Below, piece by piece: positions 1-64,000 of a DNA stretch of 64,000 nt (within the stretch, counting starts at the first letter, position 1; the number at the start of each line of letters is the position of its first letter). The stretch covers positions 124,001 to 188,000 of the forward strand of contig PGCN01000003.1 in assembly GCA_002786385.1 (NCBI GenBank), in the 5' to 3' direction. Source of the stretch: Flavobacterium sp. FEMGT703F. Its GTDB lineage: Bacteria; Bacteroidota; Bacteroidia; Flavobacteriales; Flavobacteriaceae. Under the pieces are notes generated by a model. That model was not told the origin of the DNA and did not search any database. It saw only the letters and a program-made list of their open reading frames with translations. Position numbers and translations under genes: made by a program.

Positions 1-723
1 TTTACCGATAAAGGAATGGTGACTTTTGGTTATGAAATTGATGAACAAAATCAACTAATTCATTTTACTGTAAGAGATACCGGTTTGGGTATTGATGAGG
101 TAGAACACAAAAACATTTTCGATCGTTTCAAAAGGGTAGACAGTGATGTTTCTATAAAAGTTGGTGGTTTAGGCTTGGGATTGGCCATATCAAAAGCTTA
201 CATAGAATTGCTTGGCGGAAGTATTACCTTAACTTCTAAAGTTGGGGAAGGTTCTACTTTTTATTTTTCCATACCATTGCAATATGCTAAAGTGGAGCAA
301 ATAACGGTTCGTCCGGTTAATGAGAGCGAAACCACTAAATCTGAACGCAAAGTTATTTTGATTGCCGAAGACGACAACATCAACTATCTGTTGTTTCAAA
401 AAATGATGCAACATAAAAACTACGAAATTATAAGAGCCATTAACGGACAAGTTGCAGTGGAGTTGTGTTTGGGTAATCCCAATATTGATTTGGTATTGAT
501 GGATATAAAAATGCCTATTTTAGATGGTTTTCAGGCCATTGAACAAATACAACCCATACGTCCCAATCTCCCGATTATTGCCCAAACAGCTTATTCATCT
601 TCTGAAGATAAAGCTAAAATTGAAAAAGCCGGTTTTGCCGATTACATTACCAAACCACTCAGCAGAGAGCGCTTGTTCGAATTGTTAGACTACTATTTAG
701 ATCCATCGAAAAAAACGCAATGA
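1..723 (+). CDS. Hybrid sensor histidine kinase/response regulator, C-terminal part (cut by window edge)
   Basis: The reading frame is open from the first base, so the N-terminal sensor and dimerisation domains lie outside the window. What remains is the end of a HATPase_c domain, with the ATP-lid glycine motifs DTGLGI and GLGLGLAI, followed after a short linker by a receiver domain covering roughly the last 120 residues. The receiver has the acidic pocket (AEDDN), the phospho-acceptor Asp in LMDIKMP, the switch residue in AQTAYS and the Lys in TKP. It should be a membrane or cytosolic phosphorelay kinase; the input is unknown. Its stop overlaps the start of the next gene by 4 nt (ATGA), so the two are probably translationally coupled. 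Confidence 0.9.
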   Translation, partial: FTDKGMVTFGYEIDEQNQLIHFTVRDTGLGIDEVEHKNIFDRFKRVDSDVSIKVGGLGLGLAISKAYIELLGGSITLTSKVGEGSTFYFSIPLQYAKVEQITVRPVNESETTKSERKVILIAEDDNINYLLFQKMMQHKNYEIIRAINGQVAVELCLGNPNIDLVLMDIKMPILDGFQAIEQIQPIRPNLPIIAQTAYSSSEDKAKIEKAGFADYITKPLSRERLFELLDYYLDPSKKTQ

Positions 724-1592
724 ATTTCAAAGCCAAAGTACTGTTAACGGTTGCATGCTTGTTCTTAGTTCCAACTTTTTCCCAACAAAAAGAAACGGAC
801 AGCAGTACTGTGAAACAAGACAAAAGGTTTTACTTAAATCTGGATATTGCCAGTAGGTATTTATGGCGTGGACAATGTTGGGGTGGCGATTATATAGCGG
901 TGCAGCCTACAGTTGAGTTTTCAATTGCACCCAAGTTGACGCTCGGATTTTGGGCGACTACCAATTTTAAACGGGATTACTTTTATCCGGATGGTGTTTC
1001 GGCCTATAAAGGCTATCAAGAAATTGACTTTTACCTCTATTATCAGTTGACCGATTTTTTACAATTCCAGTTGTGGGATTATTATTGGCCGTCTGTAAGT
1101 AAAGTAGAAGGAGTGAATAACAACTACTTTAATTACGGACCGGATGGTTCGAAAACAGTAGATGCGATGGTGTACTTTGATTTTTCCGATGGCTATCGGT
1201 ATCCGTTTAATGCAACGATAAGTACTTTAATTGCTGGGAATGACTTTCGGTATGACACCAACGGAGAAAATCCGAAGCGAAATTTCACTACCTACTTAGA
1301 GCTTGGGTATACTTTTTCTTTTTTTAAAAATTCATCGCAGAAATCCCTTCAAGATATAGAAGTGTCACCGGTAGTTGGTGCTGTACTGAACAATGAAGCA
1401 GCCTATTATACTTATGCTGACTACGATAAGGTTTCGTGGGTGAATTTAGGCGTGAGTACAACTAAAACCTTGTCTTTAGGTGGTGATATAAGTATGCCGA
1501 TAACCTTGTCTTACACACACAACGGCGCTGTTAAAAACACCGAAATTTTTGGTAAAAACTTTGTGGTAGCTACGCTGAGTTTAAGTTATTAA
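720..1592 (+). CDS. Predicted outer membrane beta-barrel protein (TorF-like porin family)
   Basis: This 290-residue protein has a signal peptide of about 20 residues ending near FSQQ. Alternating aromatic beta-strand segments follow, including a SRYLWRG motif near residue 46, and the C-terminus is VATLSLSY, typical of a barrel ending in an aromatic residue. The features match small putative porins annotated as TorF-like or simply hypothetical. It starts inside the stop codon of the upstream hybrid kinase, so the kinase may share its transcript. Its stop codon overlaps the convergent rimO stop by 4 nt (TTAA shared by both strands). The transported substrate cannot be told from sequence. Confidence 0.7.
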   Translation: MNFKAKVLLTVACLFLVPTFSQQKETDSSTVKQDKRFYLNLDIASRYLWRGQCWGGDYIAVQPTVEFSIAPKLTLGFWATTNFKRDYFYPDGVSAYKGYQEIDFYLYYQLTDFLQFQLWDYYWPSVSKVEGVNNNYFNYGPDGSKTVDAMVYFDFSDGYRYPFNATISTLIAGNDFRYDTNGENPKRNFTTYLELGYTFSFFKNSSQKSLQDIEVSPVVGAVLNNEAAYYTYADYDKVSWVNLGVSTTKTLSLGGDISMPITLSYTHNGAVKNTEIFGKNFVVATLSLSY

Positions 1593-2890
1593 GCCGGTTC
1601 GCCGTATAAGTCGAATTCTGTAGCGTCAATAATTTTGATTTGGGCAAATTCTCCTGTTTTTAAGTAGTATTTTGAGGCGTCAATCAACACTTCGTTATCC
1701 ACATCAGGGCTGTCAAATTCGGTTCGTCCCACAAAATATTGCCCTTCTTTTCTATCAATTATACATTTGAAAGTCTGTCCGATTTTCTCCTGATTCAAAT
1801 CCCAAGAGATCTGCGATTGTAAGTCCATGATTTCTGCAGCTCTGGCTTGTTTCACCTCTTCGGGTACGTTGTCTTCCAACAAATAAGCATGCGTGTTCTC
1901 TTCGTGGGAATAGGTAAAACAACCCAATCTTTCAAATTTCATTTCCTGAACCCAGTCACGCAACGTTTCAAAATCTTCTTGCGTTTCACCCGGATAACCC
2001 ACAATTAGAGTAGTACGAATAGCCATACCGGGAACAGCTGCGCGAAAATCTTGCAGCAATTGAGTGGTTTTGGCTTTAGTAGTACCGCGACGCATCGATT
2101 TCAAAATAGGATCGGCAATATGTTGCAGTGGAATATCTATATAATTGCAAATTTTAGGCTCTTTTTTCATCAGTTCCAATACATCCATCGGAAATCCTGT
2201 AGGGAAAGCGTAGTGCAAACGAATCCATTCAATGCCGTCAACTTTTACTAAGTTTTCCAACAACTCGGCTAAGTTTCTTTTTTTGTATAAATCCAAACCG
2301 TAATAAGTTAGGTCTTGGGCAATAAGGATTAATTCTTTTACGCCGTTCTTAGCCAAACCTTGCGCTTCTTTTACCAATTTTTCAATCGGTTGTGAAACGT
2401 GTTTACCACGCATAATTGGAATGGCACAAAAACTACAAGGTCGGTCGCAACCTTCTGCAATTTTTAAATACGCATAATTTTTGGGTGTCGTGGTCAAACG
2501 CTCGCCTAAAAGTTCGTGTTTGTAATCTGCGCCCAAAGCTTTAAGCAGTAAAGGCAATTCGGTTGTGCCAAAGTATTGGTCCACGTTGGGAATTTCTTTC
2601 TCTAAATCCGGACGGTATCTTTCTGAAAGACATCCGGTTACAAAAACTTTATCAACTAAGCCTTTTTCTTTTTTATCGGCATATTCCAAAATCGTGTTTA
2701 CCGATTCTGCTTTAGCATTGTCAATAAACCCGCAAGTGTTAATTACTACGATGTTGCCTTCTTGCTCATGAACCACTTCTTTGCCGTTAGCTTTGAGTTG
2801 GCCCATTAATACTTCGCTGTCGTAAGTATTTTTAGAACATCCAAGTGTAATTACATTGATTTTGTTTTTCTTTAATGACTTAGTTCTCAT
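1589..2890 (-). CDS. rimO: Ribosomal protein S12 methylthiotransferase RimO
   Basis: Radical-SAM enzyme that adds a methylthio group to the conserved aspartate of ribosomal protein S12. The N-terminal MTTase domain has its three cluster cysteines in LGCSKN, NTCGFI and TGCLSERY. The radical-SAM cluster motif CxxxCxxC is seen as CDRPCSFC, and a TRAM domain forms roughly the last 65 residues. The start MRTKSLKK gives 433 residues, the usual size. A longer in-frame start at 2974 exists, but it would add 28 non-conserved residues and run into the terminator of the upstream gene, so I rejected it. A -7-like box lies 30 nt upstream (2921-2928). Confidence 0.95.
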   Translation of the reverse strand: MRTKSLKKNKINVITLGCSKNTYDSEVLMGQLKANGKEVVHEQEGNIVVINTCGFIDNAKAESVNTILEYADKKEKGLVDKVFVTGCLSERYRPDLEKEIPNVDQYFGTTELPLLLKALGADYKHELLGERLTTTPKNYAYLKIAEGCDRPCSFCAIPIMRGKHVSQPIEKLVKEAQGLAKNGVKELILIAQDLTYYGLDLYKKRNLAELLENLVKVDGIEWIRLHYAFPTGFPMDVLELMKKEPKICNYIDIPLQHIADPILKSMRRGTTKAKTTQLLQDFRAAVPGMAIRTTLIVGYPGETQEDFETLRDWVQEMKFERLGCFTYSHEENTHAYLLEDNVPEEVKQARAAEIMDLQSQISWDLNQEKIGQTFKCIIDRKEGQYFVGRTEFDSPDVDNEVLIDASKYYLKTGEFAQIKIIDATEFDLYGEPA

Positions 2891-2920
2891 AGATTGAATT
2901 CCGATTATTGGGAGAGCGTG

Positions 2921-2928
2921 CAAAATTA
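2921..2928 (-). promoter_or_regulatory. Possible -7 box for rimO
   Basis: On the minus strand this reads TAATTTTG, matching the flavobacterial -7 consensus TAnnTTTG. It lies about 30 nt before the chosen rimO start and just past the terminator of the upstream gene. No clear -33 TTG is present. Confidence 0.35.
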
Positions 2929-2960
2929 AGCTTTTATTTCTAATTTGTTGGCGGAGTATC

Positions 2961-2990
2961 AATAAAAAAGCCACCCTGTTAGGATGGCTT
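2961..2990 (-). terminator. Rho-independent terminator after the FadL-type porin gene
   Basis: A 10-bp stem with one mismatch (AAGCCATCCT with AGGGTGGCTT on the minus strand) and a 3-nt loop is followed by a T-rich run. It lies 20 nt past the stop of the gene at 3010-4521. Confidence 0.8.
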
Positions 2991-3009
2991 AAGCTGTATT
3001 TGGTTATTC

Positions 3010-4521
3010 TTAGAAGTTCACAGAATAACTGAAAGTGATATTGTTGTTGTATCGACTTACTCTGGCCGGATCGGTCATGCCGGACGAAATTAACGCTTGG
3101 TTTCTGTTGCGATGGTCATAGGAATAGGCCAAATCAATTCGGCTTTCGCCAAAGTTATAACCAATTCCGCCGCTATATCCTGTTAAGTCGCCAAAGGCTT
3201 GATCCACTTTATACGGACTTTCTTCAAAGCGATATCCGGCTCTAAGACTGACTTGTTTAATGCGGTATTCGCCACCAATTCTAACTTCAATGGCATTGTC
3301 TAAGGAATTACTCATGAAATTATTCAGGTCAGCAAATCCCGGATCGTTTTTCGGTTTGAATCGCAATGCACTGTAGTTTTTGGTGGAAACATCGGCACTG
3401 AGTAATCCTTTCTTGCCAAATATGTAGGACAAACTTCCGGTCCATTTACCGGGTGTTTGAACGGTGTAAGGCAAATAAACTACAGAGTTTTGATAAGAGA
3501 AAGGAAATTCTATCCCGTCTTGATTGTTTAAGCTTCGGGTACTAACTCCTTGTTGCAATTCGTCGGTTAAACGAAACCATGTTGGCGACTCGTAGGCTAA
3601 TCCAACTCTGATACTTTCGATAGGTTTTACAATCGCTCCTAAATTGAAAGAGAAGCCATAACCGGTCGTCCAAAGTCTGTTTTCAAATAGGATTTCAGAA
3701 ATGGTAGAACCTGTATCATAAAGCGGATTGTTGTTTCTTTCGTAAATAGAGAAGGTTTTGTCAATGTTTACAAAGTGGTAATTTAAGTTTCCGCCAAGGA
3801 AAATTTTGTCTTTGTAAGCGGCTGAAAAGTTACCGGTCAATTTCCCGTTGTATCCTGTTGTTAAGACTTGATTTTCTTGATAATAATTGCCTCCTGTAGG
3901 TATATTAGTGTAATAAGAAGTGTTGTTTGGTGTGTTGTTAGTGGCTTCAAAAATGTAAGTGTCATAACCTAAGAAAGCCTGTTGTTCGTAGAAATTCAAT
4001 TGGTTGAAATTGAAATCGGTCAACACATTGGTCGGAATACCTTGAGCGATGTTTACAAAGTAGTTTCCGATGGAGTTGTTTGGATTAGTTCCTGCTGAAA
4101 AAACACTGTTATTCAAATTGTTAGCGTTTTCATAATTGATTCCTATCGCAATTTTATTCCAACCCGTTTTGCCACTTCCACTTTCTTTAAAGATGAAAAC
4201 TGCTCCCAATTGATTGATGTCTAAAGTGTTGTCATTGTCATTGGTTGAGGTGCCGAAATAACGCGATTTGTTCTTGGCGTTATAAACAGATCCGGTTATG
4301 GTGGCGTAGTTGTTATTGAAAAAGATAGATCCCGCCGGATTTACATTGATTGCGGATAAATCTCCGCCTAAAGATCCGAAAGCGCCGCTCATGGCTCTGA
4401 ATCGAGCGGTTCCGGTTAAGTTGTCAACAGCCAAGCGGATGGCGTCATCCGGAGTGGTTTCTTGTGCTTGTATAGAGGGAACAGCTATTCCCGCTAGTAA
4501 TAGTAAAAAATACTTTTTCAT
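3010..4521 (-). CDS. OmpP1/FadL-family outer membrane transporter
   Basis: Predicted hydrophobic-compound porin of the outer membrane. From the start MKKYFLLLL the protein has 503 residues and a signal peptide ending around IQAQE. The N-terminal block then contains GTARFRAMSGAFGSLGGDLS and INPAG-like INVNPAGS, the signature region of the FadL/TodX group, and many amphipathic strands run to the C-terminal ITFSYSVNF. A start 12 codons upstream is possible but would precede the signal peptide with charged residues. In Bacteroidota such proteins are often annotated as transporter or hemin receptor; the substrate is unknown. The gene is flanked by terminators on both sides, so it probably has its own promoter, which I could not place. 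Confidence 0.8.
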   Translation of the reverse strand: MKKYFLLLLAGIAVPSIQAQETTPDDAIRLAVDNLTGTARFRAMSGAFGSLGGDLSAINVNPAGSIFFNNNYATITGSVYNAKNKSRYFGTSTNDNDNTLDINQLGAVFIFKESGSGKTGWNKIAIGINYENANNLNNSVFSAGTNPNNSIGNYFVNIAQGIPTNVLTDFNFNQLNFYEQQAFLGYDTYIFEATNNTPNNTSYYTNIPTGGNYYQENQVLTTGYNGKLTGNFSAAYKDKIFLGGNLNYHFVNIDKTFSIYERNNNPLYDTGSTISEILFENRLWTTGYGFSFNLGAIVKPIESIRVGLAYESPTWFRLTDELQQGVSTRSLNNQDGIEFPFSYQNSVVYLPYTVQTPGKWTGSLSYIFGKKGLLSADVSTKNYSALRFKPKNDPGFADLNNFMSNSLDNAIEVRIGGEYRIKQVSLRAGYRFEESPYKVDQAFGDLTGYSGGIGYNFGESRIDLAYSYDHRNRNQALISSGMTDPARVSRYNNNITFSYSVNF

Positions 4522-4541
4522 AGTGCTTTGATTATAATCAT

Positions 4542-4577
4542 AAAAAAGCCTATGCAATGTTAATTAAAAGCATAGGC
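4542..4577 (-). terminator. Terminator after the Trp/Gly-rich lipoprotein gene
   Basis: An 8-bp perfect stem (GCCTATGC and GCATAGGC) with a 14-nt AT-rich loop is followed on the minus strand by a run of six T. It lies just past the stop at 4588. Confidence 0.7.
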
Positions 4578-4587
4578 GTTATTGTTG

Positions 4588-5481
4588 TTATCGTCTGCCG
4601 CCTCCCGAGGATCTGCCGCCTCCGTAGCTGCCTCCGCCTCCTGAAGATCTTCCACCGCCATAATTTGAACTTGGTGTGTAAGAACGTGATGGCGTAGATT
4701 GTGTTTGTGTTCTAACGCTGTTGCGAGGTTGTGAACTGGAATTATTAATGTTAGTTCGGGTAGGAGCAGTGTTGGAATTTGTGCGAACCGGTGTTGTATT
4801 CGGTCTGGTATTAAAGTTACTGCTTCTAGGAGCATTAAAACTTCGGTTACTTCTAACGCCGTTAGATTGGTATCTGTTGTTGTATGAACTGTTTAAACGG
4901 TTGCCGTATGAGTAAGCAGTACCTCTTCTTCCGCCATTGTAATAGCTTCCCCAATGATTGTGTCCATAATAGCCACCCCAACCCGGGCCGTACCAATTGT
5001 TCCAAGAATTCCATCCCCAGCCAACATTCCAGCTCGGACCATACCAAGAATTCCAACCCCAACCCCATCCGGGACCATACCAGTTATTCCAACCCCATCC
5101 CCAATAACTTCCGTACCAGTAATTGTTCCAATAACCCCAACCCCAGTTGTTGTCATAAACATTTACAGTAACAGATTGTGCATTCTCTCCCCAGCCGCCA
5201 TTGTTTCTGTCATAAGCTTGTCCATTGCTAACAGAATCGGTGCTAACATTGCTATAGTTGTCCACATCAGTAAATATCTCAGTATTGCTGAAGTATTCCT
5301 TGTATTTATTGCTTTCAGAATTGGTTGTGTTTTGGGTTTGCTTGTTTTCGGAACTACCGTAAATACCGTCATCGTAATAGGAAGTGTTTTGGTAAGAACC
5401 ACAAGAAGTAGCGGTAATTGTCAGTATTCCCAAAACAGAGAACAGCGACAATCTTTGGCTGAATAAATAATAAGTTTTCAT
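4588..5481 (-). CDS. Low-complexity Trp/Gly/Tyr-rich lipoprotein of unknown function
   Basis: The 297-residue product begins with a lipoprotein signal, cysteine near residue 27 in TATSCGS. A Ser/Asn-rich linker follows, then residues about 108-185 form a core built of variations on NNWYGPGWGWGW. The tail is rich in Arg, Asn, Ser and Thr and ends in Gly/Ser/Arg repeats (GGGRSSGGG). No catalytic motif is visible. The composition suggests an exposed, flexible surface or matrix protein that may aggregate or bind polymer; this is inference. It is divergent from proS with 100 bp between them. The long open frames on the opposite strand here are products of its skewed codons. Confidence 0.75.
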   Translation of the reverse strand: MKTYYLFSQRLSLFSVLGILTITATSCGSYQNTSYYDDGIYGSSENKQTQNTTNSESNKYKEYFSNTEIFTDVDNYSNVSTDSVSNGQAYDRNNGGWGENAQSVTVNVYDNNWGWGYWNNYWYGSYWGWGWNNWYGPGWGWGWNSWYGPSWNVGWGWNSWNNWYGPGWGGYYGHNHWGSYYNGGRRGTAYSYGNRLNSSYNNRYQSNGVRSNRSFNAPRSSNFNTRPNTTPVRTNSNTAPTRTNINNSSSQPRNSVRTQTQSTPSRSYTPSSNYGGGRSSGGGGSYGGGRSSGGGRR

Positions 5482-5500
5482 ATCTATAGCATTTTTATTG

Positions 5501-5528
5501 TTGGACTATACAAAAATAGTTAGTTTTG
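5501..5528 (+). promoter_or_regulatory. Probable proS promoter
   Basis: TTG at 5501-5503 and TAGTTTTG at 5521-5528 fit the flavobacterial -33/-7 pattern with a 17-bp spacer. The proS start is 53 nt downstream of the -7 box. Confidence 0.5.
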
Positions 5529-5581
5529 CCGAACTATTTAGTTAAAAAAAGTTAAACAATTTTTATGCCAAACTATTCATT

Positions 5582-7060
5582 ATGAGTAAGAACTTAACAA
5601 AGAGAGCGGAGGACTATTCCAAATGGTATAACGAGCTGGTAGTTAAGGCTGATTTAGCCGAAAACTCAGGTGTCAGAGGCTGTATGGTGATTAAACCGTA
5701 TGGTTATGCGATTTGGGAGAAGATGCAAGCAGAGTTGGATCGTATGTTCAAAGAAACGGGACACAGTAACGCTTATTTTCCTCTTTTTGTTCCCAAGAGT
5801 ATGTTTGAGGCAGAAGAGAAAAATGCAGAAGGTTTTGCCAAAGAATGTGCTATTGTTACTCATTATCGCTTGAAAAATGACGAAACCCGTCCCGGAAAAC
5901 TAATGGTTGATCCGAATGCTAAATTGGAAGAGGAATTGATAGTTCGGCCTACCAGTGAAGCTATTATTTGGTCGACTTATAAAAATTGGGTACAGTCTTA
6001 CAGAGATTTACCATTGTTAATTAACCAATGGGCGAATGTCGTTCGTTGGGAGATGCGTACACGTTTGTTTCTGAGAACTGCGGAATTCTTATGGCAAGAA
6101 GGGCATACGGCACATGCTACTAAGGCTGAAGCTATAGAAGAGTCTGAAAAAATGATGCAAGTTTATGCAGATTTTGTAGAAAACTTTATGGCTATCCCGG
6201 TTATCAAAGGATTAAAAACCGAATCGGAACGTTTTGCCGGAGCAGAGGAGACGTATTGCATAGAAGCTTTAATGCAGGACGGGAAAGCATTGCAGGCCGG
6301 AACCTCTCACTTTTTAGGGCAAAATTTTGCGAAAGCTTTTGATGTTAAGTTTGCCAGCAAAGAAGGAAAGTTAGAGCATGTTTGGGGTACTTCTTGGGGT
6401 GTTTCTACACGATTAATGGGTGCTTTGGTGATGACGCATTCTGATGATAACGGATTGGTTTTGCCGCCGAACCTCGCGCCAATTCAAGTGGTTATTGTGC
6501 CAATTTTTAAAACAGAAGAGCAATTTGAGGCAATCAAAGCCTTAGTGGATAGTTTGACGACATCACTCAAGCAATTGAGCGTTACTGTTAAGTTTGATAC
6601 CCGAGACACCTTGTCTCCGGGCTTTAAGTTTAATGAGTGGGAATTGAAGGGCGTACCGGTGCGAATTGCCATAGGTCCGAAAGATTTGGAAAACGGTACT
6701 TTTGAAGTGGCCAGACGCGACAACTTGACCAAAGAAGTGATTCCAAGTGAAGGCGCTGCAGCCTATATCTCTGAATTGCTTGCGAAAATCCAAAATGATT
6801 TATTCGGAAAAGCATTGTCTTTCAGAAACGAGCATATCACAGAGGTGAATTCTTTTGAAGAATTTAAAGAAGTATTAGAAAATAAAACCGGTTTCATTTC
6901 AGCACATTGGGATGGAACGCCGGAAACAGAAGAAAAAATCAAAGATTTGACCAAAGCTACCATACGTTGTATTCCTTTAGATAGAAAATTGGAAGAAGGG
7001 ACTTGTATTTTTTCAGGTGGTAAATCTGTTGGTAGAGTGTTATTTGCGAAAGCGTACTAA
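5582..7060 (+). CDS. proS: Prolyl-tRNA synthetase (archaeal/eukaryotic-type)
   Basis: Charges tRNA-Pro with proline. The 492-residue length, absence of the long bacterial editing insertion and C-terminal end in a tyrosine (LFAKAY) place it in the short archaeal/eukaryotic-type class common in Bacteroidota. Class II motif 2 is seen around [10 protein letters not shown] and [16 protein letters not shown], and motif 3 around [16 protein letters not shown]. The anticodon-binding domain covers about residues 300-400, and the C-terminal domain contains [13 protein letters not shown]. It is a monocistronic gene between its own promoter and the tRNA-Glu cluster. Confidence 0.96.
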
Positions 7061-7089
7061 TAAAAATCAGAAAAAATATTGTCGCACCC

Positions 7090-7119
7090 TTGCGGGATTA
7101 AAAAATAGTTGTATTTTTG
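7090..7119 (+). promoter_or_regulatory. Promoter of the tRNA-Glu cluster
   Basis: TTG at 7090-7092 and TATTTTTG at 7112-7119 form a -33/-7 pair with a 19-bp spacer, 23 nt before the first tRNA. The spacing is close to that expected for a stable-RNA promoter in this phylum. Confidence 0.6.
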
Positions 7120-7142
7120 CCACCGCAATTTTAAGCAAAGAT

Positions 7143-7214
7143 GGCCCGTTCGTCTATCGGTTAGGACGCCAGGTTTTCATCCTGGTAAGAGGGGTTCGAT
7201 TCCCCTACGGGCTA
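7143..7214 (+). tRNA. tRNA-Glu (TTC), copy 1
   Basis: The 72-nt cloverleaf has acceptor GGCCCGT/ACGGGCT, D-stem GTCT/GGAC, anticodon arm CCAGG-TTTTCAT-CCTGG with anticodon TTC, and T-arm AGGGG-TTCGATT-CCCCT. The first acceptor pair is G-U. CCA is not encoded (the gene is followed by CAA). Confidence 0.97.
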
Positions 7215-7236
7215 CAATTTTTATCTTAGGCTTAAT

Positions 7237-7308
7237 GGCCCGTTCGTCTATCGGTTAGGACGCCAGGTTTTCATCCTGGTAAGAGGGGTTCGATTCCCCT
7301 ACGGGCTA
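7237..7308 (+). tRNA. tRNA-Glu (TTC), copy 2
   Basis: Identical to the first copy, 94 bp downstream. The 22-bp spacer between copies (7215-7236) is repeated exactly after this copy. Confidence 0.97.
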
Positions 7309-7330
7309 CAATTTTTATCTTAGGCTTAAT

Positions 7331-7402
7331 GGCCCGTTCGTCTATCGGTTAGGACGCCAGGTTTTCATCCTGGTAAGAGGGGTTCGATTCCCCTACGGGC
7401 TA
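7331..7402 (+). tRNA. tRNA-Glu (TTC), copy 3
   Basis: Identical to the other two copies. The spacer sequence changes after this copy, marking the end of the tandem repeat. Confidence 0.97.
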
Positions 7403-7556
7403 CAAAATTAGTTGTAAATTAGTTTTATAAAACAATTGTTTAGTGTCTCAAACGAATGTTTTATTAGTTAAAACCAAAGTGATTATTTATTAATTGTGGG
7501 AGGTTTTTCTTTTTTAACTAATAGTTTATAAATTATTACAATTAAATTAAAAAGAA

Positions 7557-7808
7557 ATGGCAAATCATAAGTCCGCTTTAAAAAGAATCAGAAGCAACGA
7601 AAAGAAAAGAGTGTTGAACAGATACCAACACAAAACCACTCGTAATGCTATCAAAGCATTAAGATTGGCGACTGATAAGTCTGAAGCTTCTGCAAAATTG
7701 TCTGTTGTGATTTCAATGATCGACAAGTTAGCTAAAAAGAATATCATTCATGATAACAAAGCTTCTAATCTTAAATCTAAATTAACTAAGCATGTTGCTA
7801 AGATGTAA
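7557..7808 (+). CDS. rpsT: 30S ribosomal protein S20
   Basis: Small-subunit primary binding protein that contacts the 5' domain and helix 44 of 16S rRNA. The 83-residue, strongly basic, helical protein begins MANHKSALKRIRSNEKKR, the typical S20 start, and has the usual length. It lies 154 bp after the tRNA-Glu cluster. That spacer is AT-rich and shows no convincing promoter or tRNA terminator. The gene is followed by a strong terminator. Confidence 0.97.
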   Translation: MANHKSALKRIRSNEKKRVLNRYQHKTTRNAIKALRLATDKSEASAKLSVVISMIDKLAKKNIIHDNKASNLKSKLTKHVAKM

Positions 7809-7830
7809 TTAGATTTACAATATTATAAAA

Positions 7831-7857
7831 AAAAGCACCCAATCGGGTGCTTTTTTT
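7831..7857. terminator. Bidirectional terminator between rpsT and the response regulator
   Basis: GCACCC-AATC-GGGTGC flanked by A and T runs on either side. It can serve rpsT on the plus strand and the response-regulator gene on the minus strand. Confidence 0.9.
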
Positions 7858-8266
7858 ATTCCTTGTTATGTGCTTTTTCTTTGAGTTCTTCAATCATTTC
7901 TTTGGTAATCGGTTTGGATAAAAAATCGACTACCATAGGATAGTTTTTCGTTTTCTCTACATCTTGCGGATCTATGGTTGAAGATAAAACGATAAACTTG
8001 GCTCCCGGGAAGGTTTCGTTATAACCGCTTTTTAAATACTGGTCCAAAAATTCCCAGCCATTCATAATAGGCATGTTCAAGTCTAAAAAAGTCAAACTAG
8101 GATAAGATGGAGCAGGTTGTTTTGCTAATTCTTTAAAGAATAAGATAGCTTCCTCTCCGTTAGTGGCGGTTAATATTTCCTTGGCAAAATCAGCCCGTTG
8201 AATCACTTTTTTGCAAAGCATTAAAGTGATAACGTCATCATCTACGCAATAAATCTGTTCCAACAT
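7856..8266 (-). CDS. Single-domain response regulator
   Basis: A stand-alone receiver domain of 136 residues with no output domain. The acidic pocket is CVDDD, the phospho-acceptor Asp lies in FLDLNMPIMNGWEFL, the switch region is VLSSTID and the conserved Lys is in SKP. The ATG at 8266 (MLEQIYC) is chosen; the alternative TTG six bases upstream adds only two residues. It lies 9 nt after the stop of the PAS histidine kinase, its likely phosphodonor. Without an output domain it probably acts by protein contact or in a phosphorelay. A related regulator is found at 59624-60031. Confidence 0.88.
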   Translation of the reverse strand: MLEQIYCVDDDVITLMLCKKVIQRADFAKEILTATNGEEAILFFKELAKQPAPSYPSLTFLDLNMPIMNGWEFLDQYLKSGYNETFPGAKFIVLSSTIDPQDVEKTKNYPMVVDFLSKPITKEMIEELKEKAHNKE

Positions 8267-8275
8267 AATCAATCA

Positions 8276-9991
8276 TTAATTGTTTTTAAATACAATGGTG
8301 AAAGTGGTTCCTTTTCCAACCGTACTTTCCACATTGATAGTGCCGCCCATAGCTTCGACTTGAGATTTTACCAAATACAAGCCTAAACCTTTACTGTCCG
8401 GGTGGTTGTGGAATCTTTGGTACAAACCAAAAATTTTATCTCGGTTTCTCACCAAATCAATACCCACACCATTGTCTTTGAAGGTTAAAACCAAATTATC
8501 ACCTTCTACTTTAGAGGAGATGTTTACTTTTAACTGTCGGTTCTCCGAACGGTATTTAATTGCGTTAGTCAATAAATTTAAAAAAATACTTTCTAAATAG
8601 GACTTGTTGATGTTTAAAATCGAAACCTCTTCCAAATCTATTTTAAGTATGGGTTTGTGTAATCCTATCAAGAAACTCAGCTGATTGAAGACATTTTCGA
8701 AAATCTCTTTAATCAGTACTTTTTCTTTATGAATGGACGGATTATCTTTAATGATAACCACCTTAACCAAGTCGTTGATGGTTTCGTTTAAAAGGTGGGT
8801 CGATTTTGTGAATCCGGAAATAATCTCTTTCAATTCCGGATCTTCTATGTCCATATCTTCTACCAAGTTCAACAAACCGGTCAAATTTGATAATGGCGCT
8901 CGAAGGTTGTGCGAAGTAATGTAAGAGAACTGTTTTAAGTCCTTGTTATTTTGTGTCAACTCCCGAATCAGTTGTTCTCGCTCTTTTTCTTTGTTCTTTT
9001 CTTCGGTCACATCTCTCTGAATCGAAATCCAGTGGGAATGTTCTCCGTCTTTATCTGTTACCGGAATCATGGAAAAGTTATTCCAGAATTCCTCGCCATT
9101 TTTCTTGTAATTAACGGTCTCTACAAAGCATTCTCTGTATTCTTGAATCGCTGTTTTTAACTTGTCAAATTCCAACATGTCCGATTTGGCTCCAATGAAC
9201 ATGATAGGCGACTTCCCAATGACTTCTTCTGCCGTATATCCGGTCATGTCAGTAAAAGCCGAGTTGACGAAGATGATATTCGGAATTACATTTTGAGAAG
9301 TGTCGATATCCGTAATCATGACGGCATCTTTGGTTTGAGTAATCACGGTTTCCAATAATCTCAAACGTTGCTCTTCTTCTTTTTGTTTGGTAACGTCCTG
9401 AATGGCTCCAATCATTCGGATGGGTTTGCCGTCTTTGTCTTTTACTAAAAATCCCCTATCGAAAACATATTTGTAACTCCCGTCAGCACATTGAAAACGG
9501 TATTCGTCTTGCCATTTTTCGGTTTTTTGCTCCAAAAAGGAATACAATTTAACCGACATCTTTAAGCTGTCTTCAGGGTGAATGCGTTCAAACCACCATT
9601 TCGATGTTTTGCCGACTTCTTCTTTCTTGTATCCGAAAACACCTTGAATTCCTTTATTCCACAAAAAACTGTCGTCCTCAATTTTCCAATCCCAAATCGT
9701 ATCGCTGGTCGCTTTCGCTACTATATCGTATCGCTCATTGGATTCTAAAATTTCATTGTTGGTAATTTGAAGCTTTTCAAAAACAGATTTGTTATTTTTT
9801 TCGTTGTGCAATAAGATGAATTTCAGAATGATGCCCGAAATTAAGATGAAAATAAAGTCTTTGATGTATAGATATAAGGAAGTACTCTCAGTGTTTTTGG
9901 TATAATCTAAAAAAAATTGGTGGCCAACGAAAGCCACAAACATTAATATAAGGACGTAGATTAATGTAATTTTATTCGAATTATTTTTCAT
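8276..9991 (-). CDS. Membrane-anchored PAS-PAS sensor histidine kinase
   Basis: Two N-terminal membrane helices (about residues 9-28 and 42-62 from the start MKNNSNK) are followed by two PAS/PAC modules. The first begins around NERYDIVAKATSDTIWDW, the second at AVMITDIDTS and ends at IQRDVTEEK. A short coiled linker, the HisKA phospho-acceptor in TSHNLRAPL, then HATPase_c with N-box NLLTNAIKYR and G-boxes DNGVGI and KGLGLYLV complete the protein of about 571 residues. A longer version starting with TTG at 10048 is possible but less likely. A TATATTTG box ends only 5 nt before the ATG. The gene pairs with the downstream response regulator and resembles the pair at 59624-61328. Confidence 0.88.
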   Translation of the reverse strand: MKNNSNKITLIYVLILMFVAFVGHQFFLDYTKNTESTSLYLYIKDFIFILISGIILKFILLHNEKNNKSVFEKLQITNNEILESNERYDIVAKATSDTIWDWKIEDDSFLWNKGIQGVFGYKKEEVGKTSKWWFERIHPEDSLKMSVKLYSFLEQKTEKWQDEYRFQCADGSYKYVFDRGFLVKDKDGKPIRMIGAIQDVTKQKEEEQRLRLLETVITQTKDAVMITDIDTSQNVIPNIIFVNSAFTDMTGYTAEEVIGKSPIMFIGAKSDMLEFDKLKTAIQEYRECFVETVNYKKNGEEFWNNFSMIPVTDKDGEHSHWISIQRDVTEEKNKEKEREQLIRELTQNNKDLKQFSYITSHNLRAPLSNLTGLLNLVEDMDIEDPELKEIISGFTKSTHLLNETINDLVKVVIIKDNPSIHKEKVLIKEIFENVFNQLSFLIGLHKPILKIDLEEVSILNINKSYLESIFLNLLTNAIKYRSENRQLKVNISSKVEGDNLVLTFKDNGVGIDLVRNRDKIFGLYQRFHNHPDSKGLGLYLVKSQVEAMGGTINVESTVGKGTTFTIVFKNN

Positions 9992-10126
9992 TACACCAAA
10001 TATAAAGATTTTAGACCAAGTTTGAAAATTTGAGAGAAAACTTATCAAGGTTTTTATGAACTTTTGCTCTAATTTTAAGAAACAGTAAACTAATGCACTA
10101 ATGGTTTTTTATCTGAAAATAAAGTG

Positions 10127-10134
10127 TACCTTTG
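10127..10134 (+). promoter_or_regulatory. -7 box of typA
   Basis: TACCTTTG matches the flavobacterial -7 consensus exactly and lies 19 nt before the typA ATG. This rules out the longer in-frame start at 10124, which would begin upstream of the transcription start. No clean -33 TTG is seen. Confidence 0.5.
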
Positions 10135-10153
10135 CACCCACAAAAAAGCACAC

Positions 10154-11950
10154 ATGGAATCTATCAGAAACATTGCAATTATTGCGCACGTTGACCACGG
10201 TAAGACTACTTTGGTTGATAAAATTATGTACCACTGTCAACTCTTTCGCGAAAACGAAAACACGGGCGACTTAATCCTCGACAACAACGACTTAGAGCGT
10301 GAAAGAGGTATTACCATTACGTCTAAGAATGTTTCTGTAATGTACAAAGGCACTAAAATTAACATTATTGATACTCCGGGCCACGCCGATTTTGGTGGTG
10401 AAGTAGAGCGCGTATTGAACATGGCCGATGGTGTTTGTTTGTTAGTAGATGCCTTCGAAGGACCAATGCCGCAAACCCGTTTTGTATTGCAAAAAGCCAT
10501 CGACTTAGGATTGAAACCTTGTGTGGTTATCAATAAAGTAGATAAAGAAAACTGTACACCGGAAGAAGTACACGAAAAAGTATTTGACCTAATGTTCGAA
10601 TTAGGTGCCGAAGAATGGCAGTTGGATTTCCCAACTGTGTACGGTTCCGCCAAAAATAACTGGATGTCGGATCACTGGGAAAATGTTACTACTAACATCG
10701 AACCGCTTTTGGATATGGTGGTTGAACACGTACCGGCTCCTAAAGTGGCTGAAGGAACACCACAAATGCTTATTACTTCTTTAGACTTCTCTTCGTTCAC
10801 CGGTCGTATCGCGATTGGTCGTTTGGAAAGAGGTGTTTTGAAAGAAGGAATGCCAATTTCTTTGGTAAAAAGAGATGGCAAAGTAATCAAATCAAGAATT
10901 AAAGAACTACACACTTTTGAAGGTTTGGGCCGTAAAAAAGTAGAAAGTGTAGTAGCCGGAGATATTTGTGCTATTGTTGGAATCGAAGGTTTTGAAATTG
11001 GTGATACTGTTGCCGATTTCGAAAATCCGGAAGCTTTACAAACTATCGCTATCGACGAGCCAACGATGAGCATGTTATTCACCATCAACGATTCACCTTT
11101 CTTTGGGAAAGAAGGCAAGTTTGTAACCTCTCGTCACATCAAAGATCGTTTGGCGAAAGAATTAGAGAAAAACTTAGCCCTTCGTGTAGCCGATACCGAT
11201 TCTGCGGATAAATTCATGGTATTCGGTCGTGGTGTATTGCACTTGTCAGTATTAATCGAAACCATGCGTCGTGAAGGTTACGAGTTACAAATCGGGCAAC
11301 CGCAAGTAATCATCAAAGAAATTGACGGCGTAAAATGTGAACCTATCGAAGAATTAACTATCGACTTACCGGAGCACGTTTCAGGAAGAGCCGTTGAGTT
11401 TGTATCAGTACGTAAAGGCGAAATGCTTTCTATGGAAGGAAAAGGCGAGCGCATGATTATCAAATTCAATATTCCGTCACGAGGTATCATCGGTTTGAGA
11501 AATCAATTGTTGACTGCTACTGCCGGAGAAGCCATCATGGCACACCGTTTCATTGGTTACGAACCATTCAAAGGAGAAATCGCAGGTCGTATCAACGGTT
11601 CGTTAATCTCTATGGAAAACGGAAAAGCGATTCCATATTCTATCAATAAATTACAAGATCGCGGTAAATTCTTTGTTGATCCGAATGAAGATATCTACGA
11701 AGGACAAGTGGTTGGAGAAAACTCACGTGGCGATGATATGACCATCAATATCACCAAAACCAAACAGTTAACCAACTTCCGTTCTGCCGGTGCCGACGAT
11801 AAAAACAAAATCGTTCCGGCCATCAAGTTCTCTTTAGAAGAAGCTTTGGAATACATTCAAAAAGATGAATATGTTGAGGTAACACCTAAATCGTTGCGTT
11901 TGCGTAAAATCTATTTGAACGAAAATGACAGAAAACGTTTCAAAATGTAA
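10154..11950 (+). CDS. typA: Ribosome-associated translational GTPase TypA/BipA
   Basis: GTPase of the EF-G family that acts on the ribosome, with roles in large-subunit assembly and stress growth. From MESIRNIAIIAH the product has 598 residues, the usual length. GTP-binding motifs are all present: AHVDHGKTT (G1), DTPGHADFGGEVER (G3), NKVDKE (G4) and GSAK (G5). EF-Tu-like domain II, the EF-G-like C domain around HVSGRAVEFVSVRKGEM, and the BipA-specific C-terminal domain ending KIYLNENDRKRFKM follow. It is a single-gene unit between its -7 box and a terminator. Confidence 0.97.
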   Translation: MESIRNIAIIAHVDHGKTTLVDKIMYHCQLFRENENTGDLILDNNDLERERGITITSKNVSVMYKGTKINIIDTPGHADFGGEVERVLNMADGVCLLVDAFEGPMPQTRFVLQKAIDLGLKPCVVINKVDKENCTPEEVHEKVFDLMFELGAEEWQLDFPTVYGSAKNNWMSDHWENVTTNIEPLLDMVVEHVPAPKVAEGTPQMLITSLDFSSFTGRIAIGRLERGVLKEGMPISLVKRDGKVIKSRIKELHTFEGLGRKKVESVVAGDICAIVGIEGFEIGDTVADFENPEALQTIAIDEPTMSMLFTINDSPFFGKEGKFVTSRHIKDRLAKELEKNLALRVADTDSADKFMVFGRGVLHLSVLIETMRREGYELQIGQPQVIIKEIDGVKCEPIEELTIDLPEHVSGRAVEFVSVRKGEMLSMEGKGERMIIKFNIPSRGIIGLRNQLLTATAGEAIMAHRFIGYEPFKGEIAGRINGSLISMENGKAIPYSINKLQDRGKFFVDPNEDIYEGQVVGENSRGDDMTINITKTKQLTNFRSAGADDKNKIVPAIKFSLEEALEYIQKDEYVEVTPKSLRLRKIYLNENDRKRFKM

Positions 11951-11973
11951 TTTTTGAAATCATTATAAAAGAG

Positions 11974-12004
11974 AAACCCATTCGTAACTGAATGGGTTTT
12001 TTAT
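11974..12004 (+). terminator. typA terminator
   Basis: A perfect 10-bp stem (AAACCCATTC with GAATGGGTTT), a 6-nt loop and a T run starting 24 nt after the typA stop. Confidence 0.88.
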
Positions 12005-12009
12005 TTACT

Positions 12010-12150
12010 GCGTCAAATCACTTCGCTCGTGTGGAGCTATTTCCGGCTATCCGTTCCAATCTTTTTTGTGTCACCCTGAGCGCAGTCGAAGGGCTTTTAT
12101 GCTAACAAAAAAGGATTTCCACTTCTATCCGGGCTAGGACAAAGCAGTTT
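12010..12150. repeat. Candidate remnant of a dispersed intergenic repeat
   Basis: The spacer between the typA terminator and the esterase gene is less AT-rich than other spacers. It contains CACCCTGAGCGCAGTCGAAG (12074-12093), which I recognise from memory as a dispersed intergenic sequence in Bacteroidota genomes. It also holds two similar segments, GCTATTTCCGGCTATCCG (12038-12055) and GATTTCCACTTCTATCCGGG (12114-12133), whose sequence is partly repeated. No coding frame is evident. Whether it is repeated in this genome cannot be tested here. Confidence 0.4.
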
Positions 12151-12211
12151 TCAGAATACCGACGCCAATCTGTCAAATCGAGATTATTCGTTTGCCATCT
12201 TTCAGAAACTT

Positions 12212-13129
12212 CTATCGCTGCAACAAAAAGGCAAAAGGAATGTGAAGTCTTTCCGACCAAGCTTCCTCAGAATGGTTTTTTCCGGGGAAGAATTGTGTAG
12301 TCCAATGGGCAGCCGTAAATCCTTTTTCTGTCATCACAGCATCAGCTCTTTTTTGCAATGGCGGATACAAGGCATCTAAGGTTTGGTCTCCGTAATCAAA
12401 GTATATTCGGTGCGTTTTAGGATCAGGCAACTGCTTTCTCATGTACGCATAAAAAGCGTCCGGAATCGGATTATTTTCTACCGCAAAAATACCCGGCCAA
12501 TGCGTCGAAATACAAGCCGCTGCTCCAAAAACTTGCGGATATTCACAAATCGCATACAAGGAAATCAAACCGCCCATACTGGAGCCGGCTATAAAGGTAT
12601 TGTCTTTGTCCGGAGCAGTAGCAAATCTTTTGTCGATAAAGGGTTTTAATTCGGTTACCAAAAACTTTAAATACAAGTCGGAGTAAGGTTTGAAAACTTC
12701 TTTGGTTCGACCGGCTTTTTGCAATTGCGCTGTAACAGTATCTTTTTGAACAGCCGTCAAGCTTTCATATGGCTTTTGCGGAAAATATTCAGGATGTCTT
12801 TTAGCAGCTATATTCCAAATGCCTACTACTATGAATTTTTTTACTTTACCTTCCGCATTCAATTTACCGGCGACTTCGTCTACTTCCCAAGCTTGTTTGT
12901 TCCAAGTGGTATTGGCGTCAAATAGCATCTGACCATCGTGCATGTAAATTACCGCGTATTTTTCGGTAGTGTTGTAGCCTTTTGGTAGCCAAACATCGAT
13001 GTTTCGTGCGTCTACAAAAGCCGACTTAAAGTTTTCAAAACGCTGTACAAAACCACTGGAGACTTTCAGTTCTTGCGCTTGAATCCAACTGTGGACAACT
13101 AATAACAAAAGACTAAAAGTGGTTTTCAT
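12212..13129 (-). CDS. Secreted alpha/beta-hydrolase esterase (esterase D / enterobactin-esterase-like fold)
   Basis: A 305-residue hydrolase with an N-terminal signal peptide ending near IQAQE. The nucleophile serine is in GSSMGG, the likely acid lies in YFDYGDQTLD and the likely histidine in GKNHSEEAW, in the order expected for the family. YMHDGQMLFD is the typical strand and oxyanion region of the esterase D-like group. Members hydrolyse carboxylic, acetyl or siderophore esters; the substrate here is unknown. It begins 3 nt after the stop of the large T9SS cargo gene, so the two are probably co-transcribed. Confidence 0.82.
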   Translation of the reverse strand: MKTTFSLLLLVVHSWIQAQELKVSSGFVQRFENFKSAFVDARNIDVWLPKGYNTTEKYAVIYMHDGQMLFDANTTWNKQAWEVDEVAGKLNAEGKVKKFIVVGIWNIAAKRHPEYFPQKPYESLTAVQKDTVTAQLQKAGRTKEVFKPYSDLYLKFLVTELKPFIDKRFATAPDKDNTFIAGSSMGGLISLYAICEYPQVFGAAACISTHWPGIFAVENNPIPDAFYAYMRKQLPDPKTHRIYFDYGDQTLDALYPPLQKRADAVMTEKGFTAAHWTTQFFPGKNHSEEAWSERLHIPFAFLLQR

Positions 13130-13132
13130 GTT

Positions 13133-16100
13133 TTATCGTTTTAAAGTAAAATGGCCTTTGGCGCTGCGTCCGTCTTCAAACTGAATGGAATACCAATAAT
13201 CGTCGGCAGGCATCTGGTGTCCGTTATAGGTGCCGTCCCAACCGATTTCAGTAGTGCTGAGTTGTTTTAGCAATTTACCATAGCGGTCAAAAATATAAAT
13301 AGTAGAACGGTAGTTGTACAAAGCACTTACGCCTTTCACATTCCAATAATCGTGGAATCCGTCGCCGTTTGGTGTGAAGTATTTCGGAATTCCTAATACA
13401 GGTACTACAATCGGACCTACTACACCACAACCATTTTTGTCACGGACATAAAGTGTATGGAAACCAATTTGTACATTGGTAAAGAAACCGGTATCGCGAT
13501 ACGGACCGCTTTCGTCATCCAAAGCATATTCGTAATCTCCGGAACCGTTCACGGTTACGGCAATTGAATTAATGTCTTGTAAGTCTTCTATAGCAATATT
13601 CTGAATCGAAGCAATTTCCGAACCGATTACAGTAATCACTCTCGTTTTGGTACAACCAAAACTGTTGCGAACTACCACGCTGTAAACGCCCGGTGTATTC
13701 ACGGTAAGTGTATAGTTAATTCGCCCCGGCATGATGGTATTGTTTTCATACCATTGGTAAGTATAAGCAGAAGAAGGCGTATTGTCTATAATTCCCGCAT
13801 CCAACAAGGCTTCGGTTGCCGGTAAACAAATAATAACTGTTTCTTCTTGGTCAATTTTTGGTGTCGGATTGACTACAAAAGGGATTACAGTTTGAGCTGT
13901 ACAGCTTGTATTGGTAGGATTTTCCACTACCACAGTTACATTTTGCGTACCCGTTCTAAACGGATTCGGAAGTTGGTTGGGAACAGTGCTCGGAATCAAT
14001 GCATTGTTTTCGTCATAGAAATACACATTCATGCCGGTTTGTGTGCCTAAAATTTGAGCCGTAATTCCCGAAGTGTCAAAATCATACAAACCATCTTGAT
14101 TTAATGATTCAACTTCATCATCACAAACAGTCACCAAAGCAGGATTTACAGAAAAGGCTTGTGGTAAATCATCTACGATAAACTGTAATTGTACTTCGTC
14201 ATAACAAGGTTGACCACCGGTTTGTGTAGTATTGTTACTTACTCGGATAGTAATGGTCTCCGAACCGTTTACAAAATACGGATTGGTAAAGGGTACAATC
14301 TGAGTGCCATCGGCTCGGTAGTATTTCACATTGACGCCGGTTTGTCCGTTCAAAACAGTGGCGGCTAAGTTGGAAGTATCAAACCCGAAAATGCCGTCTT
14401 GGTCATCGTCACAAGCTCTAATGAGGTTTGCAGCATTAACCGGATTGGCTACCGGTGTTGGTTCAACCACCACATCGAAAGTTTTAAAACCAAAACAAGA
14501 ATTGTCTAAAGTACTGTCTACACGAACCCAAATAGTTTGCGTATTCGGGAAACCGATATTTCTGTAGTTGGTAATGTCTGTTATGGCTAACGAGTTTCCT
14601 GCGGCATCCGTTTCAGCTAAGAAATCGGCCTCCGTTTTATAAAACTTGATGCTGACATTGGCAGGTAAAATCGCCGCTAAACTGTTTTGAATCGCTGTAA
14701 AGTTGAATGGTCCCGAGATACCGTCGTAGTCGTTATTTATCGCATCCAAATAGTCGTCACACAAATATTGGTTTGGAATAACAAAGCTGGGCGGAATTTG
14801 TGTTACTGAAACTACTATGTCAATTCGTGCTACTCGGTAACAGCCATTGTTGTTTTCTACCCTAACATAAACACTAGCGTTACCGGAAGTGTAAGCGATA
14901 GGATTGGTGATTTGTGCTGCAGTGATTTCGTTTTCAGCCGCATTAAGAGAAGTGAAATAGGTAAAGGTTTCATTTTGATAATTCGCCGAAATCACATCGT
15001 TTTTTTGCGTTAAGTTGAAGATGGAAATACCATCGGTATCATCATCACATTGTTTGAGGGAAATAGGAGTAGTAATTACAGGTAAAGCATAAGTTGTTAG
15101 TATGGCCGCATCAGAATACAATCCGCAACTGTTACCGTTTTTATTCAGAAAAACACGGTATTGGTAGCCCACCATAGCCGGTGAAACATTCGAAACCGTT
15201 AGTGTTGCAGTAGTAGTGCCACTGTAAGTTGAATTATTGGTCAAGTTTGTCCAAGTCAAGCCATTATCGGTAGACAGTTGCCATAAATAGCTATCTACTG
15301 CTACAGACGTTAGTGTAAATACAGCCGATTGTAATTCACAGGTAGTTACATCTTGCGGTTGTACCGAGATGGAAATAGGTGCTGAAATAGTGTAATTTCC
15401 ATTGGGAACACCGTAGCCGCTTGCGCTTAATACTAAACCTTCTCCGGCCATGGTTACCGGTGTGTCACCAAGAATACCATCGCCGTTTTCGTCTGTAAAT
15501 CCGGCTTCCGTAACATCAAAGCAACCGTCATCATCACTGTCTAATTCTATATAGTTGAAAATACCATCGCCATCTGTATCTGCTATAGTGTAATTGATTG
15601 TGCCACTATCCGGATTAGTTTCTAACGAATTGGCAATACCATTACTTCCAACCGGACTTGTGGTTATTCCATTGGTATTGTTGCTGTTACTCGGGCTTCC
15701 CGATTCGATGATGTCGAAAATCCCATCGTTATCGCTGTCCATATCCAAATAGTTAGGTACGCCGTCATTGTCTTTATCATCGGGTGTGATTCCTGTTCCA
15801 AAAATATCATCTATCCCGTCGCGATTTGCATCTACTCCGGATAATGCGGTGAAGTTAACACCTTGCGATTCTACATAATCAGGAATCGTATCATTATCAC
15901 TGTCAAAATCGTTTTGGTCCGGTACGCCATCATTGTCAGTATCTTTAGGGACACAAGTTGCAATCAAACGCAAGGCAGCTCTACTGCTGTTGGAATCCAC
16001 TAAATTAATGTTGGTAATTGTAATCGAATTGATTAAGTTTGCTTTGATGGAAAATGTGCCAGTACCAGGAGGTAAAGCAATGTTGTCATTCAAGCGGAAT

Positions 16101-18229
16101 CGAATTTCAAAAGAAGAATATTGGGTAACACCACTTTCAAAAATGCCATCGTAATTGGTGTCAATTAGAATTTGGTCATTAGGATTTAATACGGTAAGTG
16201 TTTTGTTAATCGGGCATTTTATTCTGAACTCTGTTGACGCCGTAAAGTAATCACTACTAGCTGCTACTGTAGCATATTCTACAGACAAGCTGATTGGATT
16301 GTTAAAAGTTGCAATATAACTTACACTGTTGTTTTTTCCGGTGGCGGCTTCAGTAGCAAAGTTTCCTAAAGCATCACCAGTAATAGGAGTAGCCGACGGT
16401 GTTCCGGTACCTGCAAAACTTAAACTTCCAATAAACGGATTAATATAGTCTCCTACAAATACTGAACCCAAGGTAGTATTGGTTAGATTGACTCCCAAAT
16501 CGCCATAAGATTCAGTACAGTTGGTAATCCCATCGTTATCGTTATCGATATCTACGTTGTTGATGATACCATCATTTTCATCATCAGTCGGACAAGAACT
16601 TACCGGGATTTCATTAGAATTGATCGGTAAGGTACAACTTGATATGGTAGCAGAAACATAGTAATAACCCGGGCCCAAAGCCGAAGGTGTATAACTGCTG
16701 TTGGTGGCACCGGCTATAGGATTGCCGTTAAAATACCACTGAAACGTGTCAAACGGACTCAATGTATTGACCGAAAGTACCGTATTGGGAATACAGCTTA
16801 ATTGGTTAGGATCCAATTGCGTGAAAGAAACTTCGGGTTCAAAAGTAAATCCCGAGTAGTAACCCCCAAAAGTAGCAGCACCACTGGAACCGTAAGCAGC
16901 CAAATATAACTCTTGGGTTGAGAAAACAGAAACATTTCCACTTAGTCCGGTGATAACATAAGTTTCATAGTCAACATTCCCTTGAACTGCAGTCGGACCG
17001 TTTACGTTGGCGATAACGGATAAAGCGGCCAAAGAGTAAGGAGTGCCATCGATAACAAAACTCAAAGTAGCACCAACTTTGGTAACTATAGTTACTCTTC
17101 CGGTAAATTGACGAGAACCTACATAATCAATTGCAGGAATATTATCAATGATTCTTGGGGTTTGACAGCTCAGTGGCGGTACAAAGAACAATTCCTGATT
17201 GCGCTGGTCGGTAGCACCGTTATCACCTATGCTTTGGTAAGCGAATACCTTTTGACTTGTTTGAACGTACAAATTGCCTGCGGCATCAAAATTAGAACCG
17301 TCTAACACCAAATAATCTCCGGCATTGATGGTGAAATTGGGTGTGGTTGCACCGGATAAAAACACTTCGGTATTGTCTGAATCGGCTACTAAGAGTACTG
17401 TTTCCACGGCATCTATACCGGTACTTTTTATAAAAATGTATTCTGTATTGCTAATTCTTTCCAGGGGAACTATTTGATCAAAGCCCAAGTCGAGATTTCC
17501 TTGTGCATTACTGCCTCCAAAGGAGCCACAATTCAGGGCAATGGGTTTGTCTGAAGTCACAAGCGCACCTATGAGTCCGGCACGATTCGGATCGTGTGGT
17601 CCTTGCACTGTCATTACATAACTTTCGCCACTGTTGAGTACAATACTGAAAGGTGCATCCCCGGTACCGCTGTTAACCGGTTGAATGCCTGTTCCAAAAT
17701 CACTAAAGTTAATAGTGGTATTGTTCTCGGTGGCTAAGACTGAAATGAAGGTGGAATGAATGTCGAAATAGTTGGCGACTTGCAAATTCGTCAAAGCGCC
17801 GACTCTGAAATGCGTGCCCAAGGAAGCTTTTCCTTTAGAAACCAATTGCCCGGCTTGATTGCCGCTACCGGCAGTTACCCTGGCCGACACATAAATCAAG
17901 TCATCGGCTTCTACGATGTATCCTTTGTTGGAAAAGGCAATGTTGGAAGAACTCGAATCAATATGCAACTGAGTGTCATTTCCGAAACCAACGTAATAGA
18001 CATAAGGATTACTCCTGGAAACGATTCCGGTAATGGTGTTGCCGCCCAATTCTATAATTCTGAAATTGATAGGATTAACGTTGGGCGTAGAGATATATAA
18101 ATATTGGTCTTCGGAAATTACAGAACTGGATCCGGATAAAGGTGGAATGTAATGTGTTTTACTAAATTGGGCGTAACAATTTGCCGAAAAAATAGCGATT
18201 ACTAACCAAAAAAATAACTTCTTTTTCAT
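13133..18229 (-). CDS. Very large T9SS cargo protein with type B sorting domain (gliding-motility-associated C-terminal domain)
   Basis: A 1698-residue secreted protein. A signal peptide ends near NCYAQ. Roughly residues 30-460 resemble the IgGFc-binding N-terminal domain found in Bacteroidota adhesins. An Ig-like segment follows, then calcium-binding thrombospondin type 3-like stretches (DTDNDGVPDQNDFDSDNDT and three similar blocks). The region of about 950-1450 contains repeated modules, each opening with a CDDD/CDDE-type motif (QCDDDTDGI, LCDDYLD, ACDDDQDGIFGFDTS, VCDDEVESLNQDGLYDFDTS). The last 90 residues, starting YFTPNGDGFHDYW, form the type B sorting domain recognised by the type IX secretion system. 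It is probably a cell-surface or released adhesin. Confidence 0.9.
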   Translation of the reverse strand: MKKKLFFWLVIAIFSANCYAQFSKTHYIPPLSGSSSVISEDQYLYISTPNVNPINFRIIELGGNTITGIVSRSNPYVYYVGFGNDTQLHIDSSSSNIAFSNKGYIVEADDLIYVSARVTAGSGNQAGQLVSKGKASLGTHFRVGALTNLQVANYFDIHSTFISVLATENNTTINFSDFGTGIQPVNSGTGDAPFSIVLNSGESYVMTVQGPHDPNRAGLIGALVTSDKPIALNCGSFGGSNAQGNLDLGFDQIVPLERISNTEYIFIKSTGIDAVETVLLVADSDNTEVFLSGATTPNFTINAGDYLVLDGSNFDAAGNLYVQTSQKVFAYQSIGDNGATDQRNQELFFVPPLSCQTPRIIDNIPAIDYVGSRQFTGRVTIVTKVGATLSFVIDGTPYSLAALSVIANVNGPTAVQGNVDYETYVITGLSGNVSVFSTQELYLAAYGSSGAATFGGYYSGFTFEPEVSFTQLDPNQLSCIPNTVLSVNTLSPFDTFQWYFNGNPIAGATNSSYTPSALGPGYYYVSATISSCTLPINSNEIPVSSCPTDDENDGIINNVDIDNDNDGITNCTESYGDLGVNLTNTTLGSVFVGDYINPFIGSLSFAGTGTPSATPITGDALGNFATEAATGKNNSVSYIATFNNPISLSVEYATVAASSDYFTASTEFRIKCPINKTLTVLNPNDQILIDTNYDGIFESGVTQYSSFEIRFRLNDNIALPPGTGTFSIKANLINSITITNINLVDSNSSRAALRLIATCVPKDTDNDGVPDQNDFDSDNDTIPDYVESQGVNFTALSGVDANRDGIDDIFGTGITPDDKDNDGVPNYLDMDSDNDGIFDIIESGSPSNSNNTNGITTSPVGSNGIANSLETNPDSGTINYTIADTDGDGIFNYIELDSDDDGCFDVTEAGFTDENGDGILGDTPVTMAGEGLVLSASGYGVPNGNYTISAPISISVQPQDVTTCELQSAVFTLTSVAVDSYLWQLSTDNGLTWTNLTNNSTYSGTTTATLTVSNVSPAMVGYQYRVFLNKNGNSCGLYSDAAILTTYALPVITTPISLKQCDDDTDGISIFNLTQKNDVISANYQNETFTYFTSLNAAENEITAAQITNPIAYTSGNASVYVRVENNNGCYRVARIDIVVSVTQIPPSFVIPNQYLCDDYLDAINNDYDGISGPFNFTAIQNSLAAILPANVSIKFYKTEADFLAETDAAGNSLAITDITNYRNIGFPNTQTIWVRVDSTLDNSCFGFKTFDVVVEPTPVANPVNAANLIRACDDDQDGIFGFDTSNLAATVLNGQTGVNVKYYRADGTQIVPFTNPYFVNGSETITIRVSNNTTQTGGQPCYDEVQLQFIVDDLPQAFSVNPALVTVCDDEVESLNQDGLYDFDTSGITAQILGTQTGMNVYFYDENNALIPSTVPNQLPNPFRTGTQNVTVVVENPTNTSCTAQTVIPFVVNPTPKIDQEETVIICLPATEALLDAGIIDNTPSSAYTYQWYENNTIMPGRINYTLTVNTPGVYSVVVRNSFGCTKTRVITVIGSEIASIQNIAIEDLQDINSIAVTVNGSGDYEYALDDESGPYRDTGFFTNVQIGFHTLYVRDKNGCGVVGPIVVPVLGIPKYFTPNGDGFHDYWNVKGVSALYNYRSTIYIFDRYGKLLKQLSTTEIGWDGTYNGHQMPADDYWYSIQFEDGRSAKGHFTLKR

Positions 18230-18243
18230 TCGCTAAAATTAGG

Positions 18244-18289
18244 AAATAAAAAAGAAAACATAAAAAGAACCGGTCTATTTATGTTTTCT
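18244..18289 (-). terminator. Terminator after the ABC exporter operon
   Basis: A 12-bp perfect AT-rich stem (AGAAAACATAAA with TTTATGTTTTCT) with a 13-nt loop, followed on the minus strand by a T-rich run. It separates the ABC genes from the T9SS cargo gene. Confidence 0.7.
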
Positions 18290-18356
18290 TTAAGAATTGA
18301 TAATTTCGGCAAGACCAATCGGAGTTGGCCTAATTGTATGGTGATTGATGATTGTC

Positions 18357-19190
18357 TTATAAATCGCGTTTTTCGATGATTTTGTAAGAAGCATAAATAA
18401 AGAGCGTAGCCCAAACCAAAACAATGACTACGGAAGTATAAGGTACGTCATAATTTCTCAGGTCTTCTACTCCAAGTTGGCTTCCTATTGTTCTCACAGC
18501 ATTTAATTTGGTAAAAGGTTGCGGAACCAAACTCCACATCGACATCAACGGAAAATAATCGTATATTTTATCGATCAATGCCGGGTTTCTAAAGTTATTG
18601 TAAGCAATGGCGTAAGATATCATTTCAAACATAAACCACATGAACAAGAAGCCTAAAGCAAAAGCAGACCGTTTGATTAGTACGCCTATGAATAAGCAAA
18701 AAGAAAAGAAACCTATCAATTTGATAAAGTAAGCAAACAGATAATCCATTTTAGAGAAAATGATACTCATTTCATCATACGAAGAAAAAACCAGCCCAAG
18801 AATTAGCGAAACAATAAAGACAAACAAAGTCGATACTGCCGCAAACGCTATAATGGTGTACACCTTTGAAATGATGAATTCTTTCTTGCTCATTCCATCA
18901 ATCAAGTTTTGCTTCAAAGTACCATAACTATATTCGTTGGCCATCATCGAAACTATAATGACAGCTAAAAATATTTTCAGAAAGGCAGCAATAAACGTGT
19001 TAAAATGCCAAATGAACGGAAAATCGAAAATTCCTTGATCGGCTAATCGAATGTGAATTGGTCCTATGTCAAACTTGATGGAGGCAATAAAGGATAAAAA
19101 TGTCAATAACAGAAAATAGGTAATCGTTAAGATTCTACTAGCCCTATTTTTCCAGATTTTTTGAAGTTCTATGGATAAAAGTCTTTTCAT
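18357..19190 (-). CDS. ABC-2-type transporter permease
   Basis: Integral membrane subunit of an ABC exporter, 277 residues, with about six hydrophobic helices. The first follows the basic start LQKIWKNRASR. The segment MMANEYSYGTLKQNLIDGMSK is the typical ABC-2 cytoplasmic coupling region after the second helix. It lies 10 bp after the ATPase gene and should form the complex with it. The substrate is unknown; such pairs often export peptides, lipids or antibiotics. Confidence 0.88.
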   Translation of the reverse strand: MKRLLSIELQKIWKNRASRILTITYFLLLTFLSFIASIKFDIGPIHIRLADQGIFDFPFIWHFNTFIAAFLKIFLAVIIVSMMANEYSYGTLKQNLIDGMSKKEFIISKVYTIIAFAAVSTLFVFIVSLILGLVFSSYDEMSIIFSKMDYLFAYFIKLIGFFSFCLFIGVLIKRSAFALGFLFMWFMFEMISYAIAYNNFRNPALIDKIYDYFPLMSMWSLVPQPFTKLNAVRTIGSQLGVEDLRNYDVPYTSVVIVLVWATLFIYASYKIIEKRDL

Positions 19191-19200
19191 TACAGTAGTC

Positions 19201-20094
19201 TTATTGGGTTAGGGCTAAAAATTGCTCTTCTAAACTTAGCTTTTTCAATACCAAATGGTTTAAAATCAAGTTGTTTGCAAAGCAGTATTTGTTTAATGCC
19301 GAAGGTTCAACGTTTCTTTTAAAATAGGCGATTATTTTGCCTTCTGCTTCCGAAGCTTTATCAATATCAGGATGTTCGAGTAAGGTTTGTAAAAGTCTTT
19401 CCATATCCTCGGCTTGAAGTTCAAAATGACCTTCGTGCGCAATCATATCATCTACGGTTCCGTTATATAAAATTTCTCCGTAGCGCAAAACCAGTACGTG
19501 ACTACACACTTTTTCCACTTCGTCTAACAAATGGGATGCCAATAAAATGGTTGTGCCTTGCGAGGCGATGAGTTTAATGATGTCTCGAATTTGATGAATG
19601 CCCTGCGGATCCAAACCATTGGTAGGTTCGTCTAAGATTAGGATTTCGGGATCATTTAATAGGGCAGAGGCGATGGCTAAGCGCTGTTTCATCCCCAAAG
19701 AAAAGGTTTTGAATTTGCTGTTCTTGCGATCGCTGAGACCTACAACCTCCAATTTTTCTTCGATTTTTGAATAATTGATGCCTTTGATTTTACATACTAA
19801 CTCCAAGTTTTCTTTGGCAGTCATATACGGATAAAAGTTCGGGCGCTCAATAATAGCACCTACTTTTTTCAAGGCTTGGTGGGTTTCCAACGTTCCGTCG
19901 AACCAATGGTATTCGCCGGAGGTTTTGTTGACTACATTCAATACTATTCCTAAAGTGGTCGATTTACCACTGCCGTTTGGGCCGAGAATGCCATAAACAT
20001 TGCCTTTTTGGATGTCGAGAGAAACGTCATTTACGGCATGGATTTTACCGTAACGTTTGTGCAGGTTTTTAATGGATAAGATAGTCGATTTCAA
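19201..20094 (-). CDS. ABC transporter ATP-binding protein
   Basis: Nucleotide-binding subunit of the exporter, 297 residues. Walker A is GPNGSGKST, the signature motif is the variant FSLGMKQRL, Walker B is LILDEPTNGLDPQG and the H-loop is ASHLLDEVEKV. The C-terminal 80 residues form a divergent domain common in this drug/lantibiotic-exporter-like subgroup. It is the first gene of a two-gene operon with the permease. Confidence 0.93.
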   Translation of the reverse strand: MKSTILSIKNLHKRYGKIHAVNDVSLDIQKGNVYGILGPNGSGKSTTLGIVLNVVNKTSGEYHWFDGTLETHQALKKVGAIIERPNFYPYMTAKENLELVCKIKGINYSKIEEKLEVVGLSDRKNSKFKTFSLGMKQRLAIASALLNDPEILILDEPTNGLDPQGIHQIRDIIKLIASQGTTILLASHLLDEVEKVCSHVLVLRYGEILYNGTVDDMIAHEGHFELQAEDMERLLQTLLEHPDIDKASEAEGKIIAYFKRNVEPSALNKYCFANNLILNHLVLKKLSLEEQFLALTQ

Positions 20095-20141
20095 TGGTCA
20101 GTTTTTTGATTTAAAAGTAGGACGAATGAAATCGGATTTTG

Positions 20142-20408
20142 TTACCGCTCTTTTTTATGAAAATAAAACCGACTCAGGAATTGTTTCTTCAAATTCAGAT
20201 AAAAAAGGGTTTCATTAATTTCTTTGAGCTCTGTGGTGAGTACAATTTTATTACCGCGACTGTCATTAGTGGCTTGTGTCTTGCAAATCTTACACTCGTA
20301 CTCGCTGAAATGAAGGTTAATTTTTTTGGTTTCCACATAGCGATGTCCTAGCAGTGTACAACGGTAGTGCTTTTTCTCCAGTCCGAATGTAGTGTTGTCG
20401 GTATTCAT
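20142..20408 (-). CDS. Small Cys/His-rich protein, possibly zinc-binding
   Basis: An 88-residue protein from the start MNTDNTTFGLEKKHYRC. It has a cysteine and histidine pair in YRCTLLGHRYV and a CxxC in YECKICKT, a plausible zinc-knuckle arrangement, and a basic C-terminus. I do not recognise a named family. It is kept as a real gene because of the ordered cysteine spacing and Flavobacterium-like codon use; no function is claimed. It stands alone between the ABC ATPase gene and the POTRA protein gene. The adjacent spacer, 20409-20564, shows nothing recognisable. Confidence 0.6.
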   Translation of the reverse strand: MNTDNTTFGLEKKHYRCTLLGHRYVETKKINLHFSEYECKICKTQATNDSRGNKIVLTTELKEINETLFYLNLKKQFLSRFYFHKKER

Positions 20409-20564
20409 GGCATAAGATTTAATGTCTTGCACTTCGCTGAAAAACAGCTTGTTACATTAGGTTAAACTTATGGTTTTACCGTTTAAAAGCAAAAAATAAT
20501 CGATAAAATGCAGACTTACAGTTGCTTAAACGAGATAAAACTGACAAAAACAGATATTTTTCTT

Positions 20565-22406
20565 TTATTTGTAAGGCACAATCACCGGTTGCCCAATTTG
20601 GAAATCCGGTAAGGCTAAGTCGTTGTTTTTAAATGAATTGGTTCGGTATAAATTCTCGCCTTCAAAAGGAATAGAAGGATAGTAAGAGAAAGATATTTGA
20701 AAACTGTTGAACACCAAATAATCATTGTTAATCAATACACCTATGCTGAATTTGGAGTACAATCTGCTATCCAAAAATCGATTATTTTCATTGCCTAAAA
20801 AGGCAAATGTCATGTTGTAAAACGGACTGAAGTGAAACCCGTGCCAATTGCCCGGCGCGTAGGTTTGGGTTTGCAATGCCAGTGAAAATTTCCGAGTACC
20901 ATTGATAAGCGGATTGTTAAAACCCACTATACCATTATCGTCTGAAATGAGCAAACGGTCTTTGATAATAGGTGCTCGATGGTTACCAATTACTAATGTC
21001 GGCTTGACAAATTGACGCAGTCGCCAGTCGCCCATGTTCAGCAAATTGGTAAAGTAATTGCCTTCAATCCTGAAGGTTGTTTCTTCGGTACAGCCATTGT
21101 TGAAAAAACTGCCCCATTCGATATTGGTACTGAAATACCCAATGGAAAAATAATCGCCGTAAGCAAATCGACCGCCCAAATAGGTCCGTTGGATGTTGTT
21201 TTTTTCCTGAAAACCGCCCGTAATGGCATATACTTGTCCGTACGGAATGTCTTCAATAATCCCGAAGTTGAACAAAAACTTATCTTCAGCAAACTTTCGG
21301 GTGTTCAAACCTATCGTGGCCAAGTACAGTTTTTCGTTGGCAAAAAATTGCGTCGGATCATAAACCAGCTCAGGAGTTTGAAGGTATTTTACATTTTTAA
21401 ATCCAATGGTCGTAACCAAATTAGTTGTTCTGAAATCTTCATTTTTACCTTTGAAGATTTTAAACGAATGACCAAGCCAATATTCTTGAGTATCTAATTT
21501 GAAATTCTGCTTGTTAAAAATGCCGCTGTTGTCAGGAAGGGAATCGATAAAAAAGCGTTTTTCAAAAAATGCTCCACCGGCCAATCGGGTTAAAGGGGAA
21601 AAAAACTGACGTTCAATTCGAGCGTTTTTGGTGGTGTAATTGTTGAGTGAATTCTCATAAGTGAGCGAAGCATTGATAAACGTATTCTTGATGTTGTTGA
21701 TGGAATACTTCCCTAAATAGGCATCTCTTCCGGTATCGAAACGGCGGGTGTAATCATTTCTGAATTCGTGTCCCAATCCGAGAAAATTGCGTTCAGTGAG
21801 TTCAAAATTGCCTTGCGAACTCGACAATGTTCCGTTGGGAATTAAACTCCAAGTATCCAAAACCCGAATCGAAATATCTACTGAATCACGACTGCCGGGA
21901 ATTTCAACGGGTTTGATAATAACGCTTCGGGTGTAACGTTGTCTTCGAATCAAACGCTCCGATTCTTTGACAATCAAAGAGTCTAATGGCTCATTTTTCT
22001 TGAAAAGCAATAAGTTGTGAATGGTCCAGTTCTTCGATTTTATGTGCAAACTGTTTCCGAATTTTTCAAAGCCTTTTTCCGGCTGGTCTTTGTAATTGTC
22101 TACACTATAACCAAACGGATCAAGGGTTTCGATGTTGATGTTTCTGATGATTTTACCTTCGTTTCGGTCGAATGATTTTTTGATTAAAAAACGCCTTCTT
22201 TTAGCGCCGCTGGTTGATTTTGTTTGGCGGTTTGATTTGAATAAAAGTTTGTAGATAAAGCGGTTAAACTTACTTTTTTGAGATAGATTTTCAATTTTTT
22301 TATACACTATAGTCGAATCGTTTCCACTGTGTACGTCTTTTTTCTGAGCTGTAGCAATACAACAGCACAGTAAAAGCAAAAGGAAAAGATAGGGCTTCGA
22401 AGTCAT
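20565..22406 (-). CDS. Outer membrane protein with POTRA-like domain (Omp85-superfamily-like)
   Basis: A 613-residue protein with a signal peptide ending near IATAQKK. The basic segment SGAKRRRFLIKKSF is followed by a POTRA-like segment. This contains GKIIRNINIETLDPFGYS, then NLLLFKKNEPLDSLIVKESERLIRRQRY and SRDSVDISIRVLDTWSL, as in the last POTRA domain of BamA-type proteins. The remainder is a long beta-barrel with the segments NFLGLGHEF and FQISFSYYPSIPFEGENLY. It may act in outer membrane protein or lipid transport; the exact partner is unknown. It is a single gene. Confidence 0.75.
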   Translation of the reverse strand: MTSKPYLFLLLLLCCCIATAQKKDVHSGNDSTIVYKKIENLSQKSKFNRFIYKLLFKSNRQTKSTSGAKRRRFLIKKSFDRNEGKIIRNINIETLDPFGYSVDNYKDQPEKGFEKFGNSLHIKSKNWTIHNLLLFKKNEPLDSLIVKESERLIRRQRYTRSVIIKPVEIPGSRDSVDISIRVLDTWSLIPNGTLSSSQGNFELTERNFLGLGHEFRNDYTRRFDTGRDAYLGKYSINNIKNTFINASLTYENSLNNYTTKNARIERQFFSPLTRLAGGAFFEKRFFIDSLPDNSGIFNKQNFKLDTQEYWLGHSFKIFKGKNEDFRTTNLVTTIGFKNVKYLQTPELVYDPTQFFANEKLYLATIGLNTRKFAEDKFLFNFGIIEDIPYGQVYAITGGFQEKNNIQRTYLGGRFAYGDYFSIGYFSTNIEWGSFFNNGCTEETTFRIEGNYFTNLLNMGDWRLRQFVKPTLVIGNHRAPIIKDRLLISDDNGIVGFNNPLINGTRKFSLALQTQTYAPGNWHGFHFSPFYNMTFAFLGNENNRFLDSRLYSKFSIGVLINNDYLVFNSFQISFSYYPSIPFEGENLYRTNSFKNNDLALPDFQIGQPVIVPYK

Positions 22407-22450
22407 AGCTTATAGTAACGAAAGGGAAAGATATAAAATAAAACAGCGTT

Positions 22451-22486
22451 TAAAAAAAATCCCCAATTGTTTTAACAATTGAGGAT
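22451..22486 (-). terminator. Terminator after the nucleoid-associated protein gene
   Basis: A 13-bp stem with one mismatch (ATCCTCAATTGTT on the minus strand) and a 2-nt loop, followed by eight T. It lies 22 nt past the stop at 22508. Confidence 0.85.
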
Positions 22487-22507
22487 GTCGTTTTTTGAGT
22501 ATTCAAG

Positions 22508-23566
22508 TTAAGATTTTTGCTCTTTATTGAAATAAACCAAGTAGTAATACATTTGTTTTTCTTCGTCCCAGCCTTTTTCTACAAACTTTTCGGCACTTTC
22601 CGGATTGATAAAATCGAGTTTAATTTGAATGTTGGTATCCAAGTTAATCACGTTTTTAATCGATTTTCTAACATCGGTAACCGCGGCATTAGCGATAGGG
22701 AAATTGGTGATGTCTTCTATGCTGTATTTTTCACCTTTGTCTACTTTGTAGTTTTTGAACTCCGGAATCAAATCGGGATTGTCCAATACTTCATTCAAGA
22801 ATTTGCTTTCTTCAAACTCATCGTTCTTGGCAAAGAAATTCACAGAACGGTTCATAAACATGACTTCTTCTTTTTTGTCTTCGGCCGGAAGAACCACATC
22901 TTTGGCAAAACCTTGGCAGAATTTCAAATATTTTTTGGTGTAGAAGTTTTCGTCTTGGAAAGCATCTACCGAAAGGAAATGCTCTAACCAATAGCGCGCA
23001 TCATAACGGTTGCTGTCAACGGTCAGGATTTTATAACCTTCTTCTTTTTTGTGGTTGAAAATTAAACAACCTTTGTCCAATTTATTCAGGTTGATGCCTT
23101 GTTGCAAAATCATTTCCAAAGTGCTGCCTTTTTCTTCAAATTGCATGAAATCGGTTTTGATTTCGCTCTTGAAAACGCCAATGGCATCTACCGTATTATT
23201 GTCGATAGAAACATTGGTCAAGTACGCCACATATACTTCTCCGTTCTTAATGTGCGGATGATTGGACTGCTCAAAAAGGTGTTTGGTAATTTTTTTAGAA
23301 ACTTCGTGAGCGTCACTCGGATTCAGGAAAAGCTCCGTAGCCAAGTTAAACATGTCGTTGTATTCCAAATCAACATCATGGGCAAACTGAAAATAGTTTT
23401 CTTCCTTTTCGCGGAAAGGTTTAAAGAAATACTCTTTCAAAAGCGGCACGATTTCGTCGTTTAAACCATAAGGTTGTTCCGATAAAAAAATAGCTTCATT
23501 GCGGCTTTTGTTTCCAACTCGGTGGATGGATAACGATTCGATGTGGGCGTTGAATAGGTTGATCAT
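22508..23566 (-). CDS. Nucleoid-associated protein, NdpA/YejK-like (NA37 family)
   Basis: A 352-residue cytosolic protein whose N-terminal block resembles the NA37 family. It opens HIESLSIHRVGNKSRNE and later has ELFLNPSDAHEVSKKITKHLFEQS and VYVAYLTNVSIDN. Family members bind the nucleoid in Proteobacteria; the Bacteroidota branch is little studied. No enzymatic motif is visible. The start lies 6 nt from an octamer repeat array (23573-23624), which occupies the place where its promoter would be expected. Confidence 0.8.
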   Translation of the reverse strand: MINLFNAHIESLSIHRVGNKSRNEAIFLSEQPYGLNDEIVPLLKEYFFKPFREKEENYFQFAHDVDLEYNDMFNLATELFLNPSDAHEVSKKITKHLFEQSNHPHIKNGEVYVAYLTNVSIDNNTVDAIGVFKSEIKTDFMQFEEKGSTLEMILQQGINLNKLDKGCLIFNHKKEEGYKILTVDSNRYDARYWLEHFLSVDAFQDENFYTKKYLKFCQGFAKDVVLPAEDKKEEVMFMNRSVNFFAKNDEFEESKFLNEVLDNPDLIPEFKNYKVDKGEKYSIEDITNFPIANAAVTDVRKSIKNVINLDTNIQIKLDFINPESAEKFVEKGWDEEKQMYYYLVYFNKEQKS

Positions 23567-23572
23567 TTTGGT

Positions 23573-23624
23573 TAAGGTTCTAAGGTTCTAAGGTGCTGAG
23601 TAGCTGAGTTACTGAGTAGCTGAG
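23573..23624 (+). repeat. Octamer repeat array, arm 1 of the pair flanking the four-helix-bundle gene
   Basis: Six and a half degenerate octamers follow one another: taaggttc, taaggttc, taaggtgc, tgagtagc, tgagttac, tgagtagc, tgag. The consensus is T-R-A-G-K-N-N-C. The array ends 1 bp before the stop codon of the broken gene at 23626. Confidence 0.9.
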
Positions 23625-23625
23625 A

Positions 23626-23975
23626 TTATTTTAATCTTTTGGAAAAGGAAATAATCATGGCCTCAAGTTCTCTGGTTTCCTCATATAAATTTTTAAATTC
23701 GTTTTCGTTTTGGTAATTGATGTTTTTTGCAATCTCAATTTGAGTTTGAAATTCAAATAAAGAACCAATGACAATTTTTATGAATCTTAGGAATTTTTAT
23801 TGCTATCTCCTCCATAACCTTCAGCAATATTACTAGGTAGTGAGATAGCGCTTCTTCTGATTTGAGATGTTAGACCAAATAATTCTTCTTTTGGGAATTT
23901 TTGAGTGATTTGATAGGTATTGGTTACTAAATTCATTGCTTTTTGCCAATTTAATAAGTCTCTGATAGTTTTCAT
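23626..23975 (-). pseudogene. Frameshifted four-helix-bundle protein (23S rRNA intervening-sequence/S23 family)
   Basis: The first frame encodes MKTIRDLLNWQKAMNLV through SLPSNIAEGYGGDSNKNS and then stops. The N-terminal WQKAM and LPSNIAEGYG motifs are typical of the four-helix-bundle family. In the -1 frame the reading continues at once with FLRFIKIVIGSLFEFQTQ and ends MIISFSKRLK. The break is at an A5 run (23794-23798 on the minus strand); one extra A would give an intact 116-residue protein. Function is unknown; relatives are often encoded in intervening sequences of 23S rRNA genes. Inverted octamer arrays lie on both sides. It may be a decayed gene, a sequencing error or a slippage-expressed gene. 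Confidence 0.82.
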
Positions 23976-24011
23976 ATTTTTAAGTTTTTTATTACATAAA
24001 AATAAAAAAAA

Positions 24012-24046
24012 CTCAGCCACTTAGTAACTTAGCTACTCAGTCGCTC
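24012..24046 (-). repeat. Octamer repeat array, arm 2 (inverted relative to arm 1)
   Basis: Reads ctcagcca, cttagtaa, cttagcta, ctcagtcg, ctc. Its reverse complement is the same T-R-A-G-T-N-R-C word as at 23573-23624. The array overlaps the stop codon of the pRiA4b-like gene by one base. Confidence 0.9.
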
Positions 24047-24582
24047 TAATTCCAATTCTCCTCAAATCCGTAATCTTCAAAGCTGTCGTCTCCGCCAAAC
24101 ATGTCTAAATCATCATCGTCTAAATCGTCTTCAAATTCGGAGTAGAAATCTTCGTTTTCGGCTTCAAATTCTTTTTCCGGAGCGGTATTGGGTAATTCTC
24201 CGTGAGAGAACAACAAAGCCGGATAGGTTTCGCCGCTTTCCGGTTCTTCGATGGCGGCTAATTCGACTAAGAAAGTCCACATGTTGATAAAATCGTACAC
24301 ATAAATAATCTTAGTTTGGTCGGCGCTCAAAAGTTGGTTTAACGGATAATCGCTCATGATTTTCATTTCACCCGGAACATCGCCCGAATCAAACATTGGA
24401 ATTTCTTCTTCTTGATTCCATTGGTCGTCACAAGTGTAAAAAGACGCTACTTCCATGCCGTCGAAACCAAAGGCATTTACAATGGCGTTGTGCAAATCCT
24501 CTAAAGTGTCGTCTTCCTGTATGGCAATGTCTCTGAAAACATCCTCTTCGGCATCGAGTATGGCTCTGAATTTATAAATCAT
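24046..24582 (-). CDS. Plasmid pRiA4b ORF-3 family protein
   Basis: A 178-residue cytosolic protein. The fold region has the family pattern: MIYKFRAILDAEEDVFRDIAI at the start, then LEDLHNAIVNAFGFDGMEVASFY and KIIYVYDFINMWTFLVEL. The last 45 residues are almost entirely acidic (many D and E). Members are small proteins of unknown function, sometimes passengers of insertion elements; here no transposase is near. A TACCTTTG -7 box lies 22 nt upstream. The gene end abuts an octamer array. Confidence 0.8.
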   Translation of the reverse strand: MIYKFRAILDAEEDVFRDIAIQEDDTLEDLHNAIVNAFGFDGMEVASFYTCDDQWNQEEEIPMFDSGDVPGEMKIMSDYPLNQLLSADQTKIIYVYDFINMWTFLVELAAIEEPESGETYPALLFSHGELPNTAPEKEFEAENEDFYSEFEDDLDDDDLDMFGGDDSFEDYGFEENWN

Positions 24583-24604
24583 AATCGTAATTTTTATAAG
24601 CGCA

Positions 24605-24612
24605 CAAAGGTA
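24605..24612 (-). promoter_or_regulatory. -7 box of the pRiA4b-like gene
   Basis: TACCTTTG on the minus strand, an exact consensus match, 22 nt before the start codon. No -33 TTG is seen at the right distance. Confidence 0.4.
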
Positions 24613-24670
24613 AATTTAATTTGCAATATTTGTCTTGGAGAAAGCGAATTGTTGAAAACTATTTGCCCAC

Positions 24671-24696
24671 AAAAAAACCGGTACAATGACCGGTTT
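24671..24696 (-). terminator. Terminator after the small exported protein gene
   Basis: An 8-bp stem AAACCGGT/ACCGGTTT with a 6-nt loop, followed on the minus strand by a T run. It begins about 5 nt past the stop at 24702. Confidence 0.82.
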
Positions 24697-24701
24697 TGTG
24701 T

Positions 24702-25097
24702 TTATTTTTTCTCTTCTTTACAGAGACCGACGATTTTGTGGAAAGAATCGTGTAAGGCTGCCAGCGCTTTTTTGATTTCCTCATCGCTGTATTTTCTTTG
24801 CACCATATCGTTGACTTTTTTGGTTTCTTTTTTCAGAATCACCAAAGATTCTATCAACTTCGGACTGCGGAATTCTTCCGGCATGTTTTCAACCGAAAGG
24901 GCTTCGGCTTTTTCTACTAAGAGTTCCGAATGGGATTTGATTGGATCTAAATTTCCTTCTTCAGAGGCATGAAATGTTTTTGAAATAACTTCGTGATACG
25001 CTCTGATTTCAGGCCAACGCTCGGTTACCGTTTGTGCCGAGACTGAATTCAAGGCAAAGAATGCTGCAAAAGCAAACAGGGATTTGATAATTTTCAT
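24702..25097 (-). CDS. Small exported helical protein of unknown function
   Basis: A 131-residue protein with a signal peptide ending near SVSAQT. The remaining 110 residues are charged and look all-helical, with one histidine in the N-terminal part (IRAYHEVISKTFHASEEGN) and a second near the C-terminus (ALHDSFHKIVGLCK). No named family is recognised. It is divergent from the TonB-dependent receptor, and the LytTR-like operator at 25175-25218 lies 78 bp upstream of its start, so it could share that control. Confidence 0.7.
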   Translation of the reverse strand: MKIIKSLFAFAAFFALNSVSAQTVTERWPEIRAYHEVISKTFHASEEGNLDPIKSHSELLVEKAEALSVENMPEEFRSPKLIESLVILKKETKKVNDMVQRKYSDEEIKKALAALHDSFHKIVGLCKEEKK

Positions 25098-25174
25098 AGT
25101 TTAGTGGTTTTGGTACTGCAATTGTACTGAATTTTCTCGTGATATTTTGTTAAAGCTACTTTTTTTTGAACTTT

Positions 25175-25246
25175 AACAATTCATCCTTGAAAAATTACAA
25201 TTCGGTTAATTTAAATTGGGCAGCGTTGGAATTTATTAGAAGTTTG
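25175..25246 (+). promoter_or_regulatory. Predicted LytTR-type operator and promoter of the TonB-dependent receptor
   Basis: Direct repeats AACAATTCAT and TACAATTCGG have their CAATTC cores at 25177 and 25198, exactly 21 bp (two helical turns) apart. TTG lies at 25216-25218 and a -7-like GAAGTTTG at 25239-25246. The 44-bp block 25175-25218 matches 27513-27556 at 34 of 44 positions, and the -7 octamer begins 43 bp after the start of the second repeat in both. Confidence 0.6.
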
Positions 25247-25265
25247 TTGCATCAAAACATGAACA

Positions 25266-27419
25266 ATGAAGACATTTTACACTTTCGTTTTACTGGTAGT
25301 AGCTTTTGCTACCCAAGCCCAACAAACTATCTCGGGAACGGTGCTGGATGAAAAGAATAAACCCATCGCCGGTGCGAACATTTTTATTGAAGGTACCTAT
25401 GATGGTGCTTCATCTGATGACAATGGTCGTTTTACTTTTACTTCAACCGCTACAGGGAATCAGGTATTGGTGATTAGTTTTCTAACCTATGAAACTTTAA
25501 AGGTTACCATTGATGTAGCCAATGGTCAAAATAAAACGTTCAAACTCAAAGAAAGTGTCAATTCTTTAGATGCTGTTATCGTTACTGCCGGAACGTTTGA
25601 TGCCGGTGAAAAAGCCAGAGTTTCGGTGTTGAAACCCTTGGATATAGTGACTACTGCCGGTGCTATGGGCGACATAGTTTCGGCTTTGCAAACTTTACCC
25701 GGAACCCAAACCGTAGGTGAAGACGGCAGACTGTTCGTGCGTGGCGGGGAAGCTGATGAAACCCAAACGTTTGTGGACGGCATTCGAGTAGCCCAACCTT
25801 ATGGCGCGACTACAGCGAATGTGCCGACTCGCGGACGATTTTCTCCTTTTTTATTCAGCGGTATGTCGTTTTCTACCGGAGGTTATTCGGCCGAATACGG
25901 CGAAGCTTTGTCGAGTGTGTTATTATTGAATACCCAAGACGAAGCCACAGAGGAGAAAACGGATATCTCATTAATGACCGTTGGTTTAGGTTTGGCCAAT
26001 ACCCAAAAATGGGGTAATAATTCGTTGAGCTTTAATACGGCTTACATCAATTTAGAGCCTTACCAAAAAGTGTTTCCGCAACGTGCCGATTGGAATAAAC
26101 CATTCCAGTCGCTCTCGGGAGAAGCGGTTTACCGTCATAGTTTTGATTCGGGCATGTTCAAATTGTATGCGGCTTTTGAAGCTTCTCAATTCGATATCAA
26201 CAGTGAAACTATCAATAGTCCCGATAAAATCAGAGTGGATTTGAACAATAACAATTTTTATCTTAATTCGTCCTACAAAGCCAATTTTGGTTCCCAATGG
26301 CAATTGTTCAGCGGATTGAGTTATGGGTATAGCGAAAATAAAATAGGTATCAGTTTGGATGACGTTGCCAACACAGAACACGCTTCACATTTGAAATTAA
26401 AATTGAAAAAATCGTTTTCCGATAGGGTAAAATTGTCTTTCGGAAGTGATTATTTCATCACCCGTTTCAATGAAGATTTCAAGGCTAATTCCGGTGGAAA
26501 CTTCAATAGCGGTTATGATGCTAATATAGCCGCATTCTACGCTGAAACAGATATTTTCTTTTCTAAAAAGTTTGCAGTTAAATTGGGCGCACGTTTGTCT
26601 GACAACGATTTGCTGAGAGAAACTGTAATAGCACCGCGCGCTTCATTGGCTTATAAAATATCTCAAAACGGTCAGTTCTCCTTTGCCTACGGTAGTTTTA
26701 CCCAAGCACCGAGACAAGAATACTTAAAATATGCCGATTATTTGGAAAGCGAAAAAGCCCAGCATTACATTTTGAATTACCAATACAGCAAAGACCGCAG
26801 AACGTTTAGAGCGGAAGTATATTTAAAATCATACCAAGATTTGGTGAAGTTTGACACGCCAACAGTTCAGTTTAATTCTGATTTCAGCAATTCCGGTTCC
26901 GGCTACGCTCAAGGATTAGATGTGTTTTGGAGAGATAACAAATCGGTTAAAAATCTGGAGTATTGGGTTTCCTATTCCTATATCGATACCCAAAGAAATT
27001 ACCGCAACTTTACGGCCGAAGTAACGCCGAGTTTTGTGGCCAAGCACAGTTTAAGCGTAGTGTCAAAATGGTGGATTAACAAATTAAAATCGCAATTGAG
27101 TGTGACCAATTCTTTCACTACCGGAAGACCATTCAACAATCCGAACGAGTCTCAGTTCATGAACGGCAGCACCAAAGGGTACAATAACTTGAGTTTAGGT
27201 TGGGCTTATTTAATGACACAACAAAAGATTTTGTATTTTTCGGTATCGAATGTTTTAGGAACGGCTAATGTTTTTGGTTATGAATACGCCAATACACCCA
27301 ATACGGATGGTGTTTACAACAGAAGAGCTATTCGCCCAACCGCAGATCAGTTTTTCTTTGTAGGCTTCTTTTGGACCATTAGTGAGAATAAGAAAGACAA
27401 TCAGTTGAATAATTTATAA
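25266..27419 (+). CDS. TonB-dependent receptor with carboxypeptidase-regulatory-like N-terminus
   Basis: A 717-residue outer membrane receptor. A signal peptide ends near ATQAQQ. Residues about 20-105 are a CarboxypepD_reg-like beta-sandwich (ISGTVLDEKNKPIAGANIFI). The plug domain follows, with LQTLPGTQTVGEDGRLFVRGG and FVDGIRVAQPY, then a 22-strand-type barrel. A TonB box cannot be assigned. There is no SusD partner beside it, so it is not a classic polysaccharide-utilisation pair. It lies under a predicted LytTR operator and is on the same strand as the kinase/2TM/LytTR cluster. The cargo is unknown. Confidence 0.9.
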   Translation: MKTFYTFVLLVVAFATQAQQTISGTVLDEKNKPIAGANIFIEGTYDGASSDDNGRFTFTSTATGNQVLVISFLTYETLKVTIDVANGQNKTFKLKESVNSLDAVIVTAGTFDAGEKARVSVLKPLDIVTTAGAMGDIVSALQTLPGTQTVGEDGRLFVRGGEADETQTFVDGIRVAQPYGATTANVPTRGRFSPFLFSGMSFSTGGYSAEYGEALSSVLLLNTQDEATEEKTDISLMTVGLGLANTQKWGNNSLSFNTAYINLEPYQKVFPQRADWNKPFQSLSGEAVYRHSFDSGMFKLYAAFEASQFDINSETINSPDKIRVDLNNNNFYLNSSYKANFGSQWQLFSGLSYGYSENKIGISLDDVANTEHASHLKLKLKKSFSDRVKLSFGSDYFITRFNEDFKANSGGNFNSGYDANIAAFYAETDIFFSKKFAVKLGARLSDNDLLRETVIAPRASLAYKISQNGQFSFAYGSFTQAPRQEYLKYADYLESEKAQHYILNYQYSKDRRTFRAEVYLKSYQDLVKFDTPTVQFNSDFSNSGSGYAQGLDVFWRDNKSVKNLEYWVSYSYIDTQRNYRNFTAEVTPSFVAKHSLSVVSKWWINKLKSQLSVTNSFTTGRPFNNPNESQFMNGSTKGYNNLSLGWAYLMTQQKILYFSVSNVLGTANVFGYEYANTPNTDGVYNRRAIRPTADQFFFVGFFWTISENKKDNQLNNL

Positions 27420-27420
27420 A

Positions 27421-27503
27421 GAGTAACTGAGTTGCTGAGTGACTGATAGCCTGAGCTAAAGCAAAAAACGCTTAGCTACTTAGTTACTCAGAAACTCAGG
27501 CTC
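27421..27503. repeat. Octamer hairpin repeat between the receptor and the exported repeat protein
   Basis: The left arm (27421-27455) has gagtaact, gagttgct, gagtgact. The right arm (27470-27503) has cttagcta, cttagtta, ctcagaaa, ctcagg. The arms are inverted copies around a 14-nt AT-rich centre and could form a long imperfect hairpin that may act as a terminator or a processing site. Confidence 0.88.
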
Positions 27504-27512
27504 TCCAAGAAA

Positions 27513-27584
27513 AACAGTTCATCCCCAAAAATCTACAATTCGGTCATTATAAATTTCACAACCAAATTAACCAAACTACTTTTG
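27513..27584 (+). promoter_or_regulatory. Predicted LytTR-type operator and promoter of the exported repeat protein gene
   Basis: Direct repeats ACAGTTCAT (27514-27522) and ACAATTCGG (27535-27543) are 21 bp apart. The first matches the published LytTR half-site pattern [TA][AC][CA]GTTN[AG][TG] at every position. A consensus -7 box TACTTTTG lies at 27577-27584. The layout is the same as at 25175-25246. Confidence 0.65.
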
Positions 27585-27630
27585 GAGTATAAAATAACTA
27601 GAGTTTTAATCATCTAAAAAATCAAGAATC

Positions 27631-28251
27631 ATGACAAAAATTATTACCATTATCGCCCTATTAGTAAGCTCCGTTTTATCGGCACAAACACCCTACGAAC
27701 AAGGAATGACTAAAGCCCTTGGTTTGTGGAGAGAAGGCAAATCTAAAGAAGCTTCCGATGTAATGGAACGCATCGCTTCCGCAGAAAAAAGCAACTGGTT
27801 ACCCAATTATTATGTAGCCATGATTAACACAACAGAAGCTTTCAATCCGGCTAACAAAAGCAACGCTACTGCTTTACTTGAGAAAGCCCAACAAGCCCAA
27901 GATGCAGCTACAGTAATCAGTCCGAATAACGCAGAATTACTGGTGATGCAAGCTATGATTTACACGGCCATGATTGTGCAAGATCCTATGGTCAACGGGA
28001 TGAAGTATTCGCCTAAAGTGATGGAGTTGTATACTAAAGCCAAAATCATTGCGCCGGAAAATCCCAGAGTAGTTTACTGTAAAGCCGAGTTTGAAATCAG
28101 CGGCGCCCAATGGACCGGTGCCGATGTGAAAAAATTATGCTTAGATTTGGAATCCGCCATTCCTTTATTTGAAAAATTCGTACCCGAATCACCTTTTCAT
28201 CCAAAATGGGGATTAGACAGAGCCCAGCAAGCATTGAAAAATTGTAAATAA
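27631..28251 (+). CDS. Exported helical-repeat (TPR-like) protein
   Basis: A 206-residue protein with a signal peptide ending near VLSAQT. The mature part is helical, with TPR-like helix pairs: YEQGMTKALGLWREGKSKEA, then a segment ending LLVMQAMIYTAMIVQD, and later VMELYTKAKIIAPENPRVVY. It should be a periplasmic or outer-membrane-facing protein that binds another protein; the partner is unknown. It has its own predicted LytTR-controlled promoter and is followed by an octamer hairpin before the kinase gene. This suggests it is an output of the neighbouring two-component system. Confidence 0.75.
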   Translation: MTKIITIIALLVSSVLSAQTPYEQGMTKALGLWREGKSKEASDVMERIASAEKSNWLPNYYVAMINTTEAFNPANKSNATALLEKAQQAQDAATVISPNNAELLVMQAMIYTAMIVQDPMVNGMKYSPKVMELYTKAKIIAPENPRVVYCKAEFEISGAQWTGADVKKLCLDLESAIPLFEKFVPESPFHPKWGLDRAQQALKNCK

Positions 28252-28252
28252 A

Positions 28253-28327
28253 GGTACTAAGGCACTAAGGTTCTAAGAAAATGAACTCAGTGCCTAAGAA
28301 CCTTAGCACCTCAGAACCTTAGCACCT
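28253..28327. repeat. Octamer hairpin repeat upstream of the LytS-type kinase
   Basis: The left arm reads ggtac, taaggcac, taaggttc, taag (28253-28277). The right arm reads ctcagtgc, ctaagaac, cttagcac, ctcagaac, cttagcac, ct (28286-28327). The arms are inverted and separated by 8 nt. The kinase ATG follows 10 nt later, so the kinase could be silenced or stabilised by this structure. Confidence 0.9.
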
Positions 28328-28337
28328 GAAAAATCAA

Positions 28338-29675
28338 ATGAAACCAATACTCAAAGAAATTCCCAGAGCTATCATCATTTCACTAACCATCTTTTTTGTG
28401 TTAGTTTTGATACGATTGATTACCGGAAACAGCATCACCTTCAACTACGCTTTGCTGGTGAACTTTGGCTACACCATGTTGTACGGGATGGCTTTATACT
28501 TGTCGAATGCGGTTGTTTTTATGTATTTAGACAAAGTTTTCTCGGCCGAAAGGTTTACACCAAAACGCATCTTGATTGGTTTTATATTATCGTTTTTGGT
28601 TTCGATAGTGGTGATTTTTTTACTCCGCATTTTTGAAGATGTATGGGTAGAAGGCATTCCGTTCCGTGTTTTTTTAAGTCAGGAACACATGGCGAATTAT
28701 TTGGTTGCAATAGTCATTACTTTGATAGTAACTTTAGCTTTCCACGCCTTTTACTTTTACAAAGCTTATGCGGAAAATAAAGTCAAAGAACAAAAAGTTA
28801 TAGCCGGAACTGCTTCAGCCCAGTTTGAAAGTTTGAAAAACCAAATCGATCCGCATTTTTTGTTCAACAGCTTGAATGTATTGAGTTCGTTAATTGAAGA
28901 AAATCCGGATAATGCGCAAAAGTTTACTACTTCTTTGTCTAAAATTTACCGTTATGTGTTGGAACAAAAAGATAAAGAATTGGTGTCGGTGGAAGAAGAA
29001 TTGTCGTTTGCCAAAACGTATATGAATTTGCTCAAAATGCGTTTTGAAAACAGTATCAGCTATGAATTACCAACCGATTTTGACAATCCGGAAGCCAAAG
29101 TAGTACCGTTGTCGCTCCAACTTTTATTGGAAAATACCATCAAGCACAATGTAGTGAGTGAGCAAAAACCGCTACACATCAAGATTTATATTGAGAACAA
29201 CTATTTAATCGTTGAAAATAATTTACAAAAGAAAGAAGTCTTGCAAGATCGAAAAGGCGTTGGGCTGCAGAACATCGTTAATCGTTACGGCTTGATTTCG
29301 GAAAGAAAGGTTTTAGTGGAACAAACCGAAACCGCTTTCAAGGTCAAAATTCCTATTTTAACCAAACAAATTGTCATCATGGAAACACAAAATATCTACA
29401 ATGAAAATATGGCTTATGTTAGAGCCAAAGAGCGAGTGGAGAAACTCAAAGGATTTTACGGCAACTTAATTTCGTATTGTTTCGTTATCCCGATTTTAAT
29501 TTTTATCAATCTTAAAACCAGTAATTTTCATTGGTTTTGGTTCCCGATGTTGGGTTGGGGAATGGGTTTAACCTTTCACGCGCTGGAAACGTTTGGTTAT
29601 GGAAAATCCTGGGAAGAAAAGAAGATTCGTGAAATCTTAAACAAAGAAAACAATTCAAACAACAAATGGAGTTAG
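28338..29675 (+). CDS. LytS-type sensor histidine kinase fused to a C-terminal 2TM domain
   Basis: A 445-residue membrane kinase. Four helices (about residues 8-30, 38-66, 75-98, 115-142) lead to a His_kinase domain with the phospho-acceptor in QIDPHFLFNSLN, the N-box LENTIKHNV and a G-box GVGLQNIVNRYGL. After residue 347 comes a complete 2TM domain (RVEKLKGFYGNLISYCFVIP, then FPMLGWGMGLTFHALE and SWEEKKIREI). The fusion point is an ATG (29379) in a context like the starts of the free 2TM genes downstream, and from there the piece is 98 residues, the same size as the free ones. It is the likely partner of the LytTR regulator at 30696. Confidence 0.9.
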   Translation: MKPILKEIPRAIIISLTIFFVLVLIRLITGNSITFNYALLVNFGYTMLYGMALYLSNAVVFMYLDKVFSAERFTPKRILIGFILSFLVSIVVIFLLRIFEDVWVEGIPFRVFLSQEHMANYLVAIVITLIVTLAFHAFYFYKAYAENKVKEQKVIAGTASAQFESLKNQIDPHFLFNSLNVLSSLIEENPDNAQKFTTSLSKIYRYVLEQKDKELVSVEEELSFAKTYMNLLKMRFENSISYELPTDFDNPEAKVVPLSLQLLLENTIKHNVVSEQKPLHIKIYIENNYLIVENNLQKKEVLQDRKGVGLQNIVNRYGLISERKVLVEQTETAFKVKIPILTKQIVIMETQNIYNENMAYVRAKERVEKLKGFYGNLISYCFVIPILIFINLKTSNFHWFWFPMLGWGMGLTFHALETFGYGKSWEEKKIREILNKENNSNNKWS

Positions 29676-29677
29676 TT

Positions 29678-29992
29678 ATGGAACCCTCGAACGAAATTTT
29701 GGAACAAATTGTCAAAGAGCGCGTACACAAGCTAAAACAATTTTATACGCACTTGTTTATTTACGTTATTGGTGTTGCGGTGTATGTGGCTAAGACTTAT
29801 TTTGGCGTACCGCTCAACTTTTGGCCGATTCGTTTTATCAATGAATTTGTGATGGGATTGTGGACCTTCTTCTTGGTGATGCAGGCAATGCAGTTGTTTA
29901 TAACACAAAAGGTATTGGGTTACCAATGGGAACAAAAACGCATTCAGAAAATCATGGAAAAGGAAAAAACCAAACAACAAAAATGGGAATAA
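29678..29992 (+). CDS. 2TM domain-containing protein 1
   Basis: A 104-residue membrane protein with a charged amphipathic N-terminus, two transmembrane helices (HLFIYVIGVAVYVAKTYFG and FVMGLWTFFLVMQAMQLFI) and a basic C-terminal helix ending EKEKTKQQKWE. An in-frame ATG 12 nt upstream overlaps the kinase stop. I prefer 29678 because it leaves the same 2-nt gap after the previous stop as the next two genes. It belongs to the 2TM family, which often accompanies LytTR systems in Bacteroidota. Function is unknown. The glycine-rich LGWG motif of its neighbours is absent here. Confidence 0.82.
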   Translation: MEPSNEILEQIVKERVHKLKQFYTHLFIYVIGVAVYVAKTYFGVPLNFWPIRFINEFVMGLWTFFLVMQAMQLFITQKVLGYQWEQKRIQKIMEKEKTKQQKWE

Positions 29993-29994
29993 TC

Positions 29995-30294
29995 ATGGAA
30001 ACTACTAACGAATTTGAACGCTACCAAAAAGCAAAAAAACAAGTCGAAGACATCAAAGGTTTTTACGGTCATTTGGCTTCTTATGTTTTGGTAATGGGAT
30101 TGTTGATTTTTATCAACCTGCGCTATACACCACAATATTTATGGTTTGTTTGGTCGATGTTAGGCTGGGGAATCGGATTGTTTTTTCATGCGATGAAAGT
30201 CTTTAATTGGTTCCCGTTTTTCAATAAAGAATGGGAAGAAAAAAAGATCAAGCAGTATATGGAAGAAGAAAAGAAAACCAATAAATTTGAATAA
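29995..30294 (+). CDS. 2TM domain-containing protein 2
   Basis: A 99-residue protein starting METTNEFERYQKAKKQVEDI. The order is N-terminal charged helix, IKGFYGHLASYVLVMGLLIF, a short loop, SMLGWGIGLFFHAMKVFNWF and a C-terminal WEEKKIKQYMEEEKK helix. It is the closest relative of the 2TM domain fused to the kinase. The start follows the previous stop by 2 nt (TAA-TC-ATG). It may associate with the kinase membrane domain; this is inference. Confidence 0.85.
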   Translation: METTNEFERYQKAKKQVEDIKGFYGHLASYVLVMGLLIFINLRYTPQYLWFVWSMLGWGIGLFFHAMKVFNWFPFFNKEWEEKKIKQYMEEEKKTNKFE

Positions 30295-30296
30295 TC

Positions 30297-30605
30297 ATGG
30301 AACAATACGACGACATAAAATACCAAGAGGCCGCGAAAAGAGTCCAAAAAATAAAAGGATTTTACACGCATGCCGTAGTTTATTTGGTGATCAACACCGC
30401 CATCATTATTTCTCAGATTCAATTTAGCAGTAGTGACAATTGGAGTTTGGAACTTCGCCAATTTTCTACTGCCTTTTTCTGGGGTATCGGTTTAGCTGCA
30501 CACGGACTTTCCGTTTTTATGCCTACCATGATTTTAGGTAAAAACTGGGAAGACAAGAAAATCAAAGAATTAATGGAGAAAGAGAAAAACAATAAATGGG
30601 AATAA
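30297..30605 (+). CDS. 2TM domain-containing protein 3
   Basis: A 102-residue protein starting MEQYDDIKYQEAAKRVQKIK. The two helices are GFYTHAVVYLVINTAIIIS and FSTAFFWGIGLAAHGLSVF, and the C-terminal helix is NWEDKKIKELMEKEK. It follows the same TAA-TC-ATG junction. It is the last of four 2TM units in a row (one fused, three free), then an octamer hairpin and the LytTR gene follow. Confidence 0.85.
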   Translation: MEQYDDIKYQEAAKRVQKIKGFYTHAVVYLVINTAIIISQIQFSSSDNWSLELRQFSTAFFWGIGLAAHGLSVFMPTMILGKNWEDKKIKELMEKEKNNKWE

Positions 30606-30608
30606 TAA

Positions 30609-30687
30609 AGTGACTGAGATACTAAGTGCCTAAGCAAATCAGCAAAATGAACTTAGCCACTCAGTCACTCAGTCACTCAGCCACTCA
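30609..30687. repeat. Octamer hairpin repeat upstream of the LytTR regulator gene
   Basis: The left arm (30609-30634) reads agtgac, tgagatac, taagtgcc, taag. The right arm (30652-30687) reads cttagcca, ctcagtca, ctcagtca, ctcagcca, ctc. The arms are inverted with an 18-nt centre. The regulator ATG is 9 nt beyond the right arm. Confidence 0.9.
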
Positions 30688-30695
30688 AAACAAAC

Positions 30696-31451
30696 ATGAA
30701 CATCATCATCATTGAAGACGAAAAGCCCGCTGCCCGATTGCTCCAACGCAAAGTGGAAAAACTCGGACTCACAGTTAATACATTGTTACATTCTGTAGAA
30801 GAATCGATAAATTGGTTCAACACCAATACGCATCCCGATTTGATATTCCTCGACATCCAACTGTCCGACGGATTGTCGTTTGAAATTTTTGAAAGAATCG
30901 ACATCAAAAGTGCTGTTATTTTTACCACAGCATATGATGAATATGCCTTGCGCGCCTTCAAACTCAATAGTATCGATTATTTGTTAAAACCTATAGACGA
31001 AGACGATTTGGAGACCGCAGTGACCAAATTCAAAAATCAATTTCAAAAAAGTTTGGTCACCGGTTTAGATTTTGAAGCCATCAAAAAGATGTTGGTGAAT
31101 CCAATCGACCGACAATACAAAAAACGCTTTACCATCAAAATGGGACAACAACTCAAGATGATTGCCATTGACGAAGTCGAATGTTTCTTCAGCGAAAATA
31201 AAGGCACGTATTTGCACACTGTAGACAATCGTGATTATTTGTTGGATTCGACTTTGGAACAACTCGAAACCGAACTCGATCCGGATGTATTTTACCGCGT
31301 TTCCCGTAAATTCATCATCCCGATGAAAGCCATTAAAGAAATTCAGTTGCACAGTAATTCTCGCCTCAAAGTGATTTTACCGACCTACAAAGACGATGAA
31401 GTAATTGTGGCCAGAGAACGCGTGAACGATTTCAAAGAATGGTTGGGATAA
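30696..31451 (+). CDS. LytTR-family response regulator
   Basis: A 251-residue DNA-binding regulator. The receiver domain (about 1-120) has the acidic pair IIEDEKPAA, the phospho-acceptor in IFLDIQLSDGLSF, the switch TTAYDEYALRAF and the Lys in LLKPIDEDD. The LytTR DNA-binding domain (about 145-251) opens with KRFTIKMGQQLKMIAIDEVECF and includes FYRVSRKFIIPMKAIKEI. It is encoded in the same direction as the LytS-type kinase and the 2TM genes. Its likely operators are the two 21-bp-spaced direct repeats upstream of the receptor and the exported repeat protein. Confidence 0.95.
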   Translation: MNIIIIEDEKPAARLLQRKVEKLGLTVNTLLHSVEESINWFNTNTHPDLIFLDIQLSDGLSFEIFERIDIKSAVIFTTAYDEYALRAFKLNSIDYLLKPIDEDDLETAVTKFKNQFQKSLVTGLDFEAIKKMLVNPIDRQYKKRFTIKMGQQLKMIAIDEVECFFSENKGTYLHTVDNRDYLLDSTLEQLETELDPDVFYRVSRKFIIPMKAIKEIQLHSNSRLKVILPTYKDDEVIVARERVNDFKEWLG

Positions 31452-31535
31452 GCCTGTTAAAGTTGGTAAAGTTTTGTTAACTCCATTTCAATCTGTTACT
31501 TAAGTTAGTAACTTCGTTACCTTTCATTATAAGGT

Positions 31536-32021
31536 ATGAGGTTAATTTTTACATTGTTTTTTGTTTTAACATCGATGGGTTGCTCAAAACTTTCGGCTCA
31601 AATAGCAGTTTACGAAAAGTTTGATGCCTTTGAAAAAGCGGTTCTCAAAGAAGATGATAATACTTATGTAGTTAACTTTTGGGCTACTTGGTGTGCGCCT
31701 TGTATTAAAGAATTACCCTATTTTGAGCAATTGCATAAAGATAATCCCAAAGTGAAAGTCATTTTAGTCAGTTTGGACAGCCGAAAAGACTTAGAGAAAA
31801 AGCTTATTCCATTTGTAGCAAAAAAGCAGTTAACCGCTGAGGTTATTTTGCTGAGTGATAAAGATTACAATGCTTGGTTGAACAAAATTGATGACTCTTG
31901 GTCGGGTGCTATTCCGGCCACGCTGATTATTAGTGGAAAAAGAAAGCTGTTTGCCGAGCGCGAATTCGAAAATTTTACTGAACTCAACAACTACGTAAAC
32001 GCATTTATCAATCATAACTAA
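31536..32021 (+). CDS. TlpA-like thioredoxin-fold protein
   Basis: A 161-residue exported protein. The redox motif is WATWCAPCIKELPYF. The N-terminus is a signal, possibly a lipoprotein one (SMGCSK) or cleaved later at LSAQ. The thioredoxin fold continues with VILVSLDSRKDLEKK and the cis-Pro region GAIPATLII. It should carry thiol electrons in the periplasm. A second thioredoxin-fold gene starts 10 nt after its stop, so the two are probably co-transcribed. Confidence 0.87.
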   Translation: MRLIFTLFFVLTSMGCSKLSAQIAVYEKFDAFEKAVLKEDDNTYVVNFWATWCAPCIKELPYFEQLHKDNPKVKVILVSLDSRKDLEKKLIPFVAKKQLTAEVILLSDKDYNAWLNKIDDSWSGAIPATLIISGKRKLFAEREFENFTELNNYVNAFINHN

Positions 32022-32031
32022 ATTAGTCACT

Positions 32032-32637
32032 ATGAAATTTTTACCCTTACTTATTTTGTTTTTCAGCTCCTTGTTTTTGGGAGAAACTACAGAGTCGAAC
32101 GGTTACCAACCGGGCGATAAAGCCACCGATTTCAAATTAAAATCGGTTGACGGCAAAATGTACAGCATGGCCGATTACAAAGATGCCAAAGGATTTATTG
32201 TAGTGTTCACCTGCAATACTTGTCCGTTTGCCATCAAGTATGAAGACCGAATCAATGCGATTGCCAAAAAATACAAATCCAAAGGTTATGTCTTGTTGGC
32301 GATTAACCCGAATGATCCCGAAGCCCAACCGGCAGATACCTTCGAGTTGATGCAGGAAAAAGCCAAAGAAAAAGGATTTGTTTTCCCTTATTTGGTAGAT
32401 GAAGGGCAGAAGATTTATCCACAATACGGCGCTACTAAAACGCCACATGTGTTTTTGTTGGACAAAAATTTAATTGTAAAATACATTGGTGCCATTGATG
32501 ACAATTCTGATGATGCTTCGGCTGTAAAAGAGAAGTATTTGGAGAACGCTATTCGCGCCTTAGACAACGGAACCGAACCAAGTCCGGCCACAACCAAAGC
32601 CATAGGTTGTTCTATCAAAACAAAGAAAAAAGCATAA
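32032..32637 (+). CDS. Exported peroxiredoxin/thioredoxin-family protein
   Basis: A 201-residue protein with an N-terminal signal (about 20 residues) and an AhpC/TSA-like fold: GDKATDFKLKSVDGKMYS, then a CxxC in FTCNTCPFAIKYEDRI and GATKTPHVFLLDK. The CNTCPF motif is typical of the thioredoxin-family proteins usually found in this phylum beside TlpA-like genes. It may detoxify peroxide or reduce periplasmic thiols. It is the second gene of a two-gene unit ending in a terminator. Confidence 0.85.
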   Translation: MKFLPLLILFFSSLFLGETTESNGYQPGDKATDFKLKSVDGKMYSMADYKDAKGFIVVFTCNTCPFAIKYEDRINAIAKKYKSKGYVLLAINPNDPEAQPADTFELMQEKAKEKGFVFPYLVDEGQKIYPQYGATKTPHVFLLDKNLIVKYIGAIDDNSDDASAVKEKYLENAIRALDNGTEPSPATTKAIGCSIKTKKKA

Positions 32638-32640
32638 ATG

Positions 32641-32673
32641 AAAAGTCCCGATATTGATTGGGACTTTTTTATT
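32641..32673. terminator. Bidirectional terminator between the thioredoxin unit and the CDP-alcohol transferase gene
   Basis: A stem AAAGTCCC/GGGACTTT with a 10-nt loop followed by T runs on the plus strand. The A-rich left flank makes it usable on the minus strand as well, where the adjacent gene ends at 32669. Confidence 0.8.
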
Positions 32674-33439
32674 TAATATATCTTTTCCGAATCCAAATCA
32701 AGCCTAAGATAAGTGCTGTATAAAAGATAAAGAAAGGAACTATAAACTCAATCCAACCCAAAGGTAACATTACGGCTATAATCAGCAATTGAAATCCAAG
32801 ACCATAAAGAGAAAGTACAGTCATAAACCAGTTGGGGAAAGTTTTTACTTTGTACGCATCTGCATCAAGTGCATGGATAATTTTGTCAAAAGTCCCGTAG
32901 ACTATTTGGTAAATGCTAAACAATATATTGACCGACTTTTGGCTTTCACCCGGTAAAGCTCTGGGGGTTTTGTATTCGAATATTTTACTGGTACTATCTC
33001 CGCCAACTGATTTGTTTCGTAAAATCACATAATAATAGTTGTATAAAGTACCTTGCAATTGAATACTGATAAAAGCCAAAAGGGTAAACCAAATTGAGGT
33101 TGCCGATACATAACAAATGGCCATCAAAAATAGGAAGTTCAATACAATATCAAATACACTATCTAAATATCTTCCCGAATAGGAAGGTGTGTTTTTAAGA
33201 CGCGCCAATTCACCGTCGGCAGCATCAATGCCCGATTTGAGCAGTATAAAAAATCCGGCCAGTAAGTAGTGATGTTCCAAAATGCAATAGATTGCAATCA
33301 ATCCGGAAAGGCCAAAAAGTAAGGTAACATGAATAGGTGTGAAGCGAGAATCTTTTAATTGGTGGGCAAAAAATTTCCCAAAAGACCTTCCATAATCGGA
33401 TAAATCTAAAAATTTATCTTGTGCAGCAAGTTTGGACAT
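32669..33439 (-). CDS. CDP-alcohol phosphatidyltransferase family membrane protein
   Basis: A 256-residue integral membrane enzyme that moves a phospho-alcohol from a CDP-linked donor. The signature D-G-x2-A-R-x8-G-x3-D-x3-D is complete: DGELAR, then after eight residues GRYLDSVFD. About six transmembrane helices are predicted. The acceptor and product (phospholipid or polyol phosphate) cannot be decided from sequence. It could provide or consume CDP-alcohols together with the CDP-glycerol-type genes 4 kb downstream, but this link is speculative. Confidence 0.88.
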   Translation of the reverse strand: MSKLAAQDKFLDLSDYGRSFGKFFAHQLKDSRFTPIHVTLLFGLSGLIAIYCILEHHYLLAGFFILLKSGIDAADGELARLKNTPSYSGRYLDSVFDIVLNFLFLMAICYVSATSIWFTLLAFISIQLQGTLYNYYYVILRNKSVGGDSTSKIFEYKTPRALPGESQKSVNILFSIYQIVYGTFDKIIHALDADAYKVKTFPNWFMTVLSLYGLGFQLLIIAVMLPLGWIEFIVPFFIFYTALILGLIWIRKRYIK

Positions 33440-33487
33440 TTAAGTTCATAAACAAGGTAACTGTGACAATATAGTCGGATAAGCGTA

Positions 33488-34507
33488 TTATTTTGAAAAT
33501 CGGTGTAGCGTATAGGTCATCGCCGTTAATAAAAAGAAAGCTACTACCTGATGCGTCAAGCCCAACCAAAGCGGAACCGCATACAACAAGGTCAATACAC
33601 CTAAAGTAAATTGTACGAAAACGAGGAATACTAAGGCGTTCAGCCCTTTTTGTTGTTGAAGACTAAGCGTGTATTTTTTGCTCTTGAAATACAAAAATAA
33701 GATCAAACCTACTACCACGTAAGCCATAGTTCGGTGTACAAACTGCACGCCGCTTTTACCTTCGGTGAAACGCAATAGCCAGCTGTCGTATTCTAATCGG
33801 ATACTGTCGTGAAAAAACTGTCCGTCACTCATCAATGGCCAATGGTTGTGAATCAATCCGGCGTTTAATCCGGCCACAAAACCACCGTAAATGATTTGTA
33901 TAATTAGAAAGAACAGCGTAACTCGCGCTAATTTTTTGAGTGGTACAATCACTTCTTTTCGATCGGGATAAATCAAATCCAAAGCTACCCAAAGCGTATA
34001 CGCAAAGGTGATAAAGGCGAAAGTCAAGTGCAATGCCAATCGAAAATGACTCACATCCGGATTGTCTACCAAACCGCTTTTTACCATAAACCAACCAAAA
34101 AAGCCTTGCAAAGCGCCCATTCCCAAAAGAATAAAGCATTTGTTTAAAGTGGCTTTGTCGATGCGTTTTTTGATTAAAAAGTACACAAAAGGAATGATGA
34201 AAACCAAACCGATGATTCGGCCGATAAAACGGTGGAACCATTCCCAGAAATAGATGAATTTATAGTCGTCTAACTGAAAATCGTTATGGATATTGATTTT
34301 TTGGTATTCCGGGAATTTCTTGTATTCTTCAAAGGCATGTACCCATTTTTCCTCGCTCATCGGCGGAAAAGTATCGGTCACCAAATGCCAATCGGTCATT
34401 GATAAACCCGAGTTGGTTAAGCGAGTAATCCCGCCAACTACAACCATAATAAATACCAAAATACATCCTGAAAGTAGCCAGTAAATGACTGATTTATCTT
34501 TTTTCAT
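33488..34507 (-). CDS. ctaA: Heme A synthase (COX15/CtaA family)
   Basis: Converts heme O to heme A for cytochrome c oxidase. The 339-residue protein has about eight transmembrane helices. Conserved histidines are visible in TDWHLVTD, FWEWFHRFIGR, LALHLTFAF, LIHNHWPLM, QFVHRTMAYV and LTHQVVAF, the pattern of two heme-binding histidine pairs. The N-terminal segment GGITRLTNSGLSMTDWH is a hallmark of this family. Its start is preceded after 5 nt by an octamer array. Confidence 0.94.
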   Translation of the reverse strand: MKKDKSVIYWLLSGCILVFIMVVVGGITRLTNSGLSMTDWHLVTDTFPPMSEEKWVHAFEEYKKFPEYQKINIHNDFQLDDYKFIYFWEWFHRFIGRIIGLVFIIPFVYFLIKKRIDKATLNKCFILLGMGALQGFFGWFMVKSGLVDNPDVSHFRLALHLTFAFITFAYTLWVALDLIYPDRKEVIVPLKKLARVTLFFLIIQIIYGGFVAGLNAGLIHNHWPLMSDGQFFHDSIRLEYDSWLLRFTEGKSGVQFVHRTMAYVVVGLILFLYFKSKKYTLSLQQQKGLNALVFLVFVQFTLGVLTLLYAVPLWLGLTHQVVAFFLLTAMTYTLHRFSK

Positions 34508-34512
34508 AATTT

Positions 34513-34552
34513 TGAGTAGCTGAGTTACTAAGTAGCTGAGTAACTGAGTTGC
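34513..34552 (+). repeat. Octamer array upstream of ctaA (left arm)
   Basis: Five perfect-phase octamers: tgagtagc, tgagttac, taagtagc, tgagtaac, tgagttgc. The matching inverted arm is at 34639-34665, with 86 bp of AT-rich sequence between. Confidence 0.92.
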
Positions 34553-34638
34553 AAATTTAACATGTATTTGTATTCCTTTAACTGAAACAAATGATAATAG
34601 TTTATTAATTTTTATTGAAAAAAAGGGCTTTTTAGCTA

Positions 34639-34665
34639 TTCAGTAACTCAGCTACTCAGCCACTC
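34639..34665 (-). repeat. Octamer array overlapping the 3' end of the CCA-adding-type gene (right arm)
   Basis: Reads ttcagtaa, ctcagcta, ctcagcca, ctc. Read on the minus strand it supplies the last codons GTG GCT GAG and the stop TAG of the gene that begins at 36073. The coding end of that gene is therefore made of repeat sequence. Confidence 0.9.
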
Positions 34666-36073
34666 TTTTCAATCCCATTTTCTCCGCTTTGCTCACTACA
34701 AAATCATAAGCTGCTTGGTATTCGTTCGGGATTTCTCCCTCCAAAATGGCTTCTTTTACGGCTTCTTTTAAAACACCTATTTCGCGCGAGGGTTGTAAAT
34801 TGAATAGCGCCATAATTTCTTCTCCCGAAATTGGCGGTTGGAAGTTACGAATGTGATCGCGCTCTTCCACTTCAATAATCTTGCGTCGAACGATGTCGAA
34901 ATTGTTGTGGTATTTTTTAAACTTGGCCGGATTTTTTGTGGTGATATCGGCTTCGCATAATGTCATTAAGTTGTCTACATCTTCTCCGGCATCAAACACC
35001 AGTCGGCGAACTGCAGAATCGGTTACGATGTCTTCCGACAATACAATTGGTCGGGAACTCAGCATCACCATTTTTTGCACAAACTTCATTTTGTGGTTTA
35101 ACGGCATGTGCAATCGTTCAAAGATTCTTTTGACCATTTTACCACCCAAAAATTCGTGTCCGTGAAACGTCCAGCCTTGTTTTTTATTGAAGCGTTTGGT
35201 TGGTGCTTTACCAATGTCGTGCAACAATGCGGCCCAGCGCAACCAAACATCATCGGTATTCGGGCAAATATTATCAACCACTTCTAAGGTGTGGTAAAAG
35301 TTGTTTTTATGGGTATGTCCTTCGATTTCTTCTACATTGTTGAGCGCCGTTAGTTCGGGTAAAATAATTTCGAGTAATCCTGTTTTGTATAAATGTAAAA
35401 AACCAATCGACGGTTTCGGGGTTTCGAGAATTTTGTTCAATTCGTCTACTATGCGTTCGCCTGAAATGATTTTGATTCGGTCTTTATTATCGGCTATGGC
35501 TTGCAACGATTTTTCTTCGATGGTAAAATTCAGTTGTGTAGCAAAACGAATTGCTCTCATCATGCGCAACGGATCATCGGAATAGGTGATATTCGGTTCC
35601 AATGGCGTTTTGATGAGTTTGTTTTGTAAATCGGTCAAACCGTTAAAAGGATCAACCAAATCGCCATAACTATTCGAGTTTAAAGAAAAAGCCAAAGCGT
35701 TAATGGTAAAGTCACGGCGGTTTTGATCGTCTTCTAAAGTACCGGTTTCTACCAAGGGATTGCGACTGTTTTCAGCATAACTTTCTTTGCGCGCGCCTAC
35801 AAATTCGATGTCAATTTCCTTGAAGCGCAACATGGCGGTACCGTAGTTTTTAAAGACCTGTACCTTGGGTTTGTTGGGTAACAATTCGGAGACTTTCAAC
35901 GCTAAATCAATACCCGAACCAACCGCAACGATGTCGATGTCTTTTTTAAAATCGCGTTGCAGTAAAAAATCACGGACAAAGCCGCCAATCACGTAGCTTT
36001 CCAAGTTCAGTTCTTGGCTTGCTTGTGCTATGATTTTGAATATTGGATTGTGTAAAGCTTTAGTGTAATTCAT
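34652..36073 (-). CDS. CCA-adding-type tRNA nucleotidyltransferase with HD domain
   Basis: A 473-residue enzyme of the class II tRNA nucleotidyltransferase/poly(A) polymerase family. The nucleotidyltransferase head has [20 protein letters not shown] with the metal-binding Asp-x-Asp. The RNA-binding neck follows ([17 protein letters not shown]), and an HD phosphohydrolase domain lies around [12 protein letters not shown] and [14 protein letters not shown]. It most likely adds or repairs the CCA end of tRNAs, consistent with the tRNA-Glu genes above lacking encoded CCA. Its final three residues and stop are provided by the octamer array. A-adding and CC-adding variants exist, so the exact specificity is not certain. 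Confidence 0.9.
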
Positions 36074-36169
36074 TATTTGACTGTTGATTGCTGATTAACG
36101 ATTGTCGATTTTTGATATAATTGATAATTCTGCAATCTAAATTCGTTAATCTTCATTCTTAAATCACAT
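36074..36169. repeat. Palindromic word-repeat spacer before the CCA-adding-type gene
   Basis: The spacer holds GATTGCTGATTAACGATTG (36086-36104) and, near its end, TTCGTTAATC; GATTAACGA is inverted against TCGTTAATC. The words differ from those of the octamer arrays, but the layout (short words, inverted arms) is the same. Confidence 0.6.
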
Positions 36170-36736
36170 TCACTTGCGAATAATCTTCACCTGACTGTCA
36201 CTAGTTAACTTAATAATCGTTGACGGTTTATCGCAGGTTTTTTCGCGGTGCAAATTTACTACATAGTCTACACCGTTTATAATTTCGGGGCTGATTTCTT
36301 TAAAAGATTTTGGTGTAGGTTGTCCTGAAATATTGGCAGATGTAGAAACCAACGGTTTTTTCATGCGTTCCATCAACTTAAAGCAGAACGGCTCTTTCAC
36401 GATTCTGATGCCCAAGGTTTTGTCATCGGCAATAATATTAGCAGCCACATTTCTGGGATTATCTAAGATTAAGGTCGTTGGCTTTTCGGAAAAATCCAGG
36501 ATTTGCCAAGCCACTTCCGGAATGTCTTTGAAAACGTTGTACATCATCTTTTCGCCATTCATCAACACAATCATACTCTTGGTCTCCTCGCGTTGTTTAA
36601 GGGCGTATATTTTTTTGACGGCTTCTGCATTGGTCGCATCACAGCCTATCCCCCAAACGGTATCAGTAGGATAGAGGATGATGCCACCGTTTTGGATGAC
36701 TTCAAACGCTTTGTGGACTTCTTCGTTGTTGTTCAT
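36170..36736 (-). CDS. tsaC: L-threonylcarbamoyladenylate synthase (TsaC/Sua5 family)
   Basis: Makes threonylcarbamoyl-AMP for t6A37 modification of ANN-decoding tRNAs. The 188-residue protein has the YrdC fold with GGIILYPTDTVWGIGCDA, the KQREETKSMIVLM segment and the STSANISGQP motif near residue 135. It is a short YrdC-only form without the Sua5 C-terminal domain. Its start overlaps the previous stop by 1 nt (TAATG), so it is translationally coupled to the glycan gene before it, an odd pairing of tRNA modification and cell envelope. Confidence 0.92.
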   Translation of the reverse strand: MNNNEEVHKAFEVIQNGGIILYPTDTVWGIGCDATNAEAVKKIYALKQREETKSMIVLMNGEKMMYNVFKDIPEVAWQILDFSEKPTTLILDNPRNVAANIIADDKTLGIRIVKEPFCFKLMERMKKPLVSTSANISGQPTPKSFKEISPEIINGVDYVVNLHREKTCDKPSTIIKLTSDSQVKIIRK

Positions 36737-37779
36737 TAGCGATTTTTTATGTTGAAAATCTTGAGGGATTCTATCATTCGATCAAGTCCCATTTTACGGT
36801 ATTTGGGCACGCCTTTTTCGACGATCATTTTTTCTACGGCTTCAATCATACGCAATGATGATTTGCCGTCATGATAAGGATGATAAGCCGCAATGACTTT
36901 TTCTCTTTGGTCTTTATAGGCGTCAAGAGTCAAATTGGCTTCCACTTTTTCGGTTAGCCCGCTGTATTCTTTAGCATCATCCCACAAAATATTTTCGGCC
37001 TTTGATTTGAATGTCAGCACCGGTTTATCTAACAAAATAAATTCGTATACCACCGACGAAGTATCGCTGATGAGCAAATCGCCAATGTAAATGAGTTTGC
37101 TGATATTCGGGTCTTTCGACATTACAATGTTGTCGTGTTTGGCTGCCAATTCGTGGTAAGCCGTCATCACTTCGGGCTTGGTTAAATCGTGGAATTTCAC
37201 CACAATCAGATAATCTTTATTAGAAGCCAATTGTTCAAATTCAGCGACTAAAAACGGCGCGCAATTCATACTCACATTGTGCGTAGGCGCAAAGACCAGT
37301 AGTTTTTTGGCCTGGTGTTTTTGGAGTAATTCGGCTTTTTCCGCTAAATAACTTTCCTTGTTTTTTTCGTAAACATCGAGTTTGCACCAGCCGGTTTCTA
37401 TAACTTCAAAGTTTTGGTGTTTGGCTTTGATTTGGTTGAAACGCTCAGTGAAATACGGGCCTTGTGTTAGGTAAACATCAAAGTAGCCTCTGACTTTAAA
37501 ATGGGAGGCTTTTTCACCGGCCAAGCCATGAAATACTTGGGCTTTGTAACCTCTGATGTAAAAGGGCGAGTAATTTCCGGGAATGAAAAGACAATCACTT
37601 TTAAATTTTCTCAATTCAGCCATGCTGCTGATGTGCGGTTCGTCCTTAAACGGAAATTTGGGCGCTAAAGCTTTGGTGGTAAACCAAACATAGTCGTATT
37701 GCTTTGCTTTCAAGACATCGGCAATCGGTTCTAAAATACCGAAAGCATAAGCATGTTCGCAAAAAAGTACGGTTCTCAT
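36736..37779 (-). CDS. CDP-glycerol glycerophosphotransferase family protein
   Basis: A 347-residue GT-B-type enzyme resembling the teichoic acid poly(glycerol phosphate) polymerases. Supporting segments are FIPGNYSPFYIRGYKAQVFHGL near the N-terminus, FAPTHN in the middle and LLISDTSSVVYEFILLDKPVL, the conserved motif of the family. It probably adds a polyol phosphate to a surface glycan, since the organism is Gram-negative. Start and stop overlap both neighbours by 1 nt (TAATG), indicating one operon with the nucleotidyltransferase and tsaC. Confidence 0.85.
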   Translation of the reverse strand: MRTVLFCEHAYAFGILEPIADVLKAKQYDYVWFTTKALAPKFPFKDEPHISSMAELRKFKSDCLFIPGNYSPFYIRGYKAQVFHGLAGEKASHFKVRGYFDVYLTQGPYFTERFNQIKAKHQNFEVIETGWCKLDVYEKNKESYLAEKAELLQKHQAKKLLVFAPTHNVSMNCAPFLVAEFEQLASNKDYLIVVKFHDLTKPEVMTAYHELAAKHDNIVMSKDPNISKLIYIGDLLISDTSSVVYEFILLDKPVLTFKSKAENILWDDAKEYSGLTEKVEANLTLDAYKDQREKVIAAYHPYHDGKSSLRMIEAVEKMIVEKGVPKYRKMGLDRMIESLKIFNIKNR

Positions 37780-38465
37780 TATTTTTTCAGTAATTGATTG
37801 GCGTTGGCTAAATCTTCTTTGAAATCTACTTCAATGCAATCGTACTTTGAAATATCTATGGGTTTGATTTTTAAATTATCGCGTTGAATGGCCAATTCCA
37901 AACCTCTTTCAAAGTAATCGTTGTCGTCTACTTCTTCCAAACGATTGACAAACGATTGCAAATCGCCCGAACTGATAAAATTGATGCCGACTGCTTCGCC
38001 CAAACCGTTTTTAACTACTTTGGACAATTCATCAATGTAACCGTCGGTTAAGGTATATTTGACTTCTTCATCTGAAACTCGAGAGGTATTTACCGCTACG
38101 AAAGATTTATCTTCTTTGATGGTAGGCATTAGTTCGGACAACAATTTGGCATCAAAAACCACATCTCCGTTGAACCAAAGTACGGGTTCGTTTTTGAATT
38201 TTTTCAGGACTTTCAGCAAACTTTTCGAAGTATTGGTACAGTCAAATAACGGATTGTATACGTAAGCCACTTCATCAAAGCGTTCCATAATCAATTCCTT
38301 TTTAAAACCAACTACGATGAAAATGTCATTGATATCAAAATATTGAGTGATGTTGTCAATTTGTCTTTCCATAATGCTTTTACCGTCATCTAGTGTCGTA
38401 AGCGGTTTTGGAAACGGATTTCCGAGTCGGGAGCCAATGCCGGCCGCGAGAATTACAATTTTCAT
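37779..38465 (-). CDS. LicC-like nucleotidyltransferase (NTP transferase fold)
   Basis: A 228-residue enzyme with the signature VILAAGIGSRLGNPFPKPL of the sugar- and choline-phosphate nucleotidyltransferases, followed by LWFNGDVVFD (metal-binding Asp) and ISKYDCIEVDFKEDL near the C-terminus. It resembles LicC-type choline-phosphate cytidylyltransferases and MobA-like NTP transferases. In this operon it plausibly activates a polyol or choline phosphate (CDP- or NDP-linked) for the next gene, a CDP-glycerol-type transferase. The substrate is inferred from context only. Confidence 0.82.
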   Translation of the reverse strand: MKIVILAAGIGSRLGNPFPKPLTTLDDGKSIMERQIDNITQYFDINDIFIVVGFKKELIMERFDEVAYVYNPLFDCTNTSKSLLKVLKKFKNEPVLWFNGDVVFDAKLLSELMPTIKEDKSFVAVNTSRVSDEEVKYTLTDGYIDELSKVVKNGLGEAVGINFISSGDLQSFVNRLEEVDDNDYFERGLELAIQRDNLKIKPIDISKYDCIEVDFKEDLANANQLLKK

Positions 38466-38468
38466 GTG

Positions 38469-39317
38469 TTATTTGATTTTATAAAGTCCTAATTTCTTTT
38501 TGATGAGTTTTAAATAGAAGCCAAAAGTAACATAAAGTTGGTTCTTACAACTCAACCAACGCCATTTTGATTGCGGAATCACCGCTGCAGCGATTTCGCC
38601 ATTTTTTTCAGGAGAAAGAATGAAATCCTGACTCACTTTGTCCCAATTGATGTTGCCGTAGCCGTCAAACTCATTTACTTTGTTCTTTTCATGTATGTTG
38701 GACATCCATAATCTCGGATGCGATAAGTGAATGATATTTTTTTCTTTTTTCCACATATTGTGGTCGTAAAACCAAACCGTTTTAGCGTTGGCTGTTTTTT
38801 CAATCAAACTCATGAACGGATTAAACAAATGCTCTTTTTTGCCTATCATAACCGGAGATAAGTTTAAAGTATAACCGGCCGTTACATCTACTGCTAAATG
38901 TTCTTGTTTGTCGAATTTTGATTGTATGGTTTCGATAAAATGCTTGCTGATGCTATCGTCGTTGTCAATGCGAGAAGTAATGAGATACTCCTTTTTAACA
39001 TGAGTTGCAATGTATTGGCGGATTGATTCAACCAACATCGGCATGCCATCGATGTAATGGGCTTCAATTAAAGGATGTGGTTGGAGTAATTCGGTGATTT
39101 GAGCACGGTGCTTTTCGGAAGTATCGGTATCAAAATACAACAGCCATTTGAATTTTTTGTTGGTTTGTGCCACTACCGAAGGCAAACAAAAGTCGGCAAA
39201 AAGCGCCATTCTTTCGTCCATCCATTGGTCATTCAGCAGCAATTCATTGTTTTTGGTAAACTTCCACTTGGGATTTTTCAGATTGAATCGGGTGATGAGG
39301 TAATGCTCAAAAATCAT
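38469..39317 (-). CDS. Glycosyltransferase (putative rhamnosyltransferase-like family)
   Basis: A 282-residue protein beginning MIFEHYLITRFNLKNPKW. Features are LLYFDTDTSEKHRAQI (a DxD-containing strand), YLITSRIDNDDSISKHFIE (a second acidic motif, probably the metal site) and the C-terminal SKWRWLSCKNQLYVTFGFY. The pattern matches the putative rhamnosyl transferase family. It heads the minus-strand glycan operon and is divergent from the two family 2 transferases. A TATTTTTG box lies 10 nt before the start. Confidence 0.78.
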   Translation of the reverse strand: MIFEHYLITRFNLKNPKWKFTKNNELLLNDQWMDERMALFADFCLPSVVAQTNKKFKWLLYFDTDTSEKHRAQITELLQPHPLIEAHYIDGMPMLVESIRQYIATHVKKEYLITSRIDNDDSISKHFIETIQSKFDKQEHLAVDVTAGYTLNLSPVMIGKKEHLFNPFMSLIEKTANAKTVWFYDHNMWKKEKNIIHLSHPRLWMSNIHEKNKVNEFDGYGNINWDKVSQDFILSPEKNGEIAAAVIPQSKWRWLSCKNQLYVTFGFYLKLIKKKLGLYKIK

Positions 39318-39456
39318 ATTTTTTTTTCAAAAATAATCATTTTGTTTGAGTCTAAAAGCCAATTGGTTACTTTTACCGCTAGGATCATTCAAAAAAATTA
39401 CCAAGAAAAGCCGAGGTTGTTCCTCGAAAAATCGTATTTTTCCCTTTTAATCGTAG

Positions 39457-40275
39457 ATGAAATTATCAGTAATTATTACCACTTACAATTCGGAAGAATG
39501 GCTGCGCAAAGTGCTTTTGGGCTACACCGTGCAAACCGAAACCGATTTTGAAGTGGTCATCGCCGATGATGGTTCTACGGCCAAAACTGCCGAGATTATA
39601 GCGCAATTTCAAGGGAAGTTTGCCTATCCGATTGTGCATGTTTGGCACGAAGATAAAGGGTTCCGAAAGTCGAGAATTTTGAACAAAGCTATTTTGCAAT
39701 CCGGTTCCGATTATTTGCTTTTTACGGATGGAGATTGCGTCCCGCGTAAGGATTTTGTTGCTGTTCATCTCAAGGAAAGAGAAACCGGTTTTTTCCTCTC
39801 CGGCGGCTATTTTAAGTTACCTATGGCTATCTCCGAATCGATTACAGACCAAGATATACTGTATCAAAAATGTTTTGAAATAGCTTGGCTTTTGAAAAAA
39901 GGCTTGAAAACCAATTTTAAGTTGTCAAAGCTTACCCACAATAAATATTTCGCGGCTTTTATGAATTGGATAACACCAACCAAACGCTCTTGGAACGGTC
40001 ACAATTCTTCCGGATTCAAAGAAGATATTTTGGCGGTAAATGGTTTTAACGAGGCTATGGATTACGGCGGTATGGACCGCGAATTGGGAGAGCGCATGTT
40101 TAACAACGGGATGTTGTCGAAACAAATACGGTACAGTGCCATTTGTTTGCATTTAGACCACGCTCGAGGCTATGCTAATGCCGAAAAAATAAAGCACAAT
40201 ATGGCAATCCGACGCTACAATAAAAAGCATAAAGTAATCCGAATTGAGAATGGGATTGATAAATTGAAAATATAA
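39457..40275 (+). CDS. Glycosyltransferase family 2, copy A
   Basis: A 272-residue GT-A enzyme. It starts MKLSVIITTYNSEEWLRKVL, with the nucleotide-binding Asp in VVIADDGS, the DxD-type motif in FTDGDCVPRKDF, and the later signature YGGMDRELGERM. No membrane anchor is evident. The next gene is a same-length homologue with the same motifs (FTDGDC/MTDGDC and YGGxDRE). They are probably successive transferases in surface-glycan assembly. Confidence 0.92.
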   Translation: MKLSVIITTYNSEEWLRKVLLGYTVQTETDFEVVIADDGSTAKTAEIIAQFQGKFAYPIVHVWHEDKGFRKSRILNKAILQSGSDYLLFTDGDCVPRKDFVAVHLKERETGFFLSGGYFKLPMAISESITDQDILYQKCFEIAWLLKKGLKTNFKLSKLTHNKYFAAFMNWITPTKRSWNGHNSSGFKEDILAVNGFNEAMDYGGMDRELGERMFNNGMLSKQIRYSAICLHLDHARGYANAEKIKHNMAIRRYNKKHKVIRIENGIDKLKI

Positions 40276-40284
40276 TTACCTTTG
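40256..40284 (+). promoter_or_regulatory. Promoter of the second family 2 glycosyltransferase
   Basis: TTG at 40256-40258 and TACCTTTG at 40277-40284, spacer 18 bp. The -33 box lies inside the end of the previous gene and the start codon is 17 nt downstream of the -7 box. Confidence 0.5.
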
Positions 40285-40301
40285 CAACATAATTACCCAA
40301 T

Positions 40302-41120
40302 ATGAAAATATCAGTTATTGTTAGTACTTACAATGCCGAAGAATGGTTAGAGAAAGTATTAATCGGCTACAGTGTTCAAACGTACAAAGACTTTGAATTG
40401 ATTATTGCCGACGACGGTTCTCGACCTTCAACCAAGGAATTGATTGACAGTTATGCCCAAAATTATCCGGTTCCGGTGCGTCATTTGTGGCACGAAGACC
40501 AAGGGTATCGCCGTCAGGAAATTTTAAATGTGGCAATCATGGAAGCAGCTCACGAGTACATTATTATGACTGACGGTGATTGTATTCCGCGAAAAGATTT
40601 TGTGGAAATTCACGCTAAATATGCCCAAAAAGGTAGATTTCTCTCCGGAGGCTATTGCAAATTATCGATGAAGTTGAGTAAAGAAATTGCCAAAGATGAT
40701 ATACTTTCCGGTAGATGTTTCGATTTGAAATGGCTGAAAAGCATCGACAAACTCAACCTGTCGAATGCTTTAAAAATAGGTGCGAGTGATTTGTCGGCGA
40801 ATATATTAGACTTTATTTCCCCTACTAATGCCTCATTCAACAATTGTAATTCTTCGGGTTTTCGCGAAGACATGATTGCCATTAACGGTTATGACGAGCG
40901 CATGAAATACGGCGGGCCGGATAGAGAATTCGGAGAACGTTTGGAAAATAACGGCATCAAAGGAAAGCAAATCCGACACAAAGCCATCGTATTGCATTTG
41001 GATCATCCGCGTGGCTATAAAACACCGGAATCATTAGCGGCTAATTTGGCCATCCGCAAAGAAGTAAAAGACAAAAAAATAGTTTGGACGCCTTACGGTA
41101 TAAAAAAAGACAACATTTAG
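40302..41120 (+). CDS. Glycosyltransferase family 2, copy B
   Basis: A 272-residue GT-A enzyme, homologous to copy A along its whole length, starting MKISVIVSTYNAEEWLEKVL. Motifs are LIIADDGSRPS, MTDGDCIPRKDF and YGGPDREFGERL, and the tail is DNI. The identical length and shared motifs show an old tandem duplication. A separate promoter precedes it. It is followed after 3 nt by the epimerase gene. Confidence 0.92.
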   Translation: MKISVIVSTYNAEEWLEKVLIGYSVQTYKDFELIIADDGSRPSTKELIDSYAQNYPVPVRHLWHEDQGYRRQEILNVAIMEAAHEYIIMTDGDCIPRKDFVEIHAKYAQKGRFLSGGYCKLSMKLSKEIAKDDILSGRCFDLKWLKSIDKLNLSNALKIGASDLSANILDFISPTNASFNNCNSSGFREDMIAINGYDERMKYGGPDREFGERLENNGIKGKQIRHKAIVLHLDHPRGYKTPESLAANLAIRKEVKDKKIVWTPYGIKKDNI

Positions 41121-41123
41121 TTC

Positions 41124-42074
41124 ATGAGGATATTAGTCACCGGAGCAGCAGGTTTTATCGCCTCACATCTTTGTGAAAAACTACGCGATTTAGGTCATGA
41201 AGTAGTGGGATTGGATAATTTTAACGATTATTACAGTCCGGCTTTAAAACGTTTAAATGCCTCCGATTTGAAAGCCAAAGGCATTGACGTTATTGAAATT
41301 GATTTGAATGACAACTTGCAAACGGTTTTCCAAAATCCTTACGATTATATTTATCACTTAGCCGCGCAGCCCGGAATTTCAGCCGAAACGCCACTAAGCG
41401 ATTATGTAACCAACAATATTTTTGCTACCCAAAACTTACTCGATGCGGTAGCCAAGTACAATCCGAATTTAAAATCTTTTATCAATATAGCGACTTCTTC
41501 CGTGTACGGTTTGGTGGCTAATGTGGATGAAAATGTACCGGCGAAACCTATCTCTTTCTACGGCAGTACTAAGTTAGCAGCCGAACAATTGGTCTTAGGA
41601 CAACAACGTTTGGGTAAGTTAAAGGCTTGTTCTATTCGTTTGTATTCTGTTTACGGACCTAGAGAACGTCCGGAGAAATTGTATACCAAACTCATAGAGA
41701 ATTTGTATTCCGATAAACCTTTTCCGCTTTTCGAAGGCAGTGTTAAACACGAAAGAAGTTTTACTTATGTAGGTGACATCGTGGATGGCTTAGTGGCTAT
41801 TATCGGGAAAGAAGAGGAAGTGAACGGTGAAATCATCAATTTGGGTACCGATGAAGTGCACACTACCCAAGAAGGCATCAACTTGGTGGAAGAAATTATG
41901 CATAAAAAGTTGATTATCGACCATAAACCGGCGCGTAAAGGTGATCAAGAAAAAACCTCGGCGGTGATTGATAAAGCCAGAAAATTATTGGACTACGAAC
42001 CGAAAGTAACGTTCAAAAAAGGGTTGGAACAACAAGTGCAATGGTATTTGGACAAGTTTACTTCGTCACTCTAA
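41124..42074 (+). CDS. NAD-dependent epimerase/dehydratase (UDP-glucuronate 4-epimerase-like)
   Basis: A 316-residue short-chain dehydrogenase-type enzyme acting on nucleotide sugars. The Rossmann motif is GAAGFIASHLCEKL, the catalytic Ser is in ATSSVYG and the Tyr-x3-Lys is in YGSTKLA. The C-terminal RGDQEKTSAVIDKARKLL resembles UDP-glucuronate or UDP-galactose 4-epimerases. It probably supplies an epimerised sugar to the adjoining glycosyltransferases. Its 3' end overlaps the convergent family 9 gene by 17 bp. Confidence 0.9.
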   Translation: MRILVTGAAGFIASHLCEKLRDLGHEVVGLDNFNDYYSPALKRLNASDLKAKGIDVIEIDLNDNLQTVFQNPYDYIYHLAAQPGISAETPLSDYVTNNIFATQNLLDAVAKYNPNLKSFINIATSSVYGLVANVDENVPAKPISFYGSTKLAAEQLVLGQQRLGKLKACSIRLYSVYGPRERPEKLYTKLIENLYSDKPFPLFEGSVKHERSFTYVGDIVDGLVAIIGKEEEVNGEIINLGTDEVHTTQEGINLVEEIMHKKLIIDHKPARKGDQEKTSAVIDKARKLLDYEPKVTFKKGLEQQVQWYLDKFTSSL

Positions 42075-43107
42075 GCACAAACGCTTTTAATTTTTCGGCA
42101 AACAGTTCCGGTTTTAATTTTTCATACCATTCAAAAGCCAACGCTTTGTAGTTTTTGGCGTGCTTTTGATACAATTCAGGGTAGTAATCACTCAAATGTA
42201 CGATATCGTAAAATCCGGTTTCTTCCTTGATATTCCATGAAGTTCGGTTAATCCAAGGCGCGTAGATGGTAAACGTAGGCACATTTAAAGCCTTGGCCAT
42301 ATTGGTAGCGCCGCCTTCATTGCCTATCAGCGCATCACATTGTGATTGTAGGGCGATAAAATCTCTTAAACCTTTGGCATAAAAATCCAAGTTGATTTTC
42401 TGCTGAGTTGATTCGGCACACAAATCATAAATGGCTTTTACCTCTTCCAATTGATTCGGCATATAATTGAAAAGCAATTGAACGTCTTTGGTATTTGTAA
42501 TCAGGTCTAACGTTTCCGCCATGTATTTCGGTGGTAAACTTTTGTTTTTTCCGCTGCCTAAAATCCCAATCATAAAAATCGGTTTGGAAGTGTCGCAATT
42601 TTCTTTGATGGCAGCTTTAGCTTTCTCCTTTTCCTCTTCACGCAAATGAATCTGTGGATAAATCATTTCCACTTCTTTACCCAAAGCCGTTTTAGAAAGC
42701 AATAATCGATAGGCATTGGCTGTTGCATTGCAATCGGCATCAGGCACTACGGTTTTGGTATAGAAAAATTGGGTGTACCATTTGTAATGTCCGACGATGG
42801 TTTTGGCACCCGAAAAATAAGCCGGTAAAATACTGTCCCATTTGCAATAAGCGTCAATAACGATGTCGTATTGCTCTTTTTTCAGGCTTTTACCAAAGCG
42901 ATACAAGTTTAGAAATCCTTTGTGTTCTTGTGGTTCGAAGAAAATGACTTTGTCAACAAACGGGTTGTTATCAACCACAGGAAAAGTGTTTTTCTGAATC
43001 AGATAATGAACTTCGGCTCCGGGAAGATTTTTTTTAATCGTTTCACAAATGACCGTACTGGCCAACACATCGCCAATCATTTTGATTTGTATTACCAGTA
43101 CTTTCAT
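42058..43107 (-). CDS. Glycosyltransferase family 9 (heptosyltransferase-like)
   Basis: A 349-residue GT-B enzyme beginning MKVLVIQIKMIGDVLASTVI. Typical motifs are the early IGDVLAST phosphate loop, the central IGILGSGKNKSLPPKY and LIGNEGGATNMAKALNVPTFTIYAP near the C-terminus. It is likely a core or lipopolysaccharide heptosyl-type transferase. It converges with the epimerase gene and overlaps it by 17 bp. The start is preceded by an AT-rich inverted word repeat (43112-43172). Confidence 0.9.
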   Translation of the reverse strand: MKVLVIQIKMIGDVLASTVICETIKKNLPGAEVHYLIQKNTFPVVDNNPFVDKVIFFEPQEHKGFLNLYRFGKSLKKEQYDIVIDAYCKWDSILPAYFSGAKTIVGHYKWYTQFFYTKTVVPDADCNATANAYRLLLSKTALGKEVEMIYPQIHLREEEKEKAKAAIKENCDTSKPIFMIGILGSGKNKSLPPKYMAETLDLITNTKDVQLLFNYMPNQLEEVKAIYDLCAESTQQKINLDFYAKGLRDFIALQSQCDALIGNEGGATNMAKALNVPTFTIYAPWINRTSWNIKEETGFYDIVHLSDYYPELYQKHAKNYKALAFEWYEKLKPELFAEKLKAFVLRVTK

Positions 43108-43111
43108 AAGG

Positions 43112-43172
43112 AATATTTGATATTAGATTTCAAATATTAGATTTAGGTTTAAAATCTAATATCTGATATTTA
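43112..43172. repeat. AT-rich inverted word repeat between dapD and the family 9 gene
   Basis: GATATTAGATTT (43119-43130) is an exact inverted match to AAATCTAATATC (43152-43163), with related words between. It fills almost the whole spacer. Confidence 0.8.
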
Positions 43173-43175
43173 AAA

Positions 43176-43991
43176 TTAAACAGCTACGTCGTATTCTCTT
43201 AACGCATTGTTGAGAGAGGTTTTTAAATCGGTGGAAGGTTTACGAGTGCCGATGATTAAGGCACACGGTACTTGGTAATCACCGGCGGCAAATGATTTGG
43301 TATAACTACCCGGAATGACTACAGAACGCTCCGGCACATAGCCTTTGTATTCTTTCGGTTCCGAACCGGTCACGTCGATAATTTTAGTCGATGCGGTCAA
43401 ACATACATTAGCACCCAAAACCGCTTCTTTGCCCACATGAACACCTTCCACTACTATACATCTGGAACCGATAAAAGCGCCATCTTCAATAATTACAGGA
43501 GCAGCTTGTAACGGTTCTAAAACACCACCAATCCCAACACCTCCCGAAAGGTGAACATCTTTCCCGATTTGCGCGCAACTACCTACAGTAGCCCAAGTAT
43601 CCACCATGGTTCCTTCATCTACATAAGCACCGATGTTCACGTAACTCGGCATCAAAATAACACCTTTGGAAATGTAAGCACCGTAACGAGCGGTCGCCGG
43701 TGGTACTACGCGAATGCCTTTTTCGGCATAACCGGTTTTCAATAACATTTTGTCGTGGTATTCAAAAATTCCGGCTTCCCAAGTTTCCATTTTTTGGATA
43801 GGGAAGTACATTACAACGGCTTTCTTTACCCATTCGTTTACTTGCCATCCGTTAGCTGTCGGTTCGGCAACGCGCAAGGTTCCGGCATCTAACATTGCAA
43901 TGACTTCGCGTATGGCATTAGTAGTCGTTTCTTCTTGTAACAAAGCACGGTTGTCCCAAGCTTTTTCTATGGTATTTTGTAGTGTAGTCAT
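43176..43991 (-). CDS. dapD: 2,3,4,5-tetrahydropyridine-2,6-dicarboxylate N-succinyltransferase
   Basis: Lysine/diaminopimelate pathway enzyme that succinylates tetrahydrodipicolinate. From the start MTTLQNTIEKAWDNR the protein has 271 residues, the usual size. The left-handed parallel beta-helix of hexapeptide repeats runs from about residue 100 to 230 (GAYVDEGTMVDTWATVGSCA, then GGVLEPLQAAPVIIEDGAFI). A longer in-frame start at 44024 exists but adds a non-conserved tail. A good promoter lies 47 nt upstream. Confidence 0.95.
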   Translation of the reverse strand: MTTLQNTIEKAWDNRALLQEETTTNAIREVIAMLDAGTLRVAEPTANGWQVNEWVKKAVVMYFPIQKMETWEAGIFEYHDKMLLKTGYAEKGIRVVPPATARYGAYISKGVILMPSYVNIGAYVDEGTMVDTWATVGSCAQIGKDVHLSGGVGIGGVLEPLQAAPVIIEDGAFIGSRCIVVEGVHVGKEAVLGANVCLTASTKIIDVTGSEPKEYKGYVPERSVVIPGSYTKSFAAGDYQVPCALIIGTRKPSTDLKTSLNNALREYDVAV

Positions 43992-44037
43992 GTTTTCAAA
44001 TTTAACTTTTTGATGATGGCCCAAAAGGCATGAGTGG

Positions 44038-44068
44038 CAAAGATAGTTTCATTTTTAGAAAGTTGCAA
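44038..44068 (-). promoter_or_regulatory. Promoter of dapD
   Basis: On the minus strand TTG (44066-44068), a 20-bp spacer and TATCTTTG (44038-44045), 47 nt before the dapD start. Confidence 0.55.
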
Positions 44069-44124
44069 CGCAATTCTTTAAATCAAAAAAATGTTAAAGT
44101 GTACTGTCAACAAATCAGATTAAG

Positions 44125-44132
44125 TAAGTTTG
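44125..44132 (+). promoter_or_regulatory. -7 box of the NlpE/META lipoprotein gene
   Basis: TAAGTTTG, an exact consensus match, 32 nt before the start at 44165. It lies within the longer in-frame reading, which supports the internal ATG as the true start. The -33 region is weak. Confidence 0.45.
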
Positions 44133-44164
44133 TTCTAACCTTAAAACCAATAAATATATTGTCC

Positions 44165-45073
44165 ATGAGAAGTAATTCTTTGCTTTTAATTGCTTTATTT
44201 TCAATGTTTTTGAGCTGTCAAAAACAAGCAGAAAGTCAGCCTTCCGCCCAAGATTCGATAGCCAAAATGGATTCCCTTGTGAAAGAAGCGGCGCACCATG
44301 CCAGAAAATCGTTGGATTACATCGGAACCTATAAAGGTGTTTTGCCTTGTGCCGATTGTGAAGGATTGGAAACGGTACTATGCATCAATGAAAACAATAC
44401 TTATAAACTACAAACCCGTTATTTGGGAAAAGGCGACAAAGTTTTTGAACAGAAAGGAACCTTTACTTGGGATGCCAATGGTGTTAAAATCATTTTAAAC
44501 GGAATTGACAATGCTCCGAATCAGTATTTTGTGGGCGAAAATAAAATCACCCAATTAGACTTATCGGGTAAATTAATCACCGGTAAACTCGCTTTACAAT
44601 ACGTTTTGTCCAAACAAAGTAGCGAAGTTCAAACGGATGTAACAGACAATTCTAACGCTACTAAAGTCAATCTCAACAATCGTATGGAAGCCCAAACGAT
44701 AATCAAAAAGGTAAATCCTGCAGTTGGAAAAGCAACATTGGCTGAAACCAAATGGCGATTGATGACCTTAAACGGTAAGATTGTCAAACAAAACGGAAGT
44801 AAAGATTATTTTATCAAGTTGAATTCCAAAGACGGAAGGTTTACGGCTTATGCCGGATGTAACAGCATTGCCGGCAGTTATGTAATGCCGTCTGCTTTTG
44901 GTTTGTCGTTTTCCAATGCGATTATGACGCGAATGGCTTGCCCGAATATGGAATTAGAATCACGCTTTGCTAAAATACTGGAGCAAACTGACCGATACAG
45001 CTTAAAAGACAATATTCTGAAATTCCAAAAAGGAAAGACAACGGTTTTGGCTACCTTTGAGCCGATAAATTAA
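44165..45073 (+). CDS. NlpE N-terminal and META domain lipoprotein
   Basis: From the ATG at 44165 the 302-residue product has a lipoprotein signal with the cysteine in FLSCQKQAES. Residues about 50-155 form an NlpE-like domain with the CxxC motif in LPCADCEGLE and a second short strand pattern. Residues about 190-302 form a META domain (TKWRLMTLNGK, FTAYAGCNSIAGSY, MTRMACPN). Such two-domain proteins are suspected envelope-stress or heat-shock lipoproteins; the precise job is unknown. A longer frame to 44030 has no signal peptide and is rejected. ruvX starts 6 nt after the stop. Confidence 0.88.
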   Translation: MRSNSLLLIALFSMFLSCQKQAESQPSAQDSIAKMDSLVKEAAHHARKSLDYIGTYKGVLPCADCEGLETVLCINENNTYKLQTRYLGKGDKVFEQKGTFTWDANGVKIILNGIDNAPNQYFVGENKITQLDLSGKLITGKLALQYVLSKQSSEVQTDVTDNSNATKVNLNNRMEAQTIIKKVNPAVGKATLAETKWRLMTLNGKIVKQNGSKDYFIKLNSKDGRFTAYAGCNSIAGSYVMPSAFGLSFSNAIMTRMACPNMELESRFAKILEQTDRYSLKDNILKFQKGKTTVLATFEPIN

Positions 45074-45079
45074 TTTCGA

Positions 45080-45496
45080 ATGCCCAGAATTATAGCCATA
45101 GATTACGGAATTAAAAGAACCGGTATAGCGGTCACCGATGAATTACAAATCATAGCCTCAGGCTTAACTACAATTCCGTCGGACACAGCTATCGCCTTTT
45201 TAAAGGACTATTTCACCAAAGAATCGGTAACTAAAGTCTTGATTGGCGAACCCAAACAAATGAACGGTCAACCTTCTGAAAGTGCGCCAATCATTGAAAA
45301 GTTTGTAGCCGATTTTACCTTAGCTTTCCCGGGGATAAAAGTGGAAAGGGTAGACGAACGTTTTACCTCGAAAATGGCTTTTCAAACTATGATTGACAGC
45401 GGACTGTCAAAAAAACAACGCCAAAACAAAGCATTGGTCGATGAAATTGCGGCTACGATTTTACTCCAAGATTATCTCTCGCGAAAAATGATATAA
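45080..45496 (+). CDS. ruvX: RuvX/YqgF family Holliday-junction resolvase-like protein
   Basis: A 138-residue RNase H-like nuclease, suspected in 16S rRNA 5' end maturation and recombination. It begins IIAIDYGIKRTGIAVTDE and has ERVDERFTSKMAFQTM (second acidic region) and the C-terminal DEIAATILLQDYL with the last Asp. It is placed directly after the NlpE/META gene and before def, an order common in this phylum. Confidence 0.92.
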   Translation: MPRIIAIDYGIKRTGIAVTDELQIIASGLTTIPSDTAIAFLKDYFTKESVTKVLIGEPKQMNGQPSESAPIIEKFVADFTLAFPGIKVERVDERFTSKMAFQTMIDSGLSKKQRQNKALVDEIAATILLQDYLSRKMI

Positions 45497-45502
45497 TTTT
45501 GT

Positions 45503-45510
45503 TACTTTTG
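45503..45510 (+). promoter_or_regulatory. -7 box upstream of def
   Basis: TACTTTTG, an exact consensus match in the 83-bp spacer before def. No -33 match is seen. Confidence 0.4.
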
Positions 45511-45579
45511 CTGCTTTAAATCAGAAAGCAGATTGTCATTTTTCATAATCTGAATTCCTTATTTCAAAATCCAAATCAA

Positions 45580-46167
45580 ATGATTATTCCCATTTACGGA
45601 TACGGTGAACCGGTTTTAAGACAAGTAGGAGCGGAAATTACGCCCGATTATCCCAACTTAAAAGAAATTATCGCTAATATGTATGACACGATGTACAATG
45701 CGTACGGTGTTGGATTGGCTGCGCCTCAAGTAGGTTTGGCTATCAGATTGTTCGTGATTGATACGGAGCCTTTCAGTGACAGCGACGATTTGTCGAAAGA
45801 AGAACAAGAGCAGTTAAAAACCTTCAAGCGTACTTTTATCAACGCCAAAATGTTGAAAGAAGAAGGTGAAGAATGGGGTTTTAACGAAGGTTGTTTGAGT
45901 ATACCCGATGTGCGTGAAGATGTTTACCGTAACGAACGCATTACTTTAGAATATTTCGATGAAGATTTCAACAAGAAAACAGAAGTTTTTGACGGTTTAA
46001 TTGCTCGCGTAATCCAACACGAATACGATCATATTGAAGGTGTTTTGTTTACCGATAAAATTTCGACCTTGAAAAAAACACTGATCAAAAAGAAGTTGCA
46101 AAACATCATGGAAGGCAAAGCCCGTCCGGATTACAAGATGAAATTTGCCAATAAAAAAGGAAGATAA
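45580..46167 (+). CDS. def: Peptide deformylase
   Basis: Removes the N-formyl group from nascent proteins. The 195-residue length and the three catalytic motifs are complete: GVGLAAPQVG (motif 1), EGCLSIP (motif 2 with the metal-binding Cys) and QHEYDHIEG (motif 3, HExxH). An acidic insertion after the first motif (SDSDDLSKEEQEQ) is a normal variation in Bacteroidota. The spacer beyond holds an inverted word repeat. Confidence 0.96.
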   Translation: MIIPIYGYGEPVLRQVGAEITPDYPNLKEIIANMYDTMYNAYGVGLAAPQVGLAIRLFVIDTEPFSDSDDLSKEEQEQLKTFKRTFINAKMLKEEGEEWGFNEGCLSIPDVREDVYRNERITLEYFDEDFNKKTEVFDGLIARVIQHEYDHIEGVLFTDKISTLKKTLIKKKLQNIMEGKARPDYKMKFANKKGR

Positions 46168-46173
46168 TTGCTA

Positions 46174-46250
46174 TAGCAATGGCAATGGCAATAGGCAACA
46201 ATAATTTGAAAAAATTAACAATTGCCATTGAACTTTGCCATTGAACTTTG
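46174..46250. repeat. Inverted word-repeat spacer between def and the DUF5606 gene
   Basis: GCAATGGCAATGGCAATAGG (46176-46195) faces ATTGCCATTG (46221-46230) and GCCATTGAACTTTG (46237-46250). ATTGCCATTG is the reverse complement of CAATGGCAAT in the left arm. The right arm also supplies the -33 TTG for the next gene. Confidence 0.75.
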
Positions 46251-46259
46251 ATATATTTG
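46228..46259 (+). promoter_or_regulatory. Promoter of the DUF5606 gene
   Basis: TTG (46228-46230) lies within the right arm of the word repeat and TATATTTG at 46252-46259, with a 21-bp spacer. The start codon is 22 nt downstream. Confidence 0.5.
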
Positions 46260-46281
46260 TGCCCTAAATTAAATTAAGACA

Positions 46282-46773
46282 ATGAACGTAGATAAAATTT
46301 TAGCTATTGCCGGTAAGCCGGGTTTATATGAATTGAAATTACAAACCCGTTCCGGATTTTTAGCAGAATCCCTATTAGACGGAAAGAAAATTACGGTTGG
46401 AATGCGAAGTAATGTTAGTTTACTTTCTGAGATTTCGATGTACACTTACAGCGAAGAAAAACCGTTAGCTGAAATCATGAGAGCGATTGCTGTGAAGGAA
46501 AATGAAGGTCCGGCACTTTCTCACAAAGAAGACAATGCTAAATTAATAGCCTATTTCAAAGAAATTTTACCGGATTACGATGAAGACCGCGTTTATGCAT
46601 CCGATATCAAGAAAGTATTAAATTGGTATAATATTCTTCAAGCCAAAGGTTTGGTTTCTAAAGAAGAGCCAAAAGTAGCCAACGCAGAAGCCATTAAGGA
46701 AGAAGTGGTGAAAGAAGTAAAGGAAGAAGCTAAAGCCAAAAAAGCACCTAAAAAAACCAAAAAGGAAGAATAG
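46282..46773 (+). CDS. DUF5606 domain-containing protein
   Basis: A 163-residue cytosolic protein. The conserved N-terminal domain, MNVDKILAIAGKPGLYELKL followed by GMRSNVSLLSEISMYTY and PDYDEDRVYASDIKKVLNWY, identifies the DUF5606 family, found beside def in Bacteroidota. No biochemical role is known. The C-terminal 35 residues are a Lys/Glu-rich low-complexity tail. A terminator follows. Confidence 0.88.
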   Translation: MNVDKILAIAGKPGLYELKLQTRSGFLAESLLDGKKITVGMRSNVSLLSEISMYTYSEEKPLAEIMRAIAVKENEGPALSHKEDNAKLIAYFKEILPDYDEDRVYASDIKKVLNWYNILQAKGLVSKEEPKVANAEAIKEEVVKEVKEEAKAKKAPKKTKKEE

Positions 46774-46795
46774 TTAATTACTTCTTCATAAATAC

Positions 46796-46833
46796 AAATC
46801 CTATTGTTGTGTCCCAATGATAGGATTTTTTAT
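46796..46833 (+). terminator. Terminator after the DUF5606 gene
   Basis: AAATCCTAT paired with ATAGGATTT around a loop of about 15 nt, followed by a T-rich stretch. Confidence 0.7.
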
Positions 46834-46850
46834 TTTTACTCTACAAAATA

Positions 46851-46918
46851 TTAAATATTAGATATTAAATACTAAATACTAAATATCTAAAATCTAATAT
46901 CTAAAATCTAATATCCAA
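46851..46918. repeat. AT-rich inverted word repeat upstream of mazG
   Basis: The words TAAATAC, TAAAATC and TAATATC recur several times; ATATTAGATATT-type words at the left face AATCTAATATC-type words at the right. The mazG ATG follows immediately. Confidence 0.75.
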
Positions 46919-47692
46919 ATGAACACACGCCAACAACAACTCGATGCTTTCAACCGATTATTAGACATTATGGATGATTTGCGGGAAAAATGTCCGTGGG
47001 ATAAAAAGCAAACCCTCGAGAGTTTACGACATCTCACTATCGAAGAAACCTACGAATTGGGTGATGCGATTTTGGATAACGATTTGCCGGAAATCAAAAA
47101 AGAGTTGGGCGATTTGCTATTGCACATAGTGTTTTACGCCAAAATAGGTAGCGAAACCAACGACTTCGATATAGCCGATGTAGCCAATAGTATTTGTGAT
47201 AAATTAATCGATCGTCATCCGCATATTTACGGTGATGTCGTAGTGGCTAACGAAGAAGAAGTGAAGCAAAACTGGGAAAAACTCAAACTCAAAGAAGGTA
47301 AAAAATCGGTTTTAGAAGGCGTGCCGAAAAGTTTACCGGCTTTGGTCAAAGCCAGTCGCATTCAGGATAAAGTAAAAGGCGTAGGCTTTGATTGGGAAGA
47401 ACCGCATCAGGTTTGGGACAAAGTGCAGGAAGAGTTAAACGAATTACAAGTTGAGGTGAACAGTGGTAATCAAGACAAAATTGAAAGTGAGTTTGGTGAT
47501 GTCTTATTTTCTATGATCAATTACGCCCGATTTCTTAAAGTCAACCCCGAAGACGCTTTAGAGCGCACCAATAAAAAATTCATCAAACGATTCATGTACT
47601 TGGAAAGCAAAGCTGCTGAGTTAGGTAAACCTTTAGCGGATATGACTTTAGCCGAAATGGACGTTTTTTGGGAAGAAGCAAAAAAGTTGTAG
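46919..47692 (+). CDS. mazG: Nucleoside triphosphate pyrophosphohydrolase MazG
   Basis: Hydrolyses (deoxy)nucleoside triphosphates to monophosphate and pyrophosphate, a housecleaning role. The 257-residue protein has two MazG folds. The first has CPWDKKQTLESLRHLTIEET and KKELGDLLLHIVFYA; the second has VQEELNELQVEV and ESEFGDVLFSMINYA. The two E-E-x2-E/E-x2-D metal sites are visible. It starts immediately after an AT-rich repeat, with no promoter evident in it. Confidence 0.94.
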   Translation: MNTRQQQLDAFNRLLDIMDDLREKCPWDKKQTLESLRHLTIEETYELGDAILDNDLPEIKKELGDLLLHIVFYAKIGSETNDFDIADVANSICDKLIDRHPHIYGDVVVANEEEVKQNWEKLKLKEGKKSVLEGVPKSLPALVKASRIQDKVKGVGFDWEEPHQVWDKVQEELNELQVEVNSGNQDKIESEFGDVLFSMINYARFLKVNPEDALERTNKKFIKRFMYLESKAAELGKPLADMTLAEMDVFWEEAKKL

Positions 47693-47758
47693 AAATCAGC
47701 ATTTAGAAGTTAGATTTTTGACTTATACCTTATTCCTTTTCCCTTTCATCTATTTCAC

Positions 47759-47766
47759 TATATTTG
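47759..47766 (+). promoter_or_regulatory. -7 box of the amino acid permease gene
   Basis: TATATTTG, an exact match to the consensus, 26 nt before the start codon. The upstream -33 position has no clear TTG. Confidence 0.42.
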
Positions 47767-47792
47767 AAAAAACTAACCACTAAACCAACCTT

Positions 47793-49238
47793 ATGTCAGA
47801 ACAAAAAGAATTAAAACGCTCACTCGGCCTAATTGATGCCACCAGTATAGTTGCCGGTTCCATGATAGGATCCGGTATTTTTGTAGTAACTGTTTACATG
47901 GCGCGCGATTTAGGTTCCGCTGCCTGGATATTAATCACTTGGCTTATAACCGGTTTGTTGACCATGTCGGCTGCCTTAAGTTATGGAGAATTGGCAGGAA
48001 TGATGCCAACCGCCGGCGGACAGTTTGTATACATCCAACGCGCTTACGGAAAGTTGGCTTCTTTTCTCTACGGCTGGACCGTTTTTACGGTGATTCAAAC
48101 CGGAGTAATTGCCGCTGTAGCGGTGACTTTTGCGAATTACACTGCGGTATTTTTTCCGGTATTGCAAAAGGAAATCTTTCGAATAGGCGATGGTTTTGTT
48201 TTCAAAAACAGTCAGGTTTTAGCGATGGCAAGCGTGGTGTTGCTCACATACATCAACACCAAAGGCGTTAAAAACGGTAAAGTCATACAGTTGGTTTTTA
48301 CCTCGGCGAAACTCATCGCGCTATTTGCACTTATTGGTTTCGGATTGTACATTGGTTTCAGCACCGATACGTTTTCGAATAATTTCAACAACACTTGGGA
48401 AGCCAGCAAAACGGTTTTGGATGAAACTACCCAAACGGTTACTGTAACCAAACTTACCGGAGTTGCTTTAGTTGGAGCTATTGGTGCGACCATCATTAAC
48501 TCTTTGTTTTCCAGTGATGCTTGGAACAATGTGACTTTCATCGCCGGAGAAATTAAAGATCCGAAGAAAAATATTCCGAGAAGTTTGTTTTTAGGAACGT
48601 TAATCGTAACTGTAATTTATATTTTAGCGAACATCGCTTATTTAGCCTTATTACCTTTAAACGGTGCGCCGGAAGGTTCAGTCGTTGAAAACGGAATTAT
48701 GTTTGCTGCTCAAGATAGAGTAGGTGCGGCAGCGGCCAATATGATTATGGGCAATATAGGCGTTTTTGTGATGGCAGCTTTGATTATGGTGTCTACTTTT
48801 GGCTGTAACAGCGGTTTGGTTTTATCCGGTGGTCGTTTGTTTTATGCGATGGCGAAAGACAATTTGTTTTTCAAAAAAGCAGGCGAATTGAACAAGTTCG
48901 ACGTACCGGAGAAAGCGCTTTGGTTCCAATGTATTTGGGCTTGTTTGTTATGTGTTTCAGGGAAGTATGGCGATTTGTTAACGTATGCGACTTTTGCCTC
49001 TTTATTGTTTTACATACTTACCATTTACGGAATTTTTATCCTTAGAAAGAAAGAACCTAATGCTGAAAGACCATATAAAGCTTTCGGCTATCCGGTTATT
49101 CCGGCTTTGTATATATTGTTAACCGCAGCTATTTGCGTATCGTTATTGATTTATGATACGGTCAACACCGGTTTAGGATTGGTGATAGTAGCTTTAGGAA
49201 TTCCGGTGTATTATTTGTTTATGCATAAAAAGGAATAA
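47793..49238 (+). CDS. APC-family amino acid permease
   Basis: A 481-residue integral membrane transporter with about 12 helices, taking up or exchanging amino acids. The first helix carries SIVAGSMIGSGIFVV, the conserved unwound substrate-binding motif of the APC family. ALSYGELAGMMPTAGGQFVYI and the cytoplasmic loop VTFIAGEIKDPKKNIPRSLF follow, and FYAMAKDNLFFKKAG appears later. It is a single gene ending in a strong bidirectional terminator. The substrate is not resolved. Confidence 0.92.
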   Translation: MSEQKELKRSLGLIDATSIVAGSMIGSGIFVVTVYMARDLGSAAWILITWLITGLLTMSAALSYGELAGMMPTAGGQFVYIQRAYGKLASFLYGWTVFTVIQTGVIAAVAVTFANYTAVFFPVLQKEIFRIGDGFVFKNSQVLAMASVVLLTYINTKGVKNGKVIQLVFTSAKLIALFALIGFGLYIGFSTDTFSNNFNNTWEASKTVLDETTQTVTVTKLTGVALVGAIGATIINSLFSSDAWNNVTFIAGEIKDPKKNIPRSLFLGTLIVTVIYILANIAYLALLPLNGAPEGSVVENGIMFAAQDRVGAAAANMIMGNIGVFVMAALIMVSTFGCNSGLVLSGGRLFYAMAKDNLFFKKAGELNKFDVPEKALWFQCIWACLLCVSGKYGDLLTYATFASLLFYILTIYGIFILRKKEPNAERPYKAFGYPVIPALYILLTAAICVSLLIYDTVNTGLGLVIVALGIPVYYLFMHKKE

Positions 49239-49272
49239 AAAAAAGAGTCTCGATTTTGAGACTCTTTTTTTT
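49238..49272. terminator. Bidirectional terminator between the permease and peptidyl-prolyl isomerase genes
   Basis: A 10-bp perfect stem AAAGAGTCTC/GAGACTCTTT with a 6-nt loop and A/T runs on both sides. It serves the convergent operons. Confidence 0.92.
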
Positions 49273-49273
49273 C

Positions 49274-50521
49274 TTATTTCGTTGGAATCGATTCAAACAA
49301 TTCAATTTCAAAAATGATATTGGAGTTTGGCGGAATCACGTTTCCGGCGCCTCTTTCACCGTAGCCCAATTTTGAAGGGATGTAGATTAAATATTTATCT
49401 CCGAAATTCATCAAGTTCAATCCTTCTAAGAATCCGGGAATCAAACCGTCTTTTCTGCCGTATTGGAAAGGAAATGGTTGGTAGCCGTTTTGTTTGGCTC
49501 TGTTCTCGTCGAATTTACCAAACTCTTTGCTAACGGTTTCATAACTGCTGTCGAACAAACTTCCGTCTTCTAGATAGCCGGCATAGTGGATATAAACCGT
49601 TGCGCCTTCAGCCGGTTTTTTACCGTTACCCGTTTGTAAAACTTTGTATTTTAAACCGGTAGCCGTTTCGGTAGCCGATAGTTTAGTTTCAGCTAAAGCA
49701 GTGCCTTTGGCTTTCATAACCGGTCCGTAAGTGGCATTGTATTGTTCTTTTTTCTGTTTTTCTAACTCTTCTTGCTTTCTTTTGTTTTCGGCAACAATAG
49801 CCGCTTCTTTAGCTTCATCAGCCGCTTTGTTATTCATGTAGTCAGCAAAAACTTTCGCAGCATTGAATTTTTGAGCTTCAGCACCTTTGCGAATGATGCT
49901 AACTTTTTTCATTACATCGTTTTGCTTGATTTTATTTACCACATCCATTCCTTTAGTCACATAACCAAAAATAGTGTGCTTTTGATTCAACCAAGAGGTA
50001 GGTGCAACGGTGATGAAAAATTGAGAGCCATTGGTTTTCGGCCCTGAATTCGCCATAGCCAAAATTCCGGGTTTATCAAAACCGGCATCGGTAAATTCAT
50101 CTTTAAATGCATAGCCAGGACCACCGGAACCATTTCCGGCAGGATCGCCTCCTTGAACCATGAAATCTTGTTGGTCACCGTTACCGAGCGTGATGACTCT
50201 GTGGAATTTTAATCCGTCATAAAAGGGTTTGCCTTTTAACTTTTCATCCGTAACCGAAGCATTGGTGCCTTCAGCCAGTGAAATGAAATTGGCTACTGTT
50301 ATTGGCGTTTTTTTGTATTCCAACTGAATGACGATTTTGCCTTTATCTGTGTCGATTTCAGCAAAAATACCTTCGTTGCTGGTATTAGCAGGAGGGGTAG
50401 CAACCGTTTTTTTTACGGCTACCGGAGCTTTTCCTTTAGGTGCTGCGGTTTTTTTAACTTGTGCGAAGCCGTTGGTCAATCCGGCGACAAGCAAACACAG
50501 CATGGTGATTTTCATTTTCAT
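49274..50521 (-). CDS. Cyclophilin-FKBP fusion peptidyl-prolyl isomerase 1
   Basis: A 415-residue exported protein with two isomerase domains. A signal peptide ends near GFAQVKK. A cyclophilin domain (about 55-220) contains [25 protein letters not shown] and [17 protein letters not shown] charged linker follows (about 230-265), then an FKBP domain (about 300-415: [21 protein letters not shown], and [20 protein letters not shown]). It probably helps fold exported or outer-membrane proteins. It is a tandem relative of the next upstream gene and the last gene of the rluF-to-isomerase operon. Confidence 0.9.
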
Positions 50522-50533
50522 GGTTAATGTGGT

Positions 50534-51640
50534 TTATTTATTTAATAGTTCTACTTCAAAAATCAGATTGGCGTTTGGTGGTACGACATCTCCGGCGCCT
50601 TGTTCGCCGTAACCCAAATTACTCGGTATAAAAAATACCGCTTTTTCGCCAAATTTTAATTTGTTTACACCTTCTACAAATCCCGGAATGAGTTTGTTAG
50701 AACCCATTTGGTAAGGCAAACTCGAATAACCGTTTTGCACAGCTCTTTGTTCATCAAACATCCCAAATTGTTTGGCTATTTCAGGATCGCTGGTGTCAAA
50801 AAGTGTACCGTCTTCTAAAAAGCCCGAGTAGTTCATATAAATCATAGCGCCGTCTTTGGGCTTGTTTCCATTGGAGGCTTTTAAGATTTTAAACTTGAAT
50901 CCACTGTTTGTTTTTGTAGCACTTTCTTTCAATTGGTTGAAATACATTGCCTTTTGCTCTTTTACGGCCTTGTATTTTTGGTCGTAAATGCGTTTGTTTT
51001 CGGCATCAATTAAGGCTTGCTTTTTTTGATTTTCAAGTTCTTTTTTGAAGTAATCATTGAACACCTTTACGGCATCAAATTTTTTCACGTCTTCGCCTTT
51101 TCGGATGATGGTAACGCTGTTCATCATATCGCCTTGAACAATGGCATTAACTACATCTTGGCCTTCTACAACCTGACCAAAAACGGAATGTTTGCCATCC
51201 AACCAAGGGGTTTCCACATGGGTAATGAAAAACTGACTGCTGTTGGTGTTCGGACCCGAATTGGCCATAGACAACACGCCTGGTTTATCGTGTTTTAAAT
51301 CGGTGAACTCATCTTTGCATTTGTAACCGGCATCTCCCGATCCCGTTCCGATAGGGTCGCCGGTTTGTATCATAAAGTTGGAAATAACACGGTGAAATAA
51401 CAAGCCGTCAAAAAAGGGTTTGCCTTTTAAATCGGGTGTTACGAAATTGTTTTTGCCTTCGGCCAGTGTCACGAAGTTGGCCACAGTAATCGGCGCTTTT
51501 TTATAGTTGAGTTCAACTATTATATTTCCTTTCGAAGTTTCAATTTCGGCGTAAAGTCCGTCTTTTAAGTTTTTGTGCTCGTCTTTACAAGAGATAAAAG
51601 CTATGGAAACGAGCGTCAATAATAAAAGTTTCTTGATCAT
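50534..51640 (-). CDS. Cyclophilin-FKBP fusion peptidyl-prolyl isomerase 2 (lipoprotein)
   Basis: A 368-residue lipoprotein with the cysteine in AFISCKDEHK. The order is cyclophilin domain (about 28-190: FMIQTGDPIGTGSGDAGYKC, MANSGPNTNSSQFFIT), a helical linker, then an FKBP domain (about 265-368: GAMIYMNYSGFLEDGTLFDTS and LGYGEQGAGDVVPPNANLIF). It is clearly a duplicate of the gene at 49274-50521 but is lipid-anchored. It lies 8 bp downstream of gldI, in the same operon. Confidence 0.92.
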   Translation of the reverse strand: MIKKLLLLTLVSIAFISCKDEHKNLKDGLYAEIETSKGNIIVELNYKKAPITVANFVTLAEGKNNFVTPDLKGKPFFDGLLFHRVISNFMIQTGDPIGTGSGDAGYKCKDEFTDLKHDKPGVLSMANSGPNTNSSQFFITHVETPWLDGKHSVFGQVVEGQDVVNAIVQGDMMNSVTIIRKGEDVKKFDAVKVFNDYFKKELENQKKQALIDAENKRIYDQKYKAVKEQKAMYFNQLKESATKTNSGFKFKILKASNGNKPKDGAMIYMNYSGFLEDGTLFDTSDPEIAKQFGMFDEQRAVQNGYSSLPYQMGSNKLIPGFVEGVNKLKFGEKAVFFIPSNLGYGEQGAGDVVPPNANLIFEVELLNK

Positions 51641-51648
51641 TGTTGCAA

Positions 51649-52215
51649 TTAATTTTCTGTTTTCAATTTGGTTTCAGGCTTAAAATCGTGTAGCGTTACC
51701 GTACAAATTAAGGGTTGATTGGAGCCTATGCGTTTGTTGTCACCATGATAGCCAAAGGCCATATGCGATGGGAATAAGAAAGATACTTTTTCGTTTTTAC
51801 GCATGAGTTTGATGCCGTCACGCAAGCCCATCATGATGTTTTGTTTGTCTACCACATAGGTTTGCGGTCTTAGTTCCACTTCGGAGTAGACTACGTTCCC
51901 GTCAAAATCTTTGATTTCATAATCAAAAGAAGCAACATCTCCTTTTTTAGGGCGAAGGGTATCTTTTTCATTGCGGACTTCGTAATGATACCAATAGCCT
52001 TTTTTGGAAGCAATGTATTTGATTTGCGGATTGCTTTTGATGATAGAATCGATTTGGGCTTCTTCACCGGCCACGAGTTTTTTGTTGCGTTCTACCGACT
52101 CTTTCATAAATGTCCCCGAAGAACGAGAAACCGGCATCCGCGCTTGTTGTTGTTTACAACTGATAAAACTCACCAAAACAAGCAATAAGATAGTTATTTT
52201 TGAGGCGTTTTTCAT
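51649..52215 (-). CDS. gldI: Gliding motility-associated peptidyl-prolyl isomerase lipoprotein GldI
   Basis: A 188-residue lipoprotein, cysteine in FISCKQQQ. The FKBP-type domain covers the last 110 residues (KKGDVASFDYEIKDFDGNVV, ending ICTVTLHDFKPE). In Flavobacterium johnsoniae GldI is required for gliding and is thought to help fold gliding or T9SS components. It lies 3 nt after the stop of the DHH phosphoesterase gene and 8 nt before the next isomerase gene, in one operon. The T9SS cargo protein in this window is a possible client. Confidence 0.88.
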   Translation of the reverse strand: MKNASKITILLLVLVSFISCKQQQARMPVSRSSGTFMKESVERNKKLVAGEEAQIDSIIKSNPQIKYIASKKGYWYHYEVRNEKDTLRPKKGDVASFDYEIKDFDGNVVYSEVELRPQTYVVDKQNIMMGLRDGIKLMRKNEKVSFLFPSHMAFGYHGDNKRIGSNQPLICTVTLHDFKPETKLKTEN

Positions 52216-52218
52216 AGC

Positions 52219-53223
52219 TTAAATGGTTATTTTGGAAATTAATTGTTCAAATTTTTTCACAGTTTCGGCTAAGCTCTCATACGATTTTCCGCCGGCTGCG
52301 TTAATGTGTCCGCCACCGTTAAAATGGTCGCGCGCAAATTGATTGACATCAAAATTGCCTTGAGAACGGAAAGAGATTTTGATGATATTTTCATCTCGGT
52401 GTTCTATAAAAATGGCTGTAAAATGAATGCCTTTGATGGTTAATCCATAGTTTACAATGCCTTCGGTGTCGCCTTTTTCGTAATGGAATTCATCGAGTTC
52501 TTTTTGCGAAAGTGTAATATACGAGGTTTTGTATTCCGGATATATTTTCATGTTTTGCAAAGCGCGGCCCAATAGCTGTAAACGATTATACGAATTGTTA
52601 TCGAACAACAAATTGTGAATTTCACTGTTGTTGATGCCTAAGTCAATCAGTTCCGCCACTATGCGATGGGTATTGCCCGTGGTAGAAGGAAAGCGAAATG
52701 AACCTGAATCGGTGGTGATTCCGGTGTAAATACAGGTCGCAATAGTGGTGTCGATTAATTCTTTTTGACCCAAAAAGCCGATAAAATTATACACCATTTC
52801 ACAAGTCGAACCAAAAGCGGTATTCGAGTAGGTGTATTTGGCATAAGTGTCCGGCTTTTGGTGGTGGTCTATCATAACCATCGGAACGGTAACTTTATTC
52901 AGCACATGTTCCATTTCACCGGTTCGGTGTAATGCATTAAAATCTAAGGTAAAAACCAACTCGGCTTCTTGTATGATTTGTGCACAATGGGCTTTATCGT
53001 TTTCATATATTTTCACTGTTTCCGAGCTCGGTAACCAAGCCAAGAAATTCGGAAAGTCATTCGGTGCAATTACCGTAGGTTGGTGGTTGAGCTTCAATAA
53101 GAAATGATACAAGGCTAGGGTAGAGCCCATAGCGTCGCCATCCGGACTTCGGTGTGGAATAATAGCAATTTTTTTAGGGGTAGCCAATAATTCTTGAATG
53201 GCTGAAATGTCTTCTTTTTTCAT
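52219..53223 (-). CDS. DHH-family phosphoesterase (NrnA-like)
   Basis: A 334-residue bifunctional oligoribonuclease/phosphatase-like enzyme. The metal-binding pattern is PHRSPDGDAMGSTLALYHF, then LDFNALHR, the DHH motif in MIDHHQKPD, and GITTDSGSF. The C-terminal DHHA1 domain has GGGHINAAGG. It should degrade nano-RNAs and 3'-phosphoadenosine 5'-phosphate. In Bacteroidota this gene typically precedes gldI. It lies 36 bp after crcB. Confidence 0.93.
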   Translation of the reverse strand: MKKEDISAIQELLATPKKIAIIPHRSPDGDAMGSTLALYHFLLKLNHQPTVIAPNDFPNFLAWLPSSETVKIYENDKAHCAQIIQEAELVFTLDFNALHRTGEMEHVLNKVTVPMVMIDHHQKPDTYAKYTYSNTAFGSTCEMVYNFIGFLGQKELIDTTIATCIYTGITTDSGSFRFPSTTGNTHRIVAELIDLGINNSEIHNLLFDNNSYNRLQLLGRALQNMKIYPEYKTSYITLSQKELDEFHYEKGDTEGIVNYGLTIKGIHFTAIFIEHRDENIIKISFRSQGNFDVNQFARDHFNGGGHINAAGGKSYESLAETVKKFEQLISKITI

Positions 53224-53259
53224 AGAGGGCGAAGTTACATTTTTTTCAGGAAACGGCGT

Positions 53260-53631
53260 TTATTTGGTTACAAAAAGTCCGAGCCAAATGGCAAAAAGTC
53301 CGACTAAAATGCTCAAGCCGATATAGCCGAAAGCCAGCAAAGAATTTTGATTTTGAAACAAGTTGTAATTTTCCAATCCAAAGGTAGAAAAAGTTGTGTA
53401 ACCACCGCAAAATCCGGTAATCAGGAACCATTTTAAATTGCTGTCGGCTAGCTGATTTTTGGCTAAAATTCCCATGAACAAACCAATCAAAAAACAACCG
53501 ACAACATTGGCTAAGAAAGTCGCTAACGGAAAATGATTGGACCAAAATTTCGACACCAACACGGTAGTTAAAAACCGGAACACACTTCCAATGGCACCAC
53601 CTAAAGCTATGTATAAAATGGTCTTAAGCAT
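53260..53631 (-). CDS. crcB: Fluoride exporter CrcB/Fluc
   Basis: A 123-residue dual-topology fluoride channel with four membrane helices. The conserved segments GGAIGSVFRFLTTVL and LITGFCGGYTTFSTFGLE are present, the latter with the pore phenylalanines and sodium-binding site. Only one copy is here, so it should form a homodimer. The start codon follows the rluF stop directly (TAAATG). No fluoride riboswitch is seen because there is no leader. Confidence 0.93.
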   Translation of the reverse strand: MLKTILYIALGGAIGSVFRFLTTVLVSKFWSNHFPLATFLANVVGCFLIGLFMGILAKNQLADSNLKWFLITGFCGGYTTFSTFGLENYNLFQNQNSLLAFGYIGLSILVGLFAIWLGLFVTK

Positions 53632-54417
53632 TTAGCGTTTGTTGTTGAAATTGTTATTGCTATTGAAATTGGATTTTGGTTTAGGCAAACTCGCTTCTTC
53701 GGTCTTACTCGATGGTGCGATGAGTTGGTTTAATTGTTTGATTTCGGCATCGGATAACTCTCGGTAGCGACCCACATGCACATCAAGTGAAATATTGATG
53801 ATTCGAATTCTTTTTAAGGCTGTTACTTCATAACCTAAATATTCGCACATACGACGAATTTGACGGTTTAAGCCTTGGGTTAAAATGATTCGAAAAACGT
53901 ATTTGCTGATTTGTTCTACCTTGCATTTTCGGGTTACAGTGTCTAAAATCGGAACACCGTTGCTCATGCGTTCTATGAAACGGTCGGTTATTGGTCGGTT
54001 TACCGTAACAATGTATTCTTTTTCGTGGTTGTTTCTGGCGCGTAGAATTTTGTTTACAATATCGCCGTCATCGGTCATAAAAATCAAACCTTCACTGGCT
54101 TTATCTAATCGGCCAATAGGGAAAATACGTTTGGGATAATTGATGTAGTCTACAATGTTGTCGCGGACTTTTCTATTCGTAGTACATTCAATGCCAACAG
54201 GTTTGTTGAAAGCCAAGTACACCGGTTTTTCGGTTTTCTCCAGGATGAGTTTTCCGTCTACTCTAATTTCATCCTCAACCGAAACTTTAGTGCCCAATTC
54301 AGGAACTTTTCCATTGATGGTAATGCGACCTTGTTCCAATAATTTGTCGGCTTCACGACGGGAACAGTAACCGCTCTCGGAAAGGAATTTATTAATACGG
54401 GTTTGATTGGTTTCCAT
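53632..54417 (-). CDS. rluF: 23S rRNA pseudouridine synthase RluF-like
   Basis: A pseudouridine synthase with an N-terminal S4 RNA-binding domain ([20 protein letters not shown]) and the catalytic core. The catalytic Asp is in [18 protein letters not shown] and the C-terminal motif is [18 protein letters not shown]. From METNQTRI the protein has 261 residues and a low-complexity Asn-rich tail ([12 protein letters not shown]). The closest named family is RluF, which modifies U2604; the sequence cannot fully exclude RluB/RluE-like specificity. It begins the operon leading to gldI. Confidence 0.87.
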
Positions 54418-54532
54418 AGCGCAAATATAACACAATTTGCCAATACCGTTTCTTGATAAGTTCGTTGATAAATTGGGTTCAAAAAACGTAAAAAAGGTTG
54501 GTAAGTTTTAAGTTTTTTCTAATTTTACCGAC

Positions 54533-55405
54533 ATGAATATACAAGGCAAACTTATTATAATTGGCGGTGCGGTTGACAAAGGAAGTTTTACTGAAACCGA
54601 TTTGGACAAAAGTGCTCCACAGAATTTAAATTTCTTTGAAGAAGGTATTTTAAAACGCATCATCAAAGAATCTAAAAATAAAGAAGCGTCGAGAATTGAA
54701 GTGATTACTACGGCTTCAAAAATCCCTCGTGAAATTGGTCCTGAATACGTGAAAGCCTTCAATTATTTAGGTGCACACAATGTTGATGTATTGCACATTG
54801 AAAGAAGAGAACAAGCCTCAGAGCCTGAAATTTTAAACCGATTGAAAGCAGCTGATGTGGTCATGTTTACCGGTGGAGATCAGTTGCGATTGACTTCGAT
54901 TTTAGGTGGAACGCCTTTTGATGATTTGTTAATCAGCAAATACCGAAACGAAGATTTTGTGTACGCCGGAACCTCTGCCGGTGCTGCTGCTGCTTCCAAT
55001 AATATGATTTACCAAGGCAGCAGTCATGAAGCTTTGCTGAAGGGAGAAGTTAAAATAACGTCCGGTTTGGGTTTGATTGACGATGTGGTGATTGACACCC
55101 ATTTTGTGCAAAGAGGTCGTATCGGTCGTTTGTTCCAAGCTGTTGTTGGCAATCCGAAAGTACTGGGTATTGGTTTAGGAGAAGACACCGGTTTATTGAT
55201 AACCAATGGTCGACAAATGGAAGCTTTGGGTTCCGGTTTGGTTATTTTGGTCGATGGTCGCGAGATTAAAGACACCAATTTAACCCAAGTTGAACTCGGT
55301 CAACCCATCTCTATCAATCATTTGGTGACTCACGTGATGAGTAAAAACGATACTTTCGATTTGGATACTTTTAAAATGACGATTAAATCTTCACAATACG
55401 TTTAA
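54533..55405 (+). CDS. Cyanophycinase
   Basis: A 290-residue serine exopeptidase (S51-like) that releases beta-Asp-Arg dipeptides from cyanophycin. The nucleophile serine is in YAGTSAGAAAAS. Other signature segments are LIIIGGAVDKGSF, VMFTGGDQLRL, DTHFVQRGRIGRL and GIGLGEDTGLLI. It is an intracellular form, as no signal peptide is seen. The isoaspartyl peptidase gene follows 93 bp downstream. No cyanophycin synthetase gene lies in the window. Confidence 0.92.
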   Translation: MNIQGKLIIIGGAVDKGSFTETDLDKSAPQNLNFFEEGILKRIIKESKNKEASRIEVITTASKIPREIGPEYVKAFNYLGAHNVDVLHIERREQASEPEILNRLKAADVVMFTGGDQLRLTSILGGTPFDDLLISKYRNEDFVYAGTSAGAAAASNNMIYQGSSHEALLKGEVKITSGLGLIDDVVIDTHFVQRGRIGRLFQAVVGNPKVLGIGLGEDTGLLITNGRQMEALGSGLVILVDGREIKDTNLTQVELGQPISINHLVTHVMSKNDTFDLDTFKMTIKSSQYV

Positions 55406-55498
55406 ATTTTAAATATCAAATATCAAATTTTAGATATTAAATATGAATTGAAATTCAAGCATATTTGATATTTGAAATCTAATATCTAATATCTCAAA
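55406..55498. repeat. AT-rich inverted word repeat between cyanophycinase and isoaspartyl peptidase genes
   Basis: ATATCAAATATCAAATTTTAG near the left is echoed in inverted form by ATTTGATATTTGAAATC, and the right end carries CTAATATCTAATATC. The peptidase ATG lies at its right border. The word set is the same as at 46851-46918 and 43112-43172. Confidence 0.75.
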
Positions 55499-56341
55499 AT
55501 GAAAATAATCATCCACGGCGGATTTTTCTCTGAATCTTCTACCAATCTCGAAACCAAAATCGCCAAACAACAAGCTTTATTGCGCATTGTTAAAGAGGCC
55601 TATGCTTATTTGCAAAACCACTCGGCTTTGGACACGGTAGTATATGCGGTTTCGCAATTGGAAGACGATGCTTTGTTTAATGCCGGTATCGGTTCCCAAA
55701 TTCAAAGCGATGGTAAAATTCGCATGAGTGCGTCTTTGATGGACGGTTCGACTCAAAAAATGAGTGGCGTGATTAACATAGAAGAGGTTAAAAATCCGGT
55801 GCAAGTGGCCCAAGTGTTGTTGGATTATGACGATAAAGTATTGGGCGGAAGCGGTGCAACAAATTTTGCTCGCCAACACGGATTTGAAAAATTTTCTACA
55901 GAAATTCCTCAGCGTCGTGCCGAGTATGAAGCCAAATTGGCTTCCAAAGGATTAGGAACGGTAGGTTGTGTTGTTTTAGATGCCAATGGAAAAATTGCCG
56001 TAGCTACATCAACCGGAGGGAAAGGATTTGAAATTCCGGGCAGGATTTCAGATTCGGCTACAGTAGCCGGAAATTACGCCAACGCATTTTGCGGGGTTAG
56101 TTTAACCGGTGTTGGAGAAGATATTGTAAGCGGAGCAGTTGCGGCTAAAATTGTGACCCGTGTTACGGATGGTTTTACGTTAGCGGAAGCTTTTGAGAAA
56201 ACGTTCAACGAACTCAAACCTTATGATGGATTTGCCGGTGCGATTGCAATCGACAGTAAAGGGAATATTTTTCATCAGGATTCGCATCCTAGTATGGTGT
56301 TTGCCAGTTTTGACGGAGAGAACGAAGAAGTTTTTAATTAA
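55499..56341 (+). CDS. Isoaspartyl peptidase/L-asparaginase (N-terminal nucleophile hydrolase)
   Basis: A 280-residue precursor that autocleaves before the threonine in GLGTVGCVVLDANGKIAV, giving alpha and beta chains. Supporting segments are IIHGGFFSESSTNLE, FNAGIGSQIQSDGKIRMSAS and ATSTGGKGFEIPGRISDSA. It hydrolyses beta-aspartyl dipeptides, which would complete cyanophycin breakdown after the adjacent cyanophycinase. It is a cytosolic enzyme without signal. The lipoprotein gene begins 10 nt after its stop. Confidence 0.92.
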   Translation: MKIIIHGGFFSESSTNLETKIAKQQALLRIVKEAYAYLQNHSALDTVVYAVSQLEDDALFNAGIGSQIQSDGKIRMSASLMDGSTQKMSGVINIEEVKNPVQVAQVLLDYDDKVLGGSGATNFARQHGFEKFSTEIPQRRAEYEAKLASKGLGTVGCVVLDANGKIAVATSTGGKGFEIPGRISDSATVAGNYANAFCGVSLTGVGEDIVSGAVAAKIVTRVTDGFTLAEAFEKTFNELKPYDGFAGAIAIDSKGNIFHQDSHPSMVFASFDGENEEVFN

Positions 56342-56350
56342 CCATATAGT

Positions 56351-56830
56351 ATGAAAAAAATTATCTCATCCATTTTATTACTCGGTACTATTATGACAGG
56401 TTGCTCTTCTGACGGAGGCGACAGTACCGCATTTACTTCTTCAATAGATATTGATGGTGAACAGTTCATTCCTTCAGAAATAACGGCTTATCCGGATAAT
56501 CAGTCGTTCGAAAACGCCACGGTTTTTGTATTGGGAAGTAATAGCAGTTCACCTCAGAATCAACATATCATGGTGGTAAAAGTGATTTATCCTTTGTCAC
56601 AAGAAGATGCATCAGGAACCTATTTAATTAATGGTATTCAAGGTACAGGGAATTATACCCGATTTACCGATAGTTATTTGCTTTATAATGGAAGTGTGAC
56701 GGTTGAAGATTTGGGGAACAATATGTATACTTTGACATTCAACAGCGTCAAGGGAAATCAAGGAAATGGTTCTACGGAAGTAATAACCGTGAGTGGAACG
56801 ATATCAGGTAAGTTTCAGGAAAGTAATTGA
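56351..56830 (+). CDS. Lipoprotein of unknown function
   Basis: A 159-residue lipoprotein with cysteine in IMTGCSSDGG, preceded by a hydrophobic signal. The mature part is beta-rich (SIDIDGEQFIPSEITAY, then TYLINGIQGTGNYTRF and ITVSGTISGKFQESN). No named domain is recognised. It probably folds as a small all-beta domain in the outer membrane leaflet. It shares a transcript with the peptidase gene and a terminator follows. Confidence 0.72.
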   Translation: MKKIISSILLLGTIMTGCSSDGGDSTAFTSSIDIDGEQFIPSEITAYPDNQSFENATVFVLGSNSSSPQNQHIMVVKVIYPLSQEDASGTYLINGIQGTGNYTRFTDSYLLYNGSVTVEDLGNNMYTLTFNSVKGNQGNGSTEVITVSGTISGKFQESN

Positions 56831-56865
56831 AAAATCCCAATCTAATCAGATTGGGATTTTTGTTT
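56829..56865. terminator. Bidirectional terminator between the lipoprotein and metalloprotease genes
   Basis: A 13-bp perfect stem AAAATCCCAATCT/AGATTGGGATTTT with an AATC loop, followed by T-rich sequence; it also ends the minus-strand gene that stops at 56880. Confidence 0.9.
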
Positions 56866-56879
56866 TAGGAGCATTTTTT

Positions 56880-59489
56880 TTATTTGATAGCCAGTGCGTT
56901 TTCAATTAAGAAACTAAGGTAGTTTCTGTGCGCTCTAGTGCTTTCATCAGCAGAAGTAGCGGTAGCTAACATCAATTTGATTTTCTTCAAGGTTTGACGG
57001 GCAGCAGCTCTTGAAATGTCATCGTGACGGTTTTTAGGATCGTTTACATCGGCAATTTCAATCACTTCTTTTACAAAGTAAGTCTGCAAATATTGACGGT
57101 GCATGTTTACTTTACCCACCAAATCCGCTTTGAATACACCGTTGGTTAAATCGGTCATCACTTCGGCTACCGAATAAGTATTGCCATACATACTGGTGTT
57201 GGAAATTCTTTGTAAAGTAGTCGGATGTAAAATATGACCTAACGTAGCATCGGTTTGAATAGATTGGTAAATGGCATTCAGTTTAGGATCTTCAGTTCCT
57301 GAGAAGAAATTGAATCCACGTCTTTGCATTTGTAAGTAAGGATACAATGAAGCATCTGCATCGAAAGCATTTGGCGCTAAAACATATTTGTTTAAAACTT
57401 CAATAGCTCTTTTTTGTTGCACTTTAGAAACCGGAGTGAATGGTTTAACAGTGGAATTTTGTCCCACAAAACTACGGTCGATAAACACACCACCAACATA
57501 ACGGCTAACCACTGCAGCCATATTTCTTCTTTGTCCGTTAAGCATATTGAAACGACTTCTCAATTCGGCATAGCTTTCACCGTTTTTACTGTATTTGCCT
57601 TTTAATTTTGGCATTATGCTGTTCACAATTTTGAAGCGTTCTTCAGCATTTCCTATGGCATCGCTGCTCAAGTCATTCACCATAACTCTTGGGTCGATGG
57701 CTTTTCCCGGAGATCTCATGTCATCTGCATCGTTACCAAAGGCTAAGTTAGGATCTGTGCTTCGGCTTAAGATTTTTTGCAATTCGGCTTCTTCAGTTTT
57801 TTCGTCAAATTCTTTGTAACCGAATTCGATGGCCCATAAATCGTATGGTCCCGGTTTGGTAGTGTAGAAGTTTCCTTGTTTGGTTTTATCCGTAGCCAAG
57901 TTGATGGCAGGATAATCCATTACTGAACCAATCAAACCAATTTTTTCCGTAATAGCGGTGTTGTGTAAGTCGGTCGGACTTAACATCTGGCTCGATTTCA
58001 TATTGTGATTTAAACCTAAAGTATGCCCCATTTCGTGCAACACTAAATAGTATAAAAATTCTTTGTGTGCTCTGGAAATGGTTTTCGGATCTTCCGAATT
58101 CACTTCGGCAAAAGTGGTTCCCATTAAGAACTGGCTTTTCAGCTCGTTGGCTAAAGTACAAGCGGTTCCGTCATTGTGGAAATGAGCATTTATGGCTTCG
58201 CTTGCACCTTCATTTTTAAACGAAAATAATTCGTCCATGGTTGGCGTGCTGCTACCTGAATACCATTCGATTGTGATATCGGAACCTAAAATTTGTCCGG
58301 TTCTCGGATTGGCAAAACTTGGTCCGATAGCGCCGTAGCTTGGATAAGCAGACGATACCCAACGGATTACATTGTAACGCACATCGCCCGCATCCCAATC
58401 GGCATCATCGGGTTGGATTTTCATTACCACGGCATTTTTAAATCCGGCTTTTTCAAAAGCTTCATTCCATTTGTTTCCGGCTTCCATTACGGTTTGGCGG
58501 TATTCCACAGGCGTGGTGTTTTCAATCCACCAAACTATAGGTTCAACCGGCTCACTGATGGCTGCATTCGGATCTTTTTTGGTCAAATACCAACGGTTGA
58601 TGATGTCTTTGTAAGGCGTAGCTTTTACGCTGGTTAAATCGGTTACCGCTTGCCCGAAATACCCAACACGCGGATCGTCTTTTCTTGGTCGGAATTTGTT
58701 CTCCGGCATTTCTAAGAAGGTGTGCTGGATGCGAACGCGAACGTAACGTGCATCCGTAATGTCTTCGCCTCCGCCATTAAACGGAGCAGGATTGTCGTAG
58801 GCCAAATCTACTGTTACGTCAGTATTATTTGGGTAAGAGCGAATGCTGTGGTATTTTGATTTGGCGGAATTAAAGTTTCCTAAATTGAAAACGGCTCCCG
58901 GAGGCATTCCCGGAGGCATGATAGGTTTAACAGGATCTAGTTTTTCACTGATGAATAAACCGTCGGCCGCAATTAAAAATCCTGTGCTGTCTTTGGCTAC
59001 AACTTTTTCAGCTAGGAAAATGGCTTCGGCTATATCAGTGCCGGCGGTTTTGCTTACTGCGTTGTTTTTGTCGTAGTAAAAATTAGTGTTTACCAAGCCA
59101 AATTCGATTTTATCGTTGGCTTTTTTGATGTTGAAGACATTTGTTGCTCTGTGCATACTTTGGTTCAACCCCAAAGTAGTCGGACCATTCATCGAATAAC
59201 TTTGATAGATGAATTCTTTGTTAAGTTGGTTTTTTTTGATGTAGAGTTGGATACTTCCGGTTACTGTATCTTGGTAAATGGTAAATAATCCTTCGGTTTT
59301 TTTGCAGCTTTTTACTTTGTCTGCGATAGAGAGTTTAGGTGCTTTTTTCTCTTTAACCGAGTCTGTTTTGGTCGTAGCCAATTCCTTTTTATTTTTCTTT
59401 TTTCGATCCGATTTCTCTTGTGCAACGGATACTCCGGAACACACTAGAAAGGCCATAGAGAAAAACAATGAGAGTCTGATTTTGCTCAT
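56880..59489 (-). CDS. Large zinc-dependent metalloprotease (DUF5117/DUF5118-type)
   Basis: An 869-residue exported protein. A signal peptide ends near VSVAQE and a highly basic linker follows (DRKKKNKKELATT). The zinc-binding HExxHxxGxxH motif is seen as LHEMGHTLGLNHN, near residue 480. The N-terminal domain contains IYQDTVTGSIQLYIKK and YFGQAVTDLTSVKATPYKD, as in the family with domains DUF5117 and DUF5118. The peptide substrate is unknown. It is a single gene between a terminator and the response regulator pair. Confidence 0.87.
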   Translation of the reverse strand: MSKIRLSLFFSMAFLVCSGVSVAQEKSDRKKKNKKELATTKTDSVKEKKAPKLSIADKVKSCKKTEGLFTIYQDTVTGSIQLYIKKNQLNKEFIYQSYSMNGPTTLGLNQSMHRATNVFNIKKANDKIEFGLVNTNFYYDKNNAVSKTAGTDIAEAIFLAEKVVAKDSTGFLIAADGLFISEKLDPVKPIMPPGMPPGAVFNLGNFNSAKSKYHSIRSYPNNTDVTVDLAYDNPAPFNGGGEDITDARYVRVRIQHTFLEMPENKFRPRKDDPRVGYFGQAVTDLTSVKATPYKDIINRWYLTKKDPNAAISEPVEPIVWWIENTTPVEYRQTVMEAGNKWNEAFEKAGFKNAVVMKIQPDDADWDAGDVRYNVIRWVSSAYPSYGAIGPSFANPRTGQILGSDITIEWYSGSSTPTMDELFSFKNEGASEAINAHFHNDGTACTLANELKSQFLMGTTFAEVNSEDPKTISRAHKEFLYYLVLHEMGHTLGLNHNMKSSQMLSPTDLHNTAITEKIGLIGSVMDYPAINLATDKTKQGNFYTTKPGPYDLWAIEFGYKEFDEKTEEAELQKILSRSTDPNLAFGNDADDMRSPGKAIDPRVMVNDLSSDAIGNAEERFKIVNSIMPKLKGKYSKNGESYAELRSRFNMLNGQRRNMAAVVSRYVGGVFIDRSFVGQNSTVKPFTPVSKVQQKRAIEVLNKYVLAPNAFDADASLYPYLQMQRRGFNFFSGTEDPKLNAIYQSIQTDATLGHILHPTTLQRISNTSMYGNTYSVAEVMTDLTNGVFKADLVGKVNMHRQYLQTYFVKEVIEIADVNDPKNRHDDISRAAARQTLKKIKLMLATATSADESTRAHRNYLSFLIENALAIK

Positions 59490-59623
59490 AATTTTTTTTG
59501 GTAAATGTATTGATGAATAGATAATGATAAAACCCTAGCAAATTACTATTAATTTGCAGATTTATAAGAAAGTTAAGATTTTTTTAACTAGTGAAAGTTA
59601 AGTTAGGTTTTGCATGTTAACTC

Positions 59624-60031
59624 CTAACCGTTTGACATTTTTTTGACAATAGAGATGAATTTTTCTTTGGCTAAGGGTTTTACAATAAAATCGGTGATGT
59701 CACTGTATTCTTTTGACTTCTCATGATCGTAAGTTGAAACCGATGAAGTGATGACATACAAGTTGATTTTTTTGCACATTTTTGGTTTTAATCGGATATA
59801 TTCATCCAGAAATCCCCAGCCGTCCAATAAAGGCATGTTTAAATCTAAGAAGATGACTTTCGGCAACAATGTTTCTTCTTCGGCCACTTCTGTCAGGTAA
59901 TTTATGGCGTCTCTACCGTTGCTGAAAATGCTAATTTGTTCGGCTATTTCAGATTCTTCTATGATTTTTTTGATGATGTACGTGAAGATTTCATCGTCAT
60001 CAATAAGCATTATATTACTGGGTGATTTCAT
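59624..60031 (-). CDS. Single-domain response regulator (second pair)
   Basis: A 135-residue stand-alone receiver. The acidic pocket is LIDDDEIF, the phospho-acceptor is in FLDLNMPLLDGWGFLDEY, and the Lys in VKP follows VITSSVSTYDH. It has no output domain. The start codon lies one nucleotide after the stop of the kinase gene, so the pair is translationally coupled. It is recognisably similar to the regulator at 7856-8266, for example in the shared FLDLNMP motif followed by GW. Confidence 0.88.
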   Translation of the reverse strand: MKSPSNIMLIDDDEIFTYIIKKIIEESEIAEQISIFSNGRDAINYLTEVAEEETLLPKVIFLDLNMPLLDGWGFLDEYIRLKPKMCKKINLYVITSSVSTYDHEKSKEYSDITDFIVKPLAKEKFISIVKKMSNG

Positions 60032-60032
60032 A

Positions 60033-61328
60033 TTATTGGTTGATAAGTTCTACATGAAAAGTACTGCCTACATCGGGTTGACTTTCCACCCAAATTTTGC
60101 CGCCTAAAGCGGTTACTTGTGATTTTGTTATAAATAGTCCAAATCCTTTAGCGGCGGGATGATTGTGGAAGACTTTTCGGATTTTGAATAAATTTTCACT
60201 GTGTTTATTGAGATCTAATCCCAATCCATTGTCAGAAATACTGATGATGACACTATCATTTTTTATCTGTGAATTGATTTTGATGATTGGTCTTCTTTCA
60301 GGGGAAGAATATTTAAGTGAATTGCTGATTAAGTTTTGCAAGATACTTCTCATATAGTTTATCGGATAGCATAGTTTTGGAGCTTGACTAAAGTCCATTT
60401 TAATGATGGCTTGGGTTTTATTGATTTCTCCTTGTAAACTATCTATAATATTATTAGTAAAGCTTTCGAGTTCAATTTCCTCATAAGGTATTTCAGTGTC
60501 TTGAGTAATTTGTATGGATTCCACAAGTTCGTTAAATGTCTCGTTGAGATTTTTAGCCGCTTTGTCTAACTTCTCCAGAAAGATGATGTTTTCTTCATTG
60601 GTAGAATTTTCGGCAACCATTTCAACCAACATTGAAATATTGACCAACGGTGCTCTTAAATTGTGAGAGATGATATTGCAAAAATCTTCCAACTGTTTTT
60701 TTTGATGGGTCAATGCCACAACATTCTTTCCGATTGTTTTATTGGCTTCTTCTAAATGTTGCGTTCTTAAGCTGACTTTCTCATCAAGTTGGGCATTGAG
60801 TTTTTCCAATTCTTTAGTGCGCTTAATGATTTCAATTTTCATGCGCTCTATTTGACTTTCCAGCTTATTGTTTTGTTGTACTGTCTTTTGAGATACTTCA
60901 GATAACTGAACAAAATCGGTTACTTCTTCAACGCGGTGAATGATATACAATACTTCGTCATTTTCGTCTAAAACCGGTTTGTTAATTGGGCACCAATACC
61001 GTTCTTCAAAAATACCTTCTTGATTTTTTACATCATACCGTTGTACTGCCATGGTATGAGCAGTTTTATTTTTGAGCACATAATTCAAAGAGTATTTTAA
61101 ATTAGATTGGCCATCAGCTATAACGTCGTCAGGGTTTTCAGGAAAAACCACAAACAAATTTTTTCCTATCATGTCCAAGCGATGTATGCCTGCAGCTTTG
61201 GTCAATTTTTCACTGACATCCATAATGGTTAAATCAGTCGAAAGTATAATGTAAAAACCCGGTAATTCAACAAACAACTTCTGATAATCAATAGTGTTTG
61301 TTTTAATCATATTTCCACTCATAAACAT
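60033..61328 (-). CDS. PAS sensor histidine kinase, soluble
   Basis: A 431-residue kinase with no membrane helix. An N-terminal PAS domain (about residues 20-130: FYIILSTDLTIMDVSEK) leads to a long coiled coil (about 140-205). HisKA follows with the phospho-acceptor in ISHNLRAPLVNI, and HATPase_c has NLISNSLKYSS, DNGLGLDL and KGFGLFIT. The start is uncertain: ATG codons occur at 61328, 61322 and 61310. A TAACTTTG box lies 64 nt upstream of the first. It shares the SHNLRAPL box, the FHNHP segment before the G2 box and the KSQV motif with the kinase at 8276-9991, so the two pairs are paralogous. Confidence 0.87.
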   Translation of the reverse strand: MFMSGNMIKTNTIDYQKLFVELPGFYIILSTDLTIMDVSEKLTKAAGIHRLDMIGKNLFVVFPENPDDVIADGQSNLKYSLNYVLKNKTAHTMAVQRYDVKNQEGIFEERYWCPINKPVLDENDEVLYIIHRVEEVTDFVQLSEVSQKTVQQNNKLESQIERMKIEIIKRTKELEKLNAQLDEKVSLRTQHLEEANKTIGKNVVALTHQKKQLEDFCNIISHNLRAPLVNISMLVEMVAENSTNEENIIFLEKLDKAAKNLNETFNELVESIQITQDTEIPYEEIELESFTNNIIDSLQGEINKTQAIIKMDFSQAPKLCYPINYMRSILQNLISNSLKYSSPERRPIIKINSQIKNDSVIISISDNGLGLDLNKHSENLFKIRKVFHNHPAAKGFGLFITKSQVTALGGKIWVESQPDVGSTFHVELINQ

Positions 61329-61391
61329 ACCTGTTTAATTGAAAGCATTTAAAATATTGTTACTTATTCAAGGATGGAATTCGGGGATTTT

Positions 61392-61399
61392 CAAAGTTA
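61392..61399 (-). promoter_or_regulatory. -7 box of the soluble kinase gene
   Basis: TAACTTTG on the minus strand, a consensus match, 63 nt before the first possible start. No -33 TTG at proper distance. Confidence 0.35.
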
Positions 61400-61528
61400 A
61401 ACAAATTGTGATATAATTCTACCTCTTGGAAAAAATAATCAACTCATTTTCAATATTTTTTTGTGGCTATATTTGGGTTTGTCTGCTTGGCTTTATTGGT
61501 CCAACTTTTTTTTATCCAAAACATAGCA

Positions 61529-61556
61529 ATAAAAAATCCCGGACTAGCCGGGATTT
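61529..61556 (-). terminator. Terminator after rplT
   Basis: A 9-bp perfect stem AAATCCCGG/CCGGGATTT with a 5-nt loop, followed on the minus strand by a T run. It closes the thrS-infC-rpmI-rplT operon. Confidence 0.88.
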
Positions 61557-61595
61557 CTATTATAAGTAAGTTAAATCGTGGTTGTACAAACGTTT

Positions 61596-61940
61596 TTATT
61601 TCACTTTATTCACGATAGCTTTGAAAGCTTCCGGGTGATTCATAGCTAAATCAGCCAATACTTTACGGTTCAATTCGATACCGTTTTTCTTAACTAATCC
61701 CATGAATTGTGAGTAACTCATTCCTTCCAAACGAGCTCCGGCGTTGATACGCTGAATCCATAAAGCTCGGAAGTTTCTTTTGTTTTGCTTTCTGTCGCGG
61801 TAAGCATAAAGCATAGCTTTTTCTACTGCGTTTTTAGCAACTGTCCAAACGTTTTTACGTCTACCAAAGAAACCTTTGGCTTGCTTCATTATCTTTTTTC
61901 TTCTTGCTCTTTTAGCAACTGAATTTACTGATCTTGGCAT
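61596..61940 (-). CDS. rplT: 50S ribosomal protein L20
   Basis: Early-binding large-subunit protein that is also a translational autoregulator in other bacteria. The 114-residue protein begins [18 protein letters not shown] and includes the helical [19 protein letters not shown], a signature of L20. It is the last gene of the operon. A spacer of 129 bp separates it from rpmI, longer than is common for this pair. Confidence 0.97.
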
Positions 61941-62069
61941 AATTTTGTGTGTTTTTTGTAGCAGGCGTCCCGAATTGAATCAAGGGAACTTAAGGCCGTA
62001 CTCCAAGGTTATTAAATGATTTTTTAACCTAAAGAAAGTTAAAGGCTCGCAGCTGTTGGCTGTTAGCGA
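61941..62069 (-). other. Long rpmI-rplT spacer with a hairpin, possible leader or internal promoter region
   Basis: The spacer contains GGTTA and TAACC arms around an AT-rich loop on the minus strand (about 62008-62030). A GC-richer stretch follows (GGAGTACGGCC, then CGGGACGCCTGCTAC) before the rplT start. No riboswitch or named leader is recognised. It could carry an L20-binding structure or internal promoter. Confidence 0.3.
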
Positions 62070-62267
62070 TTAGATAATTCTTAATTGTTCTTTAACGCTT
62101 TTCATATCTGATTGGTGAACCAAAGCAGAGTGAGTTAACGCTAGTTTACGCTTTTTAGATTTCTTGGTCAAGATGTGACTTTTGAAAGCGTGTTTTCTTT
62201 TGATTTTTCCGGAACCAGTTACTTTGAATCGCTTCTTAGCACTGGATTTTGTTTTCATTTTAGGCAT
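62070..62267 (-). CDS. rpmI: 50S ribosomal protein L35
   Basis: A 65-residue basic protein starting [20 protein letters not shown] with the typical [16 protein letters not shown] core. The next gene upstream is infC, giving the usual infC-rpmI-rplT order. The 106-bp spacer between infC and rpmI contains an octamer array. Confidence 0.97.
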
Positions 62268-62305
62268 TTTTTCCTAGTTTATTTAATTTAACTTACTTAC
62301 TTTTT

Positions 62306-62373
62306 TGAAGTTGCTGAGTTGCTTAGTTTCTGAGTTTTTTTTCAGTTGTTCACTAGCTTAGTCTCTCGGTCAC
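62306..62373. repeat. Degenerate octamer hairpin repeat inside the infC-rpmI spacer
   Basis: The left arm has tgaagttgc, tgagttgc, ttagtttc, tgag. The right arm reads ttcagttg, ttcactag, cttagtct, ctcggtca, c and abuts the infC stop. The words are more degenerate than elsewhere. The insertion is within an essential ribosomal-protein transcript. Confidence 0.75.
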
Positions 62374-62934
62374 TTATTTACCTTTTTTTTTCGGCGCGAT
62401 GAACATAATCATACGCTTTCCTTCTAACACGGGCATGGCTTCCACTTTACCGAATTCTTCCAAATCTTGTGCTAAACGCAACAATAAGATTTGACCTTGT
62501 TCTTTATAAATAATAGAGCGTCCTTTAAAGAATACAAAAGCTTTTAATTTTGAACCTTCTTTCAAGAATTTTTCAGCATTTTTTCTTTTAAATTCGTAAT
62601 CATGCTCATCAGTCTGAGGTCCGAAACGAATCTCTTTAACCGTGATTTGCGTTGATTTTGCCTTTAATTCTTTTTCGCGTTTCTTTTGCTGGTAAATGAA
62701 TTTACCATAATCCATCAGTTTACAAACCGGTGGATCAGCATTTGGAGAAATCTCTACCAAATCTACTTCCAGTTCATTGGCCAATCTCAAAGCCTCAGTA
62801 AATTTAAATACCCCGGGCTCAATATTTTCTCCAACTAAACGAACTTCAGAAACACCACGAATTAACTCATTAATTCTGTGGGCTGCTGTTTTTTCCACGC
62901 GAGGCTGATATCCTCTGTTATTTCTTATTGCTAT
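62374..62934 (-). CDS. infC: Translation initiation factor IF-3, probable non-AUG start
   Basis: IF-3 binds the 30S subunit and checks the initiator codon. From the ATA codon at 62932-62934 the protein would begin with an [20 protein letters not shown] block, the expected IF-3 start (its first residue would be Met in the cell). There is no ATG, GTG or TTG in frame between the thrS stop and a GTG at 62898, which would delete the conserved NNRGYQPR segment. The body has [12 protein letters not shown] and ends with the [15 protein letters not shown] and [12 protein letters not shown] segments. About 186 residues result. A non-AUG start is known for infC in other bacteria and mediates autoregulation. 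It lies 16 nt after thrS. Confidence 0.88.
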
Positions 62935-62950
62935 GACTCTATAATTTTAG

Positions 62951-64000
62951 TTAAACTTCAAATGTTTTTAATGTTTTGGCAATTTCTTCGTTTACAATCT
63001 TAGCAAATTCTTCAATTGTAACGGTAATATTACCTTTTCCTTCTTGACCATGACGACGAACGGAAACAGTTCCGTTTTTCTCTTCTTCTTCGCCTACAAT
63101 CAGCATGAACGGCATTTTTTGTACTTCCGCATCTCTGATTTTTTTACCAATCGTCTCGTTGCGGTTGTCAATTAGGGCGCGAATTTCGTGAATTTCCAGC
63201 AATTCTAAAACTTTTTTCGCATAATTTTCATATTTCTCGCTCAAAGACAAGATTATAGCTTGTTCTGGCATCAACCATAATGGGAAGTTTCCGGCAGTGT
63301 GTTCCAGCAAAATAGCAATAAAACGCTCCATGGATCCAAACGGCGCACGGTGAATCATTACCGGACGGTGTAACTTGTCATCAGCACCTTTATAAGTCAA
63401 TTCAAATCGCTCAGGTAAGTTGTAATCTACCTGAATAGTTCCTAATTGCCATTGTCTTCCCAAGGCGTCTTTTACCATGAAATCCAATTTCGGACCATAA
63501 AAAGCGGCTTCACCACTTTCAATAATGTAGTTCAAACCTTTATCGCGTGCCGCACTGATGATGGCATTTTCTGCTTTTTCCCAGTTTTCAACGCTACCTA
63601 TATATTTGTCCGGATTGTCTAAATCACGAACCGAAACTTGTGCTGTAAAGTTTTCAAAGCCTAACGAACCGAATACATACAACACCAAGTCGATTACTTT
63701 TTTAAACTCGCTGTCTAATTGGTCAGGAGTACAAAAGATGTGCGCATCGTCTTGCGTAAATCCGCGAACACGAGTTAATCCGTGCAACTCACCACTTTGC
63801 TCGTAGCGGTAAACGGTTCCGAACTCGGCATAACGTTTAGGTAAATCTTTGTACGACCAAGGTTTGTTGTTGTAAATTTCACAGTGGTGCGGACAGTTCA
63901 TTGGTTTCAGTAAGAACTCTTCGCCTTCGGCCGGTGTATGGATGGGTTGAAAACTGTCGGCACCATATTTAGCATAGTGACCGGAAGTCACGTATAGTTC
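62951..64000 (-). CDS. thrS: Threonyl-tRNA synthetase, C-terminal part (cut by window edge)
   Basis: Charges tRNA-Thr. The reading frame remains open to the window edge, so the N-terminal TGS and editing domains are missing. The visible 349 codons contain the zinc-ligand cysteine in [13 protein letters not shown] and motif 2 in [19 protein letters not shown]. The zinc-ligand histidine is in FTQDDAHIF and motif 3 in [18 protein letters not shown]. The anticodon-binding domain begins around [12 protein letters not shown]-like [13 protein letters not shown]. It begins the thrS-infC-rpmI-rplT operon. Confidence 0.96.

Follow-up and report, generated by a model that had tools for sequence, protein, structure and literature searches.

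Two matched LytTR-type operators of a probable LytS/LytTR regulon in Flavobacterium sp. FEMGT703F

Genes and putative operator blocks of the locus

The window is a stretch of 64,000 nucleotides (contig PGCN01000003.1, positions 124,001 to 188,000); all positions are counted from its first letter. The locus comprises the following features.

25176–25205, + strand: putative operator 5' of the TonB-dependent receptor gene; box 1 ACAATTCAT (25176–25184), 12-bp spacer, box 2 ACAATTCGG (25197–25205).
25239–25246, + strand: GAAGTTTG, predicted −7 element for the receptor gene; transcription is expected to start near 25251.
25266–27419, + strand: TonB-dependent receptor, 717 aa; CarboxypepD_reg-like N-domain, plug and barrel (domain scan); first gene of the proposed regulon.
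27420–27504, + strand: long hairpin of 8-bp-period repeats, from the receptor gene to the second operator; −41.2 kcal/mol, z −6.8.
27514–27543, + strand: putative operator 5' of the HusA-family and kinase–regulator genes; box 1 ACAGTTCAT (27514–27522), 12-bp spacer, box 2 ACAATTCGG (27535–27543).
27577–27584, + strand: TACTTTTG, predicted −7 element for the HusA-family gene; transcription is expected to start near 27589.
27631–28251, + strand: exported TPR-like HusA-family (haemophore-like) protein, 206 aa (profile and fold); second gene of the proposed regulon.
28338–29675, + strand: histidine kinase of LytS type (PF06580) that carries a 2TM domain at the C-terminus (PF13239; domain scan).
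29666–29992, + strand: stand-alone 2TM protein (domain scan).
29995–30294, + strand: stand-alone 2TM protein; the ATG at 29995 was preferred to a longer GTG ORF from 29860, which was the form used in the domain scan.
30297–30605, + strand: stand-alone 2TM protein (domain scan).
30696–31451, + strand: response regulator with a receiver (PF00072) and a DNA-binding domain of the LytTR type (PF04397); proposed to bind both operators.

PF06580, PF00072 and PF04397 all scored above cut-off, which identifies a LytS/LytTR two-component system; kinase and regulator stand together in 39/40 genus loci (exception L099). The hairpin 27420–27504 probably separates the receptor unit from the HusA-family/kinase unit. 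The proposed second target, the HusA-family gene (27631), opens the apparent operon that also encodes the regulator, and the kinase–regulator system is therefore probably autoregulated; 13/78 relatives have a DUF2141-type gene at the head of the corresponding unit. Hairpins were also found in the gaps 28250–28332 and 30604–30692, and these may split the apparent operon.

The 44-bp blocks 25175–25218 and 27513–27556 are identical at 34/44 positions, as an earlier note on this DNA had counted; the period of 21 bp that it gave for their CARTTC cores was recovered in both (starts 25177/25198 and 27515/27536), and so was ACAGTTCAT at 27514. Its distance of 43 bp from the second repeat to a −7-like octamer was corrected: the distance is equal in the two copies and amounts to 42 bp from the second ACARTTC, or 41 bp from CARTTC. 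Both promoters read ACARTTCAT-N12-ACARTTCRG, 10 bp, T-tract, N19, TAnnTTTG.

The identity of 34/44 is by itself only suggestive. A block pair of this kind was obtained in 1/11 first-order Markov shuffles of the whole window, and the real window holds 11 offsets with such a pair, including 94 and 188, a tandem-repeat pattern; zero-mismatch CARTTC-N15-CARTTC also occurs once within the kinase gene (28977, minus strand). As sequence elements, the blocks are beyond chance because of the comparison with relatives. With a weight matrix of the boxes alone, derived solely from the 78 relatives' promoters of the second (HusA-like) gene, the two blocks scored 41.9 and 37.2 bits and the runner-up 6.7 (64-kb window, both strands). 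In a scan of the 2.98-Mb own genome the exact pattern occurs at two places, both of them these blocks, one further place appears at 3 mismatches, and the reversed-pattern control gave 0. The 3-mismatch site (L003) was dropped, having no ANNTTTG at offsets 50–78.

The LytTR half-site consensus is [TA][AC][CA]GTTN[AG][TG]; ACAGTTCAT agrees with it at 9/9 positions and the other three boxes of the window at 8/9, with A instead of G. Box 2 carries this A in both window copies and G in many relatives, in which it is often ACAGTTCGG (9/9) or ACAGTTCAG. The spacing is 9-12-9 in both copies, within the range for LytTR operators (9–11-bp repeats, 11–13 bp between them), and so is the location, ca. 10 bp 5' of −35/−33: box 2 ends at offset 29, the conserved T-tract, presumably the −33 element of Bacteroidota promoters, starts at 40, and the −7 at 63. 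The start-site predictions follow the rule known for F. psychrophilum (−12 to −5); the literature gives the flavobacterial −7 as TAnnTTTG, and start-site maps of F. psychrophilum are published (PMC9723704). A sigma-70-type promoter, TTAACA-17-TACAAT (25173–25201), overlaps the first block but was rejected, since flavobacteria use TAnnTTTG; such sites number 14 in 25000–31700 vs 17.2 in shuffles, i.e., no excess.

Site, regulator and promoter in relatives

Within the genus, a site match was found in 67/68 genomes with an orthologue of the regulator (at least 68% identity) vs 7/24 without. Five of these seven are one recurrent 3-mismatch sequence, intragenic in G392 (L137), the single case examined, and also present beside other matches in four orthologue-bearing genomes (G344, G359, G375, G386); the remaining two are G342, the contig of which ends just past the second promoter (L138), and G319, which retains a receptor remnant (residues 1–193 with a stop). 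An orthologue is present in 223/299 sampled Flavobacteriaceae genomes, and the site in 212/223 with it vs 2/71 without (reversed control, 2/299); the genomes are not independent, so that Fisher values for such counts are not probabilities. The two family exceptions (G006 and G270) have sites and no orthologue detected among 9 candidates scored per genome; in two stretches of G006 no HusA-like, kinase or regulator gene was found by BLAST. Eleven orthologue-bearing family genomes fell below the site cut, and the five inspected have 4–6-mismatch sites at like places. In G348, a shortened kinase, 2TM and regulator are present and the site is absent.

The HusA-like gene is missing from 24/24 genus genomes without the regulator (in G342, owing to the contig end). 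The kinase–regulator/HusA-like module is lost and inherited as a block, and co-occurrence alone is therefore no proof that this regulator reads the sites. Block inheritance would also suit real operators read by another, or several other, LytTR regulators of the genome, the neighbouring one acting elsewhere; the own genome holds seven matches to regulator 30696, itself counted, and a loose consensus site is often common to several LytTR proteins. Such a reading is nevertheless improbable: four genomes with 7–12 other LytTR matches and the orthologue absent (G303, G323, G349, G371) have zero sites, the family counts above speak against it, and in other families of the order 6/9 genomes with a match have it at most 3 kb upstream of the homologue. 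Site presence tracks the clade of regulator 30696, not other LytTR paralogues, and reading by this regulator is preferred.

Conservation had been proposed earlier as a check, and both promoters proved to be retained with fixed spacing in the named relatives (78 HusA-like, 73 receptor). In promoters chosen by the boxes alone, exact −7 ANNTTTG stands at offset 64 in 64/78 HusA-like and 73/73 receptor promoters; at other offsets from 45 to 89 it is absent from the HusA-like set and occurs in the receptor set at 51 (8), 46 (2), 53 (1) and 54 (1). When promoters were chosen by box 2 and −7 only, box 1 fitted best at a spacing of 21 in 78/78 HusA-like and 73/73 receptor promoters, ties being resolved towards 21. 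The 40 genus loci contain the receptor gene in 32 and the HusA-like gene in 34; the box pair lies at no more than 4 mismatches before 32/32 and 33/34 of these, respectively, the remaining one being at 5.

These promoters bear on the direction of control. Only site position is established here, and the regulator might bind as a repressor, or its unphosphorylated form might hold the promoters off; this has an even smaller chance than the preceding alternative, for the boxes end 10 bp 5' of the −33 tract with the centre at ca. −60, where activators sit at LytTR promoters, and the −7 distance is constant in 137/151 promoters, those with exact −7. Activation by regulator 30696 remains the favoured reading. 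As to scope, the two genes named earlier stand for this genome; in relatives the same site lies 5' of further genes as well (DUF2141, DUF2807 and two further families), some of them unlinked. In F. johnsoniae CI04 (L199), one site precedes a gene of receptor size (719 aa) and another a DUF2141 gene, itself followed by the HusA-like gene. That the blocks stem from an old upstream duplication, or form a structural DNA element to which no dedicated regulator belongs, is hardly credible: the two copies do lie 2.3 kb apart in one locus and 34/44 identity is not decisive, but conservation is focused on the boxes, the A-run of the spacer, the −33 tract and the −7, with much of the intervening sequence differing, and the sites before other gene families do not fit it.

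HusA-family protein, receptor and related systems

The product of 27631, described earlier as an exported repeat protein, is indeed exported and TPR-like; hmmsearch (E 8e-18 vs HusA, residues 41–206) places it in the HusA family, and the description was amended. Foldseek gave E 9.1e-7 and VIA Z 21.6 (rmsd 2.7, 189 aligned; next row Z 16.7) vs HusA, which is by far the nearest PDB relative in sequence and fold. Among five HusA groove residues, F80 alone is retained, in 26/26; L123 is V or A, and V124, W130 and Y164 are replaced (numbering anchored on the residues named in the HusA paper, alignment from the HusA profile search). Since most contact residues are not kept, porphyrin binding by the HusA-like protein appears less likely. 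No match to the HusA-like protein turned up in the plasmid collection. The sole PDB match of the receptor was a SusC homolog fragment (1.2e-4).

In the Hus system of P. gingivalis, as far as the available text of the sources goes, HusA, to which the 27631 protein is kin, pairs with the TonB-dependent receptor HusB, which PMC10100897 lists as UniProt Q7MSY4; here, in contrast, four of the five haem-linked residues are altered. The available text of the P. gingivalis haemin-regulation paper (PMC3764172) contains no occurrence of LytTR.

AgrA of S. aureus belongs to peptide quorum sensing. According to the accessible literature, it binds as a dimer to two direct repeats, centred near −60, 5' of P2 and P3, much as proposed here; phylum and promoter type differ. 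Published LytTR operators are described as 9-bp direct repeats with a 12-bp spacer, 10 bp 5' of the −35/−33 element; that of YpdB is GGCATTTCAT-N11-GGCATTTCAT, with one target. YpdAB and BtsSR (YehUT) of E. coli likewise combine a LytS-type kinase with a receiver–LytTR regulator, direct repeats 21 bp apart and very few targets. In the present locus, by contrast, the kinase has a 2TM domain at its end and is encoded together with three 2TM proteins; an outer-membrane receptor and a HusA-family protein are the proposed targets, and the promoter follows the Bacteroidota pattern (TAnnTTTG). The likeness does not imply that pyruvate is sensed. The best curated NCBIfam matches of the regulator, BtsR (106.5 of 246 bits) and LytR (97.4 of 375 bits), were both under cut-off, which assigns it to neither equivalog; phmmer found no PDB relative of the LytTR domain alone (E 0.1).

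HdrRM and BrsRM of S. mutans share the 9-12-9 bp operator, the bias to 10 bp before −35 and the position 5' of the regulator's own operon. These LytTR Regulatory Systems employ a membrane inhibitor protein and are distinct from two-component systems, whereas the present regulator carries a receiver and is encoded with a histidine kinase, and so falls outside the class. The proposed regulon is of a known kind, the LytS/LytTR regulon. The comparisons draw on parts of PMC11237479, PMC10197871, PMC6193735, PMC4227749, PMC5395568, PMC9723704, PMC10057207, PMC4847170, PMC6173696, PMC3764172, PMC10100897 and PMC11967795. No published account of this regulon was among the matches listed for the open-access literature, by title and abstract start; with the box sequences as query, the best 15 of 305 matches were all on unrelated subjects.

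Proposed circuit and its meaning

The blocks are very probably operators of the LytTR regulator 30696–31451, which would switch on the receptor unit and its own apparent operon; we infer binding, phosphorylation, activation, feedback and ligand from sequence. Control of both genes by this regulator, as the earlier note had it, is the best reading (geometry, conserved promoters, clade tracking); activation keeps the status just given, and the "complete circuit" claimed there goes too far.

Upon a signal, the membrane kinase (28338–29675), perhaps with the 2TM proteins, would phosphorylate the regulator; two protomers would occupy the direct repeats, which lie two helical turns (21 bp) apart on the same face of the DNA. 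Bound 10 bp 5' of the −33 element, the regulator would recruit or stabilise RNA polymerase at the TAnnTTTG promoter. Unit 1, the TonB-dependent receptor, would thus be switched on, together with unit 2, the HusA-family protein, kinase, 2TM proteins and regulator, giving positive feedback. Together, receptor and HusA-like protein probably form a capture-and-uptake pair at the surface or in the periplasm. It is tentatively suggested that a widely conserved, autoregulated Flavobacteriaceae LytTR regulon serves surface ligand capture: a helical binder of the HusA type with altered groove may pass a non-porphyrin, or differently held, ligand to the TonB-dependent receptor; the 2TM proteins may be membrane subunits of the kinase with a sensing or an inhibitory role; and DUF2141 and Toastrack (DUF2807) envelope proteins, added in many genomes, may couple capture with envelope maintenance.

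An operator, a promoter geometry and a short target list are now defined for a sensor system of most sampled Flavobacteriaceae (223/299), and the function of 2TM-kinase systems becomes testable with one reporter. The LytTR operator geometry known from Firmicutes and E. coli would extend to the unusual Bacteroidota promoter, and, beyond Porphyromonas, a HusA-type protein is linked to both a regulator and a receptor.

Candidate operator blocks and promoter geometry

The operator candidates and the promoters that they precede were located as follows.

25175-25218: first block
25239: -7-like octamer GAAGTTTG, receptor promoter
25266-27419: TonB-dependent receptor gene, downstream of the first block
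27513-27556: second block
27577: -7-like octamer TACTTTTG, small-protein promoter
27631-28251: small exported protein gene, downstream of the second block

Alignment of the two blocks gave 34 identical bases of 44, and the direct repeats ACARTTCAT and ACAATTCGG were found 21 bp apart (start-to-start) in both, as the earlier note had claimed. The distance to the -7-like octamer is equal in the two blocks, also as claimed, but measured from where the second repeat starts it comes to 42 bp rather than 43. Downstream of the 27631-28251 gene, in the same orientation, lie genes for a LytS-type kinase carrying a 2TM domain at its C-terminus, for three 2TM proteins and for the receiver-LytTR regulator. 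With box 1 starting at offset 0, the layout is: 9-bp boxes at offsets 0–8 and 21–29; conserved A-run at 14–17; T-tract from 40, taken here as the -33 element by analogy with Bacteroidota promoters; TAnnTTTG at 63–70. In F. psychrophilum, published transcription starts lie 5 bp past the -7 box (box at -12 to -5); the start is therefore predicted at offset 75, with the repeat midpoint at about -60. In the LytTR literature, operators are 9-bp repeats with a spacer of mostly 12 bp, most commonly 10 bp upstream of -35; AgrA sites are centred near -60, and the YpdB operator has GGCATTTCAT repeats with 21-bp spacing. The geometry of both blocks fits these published operators exactly; the promoter type here is different.

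The 34/44 identity alone is indecisive, since 1 of 11 shuffled versions of the window (first-order) also contained such a pair. The genome scan proposed earlier (2.98 Mb) returned ACARTTCAT-N11-TACAATTCGG free of mismatches only at the two blocks; one extra place matched with 3 mismatches, and the reversed-pattern control gave no match. This rarity is strong evidence beyond chance. A weight matrix of the boxes alone, built only from the small-protein-gene promoters of 78 named relatives, scored the blocks at 41.9 and 37.2 bits (next-best window place, 6.7).

The window also contains a self-complementary 8-bp-period repeat, CTNAGNNACTNAG (30 matches vs 0.17 expected), in groups at 23596-23624, 24012-24040, 27427-27499, 28257-28298, 30614-30680, 34520-34659 and 62314-62334. 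The first six lie within, or touch the edge of, intergenic gaps; hairpins from five folded repeat stretches beat every shuffle. They could serve as terminators or attenuators, or represent a small mobile repeat.

Conservation and co-occurrence with the regulator

Forty genus loci around regulator orthologues were hand-picked from about 77 matches to span 55–88% identity; the receptor was detected in 32 and the small protein in 34. Conservation in relatives, on which the earlier proposal depended, was evident: the box pair was kept at ≤4 mismatches in 32/32 receptor and 33/34 small-protein promoters (the remaining one, 5). Among genus promoters at ≤4 mismatches the -7 A (offset 64) and TTT (67–69) were invariant, the -7 being unused in selection. 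A second set of 80 loci of named genomes, partly overlapping the first, was retrieved with the small protein; carriers include F. psychrophilum, F. johnsoniae CI04 and F. hydatis. Two loci short of upstream sequence were dropped from the small-protein test, and the box pair (≤4 mismatches) was present in 78/78 promoters. Exact ANNTTTG stood at offset 64 in 64/78 of these (zero at other offsets 45–89) and in 73/73 testable receptor promoters (extra copies: 8 at offset 51; one or two at 46, 53, 54). When sites were chosen by box 2 and -7 alone, the best box 1 spacing was 21 bp in 78/78 and 73/73, ties being resolved in favour of 21. In 17/78 relatives more than 250 bp separated the site from the small-protein gene; 13 of the 17 had an ORF of 134–138 aa in between (DUF2141 in 3/3 Pfam-scanned).

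Loci with this DUF2141-type ORF (13/78) are L168, L170, L171, L181, L186, L192, L199, L201, L207, L210, L216, L223 and L228; the window is without it. Of five diverged loci, four have a 4-mismatch copy of the site directly before the 2TM genes, which suggests a separate 2TM promoter there: L144 (9198), L145 (2814), L146 (7414) and L147 (8868).

Co-occurrence was scored in 101 genus genomes, a match being the boxes and the -7 together with no more than 3 mismatches (tables joined by hand; the Fisher test ignores kinship of genomes). A match was found in 67/68 genomes with the orthologue at ≥68% identity, 5/9 with a 55–61% homologue and 7/24 without an orthologue. Five of the last seven are a single recurrent 3-mismatch sequence, intragenic in one case inspected; the others are an assembly cut (genome G342) and a receptor remnant (G319). 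In the family (299 genomes) matches were found in 212/223 with the orthologue at E<1e-80, 3/5 intermediate and 2/71 without a detected orthologue (G006 and G270, nine candidates scored in each); the reversed pattern gave 2/299. Five of the 11 orthologue-bearing genomes without a match were inspected, and all have 4–6-mismatch sites at like places. In the order (148 genomes) 9/127 genomes from other families matched, six within 3 kb upstream of a regulator homologue. No site was found in G303, G323, G349 and G371, which have many other LytTR proteins and no orthologue.

The small protein was absent from 24/24 orthologue-free genus genomes (G342 through the contig cut) and from G348, and present in 3/3 controls; the close receptor copy is gone from the orthologue-free genomes except G342 and the G319 remnant. 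Since the module disappears as a whole, co-occurrence alone is no proof that this regulator reads the sites. The sites in G006 and G270 speak against that reading, as does G348, which retains a shortened kinase, 2TM and regulator but has no site. This locus (L088; genome 83% complete) is also without close receptor and HusA-like gene and may be a decaying module copy.

Further candidate targets and the small protein

In 20 loci hand-picked from the family list, 34 sites precede: receptor, 9; small protein, 11 (in two, the DUF2141 gene comes first); DUF2141 gene, 7; DUF2807 (Toastrack) gene, 7 (in one, another small gene first). Pfam was run on one DUF2141 representative and both DUF2807 genes of locus L110, other members being assigned by BLAST to these. 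The operator precedes such envelope genes in other genera (L110, L112, L115, L117, L119, L121); Toastrack is linked to phage-shock-type envelope stress in PMC11237479. Large Flavobacterium genomes have added sites before a 351-aa protein (5 loci, L124-L128) and a 218-aa membrane protein (5 loci, L129-L133), one representative of each giving zero Pfam matches. They lie either on different contigs or at a long distance from the module, a placement that points to control in trans.

The 27631-28251 protein had no Pfam match; its model is all-helical (mean pLDDT 89.6). A profile of 26 sequences found P. gingivalis HusA at E 8e-18 (next PDB entry, 0.006); Foldseek ranked HusA top (E 9.1e-7, TM 0.79), and VIA gave HusA Z 21.6 (next row, 16.7). 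By profile and fold the protein is a HusA-family member, and its pairing with a receptor is like in kind to that of the Hus system. Among HusA haem-linked residues F80 alone is kept (26/26 sequences); L123 is V or A, and V124, W130 and Y164 are replaced. Porphyrin is only a candidate ligand.

Proposed circuit

We infer that the kinase, on receiving its signal, most likely phosphorylates the regulator, two protomers of which would bind the direct repeats and recruit polymerase. This would switch on both the receptor gene and the HusA-like-kinase-2TM-regulator unit, probably with positive feedback. The analysis shows the anatomy of the sites, their conservation and geometry, the tracking with the regulator and the protein families, whereas binding, phosphorylation, the sign of control, feedback, signal and ligand are inferred. 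The receptor gene is closed off by a strong hairpin (-41.2 kcal/mol, z -6.8) ahead of the second operator; the second unit has weaker ones in two of its gaps, so it is not certain to form a single transcript.

LytTR operators and LytS/LytTR systems are already well known. Among the matches listed, mainly open-access literature judged by title and abstract start, this regulon was undescribed; what sets it apart is how widely it occurs, the 2TM proteins that accompany it and a HusA-like target.
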